From positions 1 to 49,725 of the forward strand of contig WHTG01000002.1 of the NCBI GenBank assembly GCA_009377835.1: a DNA stretch of 49,725 nt, written 5' to 3'. The translations under genes were made by a program, and so were the position numbers. This stretch comes from Nitriliruptorales bacterium (GTDB lineage: Bacteria; Actinomycetota; Nitriliruptoria; Euzebyales; Egibacteraceae). Shown one piece after another: positions 1 to 49,725 of this stretch. The notes beneath the pieces are model-generated. The model saw only the letters and a program-made list of their open reading frames with translations. It had not been told where the DNA came from and ran no database searches. Every line of letters starts with the position of its first letter. Within the stretch, counting starts at the first letter, position 1.

Positions 1-911
1 GGCCGTTGCGTGACGTCGACGAGGTCGACCCGGACATCGCGAGGTCCGGGCATCTGCGTGCCCGGTAGCTCGACGGCCGCGCACCCGAACCCGACGGCAT
101 GACGCAATGCGGTTACGGGATCGTCCTGCTCGGCCGCCAGATACCCGGCGAGCGTTGCGTCTCCGGCGCCGACCGTGCTGCGTGGGACCACCGACCGCCG
201 TCCGTGGAACACACCACGATCGTCGACCAGCAGGGCGCCGTCGGCGCCGAGACTGGCCAGCACGGTGCCGACGCCGGACGAACACAGCTTCTGCGCCGCG
301 TACACGGCGTCGCCGAGCGTCCGCACCGGCAGCTGGGTCGCGGCGACGAGTTCGTCGAGATTGGGCTTGACCAGGTCGGGGTGTGCAGCGACGGCGGCGA
401 CCAGGGCCGCCCCCGACGTGTCGACCGCGACACGGGCACCGGCCTGTCGCGCGCGTGCGACCAGTTCGGCGAAGAACGACGGCGCGATGCCGGGCGGAAG
501 ACTGCCGCTGCCGACGACCCACGCCGCGTCGCGTGCCTCCCGCTCGGCCGCCGCGAGGAGGTCCTCGACCTCGTCCGGGGTTATCGCGGGACCGGCTTCG
601 TTGATCTTGGTGGTGGTGCCGTCGGGCTCCACGACCGACACGTTGGCGCGGATCGAGTCGCGGATGTCGATCGCGATCGTCTCGATCGCCGCGTCCGAGA
701 GCAGCCTGAGCATCTGTCGCCCCTCGAACCCGCCGACCGGCAACACCGCACGTACCGGACGTTCGTGGGCGTGCAGCGCCCGAGCGACGTTGATGCCCTT
801 GCCGCCGGCCTCCACTCGGTGTCCTGAAGCACGCAGCACCTCACCGGGAGCGAGGTGGGCCACCTCGAGGGTGCGGTCGAGGCTGGGATTCGGCGTGACC
901 GTGATGATCAT
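1..911 (-). CDS. fruK: 1-phosphofructokinase (PfkB family), C-terminus beyond the window
   Basis: This gene is read leftward from the ATG at 911 and stays open to the left edge, giving about 303 codons. The N-terminus MIITVTPNPSLDRT is typical of FruK/LacC kinases. EAGGKGINVARAL is the PfkB N-terminal glycine-rich motif, and GAGDATLAGYL holds the catalytic Asp of the PfkB signature. The enzyme phosphorylates fructose 1-phosphate, the product of PTS fructose uptake, to fructose 1,6-bisphosphate. Its ATG overlaps the regulator's TGA (tcat, 908-911), so the two genes are probably translationally coupled. In actinobacteria a fructose PTS gene often follows, and it would lie outside the window. 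The fructose substrate is inferred from the sequence type and the DeoR neighbour; a tagatose-6-phosphate kinase is possible but less likely. Confidence 0.9.
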   Translation of the reverse strand, partial: MIITVTPNPSLDRTLEVAHLAPGEVLRASGHRVEAGGKGINVARALHAHERPVRAVLPVGGFEGRQMLRLLSDAAIETIAIDIRDSIRANVSVVEPDGTTTKINEAGPAITPDEVEDLLAAAEREARDAAWVVGSGSLPPGIAPSFFAELVARARQAGARVAVDTSGAALVAAVAAHPDLVKPNLDELVAATQLPVRTLGDAVYAAQKLCSSGVGTVLASLGADGALLVDDRGVFHGRRSVVPRSTVGAGDATLAGYLAAEQDDPVTALRHAVGFGCAAVELPGTQMPGPRDVRVDLVDVTQR

Positions 912-1669
912 GCGCGCACCACGCGGACGCCTGTGGCTTCCAGGTCGACGCCCAGCTCGCGGTCAAGACCCGTGTCCGTGACGAAGGTGTCGACATCGTC
1001 GACGCTGCCGAACCGGATCAGATGGTTGTTCTCCATCTTCGTGTGGTCAGCCACGAGAACCACGCGGCGGCTCGCCGCGATCATCGCCTTCTTGATCGCC
1101 CCCTCGGTGGGGTCCGGTGTCGTCAGTCCCCGTGTGATCGACACGCCGTTCGTCGCCATGAACCCGACATCGACGAAGGTGTCCTGCAGCGCCTGCAACG
1201 CCCACATGTCCACCGCCGCCAGCGTGCGGCCCCGGACCCGCCCGCCCAGGACCAGGACCGTGATGTTCGGGCGCGGAGCAAGCCGCACGGCGATGTTGAG
1301 CGCGTTCGTCACGACCGTCAGCTCGCGGTCCGTGGGCAACACCTCTGCGAGACGGCTCGTCGTCGAACCCGCGTCGAGCAGGACGGAGCCCTCCTCAGGC
1401 AGTTCGGCCAGCGCCGCCTTGGCGATGCGTTCCTTCTCGGCGGTCATCACGGTGTCGCGCGCTTCAAACGCCGGCTCGAATCCCAGCCTTTCGATCGGGA
1501 TCGCGCCACCGTGAACGCGCCGCAGCACGCCCCGGCGTTCCAGCGCGGTCAGATCGCGCCGGATCGTCTCCGGCGTGACGTCCAGGCCCTCGGCCAGGGT
1601 GGCAACGTCGACCCGCCCGTCGCGCCGCGCCAGAGCACCGATGTGCGCCTGCCGTTCCTCCGCGTACAC
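908..1669 (-). CDS. fruR: DeoR/GlpR-family transcriptional regulator (FruR-like)
   Basis: About 253 residues, the usual length for DeoR regulators. The N-terminal winged helix-turn-helix includes VTPETIRRDLTALERRGVL (DeoR signature). The C-terminal sugar-phosphate sensor domain contains LLDAGSTTSRLAEVL, and the family is known to bind phosphorylated sugars there. I chose the GTG at 1669 because GAGGA lies 6 nt upstream and the protein then starts right before the HTH. The frame is open to 1909, but that extension is Arg/Gly-rich low-complexity sequence overlapping the divergent gene. It is the first gene of a pair with fruK and probably represses its own operon, relieved by fructose 1-phosphate (inference from family). 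Confidence 0.88.
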   Translation of the reverse strand: MYAEERQAHIGALARRDGRVDVATLAEGLDVTPETIRRDLTALERRGVLRRVHGGAIPIERLGFEPAFEARDTVMTAEKERIAKAALAELPEEGSVLLDAGSTTSRLAEVLPTDRELTVVTNALNIAVRLAPRPNITVLVLGGRVRGRTLAAVDMWALQALQDTFVDVGFMATNGVSITRGLTTPDPTEGAIKKAMIAASRRVVLVADHTKMENNHLIRFGSVDDVDTFVTDTGLDRELGVDLEATGVRVVRA

Positions 1670-1777
1670 CCAGTCCTCGCATGTCCGAGAATGTTGTTTT
1701 GTTTTTGGCTCTCTTTGATCATGTGGGATCGACAGACGTGTGTCAACGGGTTTTCTCGTCCCGTAGCCTCCCGCCGC
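1670..1777. promoter_or_regulatory. Divergent fruR / eamA intergenic region with AT-rich candidate operator
   Basis: This 108-bp spacer separates two divergent genes. It contains an unusually AT-rich stretch at about 1686-1722. Read toward fruR it shows stacked CAAAA units (CCAAAAACAAAACAACA), a layout like the short direct-repeat operators of DeoR-family regulators. Two GATC words flank it at 1718-1732. Autoregulation is an inference; no site has been proven here. Confidence 0.45.
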
Positions 1778-2761
1778 GTGACCGCCACATCCGCCTCTCC
1801 CGCGCATCGCTTTCGCGGCACCGCGATGGCGCTCGGCTCGGCCGGACTTTTCTCTGTCAACGGCACCGCGAGCAAAGTCGTGCTGGAGGCGGGTGTCTCG
1901 TCCGTGCACCTTGTCGAACTGCGCTCGCTCGGTGCGGCGCTGTGCCTGCTCGCCCTCGTCGCCGTCGTCAGCCCCGGAACCCTGCGCGCGACCCGCTCGG
2001 AGATCGGCTTCCTGGCCTTGTACGGAGTGACCGGCGTGGCGCTGGTGCAGTGGTTCTACTTCGTGGCCATCGCGCGCCTGCCGGTGGCCATTGCGCTGCT
2101 ACTGGAGTACACGGCACCGCTCCTGGTCGCCTTGTGGGTCCGATTCGTCCGCCACGAGGAGGTGCGCGTCCGCGTGTGGGCAGCGCTGGCGTTGAGCCTT
2201 GCCGGACTGGCGCTGGTGACGAAGGCCTGGGCGGGTGGCACCCTGGACCCGCTGGGCGTGGCCGCCGGGCTGGCGGCAGCCGTGTCGCTGGCCACGTACT
2301 ACCTGCTGTCCGAGCACGGCCTGGGACAGCGGGACACGCTGTCGCTCACGGCGTGGACCCTTGGCTTCTCCGCATTGCTGTGGTCGATCGTGCAACCGTG
2401 GTGGACGCTACCGTTCGATGTTCTTTCGTCAGACGTGGCGCTCCCGGCATCACTCGGCGCGATGTCGAGCCCCGTGTGGCTCGTCGTGGTCGGGATCGTG
2501 CTGCTCGGCACGGTGGCGCCCTTCCTGCTCGTGCTGTCGGCCATCAGCGAGCTGGGTGCGACCCGAGTCGGGCTGCTGGGCATGGCCGAACCCGTGGGCG
2601 CGGGGTTGGCAGCCTGGGTCGTGCTGGGCGAGGTTCTCGACGGACCGCAACTGCTGGGTGCGGCCATCGTGCTGGCCGGCATCGCCCTGGCGGAAACCGC
2701 CCGGCTGCGCCAGCCACAGCATGAACGGCAGGCGCCGTTGCCTGAGGGCATCGCGCCATGA
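1778..2761 (+). CDS. EamA/DMT-family transporter, RhtA-like exporter
   Basis: 327 residues, almost entirely hydrophobic, with about ten predicted membrane segments arranged as two EamA repeats. The second repeat has the typical end (LGMAEPVGAGLAAWVVLGE). These proteins are drug/metabolite transporters of the inner membrane, commonly exporting amino acids or other small metabolites. The substrate cannot be read from the sequence. I chose the GTG at 1778; an in-frame ATG at 1826 would remove 16 residues and start nearer the first helix. The frame runs open far upstream across fruR, but that part is antisense to the regulator and is not coding. The gene is divergent from fruR and may share its control region. 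Confidence 0.85.
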   Translation: MTATSASPAHRFRGTAMALGSAGLFSVNGTASKVVLEAGVSSVHLVELRSLGAALCLLALVAVVSPGTLRATRSEIGFLALYGVTGVALVQWFYFVAIARLPVAIALLLEYTAPLLVALWVRFVRHEEVRVRVWAALALSLAGLALVTKAWAGGTLDPLGVAAGLAAAVSLATYYLLSEHGLGQRDTLSLTAWTLGFSALLWSIVQPWWTLPFDVLSSDVALPASLGAMSSPVWLVVVGIVLLGTVAPFLLVLSAISELGATRVGLLGMAEPVGAGLAAWVVLGEVLDGPQLLGAAIVLAGIALAETARLRQPQHERQAPLPEGIAP

Positions 2762-2825
2762 GGCGCACTCTTCCACCCGTTCCGCGACACTGGGGGTCAC
2801 GCCGCCAGGAGACAAGGAGTCGGAG

Positions 2826-3209
2826 ATGCCTGTCGAGCTGAACCACACCATCGTTGCGGCACGCGACAGTGACGTGTCAGCAGCGTTTCTCGCGGAGGTT
2901 TTGGGCCTGGGTGAGCCGGTGCCGTTCGGTCCGTTCATCACGGTCGAGACCGACAACGGTGTCACGCTCGACTTCATCGACACCGACGGCGACATCGACT
3001 CTCAGCACTACGCGTTCCTGATCACTGAGGACGAGTTCGACGAAATCTTCGGTCGCGTCACCCAGAGGGGGCTGCCGTACTGGGCCGATCCGGCGCGGCG
3101 GCGCCCGGGCGAGATCAACCACAACGACGGTGGTCGCGGGGTGTACTTCCCCGACCCAAACGGCCACCTCCTGGAGATCATCACCCGGCCCTACGGCAGC
3201 GGAGGCTGA
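2826..3209 (+). CDS. VOC-family (glyoxalase/dioxygenase fold) protein
   Basis: 127 residues, a single VOC domain with two beta-alpha-beta-beta-beta modules. N-terminal LNHTIVAARD and C-terminal GRGVYFPDPNGHLLEIITRPY match glyoxalase I/dioxygenase-like metal-binding proteins. His7 and Glu in HLLEI are candidate metal ligands. Family members are lyases, dioxygenases or antibiotic-binding resistance proteins, and this sequence does not decide among them. The ATG at 2826 is preceded by AAGGAG (about 2814-2819), a good ribosome binding site. It lies 64 bp after the EamA gene on the same strand. Confidence 0.85.
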   Translation: MPVELNHTIVAARDSDVSAAFLAEVLGLGEPVPFGPFITVETDNGVTLDFIDTDGDIDSQHYAFLITEDEFDEIFGRVTQRGLPYWADPARRRPGEINHNDGGRGVYFPDPNGHLLEIITRPYGSGG

Positions 3210-3389
3210 TCAACAGGGACATACCTCCCACGCCGAAAGGAAACAGCCGGTGGGGCGTGCCGGCGATGTCGTCATGGCACGCCGGGTGAAGTAGTCTGGC
3301 GGCGTCTCCCGAACACTGTTGACCCCACGGGGTCCGGTGCACGGCAGCCAGACCGTTGCCGCGGGGATGGATGGGGACGTGCAGCCTGG

Positions 3390-6300
3390 ATGGCTGGGCG
3401 GACCTCGTTCGGGAACCAGGGCCGCACCGGGTCACGCTCCACGGGGCGCCGGGCAGTCCGCACCACGACGCGGAAAGAGGACCCGATCGCGACAGAGGAC
3501 TTCCGGCGACTCGTCCAGGCACATCTGGACGGTGTGGCGTCCGAGGCCGATGCTGCCGTGCTCGCACAGGACGAGAACCGCTGGATCGACACCCTCGAGG
3601 ACATGCTCGATGAGGTCGAGGAGAACCTGGATCGTGTCCGGCGGACCGTACACGGCCCCGAACGTGGCTTGGTCATCGCCGACTTCGAAGGCGAGTACTG
3701 GCGCATCGACGCCCTACTCGTCGCCCTCACCGGTGAAGAGGCCGCTCCTGCGGAACAGCCTGAGCCGCAGCCGGAACCGCGACCAGAACCAGCCGCACCA
3801 CCCGGACTGCAGCTGTCGTGGAAGCGTGGCCGCGTCGTCGCGTGGTTCGCCGGCCACGGAAGCGTTCCGGAGCCCGCGGAGGTCGTGCTGGAACAGCTGG
3901 CAGCGGCGGGAGCACCGGCCGACGTCTGGCACCACCACGATCCGGTGCGGCTGACCCAGGGGCCGCTCGCCGAGGCCGTCGAAGCACCGATACCGTCCAC
4001 GCTGGGATGGCTGGTCGGTCTGGGCGCCACCGCTCCCGCCGAACCGCTTGCACCGAGCGCCACATGGCTGGGGGTGGTGGCAGCGACAACTGTGCGAATC
4101 GCCGCGCAGGGGCGCATGATCCCGCAGCTGGAGAAGCTCACGGCGGCCGACGGCAAACAGGGTCGGGCATCGTTCGCCGTCCGGTGGGCTCCGGCGTTGA
4201 TCGACGCTGACGAGCTGGCCGAGCTGACCCGTACACTGCCGGGGGCGGTGAGCGTGCTCGAACGGTCGCGCGACCCGAAGGTGTTCATCGAGGCGGTCGT
4301 CGGCGACTTCCTGGACGTGATCTGCCGAGACGCCGCCGCCCGAATCGAGGTGCCCGCCCCTCCCCCGGACCCGCGGTCGGATCAGGAGGTCGCGGAGGCG
4401 GTCCTGGCGCGTCTGGACGGAGAGCCGTTCGAGGCCCCGGAACAACGCGGCGCCGAACTGATGCGCGGGTTGCAGAAGTGGGCGAGGCCGGTCACGGGCA
4501 CCGTCACCCTGCGCCTCATCGTGCAACTCGACCCGCCGGACGAGGGTGATGCCTGGCACCTGCGCACGCTCGCGCCGACAGGACGCGGACAGCTGAAGCG
4601 GGTGGATGCGGCCATGGCGAACTCGCCCGAGGCGCAGCGACACACGATGAAGCGGGAACTGGATCGCCTCGAAACGATCTATCCCGAACTGCGGCGCAGC
4701 CGCCACGCACGGCGCGGCGAGGTGGTGCTCAGCCAGGACGAGGCGTGGGACTTCATGACATCCGCGGGTGCGGTCCTCGTCACGGCGGGGTTCGATGTGC
4801 GCGTGCCGCCACTGTCGCGGCGCAAGCCCACGCCGATGCTGCGTCTGACCTCCAGCGAGGCGCAGGAGACGGTGGTCGGCGCACAGCAGTTGACCAGCGT
4901 GCGGTGGAGCGCGGTGTTCGACGACGTGGAACTGGGCGTCGATGACATCATGCGGCTGGCGAGCGACGCCCGGCCCCTGGTCAAGGCACACGGCCGCTGG
5001 GTCGAACTCGACCGCGCTGACCTCCAGGCAGCCGCCGCGGCCCTCGCCGAGCGTGCCGACCAGACGCGGCTCACCGGCGCGGACATGCTCCGGCATGCGC
5101 TGGGGTTGGAAGGCTCACCGCTGGGCGGCATCGATCTCGCGGGCGAAGGTTGGGCGGCCGAGCTGCTCCGCAGCGCCGCAGAGATCTCGGAGCACAGGCC
5201 GACGCGTCCGGACGGCTTCCGTGGCGAACTGCGTTCGTACCAGGCGGACGCGCTCGCGTGGCTGCGCTTCCTCGACAACGCGGGACTCGGCGGCTGCCTG
5301 GCACTCGACATGGGCCTCGGCAAGACCCCGACGATGCTCGCGCACCTTGTCGCAGCCGTCGCACATGGACCTGCGCTCGTGATTGCGCCCCCGGCCGTCG
5401 TGGGCAACTGGGCGGCGGAGGCGCAGAAGTTCGTCCCCGGCCTGCGCGTGCTCGTGCACCACGGTTCCACACGGGCCGATCACGAGGAAATCGCCCAGGA
5501 GGTCGCCGACGCCCACGTCATCATCACGACGTACGGGACGGCGGTCCGTGACATCGACGCGCTGGATGACATCGAATGGGGCTCGTTGGTCGTCGACGAG
5601 GCACAGGTCATCAAGAATCCCACCAGCGAGACAGCGCAGCAGTTGCGTCGACTGCAGGCGCGCACACGCGTCGCGCTCACGGGCACGCCGATCGAGAACG
5701 GCCTCGGGGATCTCTGGGCGATCCTGGACTTCACGAACCCTGGTCTCATGGGAGACCGCGCGTCGTTCGTCGCACAACTGTCGCGGTCGGGCGGAGGACG
5801 CTCGAACGCGGAAGAGGCGCTGCGCACGCTCAACGGCGTGCTCGTGTTCCGCCGAACCAAGATGGAACCGGCGATCGCGGCCGAACTGCCGGATCGCATC
5901 GACGTGCTCGACCACTGCCCGATGACCCCGGAGCAGATCGGCCTGTACCAGGCCGTGCTCGACGATCTGGTCGCGCAGACGGCCGACGACGACGGCCCAC
6001 CGAAGAAGGGTGCTGTGCTCGCCGCGATTACCGCGCTGAAGCAGATCTGCAACCACCCCTCCGCCTACAACGACGACCGCGGACCGCTGGATGGCCGCTC
6101 GGGAAAGCTGGCGCGGCTGGACGAGATCGTCGACAACGTGTTCGCGGCGGGTGAGCGTCTCTTGATCTTCACCCACTTCGCGCAATGGGGTGAGAAGCTC
6201 GCGCAATATCTAACCGATCGCACCGGTGTGCCCATCGCGTGCTACCACGGTGGCCTCGCACGCGGCGCTCGCGACAGGCTGGTGCAGCAGTTCCAGTCCT

Positions 6301-6674
6301 CCGAGGACGCGGGGGCGCTGGTGCTGTCGCTCAAGGCCGGCGGTACGGGTTTGAACCTCACCGCCGCGAGCCACGTCGTGCTGTACGACCGGTGGTGGAA
6401 TCCCGCCGTCGAGGACCAGGCGCGCGACCGCGCGTGGCGCATAGGCCAGCGCAACAAGGTCGTGGCGCACCGCCTGGTGTGCCCCGGAACGGTGGACGAA
6501 CGGGTCGAGGAAGTTGTGGCCGGGAAGCGGCGCATCGCCGACCTCGTCCTGCCCGCCTCCTCGTCGGTGGACGATCTGCGTGGCGACCAACTCCGCGTCG
6601 CCCTCGGCATCGATCCCGACACAGTCCTCGCTGACGAGACCTTCCAGCCGACGCACGAAGGAGCCGCCGCATGA
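3390..6674 (+). CDS. SNF2-family DEAD/DEAH ATPase (Snf2/Rad54-type helicase)
   Basis: About 1094 residues from the first in-frame ATG. An acidic N-terminal module (to about 115) and a Pro/Glu-rich linker precede the SNF2-associated region (about 140-610) seen in actinobacterial Snf2 proteins. The two RecA lobes follow: DMGLGKT (640-646, Walker A), VDEAQ (735-739, Walker B), LTGTPIEN, then CNHPS, SLKAGGTGLNLTAA and RAWRIGQ (about 1014-1020). It is an ATP-driven dsDNA translocase, probably remodelling nucleoprotein. The true start is uncertain: an ATC at 3486 is preceded by a strong GGAAAGAGGA and matches where conservation seems to begin, and a GTG lies at 3534. The stop overlaps the next gene by 4 bp. 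Confidence 0.93.
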   Translation: MAGRTSFGNQGRTGSRSTGRRAVRTTTRKEDPIATEDFRRLVQAHLDGVASEADAAVLAQDENRWIDTLEDMLDEVEENLDRVRRTVHGPERGLVIADFEGEYWRIDALLVALTGEEAAPAEQPEPQPEPRPEPAAPPGLQLSWKRGRVVAWFAGHGSVPEPAEVVLEQLAAAGAPADVWHHHDPVRLTQGPLAEAVEAPIPSTLGWLVGLGATAPAEPLAPSATWLGVVAATTVRIAAQGRMIPQLEKLTAADGKQGRASFAVRWAPALIDADELAELTRTLPGAVSVLERSRDPKVFIEAVVGDFLDVICRDAAARIEVPAPPPDPRSDQEVAEAVLARLDGEPFEAPEQRGAELMRGLQKWARPVTGTVTLRLIVQLDPPDEGDAWHLRTLAPTGRGQLKRVDAAMANSPEAQRHTMKRELDRLETIYPELRRSRHARRGEVVLSQDEAWDFMTSAGAVLVTAGFDVRVPPLSRRKPTPMLRLTSSEAQETVVGAQQLTSVRWSAVFDDVELGVDDIMRLASDARPLVKAHGRWVELDRADLQAAAAALAERADQTRLTGADMLRHALGLEGSPLGGIDLAGEGWAAELLRSAAEISEHRPTRPDGFRGELRSYQADALAWLRFLDNAGLGGCLALDMGLGKTPTMLAHLVAAVAHGPALVIAPPAVVGNWAAEAQKFVPGLRVLVHHGSTRADHEEIAQEVADAHVIITTYGTAVRDIDALDDIEWGSLVVDEAQVIKNPTSETAQQLRRLQARTRVALTGTPIENGLGDLWAILDFTNPGLMGDRASFVAQLSRSGGGRSNAEEALRTLNGVLVFRRTKMEPAIAAELPDRIDVLDHCPMTPEQIGLYQAVLDDLVAQTADDDGPPKKGAVLAAITALKQICNHPSAYNDDRGPLDGRSGKLARLDEIVDNVFAAGERLLIFTHFAQWGEKLAQYLTDRTGVPIACYHGGLARGARDRLVQQFQSSEDAGALVLSLKAGGTGLNLTAASHVVLYDRWWNPAVEDQARDRAWRIGQRNKVVAHRLVCPGTVDERVEEVVAGKRRIADLVLPASSSVDDLRGDQLRVALGIDPDTVLADETFQPTHEGAAA

Positions 6675-7009
6675 GCCCCCGTTCCCGCAGGCGTGGTTCC
6701 GGCGGCAGCGCGTCGTCACGCAACCGGCGCAAGCAGAACCGTTCGCGCAGCAATCAGCAGCGGCACGATGGCGCCGGCTTCTGGGGGAATCCCTCCAAGC
6801 TGCCGGCCCCGCGCGAGGACGTGCGCATCACCGACGATCCCGCGGCCGTGGCGCGCTCACTCGGTCCGCCACCGCTGCCGGGGCACGACGTGATCGCCGA
6901 GCACTACTTCGAAACCGTCTACGACCGTGCGGTGATGCTCGCCGGAGCGGTCGCCACGGCGGGAGGTCTCATCACCCCGGACGAATTGGCCGAGGAACTC
7001 GAGGATTAG
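6671..7009 (+). CDS. Small basic-then-acidic protein coupled to the SNF2 ATPase
   Basis: 112 residues of unrecognised family. The first 35 residues are Arg/Ser/Asn-rich (RRRGSGGSASSRNRRKQNRSR), a likely nucleic-acid-binding tail. The rest (about 45-112) is acidic and helical, ending in ITPDELAEELED. The ATG overlaps the SNF2 stop codon (ATGA, 6671-6674), so it is translationally coupled and probably works with the helicase. No catalytic motif, Cys cluster or membrane segment is present. Confidence 0.75.
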   Translation: MSPRSRRRGSGGSASSRNRRKQNRSRSNQQRHDGAGFWGNPSKLPAPREDVRITDDPAAVARSLGPPPLPGHDVIAEHYFETVYDRAVMLAGAVATAGGLITPDELAEELED

Positions 7010-7119
7010 CTCCGCTCCTGGGGCGGCTTGGTTCCCGTAGGTCGCGCACCTATCCTCCCGCGCATGCGAGGGGAGTTGGCGGCGCCGGTCGGGGTCGGCG
7101 ACGGCGGGAGCTTCACGTC

Positions 7120-8280
7120 TTGAAAACCCTCAAGGGCCCCGCAGCCCTCCAGCGTCGTGGTGATCGGCTTCCGCGGTGGGGCCGCCTGTTGTTGGTGCTG
7201 GCGTTTCTTTACCTGTTCCTGATCGGCGTCGGACTGCTCGAAGGCGGCATCCGCGCGTTCGGCGAGGGGTTCAACGAAGGCCTCCTGGAAAGCGTCCGCA
7301 ACCCCCTGGCAGGGCTCTTCGCCGGGATCGCCGCAACTGTCGTGGTGCAGTCCTCTTCGATCACGACGTCGACCATTGTCGGCCTGGTCGGATCCGGCAC
7401 GATGCCGGTCGAACTGGCAGTGCCGATGATCATGGGCGCGAACATCGGGACCACCGTCACGAACACGCTCGCATCGTTGGCGAGCATCAGGCGCGCCGAG
7501 GAGTTTCGCCGAGCGTTCTCGGCCGCGACCATGCACGACTTCTTCAACATCATCGGCGTGGTGGTGCTGCTGCCCCTGGAGTTGGCCACCGGGGTGCTGG
7601 AGAAGAGCGCGCGCCGGCTGGCGGGCTACCTCGGTCGGTCAGGCATCGGAGGCGCTGAGGCCGAGAGTCCGTTCCGTACAGCCGTCAAAGCCGGCGTCGG
7701 CATGGTCGAAGGCGCAGTCCAGGCCGTGGCGGGTGTCACCGGCCCAGCGCTGGGCGTGGCGCTGCTGGTCGTGGGCGTCGCGCTGCTGTTCGTCTCGCTT
7801 CGGCTCGTGACGACGAACATGCGGAAAGTGCTCGCAGGCCGAGTAGAACGAGCGATGAACCAGGTCCTCAACACCGGCGGCGGGCTGGCCGGAATGGTGA
7901 TCGGGGCGGTCATCACGGTTCTCGTCATGAGCTCGTCGATCACGACGTCGATCCTGGTGCCGATGGTGGCGGCAGGCGTCCTCACGACCCGCACTGCCTA
8001 TCCCATAACCCTCGGCGCGAACATCGGCACAACGGCGACGGCACTGATCGCGTCGCTGGCGGTCGTCGAGCCGGGTGGCCTGCAGATCGCGCTGGTCCAT
8101 CTGCTGTTCAACGTCGCGGCTATCGCACTCGTGTACCCGTTGCCAGCCGTGCGCTTCATCCCCGTGCGCCTGTCAGAGACGCTGGCGGACCACGCGGTCG
8201 AAAGGCGATCGCTGGTCGCGGCGTACATTGCGGTGGTGTTCGTCGCCCTGCCGTTCCTAGGGGTCTTCCTGTTGGCATGA
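7120..8280 (+). CDS. Na/phosphate cotransporter family protein (NptA/PF02690-like)
   Basis: About 386 residues with multiple membrane helices arranged as an inverted repeat. Each half carries the family signature: QSSSITT (77-83) with GANIGTT (106-112), and SSSITT (271-276) with GANIGTT (299-305). These proteins couple sodium to phosphate import across the inner membrane. No ATG or GTG fits the start. The best choice is TTG at 7120, with GGGAG 9 nt upstream, placing a short cytoplasmic tail before the first helix. A PhoU-like gene follows 10 bp after the stop; in many NptA proteins that domain is fused, so the pair likely forms one regulated transporter. Confidence 0.9.
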   Translation: MKTLKGPAALQRRGDRLPRWGRLLLVLAFLYLFLIGVGLLEGGIRAFGEGFNEGLLESVRNPLAGLFAGIAATVVVQSSSITTSTIVGLVGSGTMPVELAVPMIMGANIGTTVTNTLASLASIRRAEEFRRAFSAATMHDFFNIIGVVVLLPLELATGVLEKSARRLAGYLGRSGIGGAEAESPFRTAVKAGVGMVEGAVQAVAGVTGPALGVALLVVGVALLFVSLRLVTTNMRKVLAGRVERAMNQVLNTGGGLAGMVIGAVITVLVMSSSITTSILVPMVAAGVLTTRTAYPITLGANIGTTATALIASLAVVEPGGLQIALVHLLFNVAAIALVYPLPAVRFIPVRLSETLADHAVERRSLVAAYIAVVFVALPFLGVFLLA

Positions 8281-8290
8281 GGAGCACACG

Positions 8291-8968
8291 ATGATGATCT
8301 GGAGGGAATTGTTCGGGGGGCACCGGAGCGGTCTTGACCTTGTCCGGGAACAGTTGCTCCGAATGCTCGATATCGACCGGCGCACCTTCGACGTGGCGAC
8401 CAACGCCTTGCTGGCCGGGACTGACGTGATGACCGCGCGCGCTCAGGCATCCGACAGCGACCATGAGGTGAACGAGCTGGTCCAGGAGGTACGGCGGGAG
8501 CTCGTCGTGCACGCCTCCGTCGGGGGGGACATGAACGAGATGCCCGCGTTGCTGCTGTACATGTCGATCGTCAAGGACATCGAGCGCATCGGCGACTACG
8601 CGAAGAACATCCTCGACATCGCCCAGGCGGGTGGCGGCCTGCCCGACGGCGGCGACGACGCGGAGGCGTTGCGGGACTACCGCGACCGCGTGTCGGCGCT
8701 GATCAGCAAGGTGCGCGAGACATTCGCCTCACAGGAGACGGCCGAGGCAGAGAGGCTGCTGACCAGCTGGCGCGGCGTGTCACGGGAGATGGATGCGCTG
8801 GTGAACGATCTCGTCACGGTTGATGCGCCGGCAAGGTACGCCGTCCCGCGAGCGCTGTACTACCGTTACCTCAAGCGCATCGTCGGCCACCTGCTGAACA
8901 TCCTGACGGCACTGGTCATGCCCCTGGACAAGCTCGACTTCTTCTGGCAGGAGGACGCCGACTCCTGA
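8291..8968 (+). CDS. PhoU-domain protein
   Basis: 225 residues, all-alpha. The segment LLLYMSIVKDIERIGDYAKNILD (about 95-117) is the PhoU core motif, including the acidic metal-binding E/DxxxD pattern. PhoU proteins gate phosphate transporters or sense phosphate status. It lies 10 bp downstream of the Na/Pi transporter with a GAGGAG ribosome site ahead of the tandem ATGATG, so it is very probably that transporter's regulatory partner rather than the Pst-system PhoU. No pst genes are in view. Confidence 0.88.
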   Translation: MMIWRELFGGHRSGLDLVREQLLRMLDIDRRTFDVATNALLAGTDVMTARAQASDSDHEVNELVQEVRRELVVHASVGGDMNEMPALLLYMSIVKDIERIGDYAKNILDIAQAGGGLPDGGDDAEALRDYRDRVSALISKVRETFASQETAEAERLLTSWRGVSREMDALVNDLVTVDAPARYAVPRALYYRYLKRIVGHLLNILTALVMPLDKLDFFWQEDADS

Positions 8969-9062
8969 CCCGGCGTCACGTCGCGGCCGTAGTGCACGGG
9001 TCTGGTCCGGGTTGATTGGGATCACGTCGCGTTCGCCGTGGCCAGGGATTTATCCTGTCGCC

Positions 9063-9440
9063 GTGCACTCCGACATCGACTGGGACGACCTGTTGTGGTA
9101 CCAGGTGTGGGAGCGCAACCTGTCGCAGCTGGAACGCCACGCTATCGCGATGGCGGTACTGCGTGGACGCGTGCCGGCGGACCCGTTCGAGGGGCGCGTC
9201 GCGTTGGAGCTGGCGCGGCGCTGGCGGCGACATGCGGTGTCGCTGTCCCTGCTGTACCTGCTGTGGTCCCTGTTCTGGAGCGTGATCGGCTGGGATGCCG
9301 TCCACAGGTACGGGGGTGAGGCGCTGGGACTGCCGCTGGCCTGCACGATCCTGGGGGCCGCCGCAGTGGCTGCCTGTCTGCTGTTCCGGCGGCGACTACG
9401 CGCCATTCTCCGCCTCGACGAGTTCGGCGTGACCCCCTGA
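9063..9440 (+). CDS. Small two-helix membrane protein, function unknown
   Basis: 125 residues from a GTG at 9063. Residues 1-60 are soluble and Trp/Arg-rich. Two hydrophobic segments follow, around 60-75 ([17 protein letters not shown]) and 87-105. The tail after the second helix is basic (RRRLRAILR), suggesting it faces the cytoplasm. I do not recognise the family. It stands alone between the phosphate genes and psuG, on the same strand. Confidence 0.6.
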
Positions 9441-9483
9441 CGCCCGTCGCGAGCGCGACGCTGCGGCCGGTAGGTGGGCGAGG

Positions 9484-10404
9484 ATGAGCGCCGTGCCCGC
9501 AGCTATCCACGTCCGGCCCGACGTCGCCGCAGCGCTGGAGGGCCGTCACCCGGTCGTCGCGCTGGAGAGCACGCTCTTCGCTCACGGTCTTCCCCGTCAT
9601 GACGGCCTCGAGCTCGCGCACCGAATCGAAGCGATCGTCGCCGACGAAGGCGCGCTCGCGGCGACGGTCGGGGTGGTTGCGGGCCGGCCGACCGTCGGTC
9701 TCGACGACGAGGAACTCGAGCTGATCGTGTCCGGCAGCGACATCCCCAAGCTGGGCATTCGAGACCTGCCGTCGTGTGTCGCCGCCGGCCGCCACGGCGC
9801 CACGACCGTCGCCAGTACTGCGCACCTGGCGGCGCAAGCAGGCATCAGTGTGTTCGCGACCGGCGGGTTGGGTGGCGTCCACCGCGAGGCACGCGACACG
9901 TGGGACGAGTCAGCCGACCTGCAAGCCCTGGCGACGACTCCCGTGATCGTGGTGTGCGCCGGCGTGAAGTCCATCCTGGACGTCAACGCGACGCTGCAGC
10001 GGCTGGAGACGCTCGGCGTACCCGTGGTCGGCTACCGGACAACGAACTTCCCGGGGTTCTACGTGTCCACGTCGGGCCACGATCTGGTGTGGTCGGTCCA
10101 CGATCCGGCAATGGCCGCCAGGACGTTCTGGATGCAGCGCGCCCTCGGGTTGGCCGACCGCGCCATGGTGTTGGCAGCGCCCTTGCCCGAAGCCGAGCAA
10201 CTCGACCCCACGCTGCACGACCGGGTCCTGCACCGTGCGCTGGAGCAGATGCGAAGCCGCGGCATCACGGGCCCGGGGGTGACACCCTTTCTGCTCGACT
10301 ACTTCCACTCGAACACCGGTGGGCAGAGTCTGCGGGTCAACGTCCGGATCATCGAGCGCAACGCGCGCCTCGCGGCACAGGTCGCCGCGGCATCCGTCAC
10401 ATGA
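9484..10404 (+). CDS. psuG: Pseudouridine-5'-phosphate glycosidase
   Basis: 306 residues, full length for PsuG. Signatures are [12 protein letters not shown] (active-site Glu region), [38 protein letters not shown] with the catalytic Lys, and [11 protein letters not shown]. PsuG splits pseudouridine 5'-phosphate into uracil and ribose 5-phosphate, the second step of pseudouridine salvage. The ATG at 9484 has an AGG-rich upstream region (gggcgagg). Its stop overlaps the start of the PfkB kinase, which supplies the substrate in this pathway. Identification is firm. Confidence 0.95.
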
Positions 10405-11306
10405 ACCCCACGCCCCGGGTGGTGGTGATCGGGGACCTGGTCACGGATGTGGTCGCGCACCTCGCCGAGACGCTGACCACTGGCAGCGACACGCCCGCGA
10501 CGATCTCGACGACCGGCGGCGGGGCCGGTGCCAATGTCGCTGCATGGCTGGCGGAAGCCGGAATCGACACCGCATTCGTCGGCCGGGTCGGGGCGGACAA
10601 CGATGGCGAGCTGCGGATGAAGGAGCTGGCGGAACTCGGGGTGCGACTGGCCGTCGGCACGGACGCCTCGGCGACCACCGGGACGGTCGTCGTGCTCGTC
10701 GCGCCGAATGGTGAACGCACGATGGTGCCCGATCGTGGCGCCAACCTGAATCTGCTGCCGGCGCACGTGCCGGCTGATGTGTTCTCGCCGGGAGCCCACC
10801 TCCACCTGTCTGGCTACACCCTGTTCGACCCCGGTCCGCGGATCGCCGCCCTGCATGCCCTGCGGCTCGCGCGGGAGGCCGGGATGACCGTGTCCGTCGA
10901 CCCGTCCTCGTCGCAGCCCCTTCGAACGGTTGGGCCCGCTCGTTTTCTGGACTGGACCGCGGGTGTCGACCTGTGCCTGCCGAACCTGGAGGAAGCAGGC
11001 GTCCTGAGCGGGACGCTGCGGGTGGACGAAGCAGCCCGCCGTCTCACGACCCGCTACCCGGAGGTGGTCGTGACGATGGGCGAACAGGGAGCGGTCTACG
11101 CGGACGTGATGCGGCAGCTGCGCTGCGGCGCCGCGGCGACGCCCGTCGTGGACACCACCGGGGCCGGTGACGCGTTCACCGCCGGGTTCCTGCGCGCACG
11201 GCTGGCGGGCGAACCAGTCGAGCAGCAGCTGCGTTCGGGTGCTGCGCTGGCCGCCCGCGCCGTGGCGACCGTCGGGGCCCGTCCCAAGGGGTCTCCATCG
11301 GGGTGA
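10401..11306 (+). CDS. psuK: PfkB-family carbohydrate kinase, probable pseudouridine kinase
   Basis: 301 residues, a ribokinase-like fold. [18 protein letters not shown] is the N-terminal glycine-rich motif, and [18 protein letters not shown] carries the anion hole and catalytic Asp. The ATG at 10401 overlaps the psuG stop (ATGA), so the two are co-translated. Pairing with psuG implies it phosphorylates pseudouridine to pseudouridine 5'-phosphate. PfkB kinases are hard to assign by sequence alone, so the substrate rests on context. No dedicated pseudouridine transporter is adjacent. Confidence 0.85.
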
Positions 11307-11347
11307 TGGTCCTGAATGACGTCCGTGCGACGGCGGTCTACGTTCGT

Positions 11348-12670
11348 TCAGGGTCCTCCGGGAAGGGTCTCCGCCTCGGGCGGCACGCTCGGCGCCGGCT
11401 GCGGCTCGGTGGGCACGTCGCCATGCGTCACGGGGTCCGACGGCGCGTTCTCGCGGCGTGCGAGGACCACGAACGGGAGCACCAAGGCGGTGAACGCTGC
11501 GGAGACGACGTACGACGCGCCGTATCCCGACACGTCGGCGACGCGTCCCAGCACCGGCTGCGCCACCACACCACCGGCTGATCCCATCAGTGAGTCGAAC
11601 GACAGCACGGTCGCGCGCTGCGCGGACGGAATGAGCCCGTTGAGAAAGGACTGGCGCATGGGCAGCGCTGCGGCAGTCGTCAGGGCCCACACCACCAACA
11701 ACGTGACAGCGACCACGAAACTCGACGTTCGCCCGATCAGGGCCAGGGCTGCGACGCTTATCACAGCGGCACCGATCAGCGCGTCCGTCCGCCGGCGTAC
11801 CAGCCGCCGCACGAGCGGGACCGCGAACCCGCCCAGGATCTGCGATCCGGCAACCACCGCGGCAGCCAGACCCGCGACTCCGAAGGCGCGCTCATCTCCG
11901 TACAACTCCAGCAGGTACGGCTGCATGGCGTAGAAGGCGAAGAATCCGACGCCGATCGTGAACGGCGCCTCCAGCATCAGCCAGCGGACCGGCCGGTTTC
12001 CCAGACCACCGGAGATGGACAGCCGCATGACGCGTCGCACCTCCTCCACCGGCCGCTTTCCGTGCACCGGCTGGAAGCCGAGGTCGCGCATGAAAACGAG
12101 GGCTGCGACAAACGTCACGCCCAGGAGCACAGCGCGGACCACGTATGGCACACCGAGGGTCGTCGCCTGCGCGATGACACCCCCCGCGATGGACCCGGTC
12201 AGCATCGCCGCGCCTCCGACGACCTGTCCTTTCGCGAAGACGGATTCCAGGCTGCCGCCAAATCCGGTGGCGTCCAGTGCATCGACCAGCCACGCCTCGA
12301 CCGCGCCCGAGAAGAACGCGAACCCGAGTCCGATCAGCGCCGAGGAGATCGCCCATCCCCAGAAAGGGCCGTGAACCTGCCACATCAGCAGGTAGAGCAA
12401 CGTTGACAGCAACAGGGTTGTGGTCCCCAGGAGGAATGACCGTCGGCGGCCGGCGGTGTCCGCAACGACGCCGGTCGGGATCTCCGTCACGACCAGCCCC
12501 GCCGTGAAGAAGGCGTTCGCCGCAAATGCCTGCGTGTTCGACAGTCCCGCGTCGAGCAGGAACAACGTGTTGATGCCCCAGATCAGGGATGCGGCGAGCG
12601 TCGTCAGCAGCGTCAGCAGGAGATAGACGCGCTGCACGGACCGCCAGTCCCGCTCCGCCCTCGGTTGCAC
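11348..12670 (-). CDS. MFS transporter, drug-efflux type
   Basis: 440 residues from a GTG at 12670 with GGGGAG about 7 nt upstream. Twelve hydrophobic segments are evident. The loop between helices 2 and 3 carries GVVADTAGRRRSFLLG, the MFS motif A (GxxxDxxGRR). N-terminal TLAASLIWGINTLFLLDAG and FFTAGLVVTEIPTG are typical of multidrug/macrolide exporters. A hydrophilic C-terminal tail of about 30 residues is Pro-rich. The substrate is not determined. It converges with the psu genes, with 41 bp between. Confidence 0.9.
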   Translation of the reverse strand: MQPRAERDWRSVQRVYLLLTLLTTLAASLIWGINTLFLLDAGLSNTQAFAANAFFTAGLVVTEIPTGVVADTAGRRRSFLLGTTTLLLSTLLYLLMWQVHGPFWGWAISSALIGLGFAFFSGAVEAWLVDALDATGFGGSLESVFAKGQVVGGAAMLTGSIAGGVIAQATTLGVPYVVRAVLLGVTFVAALVFMRDLGFQPVHGKRPVEEVRRVMRLSISGGLGNRPVRWLMLEAPFTIGVGFFAFYAMQPYLLELYGDERAFGVAGLAAAVVAGSQILGGFAVPLVRRLVRRRTDALIGAAVISVAALALIGRTSSFVVAVTLLVVWALTTAAALPMRQSFLNGLIPSAQRATVLSFDSLMGSAGGVVAQPVLGRVADVSGYGASYVVSAAFTALVLPFVVLARRENAPSDPVTHGDVPTEPQPAPSVPPEAETLPGGP

Positions 12671-12752
12671 TGCGATCTCCCCAGTTCAGCCGCCGCGCGA
12701 CCATGCGGCGGATCCCCCTCCACAACGCCGCGCCACCCGGGGCCATTCCGAA

Positions 12753-12780
12753 GGCCACCGGCGGCCACCGGCGGCCACCA
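12753..12780. repeat. Short tandem repeat, 10-bp unit GGCCACCGGC
   Basis: Two exact copies and a partial third of GGCCACCGGC lie in the 190-bp spacer upstream of the MFS gene. The spacer is otherwise GC-rich and holds no gene that I can see. It is probably slippage-type repeat expansion with no evident role. Confidence 0.6.
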
Positions 12781-12860
12781 CGACGTGCCGCGTCAGCGGT
12801 GGCGCCGAGAGCAGCGCTACCGCACCGAGTGGCCACCGCCGCGCGGCGGCCTCATTTGCA

Positions 12861-13019
12861 CTACCAGTAGTGCGTGCGCGGCCCAACTGCGCGGCCGAGG
12901 GCACCCAGGATCCACAGCACGGCACCGACCACCACCAGGATGATGCCGATGGTGTAGATAATGGAGGGCATCTCCAGGAACAGCGCCAGAAGTATCAAGA
13001 TGATGCCGAGGATGATCAT
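12861..13019 (-). CDS. Small membrane protein, DUF6131-like
   Basis: 52 residues. Two hydrophobic helices (IILGIILILLALFLEM, and IIYTIGIILVVVGAVLWILG) are joined by a short turn, followed by GRAVGPRTHYW. The C-terminal R/HYW ending resembles the small actinobacterial DUF6131 family. I chose the ATG at 13019 because GGAGA precedes it by 6 nt; the longer frame to 13133 is not membrane-like. Function is unknown. It follows the sigma-factor gene on the same strand, 110 bp away. Confidence 0.7.
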   Translation of the reverse strand: MIILGIILILLALFLEMPSIIYTIGIILVVVGAVLWILGALGRAVGPRTHYW

Positions 13020-13129
13020 CGGTTCTCCGTTCGGATGGCACGACGCGGCAGCAGCAGGCTCGCTGAAAACCGCTGGGTAGTAAACCCCTTCCCCGGCCGG
13101 TCCGGCGGATCTGTGTACGGACAGCCGCG

Positions 13130-14020
13130 TCACCTGCCGCGGCGGAGCCGGGCGAACCCTGCGAGCTTTTCCGGGTTGCGGACGCCGCGGACGGCCGTGA
13201 TCCGGTGATCACGGACTTCGAAGACGAACACGCTTTCGATGTCCTCACCGTCGCGGACGACAATGCCCGGTTCGGCGTTGATCTCCGCTGCCTCCACCGA
13301 CAGGCCCCGTCGCTGACCCGTCGCCCAGAACCCCGCGAGCATCTTCGCAACCCGCCCGGCTCCGCGGACCGGACGCGGTGTCGCAGCCACCACTCCCCCG
13401 CCGTCGCCTGTGAAGGTGACGTCGGGGGCGAGCAACCCGATCATGGCTTCGACATCCTCCCCGGCGCACGCGGCAAGGAAGGCCTCGGTGACTTCGCGCT
13501 GACGGCGGCTGTCGGCGTCGTACCGGTGCTGACGCTGCTCCAGGTGGCGGCGCGCGCGAGCAGCGACCTGACGGATCGCCGCGGGGCCACGACCGAGCAT
13601 CTGCGCGATTTGGGCATGTGGATGGCCGAAGACGTCGTGGAGCACGAACACGGCACGCTCCAGCGGGGACAGCGATTCGAGAATCACCAGGAACGCGAAC
13701 GTCAAGGAATCCGCGGTCCCGGCAAGGTCGGCAGGGTCGACCGTGTCTGTCGCCAGGGGTTCCGGCAGCCATGGCCCGACGTAGGTCTCGCGCCGCCGCC
13801 GAGCCGACTTCAGACGGTCCAGGCTCAAGCGGGTGACGGCGGTCGTCAGCCATGCGGCCGGGTCCCGGATCTGTGACTGATCCATCTCCGACCACCGCAC
13901 AAAGGCGTCCTGGACGACGTCCTCCGCCTCGGTCACGGACCCCAGCATGCGGTAGGCCAGCCCGAACAGTCGCCGGTTGTGCTGTGCGTGCAGCCCGGCG
14001 GTCGGGTCAACGCTGCTCAC
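13130..14020 (-). CDS. ECF41-type RNA polymerase sigma factor with SnoaL-like C-terminal domain (SigJ-like)
   Basis: 296 residues. Sigma region 2 is at about 10-75 (AYRMLGSVTEAEDVVQDAF) and region 4 at about 113-165 (LSPLERAVFVLHDVFG, then an HTH). The linker has WLPEPL (84-89). Residues 175-296 form a SnoaL-like domain with DGGG (206-209) and NPEK (282-285), both hallmarks of ECF41. In this group the C-terminal extension controls the sigma factor in place of a separate anti-sigma. ECF41 genes usually sit beside and control a carboxymuconolactone decarboxylase, oxidoreductase or epimerase gene. Here an SDR epimerase gene ends 14 bp inside this one. Confidence 0.93.
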   Translation of the reverse strand: MSSVDPTAGLHAQHNRRLFGLAYRMLGSVTEAEDVVQDAFVRWSEMDQSQIRDPAAWLTTAVTRLSLDRLKSARRRRETYVGPWLPEPLATDTVDPADLAGTADSLTFAFLVILESLSPLERAVFVLHDVFGHPHAQIAQMLGRGPAAIRQVAARARRHLEQRQHRYDADSRRQREVTEAFLAACAGEDVEAMIGLLAPDVTFTGDGGGVVAATPRPVRGAGRVAKMLAGFWATGQRRGLSVEAAEINAEPGIVVRDGEDIESVFVFEVRDHRITAVRGVRNPEKLAGFARLRRGR

Positions 14021-14921
14021 GATCCACCTCCGCCAGGACCATCGCCCAACCCTCGCGCACGCTGGGTGCGGTCGGACGCCACCGTGACGACTCCCGCAAT
14101 CGCTTGTTGCTCGCGCGGTGCGACCGTGCCAGAGCCCGCAGGACCGGGAGGCGCCCGACCACCGCCGGCATCAGGCGTAGGCGGTCACGACCCACCAGCT
14201 GCGCGAGCACGGCGGCGTGGTCGCTGCGCGTCAACGGCTCGTCCTCCACCACGTTGTAGGCACCGGCGGGAAGGTCCAGTGCCGCGACGACGGCCGCGGC
14301 GGCATCCTCGACGTACACCATCGAGGCGTAGTGGTGACGGGGTCCCGGAAGCAGGAACAGGCCCTTGCGGGCTCCGTTGACTATTTCGCGCGTCTGCGGG
14401 CTGCCGGCGCCGTAGAACAACCCGAAACGCAGCGCGATGCCGGTGCCGCCGTTACTGGTCACCAGGTCCGCGCTGGCCTCGGCATCCGCCACCGACGTGG
14501 TCTGGGCGACGGGGGCCAACGGCGTGTCCTCGGTAATCCAGTCCGCGCCCCCGTCCGGGTACGTGGGAGCGAACGACTCCTGGATGAACCGCGCGCCGGT
14601 GGCAACCGCTGCCTCCGCGAGCACGCGCGAGGCTTCACGACGCAGCCGGTGATTCTCGGCCCACGCTTTAGGGCGCGCCGCCGCCGCGGTCGGCGGTATG
14701 TGGGTGGCGACGTTGATGACGACATCGGCACCCTCAGCCGTCTGGGTCGCCGCGCCACCGTCGAAGATGTCCAGCCTCACCGGCTCCGCTCCGGCCGCAC
14801 GCAGCGCCGCGTCAGCCTCGCTGCGCCGGGATACCGCCACCAACTCGTGCCCCGCCGCGACGAGGCGGGGAACGGTCGCCCGTCCGAGGACGCCGGTGCC
14901 GCCGGCGAGCAGGATTCGCAT
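14007..14921 (-). CDS. NAD(P)-dependent epimerase/dehydratase (extended SDR)
   Basis: 304 residues. GGTGVLG (7-13) is the Rossmann nucleotide-binding motif. The usual YxxxK active site is not obvious, which places it among NmrA-like or atypical extended SDR proteins. HYASMVYVEDAAAAVVAAL is the common motif over the substrate pocket. The gene precedes the ECF41 sigma factor in the same operon, overlapping it by 14 bp. This is the classic ECF41 partner arrangement, so the epimerase is the likely regulon member. The true reaction is unknown. Upstream at 14922-14956 a GAGGTAG-type ribosome site precedes the ATG. Confidence 0.88.
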   Translation of the reverse strand: MRILLAGGTGVLGRATVPRLVAAGHELVAVSRRSEADAALRAAGAEPVRLDIFDGGAATQTAEGADVVINVATHIPPTAAAARPKAWAENHRLRREASRVLAEAAVATGARFIQESFAPTYPDGGADWITEDTPLAPVAQTTSVADAEASADLVTSNGGTGIALRFGLFYGAGSPQTREIVNGARKGLFLLPGPRHHYASMVYVEDAAAAVVAALDLPAGAYNVVEDEPLTRSDHAAVLAQLVGRDRLRLMPAVVGRLPVLRALARSHRASNKRLRESSRWRPTAPSVREGWAMVLAEVDREQR

Positions 14922-14956
14922 GTTCTACCTCCCACGTCGATCGTTCACGAGCTTGA

Positions 14957-15309
14957 CGAGCAAGGGCCGCGAAATGTGACACGGCACACGTCGTCGCCGG
15001 CGCACAGAATCGCGAGCCCACGGTCACCGACGGGCCATTCGCCGAGGCGAAAGAGCTCTCGCCGGCTTCACGATGATCCAGGTCCGTTCGCGCGACAAGG
15101 CGATCGGGTGGGTCGAGCGCCGGCCCGACGCCGACGCAGAGCTGAAGCTGCGCCAGGTGTTCGAGGCCGAGGACCGAGCCAAACAGCGCGCGTGGACCCG
15201 CGTCAATGCTTCGCGGCCCTCCGCAGATCCGCACCAGGGGTTGTTCTCGCCTCCCCCCCGCGACACTCTGTCGGAGCCGGATCGTGACCGGCGGGCGAGG
15301 AGGCGGTGA
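14957..15309 (+). pseudogene. Decayed YCII/DGPF-domain gene
   Basis: After a stop at 14954-14956 the frame reads VVAGAQNREPTVTDGPFAEA, the DGPF signature of YCII-related proteins. It continues to about 15058, where one base appears lost. The match then resumes in the next frame as AGFTMIQVRSRDKAIGWVER and VFEAEDRAKQR, to a TGA at 15307-15309. The N-terminal half (normally about 45-50 residues, starting MKYMLL-like) is missing. The remnant therefore has a 5' truncation plus a frameshift. Intact DGPF proteins are often partners of ECF sigma factors, so its place next to an ECF41 operon, on the opposite strand, is notable. Confidence 0.78.
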
Positions 15310-15662
15310 TGGAGGACGACACCAAGGAGGTACTCCGCAGCCGTGTCGCCCAGGTGCAGACGCGCTATCGCGGCCGCAATTTCATCTTCCGCGTCCTGTG
15401 GACCATCGCCGGTGCTTCGGTCGTCATCGCCGGCCTGGCGATGACCGTACTCCCCGGACCGGCAGTCATCGTCCTGCCTATCGGTCTGGCGATACTGGCC
15501 GCCCAGTTCACCTGGGCGCGTCGCCTGCTCGACGTCGGCATCGACCGCGGCGTCGACGCGAAGCGCCGCGTGCAGCGCGCGAGTCCCGCGGTCCGGAGGC
15601 TGACGATGCTTGCCGCGATCGGCCTCGTCGCGGTGGTGGCTGCCGTCTACATCTCGCGGTGA
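15309..15662 (+). CDS. PGPGW-type transmembrane protein
   Basis: 117 residues. It has a charged N-terminus (RSRVAQVQTRYRGRNFIFR), a hydrophobic hairpin at about 32-62 with VLPGPAVIVLPIGLAIL, and a final helix near 100-115. The GPA...GL..L core fits the small actinobacterial PGPGW/TIGR02611-like membrane family, whose function is unknown. The ATG at 15309 follows a GTG at 15306; GGCGAGGAGG just upstream is a strong ribosome site. The start overlaps the final base of the decayed YCII frame. Confidence 0.78.
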   Translation: MEDDTKEVLRSRVAQVQTRYRGRNFIFRVLWTIAGASVVIAGLAMTVLPGPAVIVLPIGLAILAAQFTWARRLLDVGIDRGVDAKRRVQRASPAVRRLTMLAAIGLVAVVAAVYISR

Positions 15663-15704
15663 TCTCCGGCGCGCGCGTGCGCCCTGTGGTGCCTACCCCG
15701 CGCG

Positions 15705-17159
15705 TCAGCGTGCTGCGCGTCGTCGCCGGATGTCCAGGTGCAGCATCATCATGCCGACAACGCCTGTGAGGAGGTAGATGACGCGGCCCACTCCTTCCGA
15801 GTGCGGTGTCGCGAACACCGAGGCAGCAGCGACACGGTCGTCCTTGTGATGCTTGACGCGGGTCGCGGGGCGGTCGATGAGGCGCACGATCTCCAGGCCC
15901 CGCCGGTAGTCCATGACATAGACGATGTCGTCCGAGACCCACTGCGGCGACCCGCTGTAGCCGTCGACGGGGGTGATCCACCCGACCTCGCTCATCGTCC
16001 CGTCGCGGGCGATGTCAACGAACCGCGTTCCACGGTCGTAGTAGGAGACCGCCATGCGCCCCCCGCGCTTGAAGCTGGGGTGCAATTCCATCCAGTGGGC
16101 GCAGTACAGCAGGTGCCCCGGCGCCTGGCCGTCGAGGAACAGGCCCCGACCGCCCGCGTCGTACGCGTCGACCTTCTCAAAGGTGCGCCCCGCGAAGGCC
16201 TCCCCGGCTGACGCGCCCCGGGCGTACGCGTCGAGTCCCTCGATGACCTTGCTGGCGTCCCATGTCTCGATGACGGAGTTCTCACCAACGCAGTCGCTGC
16301 CGGCGAGATTCGTCGCCCCGTCCGGGGCGATCTCCGTGCCCGCGACGAGGTAGCGGTCTCGGCCTCCGCGACCCCACTCGACGGAGTGGTACCCGAGGCT
16401 GGTGAAGCGTCCGGGCTGGTCGATCGCGGTCAGCCGCACCGGGTTGGCCGGGTCGGAGGTGTCCATCAGGATCGCGGTCGAGCCGGCGTACATGACCAGG
16501 CCGCGGCGAATCTCGGTGAGGTCGTGGGTGTACGGCGTGTTGCCGCCGTCGCCGTACCCGACGGCCGCGCGCCACGTCGTCGGCAACAGCCTCGCGTCTG
16601 TGGGGTCAGTGAGGTCGACGATGTGGCCGGTGCGGCCGTAGGCAAACGCGCAGCTGTTCACGGCGTCCGATGCGTCGATCCCGGCGACGCAGGTCCACGT
16701 GTGGTCGGTGACGTTCACGGTGTCGAGCACCCTCAGGTTCCGCGGGTTGGAAACATCCACGACCTGCAACTCGGCGGGGCCGGCGGGTGTCGTTGCCGCG
16801 TCGACCAGCAGGATCTCGCCGTTGCTGTTCGGGTCCTCCTGCGCCAACGCCGCCCCCGTGGTCGTCTGGAACAGTGGGATCGACCCGAGCAGCGCCGGCG
16901 ACGCGGGCGACGAGACGTCGTAGACGGAGACACCCCGCGGATCGGTCAGATAGAACTTCGTGCCGTCGGGAGACAACGCTCCGCCCGCCGTCCCGGAGTG
17001 TTCCGGAAACCGTCCCAGGTACTCGACGTTGTCGGTGGCGCGGTACGACAGGTCCGTCGGCGCTGCACTCTGCAACGGCACCGTCGGATGCGCCGACACC
17101 GGCGCGGCGAGCAGCAGGACGAGTGCGGCCATGGCGGCAGCAGAGCACAGACGGCGCAT
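15705..17159 (-). CDS. LVIVD-repeat beta-propeller protein, exported and membrane-anchored
   Basis: About 484 residues. A signal peptide (hydrophobic stretch ending PVSAHP) is followed by LVIVD-type repeats, for example VSVYDVSSPASPALLGSI, LQVVDVSNPRNLRVLDTV and ILMDTSDPANPVRLTAID. These repeats fold as beta-propeller blades in secreted or surface proteins. The C-terminus has a hydrophobic helix (VIYLLTGVVGMMMLHL) followed by RRRR, which would anchor the protein in the membrane with the propeller outside. Two other Met codons lie upstream (17171 and 17195). I chose 17159 because GGAG lies 8 nt before it. Ligand and function are unknown; it stands alone. Confidence 0.82.
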   Translation of the reverse strand: MRRLCSAAAMAALVLLLAAPVSAHPTVPLQSAAPTDLSYRATDNVEYLGRFPEHSGTAGGALSPDGTKFYLTDPRGVSVYDVSSPASPALLGSIPLFQTTTGAALAQEDPNSNGEILLVDAATTPAGPAELQVVDVSNPRNLRVLDTVNVTDHTWTCVAGIDASDAVNSCAFAYGRTGHIVDLTDPTDARLLPTTWRAAVGYGDGGNTPYTHDLTEIRRGLVMYAGSTAILMDTSDPANPVRLTAIDQPGRFTSLGYHSVEWGRGGRDRYLVAGTEIAPDGATNLAGSDCVGENSVIETWDASKVIEGLDAYARGASAGEAFAGRTFEKVDAYDAGGRGLFLDGQAPGHLLYCAHWMELHPSFKRGGRMAVSYYDRGTRFVDIARDGTMSEVGWITPVDGYSGSPQWVSDDIVYVMDYRRGLEIVRLIDRPATRVKHHKDDRVAAASVFATPHSEGVGRVIYLLTGVVGMMMLHLDIRRRRAAR

Positions 17160-17384
17160 TGATCGCTCCATGGAGGGGGCGGGGTACCGACACACAACGA
17201 AGGGGACAAGCTGAGGTGACGGCGGTTGCCGCCGGTCGCCGCACGCCGCATCCTTCGGGGCAGCACCTCGGTTAGGTCCTCGCCAGCGTGGTCTGCCGAT
17301 TTTGGGTATGGCGCAACTCGGCCGCGGGGTGTTTGCTCACGGTGCGATGACACGCAGACAGCCGACGTACGGAAAGGACGTGGC

Positions 17385-17588
17385 ATGAAGGCGCAACCTG
17401 GCGACCGGCTGGTCATCAAGGGCCACAAGGTCGGGGAACACGAGCGAGTCGCCGAGGTGCTGGAAGCGCGTGGGGAGGACGGTGGCCCCCCGTTCCGCAT
17501 CCGGTGGGCTGAAGACGAGCACGAGACGTTGCTGTTCCCGGGCCCCGACGCGGAGGTCCAGCACCACCCGACGAATCCGACGGCGTAG
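17385..17588 (+). CDS. DUF1918 protein
   Basis: 67 residues, full length for this small family common in actinobacteria. Residues GDRLVIKGHKVGEHERVAEVLE, then PPFRIRWAEDEHETLLFPGPDA, form the SH3-like fold seen in DUF1918. The ATG at 17385 has GGAAAGGA (17371-17378) upstream. Function is unknown. It precedes the sirtuin gene by 71 bp on the same strand. Confidence 0.9.
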   Translation: MKAQPGDRLVIKGHKVGEHERVAEVLEARGEDGGPPFRIRWAEDEHETLLFPGPDAEVQHHPTNPTA

Positions 17589-17659
17589 AGGAGTCTGGGA
17601 CCGGCGGTGGGGGACGAAGCACACGCGTGGCGTGCGCCGCGTCGCCGTACCCTGTGAGG

Positions 17660-18583
17660 GTGAACAGCGACGCGGGTGATCACGCGGTCCGGCTGCTCGG
17701 CGACGTGCTCGACCACGGCCGCGTCCTCATCCTGTCGGGTGCCGGTATCTCCACAGATTCGGGGATTCCGGACTACCGTGGAGCGAGCGGCCGTACGCGA
17801 CATGCCGCGCCGATGACATACGACCGGTTCGTGAACTCGGCTGCGGACCGGCGACGTTACTGGGCGCGCAGCCACATTGGCTGGGAGAAGATTGCATCCG
17901 CCAAGCCAAACGTCTCGCACGATGCTGTGAGCCGGCTGCAGCGGGCCGGACGGCTGTCGGGTGTCGTGACGCAGAACGTGGACGGCCTGCACACCCGTGC
18001 CGGCACCGCTGACGTGATCGACCTCCACGGACGGCTGGACACGGTGGCCTGCCTGCGCTGCGGCACGCGGCGGCCACGTTTCGAGTTGGCGCTGCGCCTT
18101 GATGCCGTCAATCCGGGTTTTCGCGAAGCGATGGCCGCTGACGTGAGCGTGGCGCGCCCCGACGGCGACCTCGCTCTTCCCGACGACGCGACGGACGGGT
18201 TCCGCGTCATCGACTGCCGACGTTGCGGCGGAATGCTCAAACCAGACGTCGTCTTCTTCGGCGAAACCGTCCCGGGCGGCCGGTTTCGCAAGGCGCTGGG
18301 CCTGGTCGACCGGTCCGACGCGCTCGTGGTGCTGGGATCGTCGTTGACGGTCGGTTCGGGCTACCGCTTCGTGACGGCTGCTGCACGCCGCCGGATCCCC
18401 ATCGCGATCGTGAACCGTGGCGCGACACGCGGCGACCGCCACGCGACGATCAAGCTCGACATGGGACTTGCGGAGGCGCTGCGCTTGGTTCGGGTGCGTT
18501 ACACCAGTCGACTCGCGCCGTCGCGGCGCGAATCGGCCGCCAACGTGGCGCGTCCTATGCCGCTGACACCGCCGAAGAAATGA
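17660..18583 (+). CDS. Sir2-family NAD-dependent protein deacetylase (sirtuin)
   Basis: 307 residues from a GTG at 17660, preceded by GTGAGG; another GTG at 17654 is equally possible. GAGISTDSGIPDYRG (27-41) is the NAD-binding motif, TQNVDGLH and the LHG His are catalytic, and CLRC and CRRC pairs are the zinc ligands. FFGE and GSSLTV complete the family pattern. It removes acyl groups from lysines using NAD. The last 28 codons overlap the convergent ggt gene by 85 bp, and the C-terminal tail beyond the Sir2 domain is basic and poorly structured. Confidence 0.94.
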   Translation: MNSDAGDHAVRLLGDVLDHGRVLILSGAGISTDSGIPDYRGASGRTRHAAPMTYDRFVNSAADRRRYWARSHIGWEKIASAKPNVSHDAVSRLQRAGRLSGVVTQNVDGLHTRAGTADVIDLHGRLDTVACLRCGTRRPRFELALRLDAVNPGFREAMAADVSVARPDGDLALPDDATDGFRVIDCRRCGGMLKPDVVFFGETVPGGRFRKALGLVDRSDALVVLGSSLTVGSGYRFVTAAARRRIPIAIVNRGATRGDRHATIKLDMGLAEALRLVRVRYTSRLAPSRRESAANVARPMPLTPPKK

Positions 18584-19923
18584 TGGCGTGTGCCAAAACG
18601 CCGCACCTCGTAACCGGCCGCGGCCAGAGCCGCCGCGCCCTCGTCCTCGAAATCCGGCTCGACCATCACAGCCTGACCCACGCGGTGCATCCGTGGCCGC
18701 TCGATCGCATCGGCTACCGAACGCTGCTCGGCCAGAACTCCTGCGATCACCTGGGTCAGGGCACCGGTGATCCGGCTGCCACCGGCAGCGCCCACCGCGA
18801 GCACCGGACCGTCAGGTGCCATCGCGACCGTCGGCGACATCATGCTCCCCATCCGGTCGCCCGGCTGTGGATTCGGGGGGCGCAGATACCCCTCTCCGAG
18901 CATCGAGTTGAGGTGCACGTCGTGGAGCCAGTCGCCCGTGCCAATCCCGATGCTGGTCGTCACCACGCATGCGTTGCCAGCCTGGTCGACGACCGCGAGG
19001 TTGGTCGTCTCGCCCGGCTCGGTACCGCCTTGGAAAGCCGCAGCGAGCGCCAGCGCCCTGGCTGCGGGGTCCAGCGCACCGAAGTCGGGGAGACCTCCCA
19101 GCGTCGGTAGCAGCGCGGACATCCCGCGGCGGGAAAACACCTGTGCACCCGCATACGACACGGACGCAGGCCGCCCGATCAGGACCTCGTAGGCCGCCAG
19201 ATCCTCGCGATCGATGAGTCCCCCACGGTCGCGACACAGCGCCAGCAGATCCTTCGCGAGTTGACCGTCGTAGACCGACCGCGGCCCCTCCTCCGCCAAT
19301 ATGCGCAGGAAGTGCTCCATGCGCGGCTGGTGCAGGCGCTCTCCGGCCTTGAGCAGCTCGCCGCCCGGCGCGAACATGTCGGCACCCCTGTCCAGGGTGT
19401 AGGCGGGACTCATCATCTTCAGCACCACCTCGTGGGTGGGCAGCAGCGTGACGTCGCGGCGGGCAGCGGCCACAGCGGGCTCGACCAACCGCGCCCATGG
19501 CATCCGCCCCCACCGCTCCCACAGCACGCCGCATCCAGCCGGCACGCCGGGAACACCTGCGGTGTCGCAGCCGATCTCATACGGGATCGGTTCTGACTCG
19601 AACACGATGTCGACCGTGCGGCCGATGCCGTCGAGGATCGACGTCCCGGCAGGGACGGCGCGGGCGAGACCGGGAATCGTCACGAAGAAGTCGATCAGCG
19701 TGACGTCACCAGCGGTCGCGTCGTAATAGATCCCGTGGCCGCCTCCGAGCAGTGTCGTCAGCAGCGATTCGGCGACGCCTGAGGCCAGCACTCCCGCGAC
19801 GGCTGCGTCAGCAGCGGTTCCACCGTCGAGTAGCACCTCCCGAGCGGCGTCGGCGGTTACGGCGTGGTGGGCAGCGACACCGGGGCGCAGCCGTTGCGAG
19901 GTAACCAGGGGATCGCGGGGCAT
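18499..19923 (-). CDS. Gamma-glutamyltransferase-family protein
   Basis: 474 residues. It has the GGT fold signatures: DGGTAADAAVAG (33-44), the GETTNLAVVD autocatalytic site with Thr306 as candidate nucleophile, and GSMMSPT near the end of the small subunit. The chain is shorter than the E. coli enzyme (about 580). No signal peptide is visible, so it is probably cytoplasmic, as in many actinobacterial GGT-like proteins that use substrates other than glutathione. The C-terminal 85 bp overlap the sirtuin tail to tail. The promoter must lie in the hydrolase remnant upstream, where there is an AT-rich patch near 19965-19983. Confidence 0.9.
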   Translation of the reverse strand: MPRDPLVTSQRLRPGVAAHHAVTADAAREVLLDGGTAADAAVAGVLASGVAESLLTTLLGGGHGIYYDATAGDVTLIDFFVTIPGLARAVPAGTSILDGIGRTVDIVFESEPIPYEIGCDTAGVPGVPAGCGVLWERWGRMPWARLVEPAVAAARRDVTLLPTHEVVLKMMSPAYTLDRGADMFAPGGELLKAGERLHQPRMEHFLRILAEEGPRSVYDGQLAKDLLALCRDRGGLIDREDLAAYEVLIGRPASVSYAGAQVFSRRGMSALLPTLGGLPDFGALDPAARALALAAAFQGGTEPGETTNLAVVDQAGNACVVTTSIGIGTGDWLHDVHLNSMLGEGYLRPPNPQPGDRMGSMMSPTVAMAPDGPVLAVGAAGGSRITGALTQVIAGVLAEQRSVADAIERPRMHRVGQAVMVEPDFEDEGAAALAAAGYEVRRFGTRHHFFGGVSGIGRATLAADSRRDGASRLV

Positions 19924-19955
19924 CCGGGAAACTCTACGGGCCCGGCAACATCATC

Positions 19956-20402
19956 TTGACGGCCTTTGTTAATGCTATTAGCGCACTGCGCATCGCGTTC
20001 CGGTTGGCGCTGACAAGACCCTGGGGCCCGGCGCTCTGGCAGGCGTACTACGCCAAGCTGTACCCCGGGCGGCCGCCGACGGATCTGGATGAGCATCGCG
20101 CCCGCATCCGTGCCAGCCTGCGTCGCCCGGGGCGGTGGAAGGCCTTCGTCACAACGACGCGCACCTCGCACGCGCCCGTGGAGGCGCGACTGCTCGAGAT
20201 CGACTCTCCCACACTGACGATCATGGGTGCCACGGATCCCGACTGGCCGGACCCGGCCGCGGAGGCGGCCTTCATCGTCGAGCAGCTCGGTGGCGACGTG
20301 GCGCTGATCCCATACGCAGGGCATTACCCGCAGGCCGAGTACCCCGAAGTGGTCAATCCCGCGGTGGCGTCGTTCGTCGAACGGGTCCATCCACGTGGCT
20401 AG
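19956..20402 (+). pseudogene. Truncated alpha/beta-hydrolase gene (C-terminal half only)
   Basis: The frame encodes the cap and last third of an alpha/beta hydrolase: ALRIAFRLALTRPWGPALW, then PTLTIMGATDPDWPDP (acid-residue strand) and YAGHYPQAEYPEVV (catalytic His). The N-terminal core, including the oxyanion loop and nucleophile elbow, is absent; the frame begins within 33 bp of the ggt start. A TTG at 19956 could start translation, but the product would lack the nucleophile. It is best read as a deletion remnant created when the ggt region was joined here. Confidence 0.75.
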
Positions 20403-20428
20403 GGCTGGGCTGTCGCCGGCCGGGCCCC

Positions 20429-20584
20429 GACGCCATCGATGCCACGCGCTTTCTCCGCGCGGCGCTACACGGCTTCGTCGACCTGGAATCCAGCGGTGGT
20501 TTCGGCCTTCCGCAGGACGTCGACCACAGCCTTCGGCTGCTGGTGAGCGCCGTCGACGAGGCGTTGAGCCACTGGCCGCACTGA
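20429..20584 (+). pseudogene. Fragment of a TetR regulator (C-terminal WHG domain)
   Basis: About 51 codons ending at TGA 20582-20584 read as the tail of a TetR-family effector domain: RFLRAALHGFVDLESSGGFG, then DVDHSLRLLVSAVDEAL. The ALHGF..LE..GGFG pattern is the WHG/TetR_C_33 signature. The DNA-binding N-terminus is missing; the frame upstream runs into the hydrolase remnant. It starts only 27 bp after the hydrolase stop, so this looks like a second remnant from the same deletion. Confidence 0.72.
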
Positions 20585-20695
20585 CGCGGCCGTGCGAGGC
20601 CCGGCGCCTCGTTCGACGGGCTACGGCAACCGAGCCGGACGAGACGTGGTGGCATCGTCGTAAGGTGATGCCATGCTTCGAGGAGAGGTCGGACC

Positions 20696-21703
20696 GTGAC
20701 CACTGCGCGCCTCGGGCGCGGCGAACGCGCGCCCGACATGGTCCTGGAGAACCGGCAGGGCGACGGGATCCGGTACTACGCCCATGCGGGAGGTCGCGCG
20801 GCGCTGCTGGTGTTCGCGACAGAAGGGTCCGTGGAGCAGATCTCGTCGCTCGCCGCGGGTCTGGAGGGTATCGGGACGGACCGATTGACGGTCCATGTCG
20901 TCGGTCCACCTGACCTGGCACTGAACGAGCCCCCGTTCCCGACCCTGGTGGACGCAGACGGCCGCGCCGCCGGTGCCTACCGAACCACAGGGATCCCCAC
21001 GGCATACCTGCTCGACCCGAATCTGCGCGTTCGGGCCACCTATCCCTTCACGGACGGCGCGTCGTTGGCGGAAACGGTCACGCAACGGCTGGCGGAGACG
21101 GCATCACCTGACCGGCCTCCGCAGGAGATTGCGACGCAGGCCCCGCTGCTGGTCGTCCCGGACGTCCTCACCCCGCAGGAATGCACGGAACTGGTCGACG
21201 TGTGGGCGGGGGACCACGCGCAGACGGGTGTCGAAGCATCGACCGGCGCGCAACGTGGCGAGCAGCTCAGCGCGACGCTGAAGCGCCGCAGCGACCACAT
21301 CGTTACCGAGCCCACCCGCAGCCGTGCCCTCGCCACCACCGTCGGTCGCCGTGTGATGCCTGAGCTGTTCAAGGCGTTCGCATATCGTGGAACCCGTTTC
21401 GAGGGCTTCAAGATCGCCTGCTACGAGTCGACGGAACGCGGCTTCTTCTCCGCCCACCGGGACAATCTCAGCCCCTCGACGGCCCATCGGCGCTTCGCTC
21501 TGACCCTGAACCTCAACGACGAGTACGAGGGCGGCCAGTTGCGCTTTCCGGAGTACGGCCCCGACCTCTACCGCCCGCCGCCCGGTGCGGCCCTGCTGTT
21601 CAGCTGCTCGCATCTTCACGAGGTTCTCGACGTCACCGCGGGGCGCCGCTTCGTGCTGCTCTCGTTCGTCTTCCATGACCCACCCGCCCAGCCGGCGAAG
21701 TGA
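20696..21703 (+). CDS. Fusion: Cys-less redoxin-like domain plus 2OG-Fe(II) dioxygenase (prolyl-4-hydroxylase type)
   Basis: 335 residues from a GTG at 20696 with GAGGAGAGG upstream. Residues 1-135 resemble a peroxiredoxin/AhpC-TSA fold (GERAPDMVLENRQG, then FPTLVDADGRAAGAYR and GIPTAYLLDP) but contain no cysteine at all; the first Cys is residue 163. Residues 145-330 form a double-stranded beta-helix dioxygenase: H254-R-D256, distal His308 and Arg317/318 (GRRFVLLSF) for 2-oxoglutarate. The C-terminal half should hydroxylate a protein or small molecule; the N-terminal half probably binds rather than reduces. It heads a run with a glycosyltransferase 9 bp downstream. Confidence 0.85.
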   Translation: MTTARLGRGERAPDMVLENRQGDGIRYYAHAGGRAALLVFATEGSVEQISSLAAGLEGIGTDRLTVHVVGPPDLALNEPPFPTLVDADGRAAGAYRTTGIPTAYLLDPNLRVRATYPFTDGASLAETVTQRLAETASPDRPPQEIATQAPLLVVPDVLTPQECTELVDVWAGDHAQTGVEASTGAQRGEQLSATLKRRSDHIVTEPTRSRALATTVGRRVMPELFKAFAYRGTRFEGFKIACYESTERGFFSAHRDNLSPSTAHRRFALTLNLNDEYEGGQLRFPEYGPDLYRPPPGAALLFSCSHLHEVLDVTAGRRFVLLSFVFHDPPAQPAK

Positions 21704-21712
21704 ACCCGACGG

Positions 21713-22984
21713 ATGCGGATCCTGATCTGGCACGGCTACCTGCTCGGCGGTACCGGGTCGAACGTCTATACCCGCTCGTTGGCCCGTACGTGGAGCCGAC
21801 AGGGTCACGACGTTGTCGTGCTCTGCCAGGAACCGGACCCGGAAAACCATGACGTCGGCGGGGCACGGGTCGTACGACCGCGGCTGGACGGCGGGTTGCC
21901 CGTGTTCGTCATGGACCACTACGCGGACGCGGAACCCGTCCTCGTCGGTGACATGGGCCCCAGCGAACGTCACCGATTCGTCGAGGTGAACGCGGATGCC
22001 CTGCGAGCGGAACTGCCCGCTGACATCGTGCTGGTCAACCACGTGCTGCTCGGGGCTGCGGTCGGTGCCGCGGCGGGCACACCGTTCATCGTCAAGGCGC
22101 ACGGCTCGGAGTTGGAGTTCGCGATCCGCGGCAACGCCGAACTGACGTGCTGGGCTCGCGATTCGCTGGCCTCCGCCGACGCCGTCGTGGTCGGCTCGCG
22201 TCACACCGCCGACGTGCTGGAGCAGGTGGTGGGCCCAGGCCGGCACTCCGACAGAACGCACATCGTCGCGCCGGGTGTCGACATCGATATGTTGCGGCCG
22301 CAGGCACGCGACGCGGCTCTTACGTCGTTGGTCGAACAATGCCGCCGGGATGCGCCAAATCCCGGCAAGGCCGACCAGCGCCGGCCTGACGAGGGAAACG
22401 CCGACCGCCTGGCCGCGTTCTTGGCCGACGACGCGCCCACAGTCCTGTACGTCGGCAAACTCAGCGACCAGAAGGGCGTCGCTCTGCTGCTGGAGGCACT
22501 GCACTCGCTGGAGGCAAGAGCGGTCATTGCGGGGTTCGGACCAGCCCGGACCCGGTTGGAGGCGATCGCACCATCGCGGACGTTATTCACCGGAGCGCTG
22601 GAGCATCGGCACCTCGCGCACCTGTGGCCGCTGGCCGACGTGGCCGTCACGCCGTCCGTGTTTCCCGAGGCGTTCGGGATGGTGGCAGCCGAGGCCGCCT
22701 CATGCGGCTGCCCCCCTCTTGTGGCGCGTCACTCCGGCCTGGCTGAGATCGCAGCGGCTGTGGCGGCGGCGTACCCGCCGGCGTACGGGCACCTGACCTC
22801 ATTCGACACGGGGAGCGTCGACGACCTGCGGACCAAGCTGTCCGAACTGCTCGCCCTCCCGCCTCCGGAGTGGGGCACACTCTCCCGTGCTGCCCGCACC
22901 ACCGCGGTCCGGACGTGGAGCTGGGACACCGTTGCGACCCGCTTGGCCAGGGTCGCTGCCACGCGGTCAGGCTCGGGACCCTGA
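21713..22984 (+). CDS. GT4-family glycosyltransferase (GT-B fold)
   Basis: 423 residues. N-terminal MRILIWHGYLLGGTGSNVYT and the KAHGSELEF loop form the acceptor domain. The donor domain has LYVGKLSDQKGVALLLEAL and FPEAFGMVAAEAASCGCPPL, the EX7E-type motif that holds the nucleotide sugar with retention of configuration. The acceptor is unknown; glycolipid, glycan or small thiols are possible. It starts 9 bp after the dioxygenase fusion and its stop overlaps the helicase start (TGATG), so the three are likely co-transcribed. Confidence 0.88.
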   Translation: MRILIWHGYLLGGTGSNVYTRSLARTWSRQGHDVVVLCQEPDPENHDVGGARVVRPRLDGGLPVFVMDHYADAEPVLVGDMGPSERHRFVEVNADALRAELPADIVLVNHVLLGAAVGAAAGTPFIVKAHGSELEFAIRGNAELTCWARDSLASADAVVVGSRHTADVLEQVVGPGRHSDRTHIVAPGVDIDMLRPQARDAALTSLVEQCRRDAPNPGKADQRRPDEGNADRLAAFLADDAPTVLYVGKLSDQKGVALLLEALHSLEARAVIAGFGPARTRLEAIAPSRTLFTGALEHRHLAHLWPLADVAVTPSVFPEAFGMVAAEAASCGCPPLVARHSGLAEIAAAVAAAYPPAYGHLTSFDTGSVDDLRTKLSELLALPPPEWGTLSRAARTTAVRTWSWDTVATRLARVAATRSGSGP

Positions 22985-25521
22985 TGCAGCCTCCGCAGGC
23001 TCAACTCGTCCCCGCGTCGCGCCGCCTGATCGACCGGCTTCCCGGCACCGCCGATCCTGATGCGCTGTTCGACGCATTCTCGCAGTGGGCCGGCGAGCAG
23101 GGCTTCACGCTGTATCCGGCGCAGGAGGAAGCACTCATCGAGGTGGTGTCCGGCGCGAACGTGATCCTGAGCACACCGACCGGCTCTGGGAAGAGCCTCG
23201 TTGCGGTCGCCGCTCACTTCACCGCGCTGGCACGTGACGAGGTGTCGTTCTATACCGCTCCGATCAAGGCGCTGGTGTCGGAGAAGTTCTTCGCGCTGGT
23301 CGACGTCTTCGGGGCCGAAAACGTCGGCATGATGACCGGGGATGCGACCGTCAACGCAGACGCGCCGGTCATCTGCTGCACCGCCGAGATCCTCGCCAAC
23401 CTCGCCCTGCGGGAGGGTTCCGAGGCCGACCTCGGCCAGGTCGTGATGGACGAGTTCCACTTCTATTCCGAACCGGACCGCGGCTGGGCGTGGCAGGTGC
23501 CGCTCCTGGAGTTGCCTGACACACAGTTCCTGCTGATGTCCGCCACACTCGGCGACGTCAGCTTCTTCGTGGACGACCTCACGCGTCGCACCGGCCGCTC
23601 GACGGCGCCGATCACCGCGACGCAGCGGCCCATCCCGCTGCACTACCGCTACGTCACCACGGCGATCCACGAGACGATCGACGATCTCCTCGCGACACAG
23701 CAGGCGCCCGTGTACGTCGTGCACTTCACACAGGCCTCGGCCATCGAGCGCGCGCAGTCTTTGATGAGCATCAACGTGTGCACGCGCGAGGAGAAGGCCG
23801 CGATCGCCGAGTTGATCGGGAGCTTCCGGTTCACCGCAGGGTTCGGCCGCACCCTGTCACGGCTCGTCCGCCACGGGATCGGCGTGCATCACGCCGGCAT
23901 GCTGCCCAAGTACCGGCGTCTGGTCGAGCAACTCGCACAGGCCGGACTGCTCAAGGTCATCTGCGGGACCGACACACTCGGCGTCGGGATCAACGTGCCG
24001 ATCCGAACCGTCGTGTTCACCGCGCTCGCGAAGTACGACGGGACGAAGAGCCGGCACCTCAAGGCACGTGAGTTCCACCAGATCGCGGGGCGCGCAGGCC
24101 GCGCCGGGTATGACACCGCCGGCACGGTCGTCGTGCAGGCGCCCGACCACGTGGTGGAGAACGAGCGCGCGATCGCCAAGGCTGGCGACGACCCGAAGAA
24201 GCGCAAGAAGATCAAGCGCAAGGGCCCGCCGGAAGGCTTCGTGAACTGGACGAAGGCGACCTTCGACCGGTTGGTCGCAGCCGAGCCGGAGACGTTGTTG
24301 TCCAGCTTCACGGTCAGCCACTCAATGCTGCTCAACGTCATCGCGCGACCGGGCAATGCGTTCACCGCCATGCGCCGCCTGTTGGAAGACAACCACGAGG
24401 ATCGGCCTGCCCAGCGCCGCCACATCCGCCAGGCCATCGCGATGTACCGAGGACTGCTCAAGGCCGGTGTCGTCCAGCGCCTCGACACGCCCGACGAGGA
24501 AGGGCGCATCGCGCGGTTGACCATCGACCTGCAGCCGAACTTCGCCCTGAACCAGCCGCTGTCGCCGTTCGCCGTGACCGCGCTGGACCTGCTCGACCGG
24601 GACTCGCAGACCTACGCGCTGGACGTGCTGTCGATCGTCGAGTCGATCCTCGACGATCCGTACCAGGTGCTGTCGTCCCAGGCGTACAAGGCGAAAGGTG
24701 AGGCGGTCAACCGCATGAAAGCCGAGGGCATCGAGTACGAGGAGCGCATGGCGCTGCTCGAGTCGGTGACCCACCCCAAACCGCTCGCCGACCTCCTGGA
24801 CGCCGGCTTTGACGCCTACAAGTCGAGCCATCCCTGGGTGCTGGACTACCAGCTGTCGCCCAAGTCTGTGGCGCGCGACCTGTTCGAACGCGCGATGACG
24901 TTCGCCGACTACATCCAGCACTACGAGCTCGCGCGCTCCGAGGGGCTGCTGCTGCGCTATCTCGCACACGCCTACAAAGCGCTGCGCCAGACGGTGCCGG
25001 CGGATGCCAAGACCGAAGAGCTGGTCGACATCGAGTCGTGGCTGGGTGAGTTGGTGCGCCAGACGGACTCGAGCCTGCTCGACGAGTGGGAGGCGCTGAG
25101 CCACCCCGACACGGTCATCGCGCCGCCGCCGGTCGACGACACTCCCCCGCCCGTTACCGCAAATCCTCGGGCCTTCCGTGTCCTGGTACGCAACGCGATG
25201 TTCCGCCGCGTCGAACTTGCGGCCAGGCGCCGGTGGTCGGAACTCGGCGAGCTGGACGGCGCGGACGGTTGGACCGCCGACGCGTGGGCCGACGCGCTCG
25301 GCCCCTACTTCGCCGAGCACGAGGAGATCAGCACCGGGCGAGACGCCCGCGGCCCCCAGCTGCTCGTCATCGAGACCGAGCCGAAGGTCTGGAAGGTCCG
25401 TCAGATCCTGGACGACCCAGCTGGCGACCACGACTGGTCGATCAATGCCGAGGTCGACCTGGGCGCGTCCAACGAGGCGGGGACCGCGGTGATCCGGGTC
25501 GCCGGCGTCGAGCCGCTGTAA
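22984..25521 (+). CDS. Ski2-like DEAD/DEAH RNA helicase with DUF3516-type C-terminus
   Basis: 845 residues. Motif I is TPTGSGKS (64-71), motif II DEFH (156-159), motif III MSATL. The second lobe has VHHAGMLPKYRRLVEQLA, GTDTLGVGINVP and QIAGRAGRAGYDT. A Lys-rich loop (KKRKKIKRKG) follows, then a long alpha-helical region to the end, matching the DUF3516 extension of actinobacterial helicases. It probably unwinds RNA. The start ATG overlaps the upstream gene's stop by one base. The full gene is intact. Confidence 0.93.
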   Translation: MQPPQAQLVPASRRLIDRLPGTADPDALFDAFSQWAGEQGFTLYPAQEEALIEVVSGANVILSTPTGSGKSLVAVAAHFTALARDEVSFYTAPIKALVSEKFFALVDVFGAENVGMMTGDATVNADAPVICCTAEILANLALREGSEADLGQVVMDEFHFYSEPDRGWAWQVPLLELPDTQFLLMSATLGDVSFFVDDLTRRTGRSTAPITATQRPIPLHYRYVTTAIHETIDDLLATQQAPVYVVHFTQASAIERAQSLMSINVCTREEKAAIAELIGSFRFTAGFGRTLSRLVRHGIGVHHAGMLPKYRRLVEQLAQAGLLKVICGTDTLGVGINVPIRTVVFTALAKYDGTKSRHLKAREFHQIAGRAGRAGYDTAGTVVVQAPDHVVENERAIAKAGDDPKKRKKIKRKGPPEGFVNWTKATFDRLVAAEPETLLSSFTVSHSMLLNVIARPGNAFTAMRRLLEDNHEDRPAQRRHIRQAIAMYRGLLKAGVVQRLDTPDEEGRIARLTIDLQPNFALNQPLSPFAVTALDLLDRDSQTYALDVLSIVESILDDPYQVLSSQAYKAKGEAVNRMKAEGIEYEERMALLESVTHPKPLADLLDAGFDAYKSSHPWVLDYQLSPKSVARDLFERAMTFADYIQHYELARSEGLLLRYLAHAYKALRQTVPADAKTEELVDIESWLGELVRQTDSSLLDEWEALSHPDTVIAPPPVDDTPPPVTANPRAFRVLVRNAMFRRVELAARRRWSELGELDGADGWTADAWADALGPYFAEHEEISTGRDARGPQLLVIETEPKVWKVRQILDDPAGDHDWSINAEVDLGASNEAGTAVIRVAGVEPL

Positions 25522-25534
25522 CCGTCCGCGGGGG

Positions 25535-25579
25535 TTGCGCCGAGAGCGCCTTCGGGCCATAATTCAACAACCGTTGAAT
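25535..25579 (+). promoter_or_regulatory. Promoter and TetR-type operator upstream of the ABC-TetR operon
   Basis: A -35-like TTGCGC (25535-25540) is followed after 17 bp by CATAAT (25558-25563). Overlapping the end of that -10 box is a perfect inverted repeat, ATTCAACAACCGTTGAAT (25562-25579; 7-bp arms, 4-bp spacer). TTCAAC...GTTGAA palindromes are typical TetR-family operators. A repressor bound here would block the polymerase, and the operon's own third gene is a TetR regulator. Spacing and position make this a strong candidate. The operator lies 61 bp before the first start codon. Confidence 0.72.
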
Positions 25580-25639
25580 AGGCGCGGCTCAAGCAGCGCA
25601 GCGGTAGCCGCCCCTAACCGATTGACTGGCGGGTGTGCC

Positions 25640-26359
25640 ATGACGGATGCGGTTGTCGTATCACAGCTGGTCGTTGTGCGCGGCGGACAGCAGGTGCTGC
25701 ACGGGCTGGACTGGACGATCCCCGCGGGCCAGGTAGTGGGCCTGCTGGGCCCCAGCGGCAGCGGGAAGACGACTGTGCTTCGCTGCATCGTCGGTGTCCA
25801 GCGGATCCGTTCAGGTGCGGTCACTGTGCTCGGACGGCCCGCGGGTGATCCGCAGCTGCGCGGCACCGTGGGGTACATGACGCAGGCACCGGCGGTCTAC
25901 GAGGACCTCTCCGTCGTCGACAATCTGGCGTACGGCGCGCGCGTTCTCGGTCTTGGGACCAGCAGGGTGGACGAGGTGGTCGACCAGGTCGACCTTGCCG
26001 GACGGCGCCGTCAACTCGTACGCACGTTGTCCGGCGGGGAGCGGTCACGGGTGTCGCTGGGCTTCGCACTGCTGGCCGAGCCGCGGGTTGCGGTGCTTGA
26101 CGAGCCCACGGTGGGGCTGGATCCGGTCCTGCGCGCCTCGCTGTGGGACCTTTTCCACTCGCTCGCGAGCGCCGGCACGACGCTGCTGGTGTCCACTCAT
26201 GTGATGGACGAGGCCGAACGCTGCGACCGCTTGCTGCTACTGCGCGATGGCCTCGCACTGGCCGACGGATCACCGCAGGACCTGCGCGACAGTACCGGCA
26301 CCCCCACCATCGAGGAGGCGTTCCTCGCTCTTGCTGTGCATGGGACGGTGGCCGCATGA
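25640..26359 (+). CDS. ABC transporter ATP-binding protein (ABC-2 export type)
   Basis: 239 residues. Walker A GPSGSGKTT (37-45), ABC signature LSGGERSR, Walker B VAVLDEPTVGLDP and the H-loop STHVMDEAERC are all present. It powers the permease encoded next, with which it overlaps by 4 bp (ATGA). Together they form a DrrAB/ABC-2 style drug or lipid exporter, controlled by the TetR gene that follows. The ATG at 25640 gives a start at the first beta strand; the longer frame reaches into the operator region and is not credible. The substrate is not known. Confidence 0.9.
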   Translation: MTDAVVVSQLVVVRGGQQVLHGLDWTIPAGQVVGLLGPSGSGKTTVLRCIVGVQRIRSGAVTVLGRPAGDPQLRGTVGYMTQAPAVYEDLSVVDNLAYGARVLGLGTSRVDEVVDQVDLAGRRRQLVRTLSGGERSRVSLGFALLAEPRVAVLDEPTVGLDPVLRASLWDLFHSLASAGTTLLVSTHVMDEAERCDRLLLLRDGLALADGSPQDLRDSTGTPTIEEAFLALAVHGTVAA

Positions 26360-27093
26360 CTCCCGCCCGGACGTTCGCCACCACACACCGCGTGCTGCGA
26401 CAGCTGGCCGCCGATCCCCGTAGCGTGATGCTCCTGCTGGCCGTCCCCGCGCTCCTGCTGTGGCTGCTCGACATCGTCTACCGGCAGCGGCCCGCTTCCT
26501 TCCAGGCGGTGGGCATCCCGATCTTCGCGATCGCACCGTTCATCGGCATGTTCCTGGTGACGTCCGTGACCGTCCTTCGCGAGCGCCGTAGCGGAACGCT
26601 GGAGCGCCTGTTGACGACGCCGTTGGGAAAGGCCGATCTGCTTCTGGGTTACCAGCTCGCGTTCGGCCTCGTCGCGATCGCGCAGGTCCTTGTGTTGACG
26701 CTGCTCGCCCTCGGCCCGTTGGACCTGACGTTCGCCGGACCACCCTGGATGGTCGGCGTGGTCGGCGTGCTCGACGCGCTCTTGGGATCCGCTCTGGGGC
26801 TGTTCGCCAGTGCTTTCGCTGCGAGCGAATTCCAGGCGGTCCAGTTCTTGCCGGCGCTGGTCTTCCCGCAACTCATCCTGGGCGGGGTGCTCGCCCCGAC
26901 CGACGAACTGCCGCGTGCGTTGCAGTACGTCTCCGACCTGCTGCCGCTCACCTACGCGCTCGAGGCGGTTCGCACCGTCGCCACCGAGACGGCCGTGGAC
27001 TCAGGATTGTGGGCGGATGTCGGCGTCGTGGCGGGGACGGTCGTCCTTGCCGTGGCGTTGGGCGCGGCGACCCTACGGCGGCGCACAGCGTGA
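26356..27093 (+). CDS. ABC-2 type transporter permease
   Basis: 245 residues with about six membrane helices. VTVLRERRSGTLERLLTTPLGKADLLLGY is the conserved ABC-2 coupling-helix region, and the last third (LVFPQLILGGVLAPTDELP, then LPLTYALEAVR) is also typical. It pairs with the ATPase whose stop overlaps its start. Its own stop overlaps the TetR GTG (GTGA, 27090-27093). The three genes are a single coupled unit. Confidence 0.9.
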   Translation: MTPARTFATTHRVLRQLAADPRSVMLLLAVPALLLWLLDIVYRQRPASFQAVGIPIFAIAPFIGMFLVTSVTVLRERRSGTLERLLTTPLGKADLLLGYQLAFGLVAIAQVLVLTLLALGPLDLTFAGPPWMVGVVGVLDALLGSALGLFASAFAASEFQAVQFLPALVFPQLILGGVLAPTDELPRALQYVSDLLPLTYALEAVRTVATETAVDSGLWADVGVVAGTVVLAVALGAATLRRRTA

Positions 27094-27668
27094 GCCCGAG
27101 CGGCCGCCGGCCGGGAACCACCCGCACCCGCGAAGCCATCCTGGCGGCCGCGCGCGCAGCCTTTGCGGCGAGGGGCTACACCGCCGCGTCACTGCGACAG
27201 GTGGCGTCCGACGCCGACGTCGACGCGGCCCTTGTCATGCACTACTTCGGCTCCAAACGCGGCCTGTTCGCCGCCGCGATCGGCATGCCTGTGGACGTCG
27301 ACGGCCTCCTCGACCAGCTCCGTGACGGACCGGTGGACACCCTCGGCGAGCGACTCGCCCGGTTCTACCTCCGGATGATCGACGCGCCGAGCAGCCCCGT
27401 CGTCGCACTCCTGCGTTCGGCCGCGTCAGACGACGAGGCCGCACGAATGGTGCGGGAGTTCATCAGCCAGGAGGTCATCGCGCGACTCGTCGACACGCTC
27501 GACGTACCCGACGCCGCGCTTCGTGCCACGCTCGTCGGAACGCAACTGGTTGGGATGGCCGTCCTGCGGCGAGTCGTCGGCGTGGAGCCGCTGGCTTCCG
27601 CCCGGCCCGAGGTCGTGCTGGCCTGGGTCGGGCCCACGGTGCAGCGCTACCTCACCGGCGCCGTGTAG
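27090..27668 (+). CDS. TetR-family repressor of the ABC exporter
   Basis: 192 residues from a GTG overlapping the permease stop. TREAILAAARAAFAARGYTAASLRQVA and ALVMHYFGSKRGLFAAAI make the TetR helix-turn-helix. The C-terminal effector domain resembles the TetR_C_17-like group found with ABC-2 exporters. It most likely binds the palindrome at 25562-25579 and represses its own operon until an exported compound binds. This is inferred from context. Confidence 0.88.
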   Translation: MSPSGRRPGTTRTREAILAAARAAFAARGYTAASLRQVASDADVDAALVMHYFGSKRGLFAAAIGMPVDVDGLLDQLRDGPVDTLGERLARFYLRMIDAPSSPVVALLRSAASDDEAARMVREFISQEVIARLVDTLDVPDAALRATLVGTQLVGMAVLRRVVGVEPLASARPEVVLAWVGPTVQRYLTGAV

Positions 27669-27788
27669 CGGCCAGGTCTTCCCTATCCGCTGGACGGGGC
27701 GCGTTCACCCGCTCGAGCTCGTTCATGTACACCCGCAGCGACGACGGCGGCGACTCGGCGCCAGGCCGGCGGCGCAGCCCCCGCGGAC

Positions 27789-28484
27789 TCAGTCGAACAG
27801 CACGTCCAGCGCCTGCCGCTCGAGGTCTGTCCATCGCCGGACGTGGCCCCGGACCTCCTCGACCTCCTCCTCATCCAGGTGGTCAGTCCCGTCGGGCGTG
27901 ATACGGCAGACGTCGACAGGGCCGCCGACACTGGGTGCCGTTATCCGCAATGCATCGATCACCCGGACCGCACCCACCACGCCGTACGACACCGACCGCT
28001 CGGTCATCCGGAAATGCGCCAGCAACGCCCCGGCTTGCTGCGCCATCGCCGCGCCGCTGCCCACCGCGTGGAAACCGATGTCCTCGTACCGGCTCACCAT
28101 GCCGTTGGGATTGATCTCGATGATGAACGGCCGACCATGGGCGTAGCCGGCTGTCAGCACATACGCCGAAGGCGTACCCGCGGTGTCCTCGCCCGGGATG
28201 TGCTCGATGAAGTTGTCGTAGTGGTGGCGCAGGACCGGTACGACGAACCGCTGCAGCGCCCGGTCGACATCCGCGGAATCCAGTATCACACCTGCCGAAT
28301 CCCGGAAGCCCTCCTCCAGTTCCGCCAACACCCCTCGCGCGCCGCTGCCGCCCCAAGCGGCGTGATCGCCGAGCGGGTGCAGCTTCTGCGCCGGGTAGCT
28401 CATGCCGCGGCCGCTGTCGGTGATCTGCGAGTCGGAAGCCATGACCAACCCATCGTCGCAGCGGATGGACAAGACAACGGTCAT
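27789..28484 (-). CDS. Proteasome-family Ntn hydrolase (beta-subunit-like), no propeptide
   Basis: 231 residues. The N-terminus reads MTVVLSIRCDDGLVMASDSQ. After Met removal, Thr becomes residue 1, and Asp17 and Lys33 (the catalytic D17/K33 of 20S beta subunits) fall exactly in place; VGSGAAMAQQ supplies the later Ser/Gly loop. Ordinary beta subunits need a cleaved propeptide, but here the Thr is exposed directly. No alpha subunit, Mpa or Pup gene is nearby, so this is a separate proteasome-like lineage. It begins 24 bp downstream of the DrrB-like permease on the same strand and may be in its operon. Substrate and oligomer are unknown. Confidence 0.8.
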   Translation of the reverse strand: MTVVLSIRCDDGLVMASDSQITDSGRGMSYPAQKLHPLGDHAAWGGSGARGVLAELEEGFRDSAGVILDSADVDRALQRFVVPVLRHHYDNFIEHIPGEDTAGTPSAYVLTAGYAHGRPFIIEINPNGMVSRYEDIGFHAVGSGAAMAQQAGALLAHFRMTERSVSYGVVGAVRVIDALRITAPSVGGPVDVCRITPDGTDHLDEEEVEEVRGHVRRWTDLERQALDVLFD

Positions 28485-28508
28485 CGCAGGCTCCGGCGAG
28501 GGTCGCTT

Positions 28509-29345
28509 CTAATGAAGGTTGCGGAACCGCCGCATCGTAAGAGGCCCGAAGACCGCGACGAACACGGCGGACATCAGCAAGATGATGCCGATCTGCGATG
28601 ACGTCGCCGTGCCGTGCATGAGACCCCGGATGGCCGTCACCAGATGCGTGATGGGATTGAGCCGCACGGCGACCTGCAACCAGCCGGGCATCGTTTCCGG
28701 ATCCACCAACACGTTGCTCATGAACGTCAGCGGGAACAGGACCATCATGCTGGCGTACATGACTGACTCAGGCTTGCGCATGACCAGACCGAAGAGCGTC
28801 CACAACCACGACAGGCTGAAGCAGAAGATCAGCAGGAGCCCGACGGCGAGCAGGATGCCGACCACGCCGGCTTTCGGCCGAAAGCCGAGCGCCAGCCCGA
28901 GCACCAGCATGATCGCCGACGCCAAGGAGTAACGCAGCGCATCGCCCAACAGCGCACCGACGATGACCGACGGCTGCCAGATGGGCAGGGAGCGGAAGCG
29001 GTCGAACACCCCCTTCGTGATGTCGTTGTTCAAACCCATGCCGGTGTACATCGTGATCATCGTCACGGTCATTACGAGGATCCCGGGCAGGACGAACTGC
29101 AGGTAGTCCCCCGTCGATCCGGCCAGGGCACCGCCGAAAATGTAGGTGAACAGCAGCAGGAACATGATCGGAAACATCGTCACGTCGAACAGCTGCTCGG
29201 GAACGTGCTTGATCTTGAGCAGCGCTCGCCAGCCGAACGTCAGGGACGCCGACAGCGACGAGACCGGTGTCGGCCGCTCGCCGATCGACAGCGTCGAACG
29301 GACAGCGTCCTCGGCCAGTGGCTGCGGTGCGGTGGTCGTGGTCAT
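28509..29345 (-). CDS. DrrB-like ABC-2 permease
   Basis: 278 residues with six membrane helices after a 45-residue soluble N-terminus. [20 protein letters not shown] and [15 protein letters not shown] form the conserved ABC-2/DrrB coupling region, and [20 protein letters not shown] is the typical signature near the last loop. Its ATG overlaps the ATPase stop (ATGA, 29342-29345). The pair is a daunorubicin-resistance-type exporter, which in actinobacteria moves drugs, lipids or siderophores. The frame extends upstream to 29792 but that part is antisense to Walker-motif coding sequence. Confidence 0.9.
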
Positions 29346-30328
29346 GCCGCGTCCTCCTCGGTTGCGTCGCGGCGCTCCTCCGCCGGGTGGCCCGTCAGGG
29401 CCAGGAAAACCTCGTCCAGGCTCGGCTGTCCAAGCGCGAAGTCGGTAACCGCCATGCCCGAACGCGCCAGGTCCGCCAGTGCGTACGCGACCTGCTCGGC
29501 GTCCGCGACGGTGGCCGACAGCGCGGTCGGATCGCCTTCGAGATGGACCGGTGCGGACAGGGCCGCCGACAACAACTGCTCGGCCTCGGCTCGCTGGAAC
29601 GGATCCTGCAACCGCACCCGCAGCGTGCCTCCGCCGACCTGCGACTTCAGGTCGCTGCTCGTGCCCTCGGCGATGACCTTGCCGTTGTCGATCACGGCGA
29701 TCCGGTCGGCGAGCTGGTCGGCCTCGTCGAGGTACTGGGTGGTGAGCAGCACCGTCGTCCCCTCGGCGACCAACGCGCGCACGATGGCCCACACCTGGCT
29801 GCGGCTGCGCGGGTCCAGGCCCGTGGTCGGCTCGTCGAGGAACATCAGGTCGGGTGTGACGACCAGGCTGGCGGCGATGTCGAGGCGACGGCGCTCCCCG
29901 CCGGAGAAGGTCTTGACCTGCCGGCCGGCGGCATGGGCGAGTCCGAAGGCATCCAGCAGCTCGGCGGCCCTGCGCTTTGACTCAGGCCGGGTACGGCCGA
30001 GCAGTCGCGCCAACAGGATCAGGTTCTCGGCGCCCGTGAGGTCCTCGTCGACCGACGCGAATTGACCGGTCAGGCTGACGCGTCGGCGGACCTCCGCACC
30101 GTGAGTAGCGACGTCGTGTCCGAGGACCCGGGCGGTGCCGGCGTCCGGCTTGAGCAGCGTCGCGAGCATACGCATGGTCGTCGTCTTGCCCGCGCCGTTC
30201 GGGCCGAGGAACCCGTACACGCCACCCTGACGTACGGCGAGGTCGACGCCGTCGACGGCTCTGACGTCGCCGAAGTGCTTGACCAGGCCGGACGCCTCGA
30301 TCGCGAGATCAGGTTGCACCGTGTTCAC
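29342..30328 (-). CDS. DrrA-type ABC transporter ATP-binding protein
   Basis: 328 residues. Walker A is [15 protein letters not shown]-loop [19 protein letters not shown], signature [14 protein letters not shown], Walker [17 protein letters not shown]. The C-terminal 90-residue domain ([12 protein letters not shown] to [14 protein letters not shown]) is specific to the DrrA family. The GTG at 30328 overlaps the TGA of the frameshifted SRPBCC gene upstream (GTGA, 30325-30328), so the ATPase was once third-base coupled to that gene. Expression may now depend on another start or promoter. Confidence 0.92.
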
Positions 30329-30896
30329 CAGCCTTCCTTGTCTGCCCCGGCATCCGGAACGGTAAGAGATGAACTGGACTTCAAGTCAAGACCTTCGAAG
30401 CGTTGCATCAGCCATCGCTTCCAGCGGGGTTCTTCACGCGCCACGATCTCGGCACCGCCGTCGCCGTACAGGTAGGCCCGCACCGATACGAAGACACCAC
30501 GGTGCAGCCCCGTATTGACGTTGAACGAGCCGGCCACGGTTCTTCGCTGTGCAGCAGGTAGCCGAAGTCGTCAACAACCTCGACGGTGCCCGTCATTCCC
30601 GTCACGCCCTGCGGCGTCGGGAAGCCGTCTCCCGCCCGGGCACCAGTCAGGCCGAGCGCGCGCGCCAGCTCGGCGTGAACGGCTTCCCTGCCGCCTTGCA
30701 CCGTGCCGAGCGCCCACAGGTTCGCTGCGGGCTCGCCGGCGAAGTGTTCCAGGTACAGCCGCAGGTTGTGCAGGCACCACATCCAGCCCTCGTCGCTGCC
30801 TTCCAGCTGGTCCTCCCAGTCCTCGCCGTCACGCACGAACCCGCTCACAAAGCATCGAACCCCTTGCCGCTCCTCGATCTCCGCCGGAACAACCAT
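30325..30896 (-). pseudogene. Frameshifted SRPBCC (AHSA1-like) gene upstream of the DrrA gene
   Basis: From 30896 the frame reads an AHSA1/SRPBCC C-terminal region: VPAEIEERQGVRCFVSGF, EDQLEGSDEGW, then CLHNLRLYLEHFAGEPAANL. Near 30535-30545 it leaves the conserved sequence; a one-base shift restores it as AGSFNVNTGLHRGVFVSVRA and WKRWLMQRFEG, ending at TGA 30325-30327. The first 70 or so residues of a normal SRPBCC protein are missing. So the gene has both a 5' truncation and an internal frameshift. Its stop still overlaps the ATPase start, preserving the old operon layout. Confidence 0.72.
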
Positions 30897-31110
30897 CCTG
30901 CTCGTCGTGGTACTTCGAGACCAGGTGGATAACAGCCGCCGTCAGTTCCTCCGCCGAACGCCGCGCGTCGCCATGCCACCGACCTCGCGCACCACCCTGG
31001 GGGCCAGCGCGATGACGTACGCGGCGGAGAGTCGATCGCGCAGGCGGGCCGGATCGCTGCCCGGGTCCCCCATCCCGTCGGGCGACACCACGTAGCCGGC
31101 CGCCGTCCAT
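30897..31110 (-). pseudogene. Decayed gene fragment, family not recognised
   Basis: Just upstream of the SRPBCC remnant the minus strand reads RLRDRLSAAYVIALAPRVV in one frame, then after a shift near 30960 SAEELTAAVIHLVSKYHDEQ in another. Both stretches look helical and protein-like rather than random, and no start or stop bounds an intact gene. I cannot name the family. It may be the N-terminal partner of the SRPBCC gene or a second lost gene. Confidence 0.4.
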
Positions 31111-31406
31111 CAGGAGGGCTCGGTCAAGCCGCCCCATTGGCGGGTCTCAGCCTCTTCGACCAGGCCGTGGGCGGCCCGACGCCCAGGACGAGACCCTTAC
31201 CGGGGACCCGCCGCCGGACTGGGACGCGTGGCTCGACGAGTGAGCTGCTGGTTCAGGGGGCGCGCCTCGTGTCGGTCATGAGGTCGGTGCCGAGATCGAC
31301 CAGGAACCGGGCATAAAGCGATGCGCAATATCCCGGGCACACATGTGCCGCGTCCGGCGCGGGCCTCAGCGGAGGCCCGACCCGCGGCCGTGCGTACACT
31401 GCCCTG
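31111..31406. other. Intergenic DNA without an intact gene
   Basis: No intact gene is visible. On the plus strand a short frame ending at TGA 31241-31243 reads GDPPPDWDAWLDE, which resembles an acidic protein tail, but nothing upstream supports it. Promoter sequence for the MOSC gene should lie in the last 100 bp. Confidence 0.4.
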
Positions 31407-32168
31407 ATGGCGGTGGTTGCGGCGCTACGGGTGGCTCCCGTCAAAGGTCTGGCGACGGTGAGCCGGGACAGAATCCGGATCGACTCGTGCGGTGTCACGG
31501 AGGACCGGCGCGTGTTCCTGCTCGACGAGCACGGATCCGTGATGACATTGCGCAGCCATCCCCACCTCGTCCAGGTCGTCCCCGCTCTCGATCTGGATCG
31601 CGGAATCATCCGTGTGAGCTTGCCCGACGGCACTGCGGCCTCGTCTTGCGTGCACGACGTGGCCGAGGAGGCACGCGCCACGCTGTTCGGCAAGGAACGG
31701 GCGGGCCGCGTGCTACGGGGCGACGTCGCCGATGCGCTGTCGAGCGCCGCAGGGGAACGGGTGCGTGTCGTCGTTGCGGATCACGCAGGGATGGGGTGGG
31801 ACGACGGTGCGGTCTCGCTCCTGGGGCGGCCGTCCGCGGCAGCCGTGGGAACTCCCGCCGGCGACACCGCCCGCTACCGGATGCTCGTGGAGATCGAGGG
31901 CACGCACCCGTTCGAGGAGGACACCTGGATCGGCCGGGAGATCGCACTTGGCGACGCCCGGGTGAAGGTGACGAATCAGCTGGGCCGCTGCGTCGTCATC
32001 ACCCAGTCTCCGACCTCGGGCAACAAAGATTGGGACGGCCTGCGCGCGTTGGCGGAACAACGTGGCCGCAATCTGCTGTGTCTCGGGGTGATCGCCGATG
32101 TCGTGGCACCCGGAGAGGTCCGTGTCGGCGCAGAGGTCCGCGTGGCTGGCACGACCACTGGGACATGA
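31407..32168 (+). CDS. MOSC-domain protein
   Basis: 253 residues. An N-terminal MOSC_N beta-barrel (VVAALRVAPVKGLATVSRDR) precedes the MOSC domain, whose hallmark is LGRCVVITQSPTSGNKDWD with the conserved Cys195. MOSC proteins carry sulfur or bind molybdenum cofactor, for example Moco sulfurase C-termini and mARC/YiiM-like enzymes that reduce N-hydroxylated compounds. The gene is 4.2 kb from the Mo-dependent CO dehydrogenase cluster, so a role in Mo enzyme metabolism is plausible but unproved. Confidence 0.88.
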   Translation: MAVVAALRVAPVKGLATVSRDRIRIDSCGVTEDRRVFLLDEHGSVMTLRSHPHLVQVVPALDLDRGIIRVSLPDGTAASSCVHDVAEEARATLFGKERAGRVLRGDVADALSSAAGERVRVVVADHAGMGWDDGAVSLLGRPSAAAVGTPAGDTARYRMLVEIEGTHPFEEDTWIGREIALGDARVKVTNQLGRCVVITQSPTSGNKDWDGLRALAEQRGRNLLCLGVIADVVAPGEVRVGAEVRVAGTTTGT

Positions 32169-32204
32169 CTGGAGGAAGATCGTCGCCGCCCCGCCGGCGC
32201 GTCC

Positions 32205-32241
32205 AGGATCCCAGGTACGAGGATCCCATGTACGAGGGTCC
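32205..32241. repeat. Short tandem repeat, 15-bp unit AGGATCCCAGGTACG
   Basis: Two near-identical 15-bp units (32205-32219 and 32220-32234, one mismatch) and the start of a third (AGGGTCC) follow the MOSC stop. The region to 32342 holds no gene that I can support, and no clear terminator hairpin with a T-run. Confidence 0.55.
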
Positions 32242-32342
32242 GAGAGGACCGACACTCCAGGGCGCGACGAAAGGAGTCCCTCCGCTGGGGAGTGCCTCCA
32301 TTGGCGGCCGCTGGGCCGGATGAGGTTGCAGTGAGCGGTCCG

Positions 32343-33047
32343 TCAGATGGTCGCGAGATCCCTCTGTGAGGACTCCAGCTCCTGTGCCTCGATGGTCACC
32401 GGCTGCGTCTTGCTGCGGCCGACCCACACCAGGCCGAACCCGGCGACGATCAGCACTGCGCCGATGCCCGCGAACATGCCCGCGAGGGCCAGCACCATCT
32501 GCAGTGCAGAGTGGGTCACGGTGCCAACGCCCAGCTCGCCGATCAGTCCATGGGTCGTGCCGTTCCACGCCTGGGCGCGGACCAGACCATCGATCGGGTG
32601 CTCGCGGTCGAATGCGGTCCAGTAGCGGCCGTCGACGTCCACGTCATATGAGCCGGCCTCGAAGGTCTCGCCGTTGTACTCGACGTCCTCATCCAGCACG
32701 ACCGTCTGCGTGCCGGTGAGGGTGTGGTAGGCGACCGTCGCCATCTGGAACATGTACTCCGACGCGGTGTTCACCAGCGGGTCGTTGGGGTCGAGGTCTG
32801 CTTCGACGACGGGGTAGTCCCAGTCCTCGGTGAGCAGGGCCATGATGGCCTCGGCACCTTCGGTCTCACCGCGGTCGGTCAGCTGGCCGTCTTCGTTGTA
32901 GGCCAGCGTGACGTTCTGCTGGGCGCTGAACGCCTGCAGGGACTTGTAGCCGGCCTGCGACTTCGCGTAGGCGACCCCGCCGCCCACCACGAATCCGAGT
33001 CCGATGATTGCCAGGATGAATCCAAGGGTCTTGATGCGTGCCTGCAT
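32343..33047 (-). CDS. Two-helix membrane protein with extracytoplasmic domain, unknown function
   Basis: 234 residues. A first helix (GFILAIIGLGFVVGGGVAYA) is followed by a roughly 140-residue hydrophilic domain (acidic, EDWDYPVVEADLDPNDPLV), then a second helix (LALAGMFAGIGAVLIVAGFG) and a short basic tail. It probably sits in the membrane with the loop outside. I chose the ATG at 33047, which has GAGGA 9 nt upstream; a GTG at 33062 would add five residues. The family appears to be a conserved actinobacterial type but I cannot name it. Confidence 0.68.
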   Translation of the reverse strand: MQARIKTLGFILAIIGLGFVVGGGVAYAKSQAGYKSLQAFSAQQNVTLAYNEDGQLTDRGETEGAEAIMALLTEDWDYPVVEADLDPNDPLVNTASEYMFQMATVAYHTLTGTQTVVLDEDVEYNGETFEAGSYDVDVDGRYWTAFDREHPIDGLVRAQAWNGTTHGLIGELGVGTVTHSALQMVLALAGMFAGIGAVLIVAGFGLVWVGRSKTQPVTIEAQELESSQRDLATI

Positions 33048-33348
33048 CGTGATCGTCCTCACTTGGTCGTTTGATGTCTGCCCACACCATCGGCGAACGG
33101 CGACGCCTGCGATACGACCGTGAGGCCCGGTCAGAGGGACCGAATGGCCCTACGCGGGTACGGGACTTCGGTCCAGGTCGCGCAGGACCCCGCCACCTGC
33201 CGTGGAGACCGCAGCCCGCAATTCCAACGATCCGAGGATCCCGCCGTTGCCTCGGGTGAATGGCGCACAGCCCGCCATGTAGCGTCGGGTACCACCGCGG
33301 CGACTCGCGCACGGCGATACCCGGACGCTCCACGGGATGGCCGATCGG
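33048..33348. other. Gene-free spacer between membrane protein and dodecin
   Basis: This 301-bp stretch shows no convincing coding frame, RNA gene or terminator. It must hold the promoter of the membrane-protein gene at its left end and the 3' region of dodecin at its right. Confidence 0.5.
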
Positions 33349-33552
33349 CTACTCCAGAACGAAGGTGACGAGCAGATTGACCTTGTAGGCCTTGATCTCG
33401 CCGTTCTCCAGCATCACGTTCTGGTCCTTGACCCATGCCGATTCGATGTTGCGCAGGGTCTGGTTGGCCCGGTTGAGGCCGACCTTGACGGCGTCCTCGA
33501 AACTTTCGGACGAGGAGGCACTGATCTCACTGACCCGGGCGACGCTTTCCAT
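33349..33552 (-). CDS. Dodecin (flavin-binding storage protein)
   Basis: 67 residues, the usual dodecin length. ESFEDAVKVGLNRANQTLRN is the dodecin helix, followed by IESAWVKDQNVMLENGEIKA and a final beta strand VNLLVTFVLE. The Trp in SAWV is the position that stacks on flavin in dodecins. Family members form hollow dodecamers that store FMN or coenzyme A. AAAGGAAGAAG upstream of the ATG at 33552 is a good ribosome site. It is a lone gene. Confidence 0.92.
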   Translation of the reverse strand: MESVARVSEISASSSESFEDAVKVGLNRANQTLRNIESAWVKDQNVMLENGEIKAYKVNLLVTFVLE

Positions 33553-33702
33553 TGCTTCTTCCTTTCGCCGATGAACCCCACGTGGGGACTACCTCAACCC
33601 TTGGCTGTCACGCGCAGGCTGAAACACGGCCGCCGGGTGGTCGCGTGGGACTGGGCCGGGGAGATCCGGCTGCGCATGCCGCAGTCCGGTCCGTCGTGCG
33701 GG

Positions 33703-34788
33703 TCACAGCGGCAGCGTGGTGCGGATCCAGTCCGCCAGCACAGGATCGGTGACCGTCAGCCCTTCCTGGCTCTCGATCAGATCACCGTCGGCGAGGAGGC
33801 GGTCTCGGGCATGCGCGGCGGCGCCGTGGCTGACGTCCAACAGGATGGCGGCGTTTCCGAAGATCGCCCCGCCGGACGCGACGATCCGGAGCACGTCGCG
33901 TTCGGCGCGCTGGAAGTGGGAGAACAGGCGCTCCATCGGGTCGGCGGACACCCGCCGGACCTCCTCAACAGCCAAGGCCCAGGTCGACGCGTCGACCGAT
34001 CCGCCCTCGGGTGTATGCCGCCATGCCGCGTCGGCGAGCTGCATCGTGCGCTGCGGGTGACCGGCCGCGAACTCGGTGAGCCGCCCCGGCAGCAGCCCGG
34101 CGCCCCGGCCGGTCGCGGCGAAACCGTCAACCACCATGTCCGTGACCGCAGCGTCAGAAAGTGGCCCGATCGTCATGAGATCGGCCTGGGCGTAGAAGGG
34201 TTCGACACGGTTGGTGAACAACTGGCGCATGACCGACGGCATCGATCCCGCGAAGACGATGCCGAGATCCGTGTAATGGTGCTGCAGTGCCGTGCGCAGG
34301 GCGCCGGCGGCCCCGCCGACCGTGGCGATGGAGGAGAATTCGTCGAGGATCAGCAGGGTCGGAACCCGGGTCGCCGTCGTTACGAGGACGTCCAGCAGGA
34401 GGCCGAGGCGGGCGACGGGATCCGGGCGGTCCTTTGCGGGGCGCGAGAATTCAACTCGCGCCACGCCCAGCCTCAGCTGCAGCGACGCGGCGAACGGAGC
34501 CGCATCCGCTGTGAAGGGCGTGTCGGCCGCGGCCAACGCCTTGTCGACACGGAACACCAGGTCGGCCATGGACGTGACCTCGTACAAATCCACCCACACC
34601 GTCGACATCTCGGTCAGCTCCACCGCGAGTCGCCGCAGCAGGCTGGTCTTGCCGTAGCGGCGCGGCCCGACGAGCGCCGTGACACGACGTGCCGTCACCC
34701 GCCCGATCAGATCGTCGAGCAACTCGTCGCGGCCGCGCACGTCGGCGGGATCCAGCGGCCCCTGGTACTTGAACGGCGATTCCTCCAC
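33703..34788 (-). CDS. AAA ATPase of the archaeal-type (PF01637-like) STAND group
   Basis: 361 residues from a GTG at 34788. Walker A is GPRRYGKTSLL (41-51), Walker B LLILDEFSS, and sensor-type region GSMPSVMRQLF follows. A C-terminal winged helix lies at about 290-360. These ATPases occur as single, often mobile or defence-associated genes in archaea and actinobacteria, and their role is unclear. A perfect palindrome sits 9 nt before the start, which suggests autoregulation. The gene converges with dodecin's strand (same direction) and is divergent from SnoaL. Confidence 0.88.
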   Translation of the reverse strand: MEESPFKYQGPLDPADVRGRDELLDDLIGRVTARRVTALVGPRRYGKTSLLRRLAVELTEMSTVWVDLYEVTSMADLVFRVDKALAAADTPFTADAAPFAASLQLRLGVARVEFSRPAKDRPDPVARLGLLLDVLVTTATRVPTLLILDEFSSIATVGGAAGALRTALQHHYTDLGIVFAGSMPSVMRQLFTNRVEPFYAQADLMTIGPLSDAAVTDMVVDGFAATGRGAGLLPGRLTEFAAGHPQRTMQLADAAWRHTPEGGSVDASTWALAVEEVRRVSADPMERLFSHFQRAERDVLRIVASGGAIFGNAAILLDVSHGAAAHARDRLLADGDLIESQEGLTVTDPVLADWIRTTLPL

Positions 34789-34796
34789 CCGGCTAG

Positions 34797-34815
34797 CCTA
34801 CTGTAAAACAGTAGG
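34797..34815. promoter_or_regulatory. Perfect palindrome at the start of the AAA ATPase gene
   Basis: CCTACTGTAAAACAGTAGG is a perfect inverted repeat with 8-bp arms and a 3-bp spacer. It begins 9 bp upstream of the GTG at 34788, where the ribosome site would lie, and is far more AT-rich than its surroundings. A short T/A-type operator so close to a start suggests a repressor site, possibly the ATPase's own wHTH. It is too short and T-poor downstream to be a terminator. Confidence 0.6.
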
Positions 34816-35105
34816 AAATGGCGGCTGTTTTGCGGACTATCCGACCTGAGCGGTCGCGTCAGCCGGCGCTCCAGCCTCGGGCGGACGATGCCGCGCCGAT
34901 ATCCGCCACGCCTCACACCGTCCCGAACTCTTGCCAGGAGGTAGACCAACGGCAAGGAAGGCGAGCACAATCGTCGGCAACCTCGCGCCGTATTCTGCGA
35001 CGGCGGCGACATCACAGACCTGATCCCGGGTGAGCGGCTCGTCATGGGCACCGGCGACCCGGAAGCCTGACTCCGGCTGAGCATCGTTTGCGAAAGGGGC
35101 GGCTG
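34816..35105. other. Spacer between AAA ATPase and SnoaL gene, with a possible short remnant
   Basis: No complete gene is present. A plus-strand frame ending at TGA about 35068 reads DGGDITDLIPGERLVMGTGD, which looks like a protein tail, preceded by an in-frame stop near 34943. It may be a remnant of a lost gene. The SnoaL promoter probably lies at the right end. Confidence 0.4.
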
Positions 35106-35492
35106 ATGGACCGGGACGACGTTGCAGGCTGGCTCGGCCGGTACGTGGACGCGTGGCGGAGCAACAACCGTGACCGAATCGCAGCGCTGTTCACGACGGA
35201 TGCGATCTACCGTTACCACCCCTACGAAGACCCGCTGGTAGGCGCCGACGCCGTTGCGTCCAGCTGGCTCGAGGACCCCGACGATCCCGACACCTGGGAG
35301 GCGACGTACGAGGCTGTGGCAGTGGATGGGGACGCCGCCGTCGCCGTCGGGACGAGCCGCTACGCGCGGACGGCCGCCCGCCCGGCGCGCACGTACCACA
35401 ACTGCTTCGTGCTGCGCTTCGACGCCGACGGCCGCTGCCGCGAGTTCACCGAGTGGTACATGCAGGAGCCCCCAGGTGCGCCCGACGGGTGA
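35106..35492 (+). CDS. SnoaL-like (NTF2 superfamily) protein
   Basis: 128 residues. VAGWLGRYVDAWRSNNRDRIAALFTTDAIY is the SnoaL N-terminal helix pair, and TYHNCFVLRFDADGRCREFTEWY is the closing beta sheet. NTF2-fold proteins act as small enzymes or binding proteins, and this sequence does not say which. The ATG at 35106 follows GAAAGGGG, and an upstream ATG-like start at 35088 adds six basic residues. It converges with the TetR gene. Confidence 0.85.
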   Translation: MDRDDVAGWLGRYVDAWRSNNRDRIAALFTTDAIYRYHPYEDPLVGADAVASSWLEDPDDPDTWEATYEAVAVDGDAAVAVGTSRYARTAARPARTYHNCFVLRFDADGRCREFTEWYMQEPPGAPDG

Positions 35493-35549
35493 GACCGGCG
35501 CGAGCCCGGTTCGGGCGGCATCCCATCTGGTCACGTTTCAGTCGTTGGA

Positions 35550-36203
35550 TCACGAGTCGCTGGCCGGTTGGTAGTAGCAACGGAACATGTTCTGTGCCTG
35601 CCGCGTAAGCGTCGTGAAACGTCCGCTGTCGTAACCGGCACCGGGTTCGTTCGCCATCTGCTGGGTGATGAGGCCGCTAATGAGGATCGTCAGGAGCCGC
35701 GCGGCCTCGTCGCTGTCCGCGCGGGGATCCAGCTGTCCGAGGCGCACGGCCTCGCGCAACTCGTCGCGCAGCTGCTCCGTCGACCGCACACTCGCGCTGA
35801 ACGTGCCGGAGGACGGCTCGAACCCCGGCACGGGGCGCCAGTACAGGAGTTGCGCAAGCGCCGGGTGCTCGATGCACCACCGCACAACCGCTTCGACGCC
35901 CGCCTCGATTCGCGGCAGCCCGGCAGGCGCCGACGCGACAACGTCCGCCACCACGGCGTCGACGCCGGCGAGACCACGGGCGAACAGTGCGTCATAGACG
36001 GCGTGCAGCGACGGGAAGTACTTGTACAGCGAGGGCGGTTTCACGCCCATCCGACGCGCCATCTGGGAGATCGTGAGTCCGCCCACCCCCTGCTCGGCCA
36101 TGATGTCGCCGGCGTGGTCAAGCGCTTCTGTGATGGTCTGCTCGCGACGTCTGGACCGGCGGTCGGCGCTCGCGGAGCCAGTCTCGCTATGCGATATAGC
36201 CAT
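35550..36203 (-). CDS. TetR-family regulator next to the cox cluster
   Basis: 217 residues. EQTITEALDHAGDIMAEQGVGGLTISQMARR and SLYKYFPSLHAVYDALF form the HTH. The C-terminal domain has a TetR_C_WHG-like pattern. It lies 116 bp downstream of coxG, on the same strand, so it may be read from the cox operon or from its own promoter. Repeats of CATAGC overlap its start, consistent with autoregulation. Control of the CO-oxidation genes is a reasonable inference but not shown. I chose the ATG at 36203. Confidence 0.82.
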   Translation of the reverse strand: MAISHSETGSASADRRSRRREQTITEALDHAGDIMAEQGVGGLTISQMARRMGVKPPSLYKYFPSLHAVYDALFARGLAGVDAVVADVVASAPAGLPRIEAGVEAVVRWCIEHPALAQLLYWRPVPGFEPSSGTFSASVRSTEQLRDELREAVRLGQLDPRADSDEAARLLTILISGLITQQMANEPGAGYDSGRFTTLTRQAQNMFRCYYQPASDS

Positions 36204-36237
36204 AGCTAGATACCATAGCCACACGTGACCAGGTCAA
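36186..36237 (-). promoter_or_regulatory. Candidate promoter/operator of the TetR gene
   Basis: Read leftward, TTGACC (36237-36232) is a -35-like box, with TATCTA (36212-36207) 19 bp further as a weak -10. The same span holds GCTATG (36186-36191) and two CATAGC words (36201-36206, 36214-36219), which pair as an inverted repeat (GCTATG, 9 bp, CATAGC) plus a direct repeat. The AT-rich palindromic region overlapping the start codon is a likely autoregulatory site. Confidence 0.45.
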
Positions 36238-36319
36238 CGGGGGGTCCCTACGACCTCGGGGGGACAGCCTGCAAGCGGCCCCGTCACGGTACGCCAGGCT
36301 CTGCGGCCGGCGTTTGCCC

Positions 36320-36898
36320 TCAGGTCTGACGACGATTTCCGCTTCTGCCGAACCAGCGGCGGATGGTGCTCCACAGGCTGGCGAAGAACAGCGAGAACCC
36401 CTTGACTTCCCGCGCCTGGATCTGCGCGGCTTCCTCGGCGGTCGTGGCCTCCAGCTTCGCCTCGAGGCACTGGACGAACTCGTCGATCAGCCGGCTGGAC
36501 ATCTCCTGGATCAACCCGGCGCGCCCGAACTGCGCCGCGGCGCCCGACAGCTTCACGTCGGCGTCCACGGTGACGTGTGACCCCCCGGCGGCGTCGGTGT
36601 GGTCGTCGACTGAGTACTCCACCGCAACCTGGCCGCGGCTGCCGCCGCGACGGTCCACGCCCTTGCCCTCGATCTGGCACACCCGGGTACCGTGATCGGG
36701 GTCGATTGTGCACTGCCCCTCGAACGTGGCCGTCATCGCACCCAGTTTCACGGACACCTTGCCCGAGTACTTGCCCTCGCCGTGTTCCTCGGTCAACTCG
36801 GCACCAGGCATGCACGACGCCACATTCGGGATGTCCTGGAAGAACTCCCAGACCGAGTCGGGATGGCGGTCGACGCTGAACTCGTGACGGATCTTCAC
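36320..36898 (-). CDS. coxG: CoxG family SRPBCC protein of CO dehydrogenase
   Basis: 192 residues from a GTG at 36898, with GGAG 6 nt before. KIRHEFSVDRHPDSVWEFFQ begins the SRPBCC/CoxG fold, followed by FEGQCTIDPDHGTRVCQIEG. The C-terminal 60 residues are helical and end in an amphipathic Arg/Trp tail (FFASLWSTIRRWFGR). CoxG proteins are reported to dock CO dehydrogenase at the membrane and link it to the quinone pool. The tail fits this role. It is the last gene of the coxM-S-L-F-G run, 29 bp after the XdhC-YHS gene. Confidence 0.9.
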   Translation of the reverse strand: MKIRHEFSVDRHPDSVWEFFQDIPNVASCMPGAELTEEHGEGKYSGKVSVKLGAMTATFEGQCTIDPDHGTRVCQIEGKGVDRRGGSRGQVAVEYSVDDHTDAAGGSHVTVDADVKLSGAAAQFGRAGLIQEMSSRLIDEFVQCLEAKLEATTAEEAAQIQAREVKGFSLFFASLWSTIRRWFGRSGNRRQT

Positions 36899-36927
36899 AC
36901 GGGCTCCTGTGTCCGGCGACGTGAAGG

Positions 36928-37884
36928 TCAGGTGGGTTGCAGGAACGACTGCGGGTCTGCCGTGAACGCGCGCAGGCACCCGGCTGCGCAGAAGTAGTAG
37001 GTCACGCCGTCGTGACCGGTGGTGTTGTGGGCCGCCGCCACCTCCACCGTCATGCCGCACACCGGATCGACGTCGTCGGCGGCGACCGCCACAGCGACGG
37101 GCGCGACGACGGCACCGGAGGCCCTGAGCGCGACGAGTTGCGCCAGGATGGCCACCGCGATCTCCTCGTGCTGCACCGGCCCGAGATCCATGCCCGCCGG
37201 GGCATGCACGCGAGCGAGCGCCTCGTCTGACGCGTCGCGTTCGCGCAACCACTCGAACACTGTGGCCGCCCGCTTCGCCGAGGCGATCAATCCGATGTAT
37301 CCGGCGGGGGTGGCCAGTGCGTGCTCGAGTGCCGGCTCGTCGTAATGGCCCTGCGTCGCGACGACGACGAAGGTGCCTCCGTCAACCGGCAGGTCACGCA
37401 GGTCCAGCGTGGGGACCACGCGGTCGGCACCAGGGTGGTCGACGGCGCTGCCACCGTCATCGACCACCGTCGTGCGCCAGCCCAGGTGTCCAGCCATGCC
37501 CACCAGCACCTCGACCGCCGGCGAGCGTCCGATGACGACGAGCAACGGGGCCGGCAGCATCGGTTCCACGTACACCTCCATCGCGCCCTCACTGGTGCAG
37601 GCCATAGGGACCCTGTCGACACCGGGCCGGTCGTGCTCGAGTGTCGTGCCGAGGGACAGCAACCGTGGCCGGCCGTCGGTCAGCGACTCCAACGCCGTGC
37701 GGACGACGGTGGGCTGTGCGCACGCACCGCCCAACCACCCCGTGACACCACCGTCGGGCGTGATGACCGCCTTGTCGCCGACTTTGCCGGACGACGGCGC
37801 CCGCCGCCACACCACCGTGGCGAGCGCGAACGGCCGACCCCGCCGGACGAGGTCGCCGACGTCCTGGACGAGCCGGCCCGTCAC
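36928..37884 (-). CDS. coxF: XdhC/CoxF-family maturation protein fused to a YHS metal-binding domain
   Basis: 318 residues from a GTG that overlaps the coxL stop (GTGA). Residues 1-255 are XdhC-like: LVRRGRPFALATVVWRRAP, the LGGACAQPTV loop, and a Rossmann part (VVIGRSPAVEVLVGMAGHLG). Residues 271-318 are a YHS domain: DPVCGMTV (Cys276), then YYFCAAGCLRAF (Cys299, Cys303) and ADP. YHS domains are found in heavy-metal ATPases and bind copper or similar metals. In Oligotropha the XdhC-like CoxF is implicated in installing copper in the Mo-S-Cu centre. The fusion therefore suggests direct copper delivery (inference). Confidence 0.9.
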   Translation of the reverse strand: MTGRLVQDVGDLVRRGRPFALATVVWRRAPSSGKVGDKAVITPDGGVTGWLGGACAQPTVVRTALESLTDGRPRLLSLGTTLEHDRPGVDRVPMACTSEGAMEVYVEPMLPAPLLVVIGRSPAVEVLVGMAGHLGWRTTVVDDGGSAVDHPGADRVVPTLDLRDLPVDGGTFVVVATQGHYDEPALEHALATPAGYIGLIASAKRAATVFEWLRERDASDEALARVHAPAGMDLGPVQHEEIAVAILAQLVALRASGAVVAPVAVAVAADDVDPVCGMTVEVAAAHNTTGHDGVTYYFCAAGCLRAFTADPQSFLQPT

Positions 37885-40259
37885 GCCGGCGCCGGCGCCC
37901 CTTGCACGGCCTCCCACACGCGGTGCGGCAGGACCGGCATGTCGATGTTGCGCACGCCGTACGGTTTGAGCGCGTCGAGCACGGCGTTGACGAACGCCGC
38001 GGGCGACCCGACAGTCGCGGACTCGCCGACACCCTTTGCGCCGATGGGATGGTGTGGCGACGGCGTCACGGTCTGGCCCAAGTCGAAGCGGGGCGTCTCC
38101 CACGCCGTTGGCACCAGGTAGTCGGTGAAGTTGGAGCCGATGCAGTTCCCGTCGCCGTCGAACGTGATCCATTGCATGTTCGACATGGCGAAGCCCTCGG
38201 TGAGCCCGCCGGTGATCTGACCTTCGACGACCATCGGGTTGATCCGGACGCCGCAGTCGTCGACGGCGACCATCTTGAGGACCTCCCACACGCCCGTCTC
38301 CGGGTCGACGGCAACGACGACGACGTACGTGCCGAACGGATACGTCATGTTCGGCGGGTCGTAGTAGTGCACGCCCTCCAGCCCGGCCTGCATGCCCTCC
38401 GGGAAGTTGGTGTACGCGGCGAACGCAATGTCCTGGATCGTCACGCTGCGGTCGGGGGCGCCCTTGACCGAGAACTTCCCCGGCTCCCACTCGAGGTCGT
38501 CCTCGGACGCCTCGAGCAGATGCGCCGCCAGCTTCGCGGCCTTGTCGCGCAGCTGCCGCGAGATGACCGCGGTGGCGGCCCCGGCGACCGGCGTCGAGCG
38601 GGACGCGTACGTCCCCAGCCCATAGGGTGTGTTGTCGGTGTCGCCCTCCATGACGATGACATCCGAGGCGGGGATGCCCAGCTCCTCGGCGACGATCTGC
38701 GCGAACGTCGTCTCGTGACCCTGGCCTTGCGATTTCACACCAAGCTTCAGGATCGCCTTGCCGGTCGGGTGCACCCGAAGCTCGGCGGAGTCGATCATCT
38801 TCAGCCCGGCGATGTCGTACTCGCGCGAATTGCCGGCCCCGACGACCTCCGTGAACGACGCGAGGCCGATGCCGATGAGCTTGCCGTCCTCACGTGGTCC
38901 CTTGGCCTGCTCGGCGCGCCAGTGCTCGTAGTCGACCATCTCCAGCGCCTTGTCCATCGCGCCGTGGTAGTCACCCGAGTCGTACAGGAAGCCGGTCGCC
39001 GACCGGTACGGGAACTGGTGGGCCTTGATGAAGTTGCGGCGACGGAACTCGGCAGGATCGACGCCGATCTGATTGGCTGCGTTCTCCACCAGACGCTCGA
39101 TGAGGTAGGACGCTTCGGTGACCCGGAAGGAGCACCGGTAGGCGACGCCACCGGGCGCCTTGTTGGTGAACACGCCTGTGGCCTTGACGTGCGCCGCCGG
39201 GAAGTCGTACGAGCCGGTGCAGATGTGAAACAGGCCTGCACGGAACCTCGTGGGTTGTGCGTCGGCGAAGAACGCACCCTGGTCTGACAGCAGTTCGGCA
39301 CGCATGGCCGTTATGTGGCCCTCCGCGTCGAGTGCGAGCGCGCCCTTCATGTAGTAGTCGCGGGCGAAGCCGGTGGAGATGAGGTTCTCGCTGCGGCTCT
39401 CGATCCACTTGACCGGTTTGCCGATCAGCAGCGAGGCCGCGGTCGCCACGACGTACCCGGGGTAGATCGGGACCTTGTTGCCGAAGCCGCCGCCGAGGTC
39501 TGGGGAGATGATGCGGATATTCTGCTCGGGCAGCCCGGCCACAAGCGCGAAGAGCGTGCGGTGGGCATGCGGTGCCTGCGAGGTCAGGTAGATAGTCGCC
39601 TTGCCGGTGGCGGGGTTGACGTCGGCGACTGCCCCGCACGGCTCCAGCGGGCAGGGGTGCGAGCGCGGGTAGAACGTGTCGAGCTCGACGACGGTCGCGG
39701 CCTCGGCGAAGGCGCGTTCCGTGGCGTGGGCGTCCCCGGTCTCCCACCGGTAGGCGACGTTGTCGGTCTGCTCCTCCTTCTCGTCGCGGATGAGCGGTGC
39801 GTCCCCGGCCAGCCCCTGCTGTGGGTTGACAACAGCGGGCAGATCGTCGTAGTCGACGAAGATCAGCGACAGCGCATCGCGGGCGATGTAGGGATCGGTC
39901 GCGATGACCGCGGCGACCTCCTGGCCCTGGTATCGAACCTTGTCGGTGGCGAGCACCGCCTGCGTGTCGCCGGAGAGCGTCGGCATCCAGGCAAGGTTGT
40001 GCTGGGCCATCAGCTCACCCGTGACGACCGCTACCACGCCGTCGAGCGCCTGCGCCTCGGACGTGTCGATCGACACGATCCGGGCGTGCGCGACCGGCGA
40101 ACGCAGGATCGCCATGTGGAGCATGTTCGGGAGCTTGACGTCGTCGAGGTAGTTGCCGGCGCCCTGGATGAAGCGGTCGTCCTCGATCCGCCGGCGGTTG
40201 TGACCCATGCCGCAGATCTGCTCGGAGGTGCGGAGGGCGGGCTGCTCGGTGGTGGTCAT
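37881..40259 (-). CDS. coxL: Aerobic CO dehydrogenase large subunit, form I
   Basis: 792 residues, full length. The form I signature AYRCSFR is at 373-379, with Cys376 the ligand of the copper in the Mo-S-Cu centre; form II enzymes have AYRGAGR there. The Mo-pterin region is DLGGGFGNK (255-262) with GQGHETTFAQ later, and the catalytic Glu is in GAKGVGES (Glu746). This subunit oxidises CO to CO2 at the molybdenum/copper site. The gene order M-S-L is that of form I operons. It overlaps the XdhC-YHS gene by 4 bp. Confidence 0.97.
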   Translation of the reverse strand: MTTTEQPALRTSEQICGMGHNRRRIEDDRFIQGAGNYLDDVKLPNMLHMAILRSPVAHARIVSIDTSEAQALDGVVAVVTGELMAQHNLAWMPTLSGDTQAVLATDKVRYQGQEVAAVIATDPYIARDALSLIFVDYDDLPAVVNPQQGLAGDAPLIRDEKEEQTDNVAYRWETGDAHATERAFAEAATVVELDTFYPRSHPCPLEPCGAVADVNPATGKATIYLTSQAPHAHRTLFALVAGLPEQNIRIISPDLGGGFGNKVPIYPGYVVATAASLLIGKPVKWIESRSENLISTGFARDYYMKGALALDAEGHITAMRAELLSDQGAFFADAQPTRFRAGLFHICTGSYDFPAAHVKATGVFTNKAPGGVAYRCSFRVTEASYLIERLVENAANQIGVDPAEFRRRNFIKAHQFPYRSATGFLYDSGDYHGAMDKALEMVDYEHWRAEQAKGPREDGKLIGIGLASFTEVVGAGNSREYDIAGLKMIDSAELRVHPTGKAILKLGVKSQGQGHETTFAQIVAEELGIPASDVIVMEGDTDNTPYGLGTYASRSTPVAGAATAVISRQLRDKAAKLAAHLLEASEDDLEWEPGKFSVKGAPDRSVTIQDIAFAAYTNFPEGMQAGLEGVHYYDPPNMTYPFGTYVVVVAVDPETGVWEVLKMVAVDDCGVRINPMVVEGQITGGLTEGFAMSNMQWITFDGDGNCIGSNFTDYLVPTAWETPRFDLGQTVTPSPHHPIGAKGVGESATVGSPAAFVNAVLDALKPYGVRNIDMPVLPHRVWEAVQGAPAPA

Positions 40260-40269
40260 GACGGCTCCC

Positions 40270-40749
40270 TCAGCTCTGGTCGCCAGCGCTCTGCAACTGC
40301 TGGCCGGCCCACTGGATGGACTTGACGATGTTCGTGTAGCCGGTGCAGCGGCAGAGGTTTCCGGAGATCGCCCAGCGGACCTCGGATTCCGACGGGTTGG
40401 GGTTGTCCTCCAGCAGCGCCTTGCCCACCAGCATCATGCCGGGCGTGCAGAACCCACACTGCAATCCGTGGTTCTCCTTGAACCCGGCCTGGATCGGGTG
40501 GAGCTGGCCGTTGCTCTTCAACCCCTCGACCGTCTCGACGGTCATGCCGTTGGCCTGCACGGCGAAGACGGTGCACGACTTGACCGGTTTGCCGTCGAGC
40601 AGGACGGTGCAGGCGCCGCACCCCGTTGTGTCGCAGCCCACGTGGGTGCCGGTCAGCCCGAGGGAGTTCCGCAGCCAGTCGACGAGCAGCAGGCGGGGCT
40701 CGACGTCGCCGGAGCGGGACTCGCCATTGACGGTGACGGTTATCTGCAT
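40270..40749 (-). CDS. coxS: CO dehydrogenase small Fe-S subunit
   Basis: 159 residues. Eight cysteines bind two [2Fe-2S] clusters: C39, C44, C47 and C59 in the plant-ferredoxin-like domain (GCDTTGCGACTVLLDG) and C98, C101, C133 and C135 in the helical domain (CGFCTPGM, NLCRCTGY). It carries electrons from the CoxL active site to the CoxM FAD. It sits between coxM (13 bp) and coxL (10 bp). Full length and intact. Confidence 0.97.
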   Translation of the reverse strand: MQITVTVNGESRSGDVEPRLLLVDWLRNSLGLTGTHVGCDTTGCGACTVLLDGKPVKSCTVFAVQANGMTVETVEGLKSNGQLHPIQAGFKENHGLQCGFCTPGMMLVGKALLEDNPNPSESEVRWAISGNLCRCTGYTNIVKSIQWAGQQLQSAGDQS

Positions 40750-40762
40750 GACAGCTGCCTTC

Positions 40763-41635
40763 CTACGAGCCCTGGGCGATCTCGAGCGCCTTTGCCAGCC
40801 CGCGGCGGGTGTAGACGCGGATCAGATCGCGCTTGTACTCGGCGGGGCCGCGCACGTTGGTCTCGGGATCAGCCGCGTTGGCGGCGGCTTGCGCAGCCTC
40901 TCCGAACAGCTCCGCCGACGGCGTCTGCCCGACGAGCATCTGCTCGGCTTCGGTGGCCTTGCGGTTGATCGGTGCCACGGACGTCATCGCGATACCGGCC
41001 TGTGCGATGCGACCGTCGTCTTCGAGTTGCAAGTGGGTCGCCACCGCCGCTGTCGCGTAGTCGCCGACCTTGCGCTCCAGCTTGATGTAGGTGCCGCCGG
41101 CGCGGCCGGTGTACTTCGGGATGCGCACCTCGGTCACCATCTCGCCGGGTTGCAGTGTGTTCGTGAAGAAGTCGGCGATGAAGTCCGCGATGGGGATCAC
41201 GCGCTCCCCCGTCGCACTTCTTGCGACAACCTCTGCGCCTACCGCGAGCATCACGGAGTTCCAGTCCCCCTCGGGGTCGCAGTGCGCGACCGACCCGCAC
41301 AGCGTGCCCCGGTTGCGCACGATCGGGTCCGAGATCCACGGGGCCGCCGCGGCGACGGTGTGGTTGGTGCGCTCCACGATGTCGGAGTCCACGATGTCGT
41401 TGTTGCGCACGAGCGCCCCGATGGCAAGGTGCCCGTTGGCCTCCTGGATGCTGTCCAGTCCCGGGACCCGGTTGATGTCCACCAGCGCAGCCGGCACGGC
41501 CAGGCGCAGTTTCATCATCGGAATGAGGCTTTGTCCCCCGGCGAGAACTCGGGCATCGTCACCGCGCTGTGCCAGCTCCTCGACAGCCTCTTCGAGGCTC
41601 GTCGGTGCCACGTAGTCGAACGGTGCTGGATACAT
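40763..41635 (-). CDS. coxM: CO dehydrogenase medium FAD-binding subunit
   Basis: 290 residues. AGGQSLIPMMKLRL (32-45) and RGTLCGSVAHCDPEGDW (109-125) are the two FAD-binding loops of the family. The C-terminal domain (KATEAEQMLVGQTPSAELF) is the CODH_FAD C-terminal fold. It passes electrons from the Fe-S subunit onward to the respiratory chain. It is the first gene of the structural operon. The promoter should lie in the 143-bp gap to coxE. Confidence 0.96.
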   Translation of the reverse strand: MYPAPFDYVAPTSLEEAVEELAQRGDDARVLAGGQSLIPMMKLRLAVPAALVDINRVPGLDSIQEANGHLAIGALVRNNDIVDSDIVERTNHTVAAAAPWISDPIVRNRGTLCGSVAHCDPEGDWNSVMLAVGAEVVARSATGERVIPIADFIADFFTNTLQPGEMVTEVRIPKYTGRAGGTYIKLERKVGDYATAAVATHLQLEDDGRIAQAGIAMTSVAPINRKATEAEQMLVGQTPSAELFGEAAQAAANAADPETNVRGPAEYKRDLIRVYTRRGLAKALEIAQGS

Positions 41636-41734
41636 CGGTCCTCCTCGCGGACGTCGTGAACCAGCGACCGGAGGGAGCCTGACGGGACAGGGTCAGCGAC
41701 TCGACTCGACACGTGCGGGCCCACTCCACCCCGC

Positions 41735-41751
41735 ATAGTTCGGGGACTATA
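41735..41751 (-). promoter_or_regulatory. Candidate coxMSL promoter element with inverted repeat
   Basis: Between coxM and coxE, ATAGT (41735-41739) and ACTAT (41746-41750) form an inverted repeat 6 bp apart. Read leftward, TATAGT (41751-41746) is a good -10 hexamer, about 110 bp ahead of coxM. No convincing -35 box is seen, so an activator may be needed. The match is short and is only a candidate. Confidence 0.35.
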
Positions 41752-41778
41752 GAGGTACGTGCCCGTCCACGGAAGGGT

Positions 41779-42891
41779 TCAGTTTGGTCGATGCCCAAGT
41801 TCCGCTAGCACTGCACCTACCTCTTCCAGACTCGCCAGGTCGTGGCCCGCGACAAGCCGGTCGACGGAGGGCAGCGCGGCTGCCATCCCACGCTGGACAG
41901 GTTCGTACCGTGAGTCGCCTTTGAGCGGATTGACCCACACGACCCGGTGCGCGAACCGCGCCAGACGCGCCATCTCGGCACGCAGCACCTCCGGGTCGCC
42001 GCGCTCCAGGCCGTCCGAGCAGATCACGATGACCGCGCCGCGGAGCACGCCGAGACGTCCGTGCTCGCGGTTGAGCGTCGCCAGTGAGTCGCCGATGCGG
42101 GTGCCGCCCTCCCAGTCGGCGACCCGCTCGGCGGCGGCGGCCAGCGCCCGGTCGACGTCGCGGCCGGCGAGGTCACGAGTGATGCGCGTGAGCCGCGTGC
42201 CGAAGGCGAAGACCTCCACGTCGCCGCCGGGCCGGCGGGCGACGAACGCGAACTGCAGCAGCGCACGGGAATAGCCGGCCATCGAGCCGGATACGTCGAG
42301 CACGAGCACCAGCGGCCTCGGGCGTGAGCGCCGGCGGCGCCACGCCCGCCGCACCATTTCGCCGTCGGTGCGGATCGCGCCCCGCAGCGAGCGGCGCAGA
42401 TCCGGCGTGCGGCCCCGGCGGACCGGCTGCGTGCGCCTCGTGAGCCGGTGCGGCACCGACAGGGTGATGTGGGCCATCAACAGCCGCATCGCTTGCAGTT
42501 CGGCCACCGTGGCCTGGTCGAAACGGCGGTGACGTAGCAATTCGACCTCCGACGCCACGGCACCCACCCCGACGGGGGCGTCGTCGTCCCCGGCGGCGCC
42601 CCCGTCGGGGTCGGCGGGGGCTGGAACATGCTGCTCGACCAGTGCCGTGGTGTTCGCCTCGGCCAGCTCGCCGCCGATGAACAGTGCCCGGAACACGGCG
42701 TCGTAGACGGGCAGGTCGGCTGCGTGGCTGATGAGCGTCGAGCGCCCCGCGTAGTACAGGTCGATCGCGTCGACGGGCGCCAGGGCACCCGCAGCATCGA
42801 TGAAGCTCAGGACCTGGCCGGTCGGAACGGTGACGCCCGCCCGTCGCAGCAGGTGCACCAGAGCCAGCAGGGCGGGGCGCGTGTCGTCCAT
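41779..42891 (-). CDS. coxE: CoxE-like protein with von Willebrand factor A (MIDAS) domain
   Basis: 370 residues. The N-terminal half (to about 190) is helical with a charged, variable linker near 90-115. The C-terminal VWA domain has the MIDAS motif DVSGS (199-203), then a GGTRIGDSL threonine site and CSDGLERGD. CoxE is needed, with CoxD, for maturation of the CO dehydrogenase active site, and a MIDAS protein typically pairs with a MoxR ATPase. It starts 7 bp after coxD. Function follows characterised homologues. Confidence 0.92.
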   Translation of the reverse strand: MDDTRPALLALVHLLRRAGVTVPTGQVLSFIDAAGALAPVDAIDLYYAGRSTLISHAADLPVYDAVFRALFIGGELAEANTTALVEQHVPAPADPDGGAAGDDDAPVGVGAVASEVELLRHRRFDQATVAELQAMRLLMAHITLSVPHRLTRRTQPVRRGRTPDLRRSLRGAIRTDGEMVRRAWRRRRSRPRPLVLVLDVSGSMAGYSRALLQFAFVARRPGGDVEVFAFGTRLTRITRDLAGRDVDRALAAAAERVADWEGGTRIGDSLATLNREHGRLGVLRGAVIVICSDGLERGDPEVLRAEMARLARFAHRVVWVNPLKGDSRYEPVQRGMAAALPSVDRLVAGHDLASLEEVGAVLAELGHRPN

Positions 42892-42898
42892 CGCCTCG

Positions 42899-43804
42899 CT
42901 ACAGCACGTCGTTGAGCGCAGCGCGCACGCGCAGCATGTCGTCGCGTTCCTTGACCACCGTCCCGAGGGTGTCGGCCGCGATCTCGGGCGTGACGTCGTC
43001 CACGCCCAGCACGGAGAGAACCCGCGCCCAGTCGATGCTCTCGGCCACCCCGGGCGGCTTGAACAGGTCGAGCGTGCGGATCCTCGCGATGATCTGCGCG
43101 ATCCGGTCGGCGAGCGGGCCCGCCACCTGCGGTGCACGCAGCGCGATGATCTGCGCCTCCCGCTCCACCGTCGGGTGGTCGATCCAGTGGTACAGGCACC
43201 GGCGGCGCAACGCCTCATGCAGCTCTCGGGTCCGGTTGGACGTCAGGACCACGATGGGGGGACGGTCGGCGGTGATGGTGCCCAGCTCGGGGATCGTGAC
43301 CTGGAAGTCGGCGAGGACCTCGAGCAGAAAGGCTTCGAACTCGTCGTCGGCGCGGTCGATCTCGTCGATCAGGAGAACCGGCGGGACCGGCGCCTGGATG
43401 GCCCGGAGCAGCGGGCGCTCGAGGAGGAATCGCCGCGAGTACAGGTCGGCCTCGGCAGCCTGCGGGTCCGACCCTGCGGCCTCGACGGCGCGCAGGTGCA
43501 GCAGCTGGCGAGGATAGTCCCACTCGTAGAGCGCCTGGCTGACGTCGATGCCTTCGTAGCATTGCAACCGGATCAGCGGCGCATCCAGGGCCGAGGCGAG
43601 CACCTTGGCGGCCTCGGTCTTGCCGACTCCCGCGTCACCCTCGAGGAGCAGGGGGCGGCCAAGCCGCAGCGCGAGGTAGACCGCGGTCGCCAGGCCGCGG
43701 TCGGCCAGATAAGCGCGGTCGGCGAGCTGCTGTTGCAGCTGCTCGACGGAAGTCGGCGCCCGCGGGCTGTCGCTCACGACGTCACCGGGATCCCGCGCGG
43801 TCAT
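42899..43804 (-). CDS. coxD: CoxD-like MoxR-family AAA+ ATPase
   Basis: 301 residues. Walker A is GDAGVGKT (56-63), Walker B VLLIDEIDRADDEFEAFLLE (143-162), sensor-1 region VVLTSNRTRELHEAL. It is a MoxR-type ATPase; in Oligotropha CoxD drives sulfuration of the Mo centre. The ATG at 43804 has no clear ribosome site; a GTG about nine codons later is an alternative. The gene is divergent from xdhC (57 bp) and directly precedes coxE. Confidence 0.92.
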   Translation of the reverse strand: MTARDPGDVVSDSPRAPTSVEQLQQQLADRAYLADRGLATAVYLALRLGRPLLLEGDAGVGKTEAAKVLASALDAPLIRLQCYEGIDVSQALYEWDYPRQLLHLRAVEAAGSDPQAAEADLYSRRFLLERPLLRAIQAPVPPVLLIDEIDRADDEFEAFLLEVLADFQVTIPELGTITADRPPIVVLTSNRTRELHEALRRRCLYHWIDHPTVEREAQIIALRAPQVAGPLADRIAQIIARIRTLDLFKPPGVAESIDWARVLSVLGVDDVTPEIAADTLGTVVKERDDMLRVRAALNDVL

Positions 43805-43861
43805 GGCCGCATAGTAGATGGCTCTGGCTGGACCGCACGGCGCCTGCGATGCTGCCTGGTG

Positions 43862-44971
43862 ATGCGCGACATCGTTGCCGAGCTCGGCCAGTGGTGGTCT
43901 GCGGGACACTCCTTCAGCCTGGCCACTGTCGTCGACGTGTACCAGAGCGCCCCGCGCCGGCCCGGCGCGGCAATGGGCGTTGACGCCGACGGAACCGTGG
44001 CCGGCAGTGTGTCCGGGGGGTGCGTCGAGGGCGCCGTTTACGAGGTCGCGCAGGAGGCGATGGGCAGCGGCGAGCCGCAGCGAGTGCGCTATGGGATCAG
44101 CGACGACGACGCGTTCGCGGTGGGGCTGACGTGCGGTGGGGAGATCGACCTCCTCGTCGAGCCGGTGACGCCCGACCGGCTGCCCTTCTTCGGCGACGTC
44201 GTCGCGTCGATCGCGGCCGAGGAGCCGGTGGCCGTCGCCACGGTCGTGTCGGGTCCCGCCGAGCTTGGCGCGAAGCTGGCGGTGTGGCCGGACCGCAGCG
44301 CCGGGTCGCTTGGCGCGGAGGGTCTGGATGTCGGCGCCGGCGACGACGCCCGGGGGATGCTCGAGCAGGGGCAGACGGGCATCCGCTCCTACGGGGCGCA
44401 CGGTGAGCGACGGCTGGACGACGTCGAGGTCTTTGTCGCCTCGTTCGCGCCGCGTCCCCGAATGCTGGTCTTCGGCGCCATCGACTTCGCGCGCGCGGTG
44501 GCGCAGATCGGACACTTCCTCGGCTACCGGGTGACGGTGTGCGACGCGCGGGGGGTCTTCGCCACGCCCAAACGCTTCCCCGACGCCGACGAGGTCGTTG
44601 TGGAATGGCCGCACCGGTACCTGGAACGCGTCGACGTCGACGCGCACACCGTCATCTGTGTGCTGACCCATGACCCCAAGTTCGACGTTCCGGTCCTGGA
44701 GCTGGCACTACGGACCGACGCGGCCTACGTGGGTGCGATGGGGAGTCGGCGCACGCATGACGACCGCGTCGAAAGGCTGCGCGACCGCGGGCTGACGGAT
44801 GCCGAGTTGGCACGGCTGTCCTCGCCGGTGGGTCTGGACATCGGGGCGCGGACGCCCGAGGAGACGGCGGTGTCGATCACCGCCGAGATCATCCAGTGCC
44901 GCTGGGGCGGGACTGGCCAGCCGCTCGGGCAGACCACGGGCCGCATCCACCACGCAGGCCGCGCCGGTTGA
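43862..44971 (+). CDS. coxI: XdhC/CoxI-family molybdenum-enzyme maturation protein
   Basis: 369 residues. N-terminal VVDVYQSAPRRPGAAMGVDADGTVAGSVSGGCVEG is the XdhC_CoxI domain with its conserved Cys. The C-terminal half is the Rossmann XdhC_C (MLVFGAIDFARAVAQIGHFLGYRV to GAMGSRRTHDDRVERL). These proteins bind Mo cofactor and mediate its sulfuration and insertion. It is distinct from the XdhC-YHS protein on the other strand. It shares a 57-bp divergent promoter region with coxD. The mocA-like gene follows by 4 bp. Confidence 0.92.
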   Translation: MRDIVAELGQWWSAGHSFSLATVVDVYQSAPRRPGAAMGVDADGTVAGSVSGGCVEGAVYEVAQEAMGSGEPQRVRYGISDDDAFAVGLTCGGEIDLLVEPVTPDRLPFFGDVVASIAAEEPVAVATVVSGPAELGAKLAVWPDRSAGSLGAEGLDVGAGDDARGMLEQGQTGIRSYGAHGERRLDDVEVFVASFAPRPRMLVFGAIDFARAVAQIGHFLGYRVTVCDARGVFATPKRFPDADEVVVEWPHRYLERVDVDAHTVICVLTHDPKFDVPVLELALRTDAAYVGAMGSRRTHDDRVERLRDRGLTDAELARLSSPVGLDIGARTPEETAVSITAEIIQCRWGGTGQPLGQTTGRIHHAGRAG

Positions 44972-44975
44972 GCGG

Positions 44976-45593
44976 GTGAACGGCCCGGGCCGCGATGCGG
45001 GCGTTCCTGGCGGACTGCTCCTGGCAGCAGGGGAAGGCCGGCGATTCGGGGGGCCCAAGGCGCTGGTCGAACTCGACGGTCAGACCCTGCTCGAACGTGG
45101 TGTCGGCGTGCTGCGTGCTGCTCGGCTTCATCCCGTGGTCGTCGTCCTGGGGGCCGCGGCCGAGGAGGTTCGCAGCACCGCCGACCTTGACGGCTGCATG
45201 GTGGTCGTCAACAGGGAATGGACCAATGGCATGGGCAGTTCGTTGCGGCTGGGGCTGGCGCGACTCACCCCCGCGGCGACCGGGGCGGTGGTCACCCTCG
45301 TCGACCAGCCCCTGGTGACTGCCGCGGCCATCGAGCGGCTGACCGTGGCGTGGCGCAACGGCGCGGTCGCTGCCGTGGCCACCTACGGCGGCCAGCCGGC
45401 GAACCCCGTGCTGCTCGACGCCTCGATCTGGATCGACGTCGCCGCCCAGGCGGTCGGCGACGTCGGTGCCCGCCAGTTCCTGCGTGGCCATCCGGAACTG
45501 GTGACGGCCGTCGTGTGTGACGACGCCGGTGCGCCCGACGACATCGACACGCCCGAGGATCTCGTCGCGGTGCGTAGCCAGCTGCGGCGGTGA
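44976..45593 (+). CDS. mocA: MocA-like molybdenum cofactor cytidylyltransferase
   Basis: 205 residues from a GTG at 44976. LLLAAGEGRRFGGPKAL (14-30) is the nucleotide-binding motif of MobA/MocA nucleotidyltransferases, TLVDQPLV the metal-binding Asp loop and DIDTPEDL the family tail. CO dehydrogenase uses molybdopterin cytosine dinucleotide, so a CTP-specific MocA is expected in its cluster. Sequence alone does not prove CTP over GTP. It is coupled to coxI, 4 bp apart. Confidence 0.88.
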   Translation: MNGPGRDAGVPGGLLLAAGEGRRFGGPKALVELDGQTLLERGVGVLRAARLHPVVVVLGAAAEEVRSTADLDGCMVVVNREWTNGMGSSLRLGLARLTPAATGAVVTLVDQPLVTAAAIERLTVAWRNGAVAAVATYGGQPANPVLLDASIWIDVAAQAVGDVGARQFLRGHPELVTAVVCDDAGAPDDIDTPEDLVAVRSQLRR

Positions 45594-45624
45594 GGGAGAA
45601 GCGCAGGAACTCCCGGCACCGCGT

Positions 45625-47505
45625 TCACAGGACTGCCGGTTGCGTCTCCTCCGCGAACTGAGTGTGGTACAGCTCCGCATAGCGTCCGCCGGCAGCGAGC
45701 AGTTCGGCATGTGTCCCGCGTTCGAGCACGCGGCCATCCTCAATCACGAGGATCGCATCGGCTTGCCTGATCGTGGACAGGCGATGGGCGATCACCAGTG
45801 CGGTCCGCCCCTCCAGAGCATTGGCCAGCGCCGCCTGCACGGCGGCTTCCGAGGTGGAATCCAGGTGGGCGGTCGCCTCGTCGAGGACCACGACGCGGGG
45901 CCTGGCCAGGAGAAGGCGCGCGATTGTCAGGCGCTGGCGCTCACCACCGGACAGCCGGTACCCCCGCTCCCCGACCACCGTGTCCAGCCCGTCTGGCAGC
46001 GCCGCGATCAGATCATCAAGGCGCGCCTTTCGCAGCGCGTCCCAGAGCTCACCCTCGTCGGCATCCGGCCTCGCGAACAGGAGATTTTCCCGCACGGTCT
46101 CGTGGAACAAATGGCCGTCCTGCGTCACCAGACCCACGGTCCCGCGGATTGAATCGAAGGTCAGGTCGCGAACGTCGACGCCGGACACTCGGACCGCTCC
46201 GCCGTCGACGTCGTACAGGCGCGGCGCGAGTGACGCGAGCGTGGACTTGCCGCCACCCGACGAGCCGACGAGGGCGACGACGTGCCCAGGGTCGACGCGG
46301 AACGACACGCCATGAACAACTTCGACGCCGCCTCGGGTGTCCAGCGTGGCGACCTCCTCCAGCGAGGCCAGCGAAACCTGGTCCGCTGCCGGGTAGCTGA
46401 ACCGCACGTCGTCGAACTCCAAGGCCACCGGTCCATCCGGCACGGCCATGGCCCCTGGCTTCTCGGTTATCAGCGGCGAGAGGTCGAGTACCTCGAAGAC
46501 GCGTTCGAAGCTCACCAAGGCCGTCATGGCGTCGACACGCGCACTCGCCAGACCCGTGAGCGGGGCATACAACCGCGTGAGCAGCAGCGCGAGAGTCACC
46601 ACCGTTCCTGCTTCGAGTCGACCGCTCAGCGCCATGAAACCGCCCAGGCCGTAGACCAGGGCGGCGGCGAGCGCCGAGACCAGCGCCAGGGCAGTCAGGA
46701 AGACCCACTGACCCATTGCGGTTCGGACTCCGATCCGGGCGACCCGTTCTGCACGCCTGCCGAATTCGTCCTCTTCTCTGGCCGGGCGAGCGAACAGCTT
46801 CACCAACGTGGCCCCGGGCGCCGAGAAGCGTTCGGTCATCTGTGTCGTCATGGCCGCGTTCAGGTCAGCCGCCTCGCGCTCGAGGTGCGCCAGTCGCGAA
46901 CCCATCCGCCGTGCCGGCACCAGGAACACCGGCAGTAGGACCAGCGCCAGAAGTGTGATCTGCCAGGACAGTCGCAGCATGACGCCAAGTGTCAGGAGGA
47001 GCACGATGATGTTGCTGACGACTTCCGACAGCGTCCAGGTGAAGGCACGCTGTGCGCCGATGACGTCGTTGTTCAGCCGGCTGACCAGCGCACCGGTGTG
47101 CGTGCGGGTGAAGAAGGCGATCGGCATGCGCTGGACGTGACCGAAGATCGCGCGTCGCAGGTCGAGGATCAGCCCCTCGCCGATCTTGGAGGACTGCCAG
47201 CGGGCAGCCATGCCGACGACGGCATCGGCAACGGCGATGAGCGCGATGGCACTCGCAAGCCAGATCACGCGCGACGTGCTCGCCCCCTTGACGATCGCGT
47301 CGACCACCATGCCGGCGAGCACAGGCGTGGCGACGGTGAGGACCGCCGCAACGACACTGAGCAGGACGAACACCGTCAACGCCCTGCGATGCCTGGCGGC
47401 GAAATCCCACACGCGTCGCAGCGTCCGGCGATTGAACGGGTGTCGCCTCTGTTTGCCGTGCATGGCGCTCTCGAGCGCCATCCAGTGGCTGAAGTTCATG
47501 TCCAC
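45625..47505 (-). CDS. ABC exporter, transmembrane plus ATPase fusion
   Basis: About 626 residues. Six membrane helices (50-320) form the ABC type-1 domain with RTHTGALVSRLNNDV. The ATPase has Walker A VGSSGGGKST, signature LSGGERQRLTIARLLLARP, Walker B VVVLDEATAHLD and HRLSTIRQAD. It is a half-size exporter that would work as a homodimer, for lipid or drug export. I chose GTG 47505 because GGGAAGGGG lies 7 nt before; an ATG at 47499 is close by. It converges with mocA and is not part of the cox system. Confidence 0.9.
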   Translation of the reverse strand: MDMNFSHWMALESAMHGKQRRHPFNRRTLRRVWDFAARHRRALTVFVLLSVVAAVLTVATPVLAGMVVDAIVKGASTSRVIWLASAIALIAVADAVVGMAARWQSSKIGEGLILDLRRAIFGHVQRMPIAFFTRTHTGALVSRLNNDVIGAQRAFTWTLSEVVSNIIVLLLTLGVMLRLSWQITLLALVLLPVFLVPARRMGSRLAHLEREAADLNAAMTTQMTERFSAPGATLVKLFARPAREEDEFGRRAERVARIGVRTAMGQWVFLTALALVSALAAALVYGLGGFMALSGRLEAGTVVTLALLLTRLYAPLTGLASARVDAMTALVSFERVFEVLDLSPLITEKPGAMAVPDGPVALEFDDVRFSYPAADQVSLASLEEVATLDTRGGVEVVHGVSFRVDPGHVVALVGSSGGGKSTLASLAPRLYDVDGGAVRVSGVDVRDLTFDSIRGTVGLVTQDGHLFHETVRENLLFARPDADEGELWDALRKARLDDLIAALPDGLDTVVGERGYRLSGGERQRLTIARLLLARPRVVVLDEATAHLDSTSEAAVQAALANALEGRTALVIAHRLSTIRQADAILVIEDGRVLERGTHAELLAAGGRYAELYHTQFAEETQPAVL

Positions 47506-47635
47506 GGCGCAGCCCCTTCCCGCATCGTGCGCCCGAAACAAGTAGACCGCGTTGCCGGGCAGAAGTCATCGGGTGAGATCGCTCGGCTCGCGGGCTGGCG
47601 ACGACAGCCGAGAAGCGGGTTCTCCCGCTGGTCCC

Positions 47636-48019
47636 CTACTCGTACGGCTGCGCCTCCAGCAGGGACAGAATGTTGCCGGCGGGGTCGGTGAACCAGGCGA
47701 TCGGCGGGCCATCGGGACCGCGCGCGACGCCCCTGTCATCCTGGTCGAAGCCCTCGTAGCGCTCGAATTCCACACCCCGCTGCGTCAATTCGTCGACCGC
47801 GCGGTCGATCTCGTCCACGGGGAAGTTGAGGATGGTGAACGACGCGGGCGCATGGTCCGGCTTTGGATACGCCAGGACCTTGTAGCCACCGGCGATGTGC
47901 AGCGTCAGCAGGCCGTTCTCCTCGGACACCTTCATCCCGAGCGTGTCGCCGTAGAACCTCTTGGCCGCCGAGAGGTCGTCGACGGAGAAGCCGCTGAATG
48001 CCTGCGCGTCCGTCAGCAT
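47636..48019 (-). CDS. VOC-family protein
   Basis: 127 residues. FSGFSVDDLSAAKRFYGDTLGM opens the glyoxalase/dioxygenase fold, and PIAWFTDPAGNILSLLEAQP closes it; Glu in SLLEA is a likely metal ligand. The function is unknown. It lies 9 bp after a second VOC gene on the same strand, so the two are probably co-transcribed. Confidence 0.88.
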   Translation of the reverse strand: MLTDAQAFSGFSVDDLSAAKRFYGDTLGMKVSEENGLLTLHIAGGYKVLAYPKPDHAPASFTILNFPVDEIDRAVDELTQRGVEFERYEGFDQDDRGVARGPDGPPIAWFTDPAGNILSLLEAQPYE

Positions 48020-48028
48020 GAGGGATCC

Positions 48029-48415
48029 TTACCCGGTTTCCATGGAGGCGCGTGCCTCGTCACTGAGCTCGATGATCTGGACGTAGTTGCCGTCCGGATC
48101 GATCGCGGTGGCGAACAGGCTGCCGTCGCGGTCTTCCAGTTCCGCCAGCCACTCGACGCCAACCTCGCCCAGTCGAGCCGCGACGGCGCGCGCATCCGCG
48201 ACATCGAAGTTGAAGATCACACGGCCGGGTTCGGGATTCGTATCCGAGATGTCCGTACGGGTGTCGATCATCACGTAGAACCCTCCGAAGGACAACACTC
48301 GGTACGGGTCCATCTTCGTGTCGTCGTCGGGTTCCAGCGCCGCGGCGTACCAGGCTCCCAGCCGATCGGGATCAGTGCTGGCGAGCAGGACGCTGTTGAG
48401 TTTCGGTCTCGGCAT
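48029..48415 (-). CDS. VOC-family protein
   Basis: 128 residues. LNSVLLASTDPDRLGAWYAAAL and the C-terminal ATAIDPDGNYVQIIELSDEA are both VOC halves. The N-terminal His ligand is replaced by Ser/Val, so metal binding may differ from the neighbour. GGAGGACATC before the ATG is a strong ribosome site. It heads the small VOC operon. Confidence 0.88.
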   Translation of the reverse strand: MPRPKLNSVLLASTDPDRLGAWYAAALEPDDDTKMDPYRVLSFGGFYVMIDTRTDISDTNPEPGRVIFNFDVADARAVAARLGEVGVEWLAELEDRDGSLFATAIDPDGNYVQIIELSDEARASMETG

Positions 48416-48617
48416 GATGTCCTCCTGCCCTGCAGGGCCGCACGTGACATGGTCACCAGTACTGACGGCGTCCCTGGGCAGAACTCATCGGTGCGCTGTG
48501 ACGAGCGTGTTCATCCAGTCTGCCGACGTTCTGCCGGGTACTGGCCGAAGCGCCCCACCATCGCGTCAAGGCGGTCAAAGGCCGGCGCGTGAGACACGAG
48601 GACATGTACAGCATCGT

Positions 48618-49412
48618 CTACGGGGCGAGGTCGATGACAACGGCGTCGTGGTCTGATGGGTGCAGGCCGTCCTCGGGGTCCCCGACCGAAAAGGCGCGCC
48701 GGACGTCAACCGTCCCGCCCGGCCTGCCCGGCCGGGCAAGCACGTAATCGATTCGGCGATCGAGTTGCTTACGCGCCTCCAACGGCGCGAAAGGGTGCTC
48801 CGAACGAAGTGTGCGGCCGCGGGGGTCGCCGCCGCCTGCCGTCCAAGTGTCGGTCATCACCTCGAGCAGCGGCTGCATCTCAACCGAGTCCGGTGCCGCG
48901 TTGAGATCCGCGGCGACGAGCACGGGCAGCGGTCCATCCAGGGCAGGATCTGTGGCCAGCTCGGCCAGTCGCCGCGTCTGGGCCAGGTGATCGTCGGCGT
49001 GGGCTGGCTCCCATTCGGTGTCGCCGGTGAGCACGTGCAGGGGCCCGGCTGGGTGGTCGAGGGTCGCGAGAAGCATCACCGGTTCGAATGCTCTGTGCGT
49101 CGACGGCAATCGGCGATGGCTCACCTCGAGGATTGGCCAACGGCTGACCAGCCCGCTTCCGAGTACGACACCCATTTGATCAGGGGATTCCGGTGGGTCA
49201 GGAGGGGGCGGCAATGACGGGGCGGCGAAGGCAGCGTGCATGCCCAGCGCGTCGGCGATCAGATCCGCCTGCGTGACGCCAGCGGCCGCCCAGACCTCCT
49301 GCAGGCCGACCACATCCGGCGCCAGATCGCGCAACCGCGACACGATTCGAGGTTCCCGCTCGCGCCAGTTGCCCCCGAAGCGCCACCACACGTTCCACGT
49401 CACGATCCGCAT
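48618..49412 (-). CDS. Endonuclease/exonuclease/phosphatase-family protein
   Basis: 264 residues. MRIVTWNVWWRFGG holds the first Asn/metal site, GLQEVW the catalytic Glu, LVAADLNAAPDS the Asp/Asn pair and GLHPSDHDAVVIDL the C-terminal His. This is the Mg-dependent EEP fold used by nucleases, phosphodiesterases and sphingomyelinases. The substrate is not known. I chose the ATG at 49412; a start at 49445 would add 11 residues without a better ribosome site. No signal peptide. Confidence 0.88.
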   Translation of the reverse strand: MRIVTWNVWWRFGGNWREREPRIVSRLRDLAPDVVGLQEVWAAAGVTQADLIADALGMHAAFAAPSLPPPPDPPESPDQMGVVLGSGLVSRWPILEVSHRRLPSTHRAFEPVMLLATLDHPAGPLHVLTGDTEWEPAHADDHLAQTRRLAELATDPALDGPLPVLVAADLNAAPDSVEMQPLLEVMTDTWTAGGGDPRGRTLRSEHPFAPLEARKQLDRRIDYVLARPGRPGGTVDVRRAFSVGDPEDGLHPSDHDAVVIDLAP

Positions 49413-49514
49413 GCCATCTACTGTCTTCGCTCGGAGTACCGTCATTCACAAGTCGCAGTGGCCACGATTCCGACCGCGCGGGTCCCACGGCGCACGTTCG
49501 AGGATTCGTCGTGG

Positions 49515-49725
49515 TCACCGCGCCCTCGCCGCCGGCGGCGCACCGCCGACCACGCGGTACAGCGCGTCGCGCAGGGCGACCTCACGGGGGTCGTCGTACA
49601 ACCGGACGCCCGTGCGGTTCATGGCATAGGCGAATCCCACGCCCACATCAGGGTCGGCGAAGCCGAAGGATCCGCCCCCACCCGGAGTGCCGAACGCCTT
49701 GCTGGCCGCGGTGCCGAAGCGGAAC
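49515..49725 (-). CDS. Serine hydrolase, beta-lactamase/esterase type, N-terminus beyond the window
   Basis: Seventy codons from the right edge to a TGA at 49515-49517. GTPGGGGSFGFADPDVGVGF is the C-terminal KTG-like region of class C beta-lactamase-related esterases (usually HxG), and YAMNRTGVRLYDDPREVALR is the following helix. The active-site Ser lies outside the window, so only the family can be given. Confidence 0.8.
   Translation of the reverse strand, partial: FRFGTAASKAFGTPGGGGSFGFADPDVGVGFAYAMNRTGVRLYDDPREVALRDALYRVVGGAPPAARAR

Follow-up and report, generated by a model that had tools for sequence, protein, structure and literature searches.

A proteasome-like Ntn hydrolase encoded next to an ABC exporter in a Nitriliruptorales genome: its gene, its neighbours and its relatives

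The window considered here, a stretch of 49,725 nucleotides from the genome of a Nitriliruptorales bacterium (contig WHTG01000002.1), carries a gene for a proteasome-like Ntn hydrolase immediately behind the genes of an ABC exporter. The arrangement raises several questions. Is the enzyme correctly assigned? Does it work with the exporter, or with the 20S proteasome of the same cell? If it does neither, to which of the known proteasome-like families does it belong, and do its relatives indicate a function?

The gene occupies 27789..28484 on the minus strand and encodes 231 residues; the assignment draws on the open reading frame, a match to the Pfam profile PF00227 (E 4.2e-10, 40 bits compared with a curated cut-off of 22.4), a predicted model and 75 homologues. 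Translation begins at an ATG at 28484 and the protein starts MTVVLSIRCDDGLVMASDSQITDSGRGMSYPAQKLH. An in-frame stop lies nine codons before this ATG with no other start in between, and a Shine-Dalgarno-like GGAG (28491..28494, minus strand) is placed six bases 5′ of it. Such a motif precedes 72 of 75 family genes. The plus-strand frame over the same interval was considered and is not the hydrolase gene. All 75 homologues begin at Met-Thr, using ATG in 64 cases and GTG in 11, and none carries a propeptide.

Four residues, all specified on the minus strand, are in register with T1, D17, K33 and G47 of the proteasome-like hydrolases. These are Thr2 (codon 28479..28481), which would become the Thr1 nucleophile after removal of the methionine, Asp18 (28431..28433; Asp17), Lys34 (28383..28385; Lys33) and Gly48 (28341..28343; Gly47, the oxyanion hole). 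Each is invariant in 75/75 homologues and in 61/61 aligned rows, the latter including 20S beta, HslV and Anbu sequences, and the match is therefore far beyond chance. The initial annotation had assigned the first three residues and described a proteasome-like hydrolase lacking a propeptide; both statements are borne out, and no homologue has lost any of the three.

Beyond these positions the family has strong conservation of its own around the active site, at Q20, H36, W44, G46 and R50. Counting the methionine, Arg50 (position 49) is invariant and His36 (position 35) nearly so. In 20S beta, positions 49 and 35 belong to the S1 pocket, and the Arg and His found there weakly suggest a preference for acidic P1 residues. 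With respect to the 20S support residues, Ser129 aligns with S143 (Ser in 38 of 40 family rows) and Ser169 with S185 (mostly Ser), and at Asp166 each of the 40 family rows examined has Thr or Ser. Judged from the alignment, the Ser129-Asp166-Ser169 network is only partly kept.

The structure comparison proposed in the initial annotation was carried out on an AlphaFold (AF2) model with mean pLDDT 93.2 and pTM 0.90, built from a 61-row alignment that took in distant homologues together with 20S beta, HslV and Anbu rows. A model from 11 family rows alone was poor (pLDDT 50). The model comprises strands S1-S12 and helices H1-H5, with S12 at residues 199-202 and a long H5 at 205-230, and both model and fold search place the protein among beta-sandwich folds with flanking helices. 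The best solved structures in Foldseek are the mycobacterial and rhodococcal 20S beta subunits (E 9e-14 to 2e-13, TM 0.73-0.77), with Anbu also close (TM about 0.74 to 5nyg). Sequence profiles ranked archaeal 20S beta first, 20S beta chains reaching E 1e-13, and the HslV match spans only the N-terminal 63 residues. Profile-profile comparison with hhalign gave E 1.6e-11 for 20S beta, 3.6e-4 for HslV and 0.08 for Anbu.

The exporter had been suggested as a possible partner. A DrrB-like ABC-2 permease of 278 residues (28509..29345, minus strand; PF01061, E 2e-27) is preceded by its partner, a DrrA-like ABC ATPase of 328 residues (29342..30328, minus strand; TIGR01188, 366 bits compared with a cut-off of 312). 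As first described, the permease ends at 28509, 24 bp upstream of the hydrolase start and on the same strand, with the GGAG motif in the gap; a scan for terminator-like sites between the two genes found none. On the other side, the plus-strand interval 25640-27668 holds a second pair of ABC ATPase and ABC-2 permease genes and, behind it, a TetR-type regulator (27090..27668; PF17920 and PF00440), convergent with the hydrolase gene.

This geometry invites the view that DrrA, DrrB and the hydrolase form a functional operon, in which the hydrolase would process or degrade the exported compound or act on the exporter itself. Comparison across genomes speaks otherwise. The neighbours of the hydrolase are unrelated from genus to genus, an outcome that the initial annotation had itself named as refuting. 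Examples are a methyltransferase (Euzebyales), a sucrase/ferredoxin-like protein (Mycobacterium), a zinc-type dehydrogenase (Frankiaceae) and an FAD oxidoreductase (Mesorhizobium). A hydrolase-exporter pair occurs at only 3 of 74 loci; the other two, where an ABC-2 exporter lies within two genes of the hydrolase, upstream in Micromonospora radicis and downstream in a member of Euzebyales, may be counted in favour of an operon, but the exporters and the gene order differ. ABC ATPases are found at 6 of 284 positions within two genes of the hydrolase as against 3 of 421 farther out (Fisher p 0.17). In seven relatives that carry an orthologue of this exporter (59-67% identity) the hydrolase follows in none, and three relatives (G004, G028 and G030) hold the hydrolase and the exporter on separate contigs. 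Given the random neighbourhoods, the orthologues with no hydrolase behind them and the separate contigs, the linkage is judged accidental. We reject the operon as adjacency is not conserved, and regard a functional tie between exporter and hydrolase as very unlikely. The suggested connection between export and proteolysis finds no support, the exporter genes being chance neighbours, and a tempting false lead is removed.

Could the hydrolase instead serve the proteasome? The initial annotation noted no alpha subunit and no Pup machinery here. That is correct for the neighbourhood searched, where neither an alpha subunit nor a Pup gene was found, but not for the genome. Another contig (C237, locus L026:1856-6321) encodes a 20S beta with propeptide, a 20S alpha, a Dop/PafA-like protein and a Pup whose sequence ends in GGE, so that alongside the window hydrolase the organism possesses a canonical Pup-proteasome. 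The presence of 20S alpha and beta would allow the hydrolase to be a second type of beta subunit that joins the canonical particle. However, the hydrolase has no propeptide and scores 18.4 bits against the 20S beta equivalog TIGR03690, well below the cut-off of 191.9. What decides the matter is that the alpha-proteobacterial hosts of the family have HslV, and some have Anbu, with no 20S matches in their genomes. The family is therefore independent of the 20S proteasome, an accessory 20S subunit is rejected, and we consider such a role most improbable. What emerges is a propeptide-free enzyme whose active site is strictly conserved whether or not the host has a 20S proteasome. In Pseudonocardia humida (G428, locus L126) a second 20S-beta-like gene was observed away from the usual alpha-beta pair.

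Homologues are present in 11 of 61 genomes related to that of the window, its own included, and ten of these eleven are 56-73% identical to the window protein. A pattern scan of GTDB genomes, which reaches close relatives only, returned 71 loci, all from Actinomycetota (among them Micromonospora, Pseudonocardia, Mycobacterium, Blastococcus and Euzebyales) or from alpha-proteobacteria, mainly Rhizobiales. In a random draw of Pseudomonadota the family appeared in a single genome, the draw's own centre, so it is rare in that phylum. The tree recovers the family as one clade with support of 96, in which the alpha-proteobacterial members are nested among actinobacterial ones, near Micromonospora and Frankiaceae. 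Such nesting fits horizontal transfer and suggests one transfer between the phyla. Within Micromonospora the surroundings (loci L033-L056) differ in nearly every species though the proteins are close, and the gene therefore seems to move within the genus. Family queries matched nothing among 50,697 phage records and nothing in viral contigs, and on the phage side there was only a remote match to phrog_1040. An origin from phage or plasmid was rejected, searches of both having given no matches.

The gene context of the window hydrolase is ordinary; the more interesting arrangement lies among its distant relatives. Five actinobacterial genomes (loci L101-L105) encode homologues with 22-30% identity to the window protein, all immediately downstream of a gene whose product has about 145 residues. 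One pseudomonadotal genome shows the same order, with an integrase next to the pair (L143), as do five IMG/VR contigs (L164-L167 and L169). The partner gene is thus immediately upstream of the hydrolase gene at all 11 informative distant loci, the viral locus L168 being left out as the contig end cuts it. The pairs lie at L101:1483-2615, L102:1432-2694, L103:214-1346, L104:1024-2250, L105:1067-2184 and L143:1076-2250, and from 4001 to about 5200 in each of the five viral contigs. The bacterial pairs were found through the hydrolase and the viral pairs through the partner, and both directions yield the pair. Some pairs adjoin an integrase, a Type ISP restriction enzyme or a nucleotidyltransferase-HEPN gene. 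Next to remoter relatives of the partner, in viral contigs L170-L175, no hydrolase was detected, and the pairing therefore holds for this subtype only. In a Pseudomonadota draw the partner is rare, its only strong match being the paired locus.

The partner weakly resembles SocA/Panacea proteins (PF13274, E 0.011; NF047745, E 0.05). In Caulobacter, SocA serves ClpXP as a proteolytic adaptor, and many toxins are neutralised by Panacea domains (PMC8832971). Neither HslV nor Ntn hydrolases are mentioned in the main text there. A literature search found no description of a module that combines a SocA/Panacea-like protein with an Ntn hydrolase, and we report this two-gene module as new. The partner is a real context clue and makes a function testable.

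Does the window family descend from such a module, as a regulated protease whose partner has been lost or replaced? The constancy of the pair among the distant loci and an hhalign score of E 2e-36 between the window family and the distant homologues, as against 2e-11 to 20S beta, point that way. Set against this, a search of 11 family genomes, that of the window included, found the partner gene in none, and the deep part of the tree has long, poorly resolved branches, the distant bacterial forms not making a single clade. We hold this descent to be possible rather than probable. With the same reserve, the window protein might have branched off, without the partner, from a mobile pair of genes whose SocA/Panacea-like product controls a proteasome-like threonine protease or supplies it with substrates. 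If true, the pair would amount to a toxin-antitoxin or adaptor-protease module whose effector is of the proteasome type.

For the window protein itself we consider the likely reading to be a proteasome-beta-like threonine Ntn hydrolase that stands alone, belongs to a kind described before and lies next to the exporter by accident. It is probably self-activating, a putative oligomeric peptidase that needs no dedicated ATPase. Methionine aminopeptidase would remove Met1 and so expose Thr1 as the nucleophile with no autocatalytic processing of a propeptide. Lys33 and Asp17 would assist Thr1 and Gly47 would supply the oxyanion hole. Contacts through helices H1-H4 and through the long H5 at the C-terminus might join subunits into a closed or split ring, which would cut peptides or unfolded proteins with no ATPase of its own. 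The predicted fold, the T/D/K/G active site and the start at Met-Thr are established; peptidase activity, oligomerisation and loss of the methionine are inferred.

A different chemistry has also to be weighed. Connectase, a ligase built on a proteasome-like fold (PMC8665760), sets a precedent, and the window enzyme could be a specific processing enzyme, an amidase or a connectase-like ligase instead of a degradative peptidase; the family-specific residues around the active site, the replacement of Asp166 and the lack of an ATPase partner would all be in keeping with this. On the other hand, the best matches are to 20S beta. Connectase shares with the hydrolase the fold and a stand-alone gene but lacks H1/H2 and has a two-helix insertion (PMC8665760), whereas the model has H1/H2 and no insertion. 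We regard a non-degradative role as somewhat unlikely, and return to the stand-alone peptidase and its place among known systems.

The 20S beta subunit, bacterial (PrcB) or archaeal, has the same fold and catalytic residues and gives the best structural and profile matches. The hydrolase differs in the lack of a propeptide and of an adjacent alpha gene, both of which the true 20S beta of the same genome has, in an identity of about 20% and in Asp166, which is not kept. HslV shares the threonine nucleophile, Asp17 and Lys33, but is about 175 residues long and has no H5; separate HslV genes occur in the same alpha-proteobacteria as the family, and the score against the HslV equivalog TIGR03692 is 15.3 bits, below 157.75. 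Anbu has the Met-Thr start and the long H5 in common with the hydrolase but its profile match is not significant, and some hosts have separate Anbu genes. Identity with 20S beta, HslV or Anbu is rejected, on the TIGR cut-offs for the first two and the hhalign E of 0.08 for Anbu.

Propeptide-free relatives of this kind were already described in 2021, when Fuchs, Alva and Lupas reported 22 new proteasome-like families that all lack a propeptide and an informative gene context, most of them of unknown function (PMC8665760). A paper search found no later characterisation. Judged from the class descriptions, the hydrolase fits one of two of them, WPH (widespread proteasome homologue, representative WP_040339656.1) or AAH (representative WP_035979212). 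The host range given by the name AAH, alpha-proteobacteria and actinobacteria, matches all 71 loci, and neither AAH nor the window family has a propeptide. AAH belongs with the compact subunits of group I, described without S12/H5, and is found in many phages (PMC8665760), whereas the hydrolase model has S12 and H5 and the window family has no phage matches. WPH is alike in its proteasome-like fold, T1/D17/K33/G47, lack of a propeptide, long C-terminal H5 and presence in Proteobacteria and Actinobacteria; the class extends to archaea and PVC bacteria (PMC8665760), and the scan for the window family, which reaches close relatives only, found it in two bacterial phyla. On these descriptions the predicted S12 strand and H5 helix, together with the absence from phages, suit WPH better than AAH.

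Follow-up and report, generated by a model that had tools for sequence, protein, structure and literature searches.

A gene encoding a lone AAA ATPase, together with a palindrome directly before its start codon, was identified in the window, the whole 49.7-kb stretch of DNA that was analysed. The following features were assigned at this locus.

33703–34788, minus strand: lone AAA ATPase of 361 aa with Walker A GPRRYGKTS and Walker B LLILDEF; profile matches to PDB 2fna and 2qen.
33706–33918, minus strand: C-terminal region (about residues 291–361), a predicted winged helix with a candidate recognition helix at about residues 319–332, from a weak AdcR match, MarR_2 in 3/39 homologues and low-confidence models.
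34786–34788, minus strand: GTG start codon, supported by the frame and by the SPF..GPL motif, which is conserved across the alignment; the −10 spacing places the predicted transcription start of a putatively leaderless mRNA at 34788.
34795–34800, minus strand: predicted −10 box TAGGCT, separated from the start codon by 6 nt and overlapping the right arm of the palindrome at 34797–34800; TANNNT occurs in homologues.
34797–34815, no strand assigned: palindrome, proposed operator with a TAC-N9-GTA core; unique in the genome, with comparable inverted repeats at homologous promoters.
34825–34831, no strand assigned: candidate additional half-site CTGTTTT (minus strand: AAAACAG) that repeats a portion of the palindrome; the words AAAAC, AAACA and AACAG are repeated upstream, possibly by chance.

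Upstream of the ATPase gene lie genes for a SnoaL-like protein (35088–35492, plus strand) and a TetR-family regulator (35550–36224, minus strand), neither of which is conserved beside the homologues. Further along, the frame at 37881–40259 (minus strand) apparently encodes a molybdenum-hydroxylase-type large subunit and is adjoined by accessory-like genes. It contains AYRCSFR, a signature motif of form I aerobic CO dehydrogenases.

The ATPase is present as a single copy in the window genome, and both its Walker A and Walker B motifs are intact. An alignment of 39 homologues, built from proteins of 330–400 aa, contains the invariant residues P42, R43, G46, K47, T48, D149 and E150 and a conserved N-terminal SPF..GPL motif. 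The window protein scored above the Pfam cut-off for AAA_22 (30.2 bits, cut-off 27) and below the cut-offs for ATPase_2 (20.6 vs 33.2), AAA_16 (25.6 vs 32.6) and nSTAND1 (19.5 vs 27.1, the score that bears on a possible place in the MNS clade of STAND NTPases), while ATPase_2 was matched by 39/39 homologues at E up to 0.05. A profile of the 39 homologues matched PDB 2fna (E 2e-8) and 2qen (E 1.4e-7), the latter over nearly its full length. At the C-terminus, positions 294–344 gave a weak profile match to the winged helix of AdcR (E 0.073), Pfam MarR_2 was detected in 3 of the 39 homologues, and a helix followed by two strands appeared in low-confidence alignment-free models of the whole protein and of the C-terminal piece (mean pLDDT 37 and 56, respectively). 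These weak matches and poor models make a C-terminal winged helix likely, not proven.

Relatives of the ATPase are patchily distributed. At E up to 1e-20 they were found in 6 of the 30 genomes searched from the order, and at E up to 1e-30 in 15/66 genomes of the class and in 18 of a sample of 396 across the phylum. One other order held relatives in 28/248 and 24/198 genomes (overlapping draws, E up to 1e-35), and the class of that order in 17/395 (E up to 1e-50). No ATPase relative was found in the plasmid, phage and viral-contig collections searched, and a link to mobile elements was rejected on this basis. A known anti-phage defence system was also rejected, as PADLOC models matched only short Walker-A stretches (E 4e-4 or weaker) without a conserved system neighbourhood, and the neighbours of the gene are not conserved. 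A conserved partner gene was sought in flanks of about 1.5 kb and in about 8 kb on each side of 21 loci, and none was found; the multi-locus clusters remaining in the 8-kb flanks were mostly overlapping frames within the ATPase gene itself, plus one 7-locus cluster at scattered distances. Therefore, no other conserved regulator travels with the ATPase gene.

A putative promoter element is shared by most homologues. The hexamer TANNNT ends 6–7 nt before the start codon in 30/46 homologues compared with 4/54 neighbouring genes, and in an earlier set, with a gap of 5–7 nt, it was found in 27/43 against 2.0 expected. The excerpted text of PMC3898074 gives TANNNT as the −10 motif of Mycobacterium tuberculosis, centred 7–12 bp before the transcription start site, and reports no −35 consensus and leaderless transcripts for about a quarter of the genes. 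By analogy with M. tuberculosis, and because the TANNNT box sits only 6–7 nt before the start codon, the mRNA of the window ATPase is probably leaderless, with its predicted transcription start at 34788.

The palindrome, CCTACTGT-AAA-ACAGTAGG at 34797–34815, has perfect 8-bp arms and a 3-bp spacer, as the initial annotation had reported. Its position close to the start codon was also correctly given, but the gap between the GTG at 34788–34786 and the palindrome is 8 bases, not the 9 bp then reported. Arm length alone is not significant, because 17 palindromes with arms of at least 8 bp and spacers of up to 5 bp occur in the window, compared with 6–17 in five mononucleotide shuffles. Among these 17, the palindrome at the ATPase promoter is the only one with arms at least half A+T, and within its own 85-bp upstream region it reached a shuffle p of 0.025. 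A scan of the 3.34-Mb genome allowing up to 2 mismatches found it as the sole match; 3 mismatches added one further palindrome-like site, compared with 8 for a reversed control pattern. With only this one site in the genome, a regulon was rejected, and the common regulatory circuit suggested in the initial annotation is not supported as one joining several genes. The consensus of the LexA (SOS) box is CTGT-N8-ACAG. A LexA box was rejected at this locus since the site reads CTGT-N3-ACAG and is single in the genome.

Upstream regions of the homologues were compared in two sets, one of 43 regions for the best-palindrome test and one of 46 (L073–L075 added) for the 5-mer pair, control-gene and robustness counts. 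Excluded were L028 (match from residue 100; a distant paralogue), L036 (match from residue 114), L058 and L068 (no N-terminus) and L064 (no upstream DNA); L027 stands outside both counts and was inspected separately. Some homologue starts were assigned by script, possibly incorrectly (e.g., L057 and L062, which have no usual start). Read side by side, most homologues carry repeats, both inverted and direct, within the 85 bp that precede the start codon. Examples are TGGGTATACC-TTC-TAGGTATACCCA upstream of L023, CCTACCGCATTGCGGTAGG upstream of L024, GGGAGCGTATCGGTACCGAAGTTCGGTACCGATACGCTCCC upstream of L065, and arrays of GAGTAT/ATACTC upstream of L053 and L060.

Inverted 5-mer pairs in the 85 bp before the 46 homologues numbered 190, about fourfold the 50.4±8.0 of dinucleotide shuffles. 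The excess persisted when pairs were counted individually (216 vs 51.6±8.0), when the last 14 bp were cut off (180 vs 41.2±7.7) and when 5 strong or near-duplicate rows were removed (182 vs 44.3±8.0). The top inverted words were GTACC..GGTAC, TACTC..GAGTA and CTACT..AGTAG, and TAC..GTA ranked first among 3-mers (28 vs 11.7 in shuffles). The best single palindrome, tested against dinucleotide shuffles, gave p<0.05 in 20/43 regions and p<0.01 in 12/43 (Fisher p 4e-17); 23/43 regions lacked a single palindrome at p<0.05, and the upstream region was the best palindrome window of its own locus in only 14/43. The 5-mer pairs were also commoner before the ATPase homologues than before 54 neighbouring frames of the same loci (p 1e-5). 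The pair TACY...RGTA occurred in 19/46 homologues and was absent from 27/46, compared with 3/54 neighbour-gene upstream regions; the 54 control frames were called mechanically, and some wrong starts among them could lower the control counts. L027 also contains TACC...GGTA, and CTACCGCAT...GGTAG is common to L024 and L027, which belong to different genera. Many homologues thus have mirror-image sites in the same place, with lineage-specific flanks and spelling on a TACY...RGTA core. The genome G436 contains three ATPase homologues (L055, L069 and L070), and the upstream repeat word is different at each.

The sequence TACTGT...ACAGTA had been suggested as a tag shared by the whole group. The window gene has it; L029 and L046 have the related word CTACTG/CAGTAG, L040 has CTACTGTTTTACAG, and most homologues use other words (GAGTA/TACTC, GGTAC, GCTCTA or GACTA). 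A scan of genome contigs for CCTACTGTNNNACAGTAGG returned 20 stretches with no convincing ATPase relative nearby, and tblastn of the ATPase against them gave one weak local match (L007, 32% identity, E 1e-4) that was not judged a relative. A shared exact tag was rejected on both counts, the word being rarely common to homologues. The search for similar palindromes before homologues, which had been put forward as a check, therefore recovered the same architecture but mostly not the same sequence. What is shared is a kind of operator, not a sequence tag.

Several observations tie the sites to their own gene. In six genomes that hold relatives, 7/10 sites of the form TACTC-N9-GAGTA lie directly before the ATPase gene, with one site elsewhere in G576 and zero in G436. 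Tandem pairs of this site, 24 bp apart, are present in G620, G621 and G572. Tandem operator-like sites with a 24-bp period were seen upstream of L060, L053 and L059, a pattern suggestive of several protein copies assembling in order on the DNA. In the close pairs L030/L032 and L039/L075, the arms are kept and the spacers and flanks changed; identity is 67% and 64%, respectively, in the last 75 bp and falls to 39% and 30% further upstream. L065 and L066 are too alike to inform on arm conservation. About 85–140 bases before the L032 gene, some 28 consecutive G are followed by GGCC and a long C run, probably an assembly artefact. Because the window site is unique in its genome, each ATPase gene seems to control only itself.

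Co-variation of protein and operator was examined with sets of 39 and 42 proteins, again of 330–400 aa. Operator words were closer between similar proteins, with a Mantel p of 0.001 for the ATPase domain, 0.001 for the winged-helix region and 0.005–0.007 for the recognition helix. In partial Mantel tests, the recognition helix given the ATPase domain was not significant (p 0.10–0.17), and the whole winged-helix region was significant at one of three word lengths (p 0.012, uncorrected). Helix–operator co-variation beyond relatedness was not shown, so it is architecture and uniqueness, not co-variation, that speak for operator reading by the winged helix.

The palindrome is best read as an operator through which the lone AAA ATPase binds its own promoter and represses its own gene, a reading to which we give a probability of about two in three. 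It draws on the enrichment of inverted repeats, the TACY...RGTA pair, the TANNNT box, the uniqueness of the site in the genome, the conservation of the arms, the absence of a conserved neighbour and the hints of a winged helix. Counted against it are the 23/43 regions without a significant palindrome, the 27/46 without the TACY...RGTA pair, the upstream window being best of its locus in only 14/43, the non-significant partial Mantel result for the recognition helix, and the weak profile matches and low-confidence models behind the winged helix. The C-terminal winged helix would contact the palindrome, with the ATPase acting as a dimer or a larger assembly. Bound there, the protein would cover the −10 box of the putatively leaderless promoter, block RNA polymerase and thereby hold its own level low. 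Release could come from the nucleotide state or from a signal that the ATPase senses. We infer that the ATPase itself is the binder, that its binding represses and that ATP has a role. Tight self-control by an operator this close, as proposed in the initial annotation, is retained as the best inference; inverted repeats at this position are far more frequent before homologues than in shuffles or before neighbouring genes.

An unlikely alternative is that the palindrome serves another host regulator, for example the TetR-family protein encoded at 35550–36224. This gene lies about 760 bp upstream of the ATPase gene on the same strand, and TetR-family regulators bind palindromes of such size. However, the site is unique in the genome and is therefore absent from the TetR gene's own promoter, and the promoter architecture is conserved, yet no neighbour is conserved across the 21 loci. 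The three homologues of G436, each with a different word, also argue against a regulator other than the ATPase.

Alternatively, the palindrome could serve activation, or could nucleate some other activity of the ATPase (assembly on DNA or marking) with little effect on its own transcription. Arrays that extend to −80 in L059, L060 and L065, in place of a single site at the −10 box, and the tandem sites at 24 bp in three genomes would suit this explanation, which we likewise consider unlikely. Against it stand the overlap of the window palindrome with the predicted −10 box, which fits repression, and the repeats, which stay tied to the gene's own promoter.

Chance or promoter composition, by which AT-rich promoters in GC-rich genomes produce stray palindromes, is improbable as a general explanation. 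The number of window palindromes is within the shuffle range and the single-gene p is only 0.025, but the homologues exceed composition-keeping dinucleotide shuffles about fourfold, the 54 neighbour-gene regions of the same loci hold fewer 5-mer pairs, and close homologues keep arms rather than spacers. Chance is thus largely refuted for the whole family and possible for the window site alone. An RNA hairpin acting as a terminator or 5'-leader element, for which eight perfect base pairs and a 3-nt loop might speak, is very improbable, as a T-run after the palindrome is absent on both strands and the −10 spacing sets the predicted transcription start at the GTG, so that the palindrome would not be transcribed from the ATPase promoter.

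A further extension of the autorepressor reading, which is possible but doubtful, is that the family is widespread and each lineage has a private operator code, with the ATPase reading only its own promoter, operator words (built on TACY...RGTA and often arrayed in tandem at 24 bp) changing together with the protein and a nucleotide-gated oligomer assembling at the site. The dose of the ATPase would then be a self-sensing switch for some other cellular task. Solitary ATPases of this kind are frequent orphans, and they lack a partner gene from which a role could be guessed. If the self-operator is conserved, it offers a direct handle on the ATPase, and whatever signal releases it would indicate what the protein senses. 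The variety of natural spellings beside the genes of their presumed binders would be a ready-made data set on specificity change in winged helices.

No operator or autoregulation of this ATPase family was found described in the open-licence literature searched. The structures 2fna and 2qen (archaeal-type Walker ATPases, ATPase_2-like) resemble the family by the homologue-profile match; the similarity is only distant, both were deposited without a function, and no operator for either was described in the papers searched that name these codes. That winged-helix proteins can control their own genes is an established principle. MarR-type autorepressors such as AdcR combine a winged helix with an inverted repeat over their own promoter; in the present case the predicted winged helix would instead form the end of an AAA ATPase, and the genome has no site besides the one at the ATPase gene. 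As far as the excerpted account in PMC7319586 goes, the AbiEi antitoxin is a winged-helix-type protein whose targets are inverted repeats upstream of its own gene, whereas no toxin or partner gene is conserved beside the ATPase. Stf76 of the Sulfolobus plasmid-virus pSSVx, in the portion of PMC4027180 drawn on here, is a winged-helix protein with two recognition sites in the promoter of its own gene, but it has 76 residues and is without an ATPase domain, unlike the lone ATPase of this locus.
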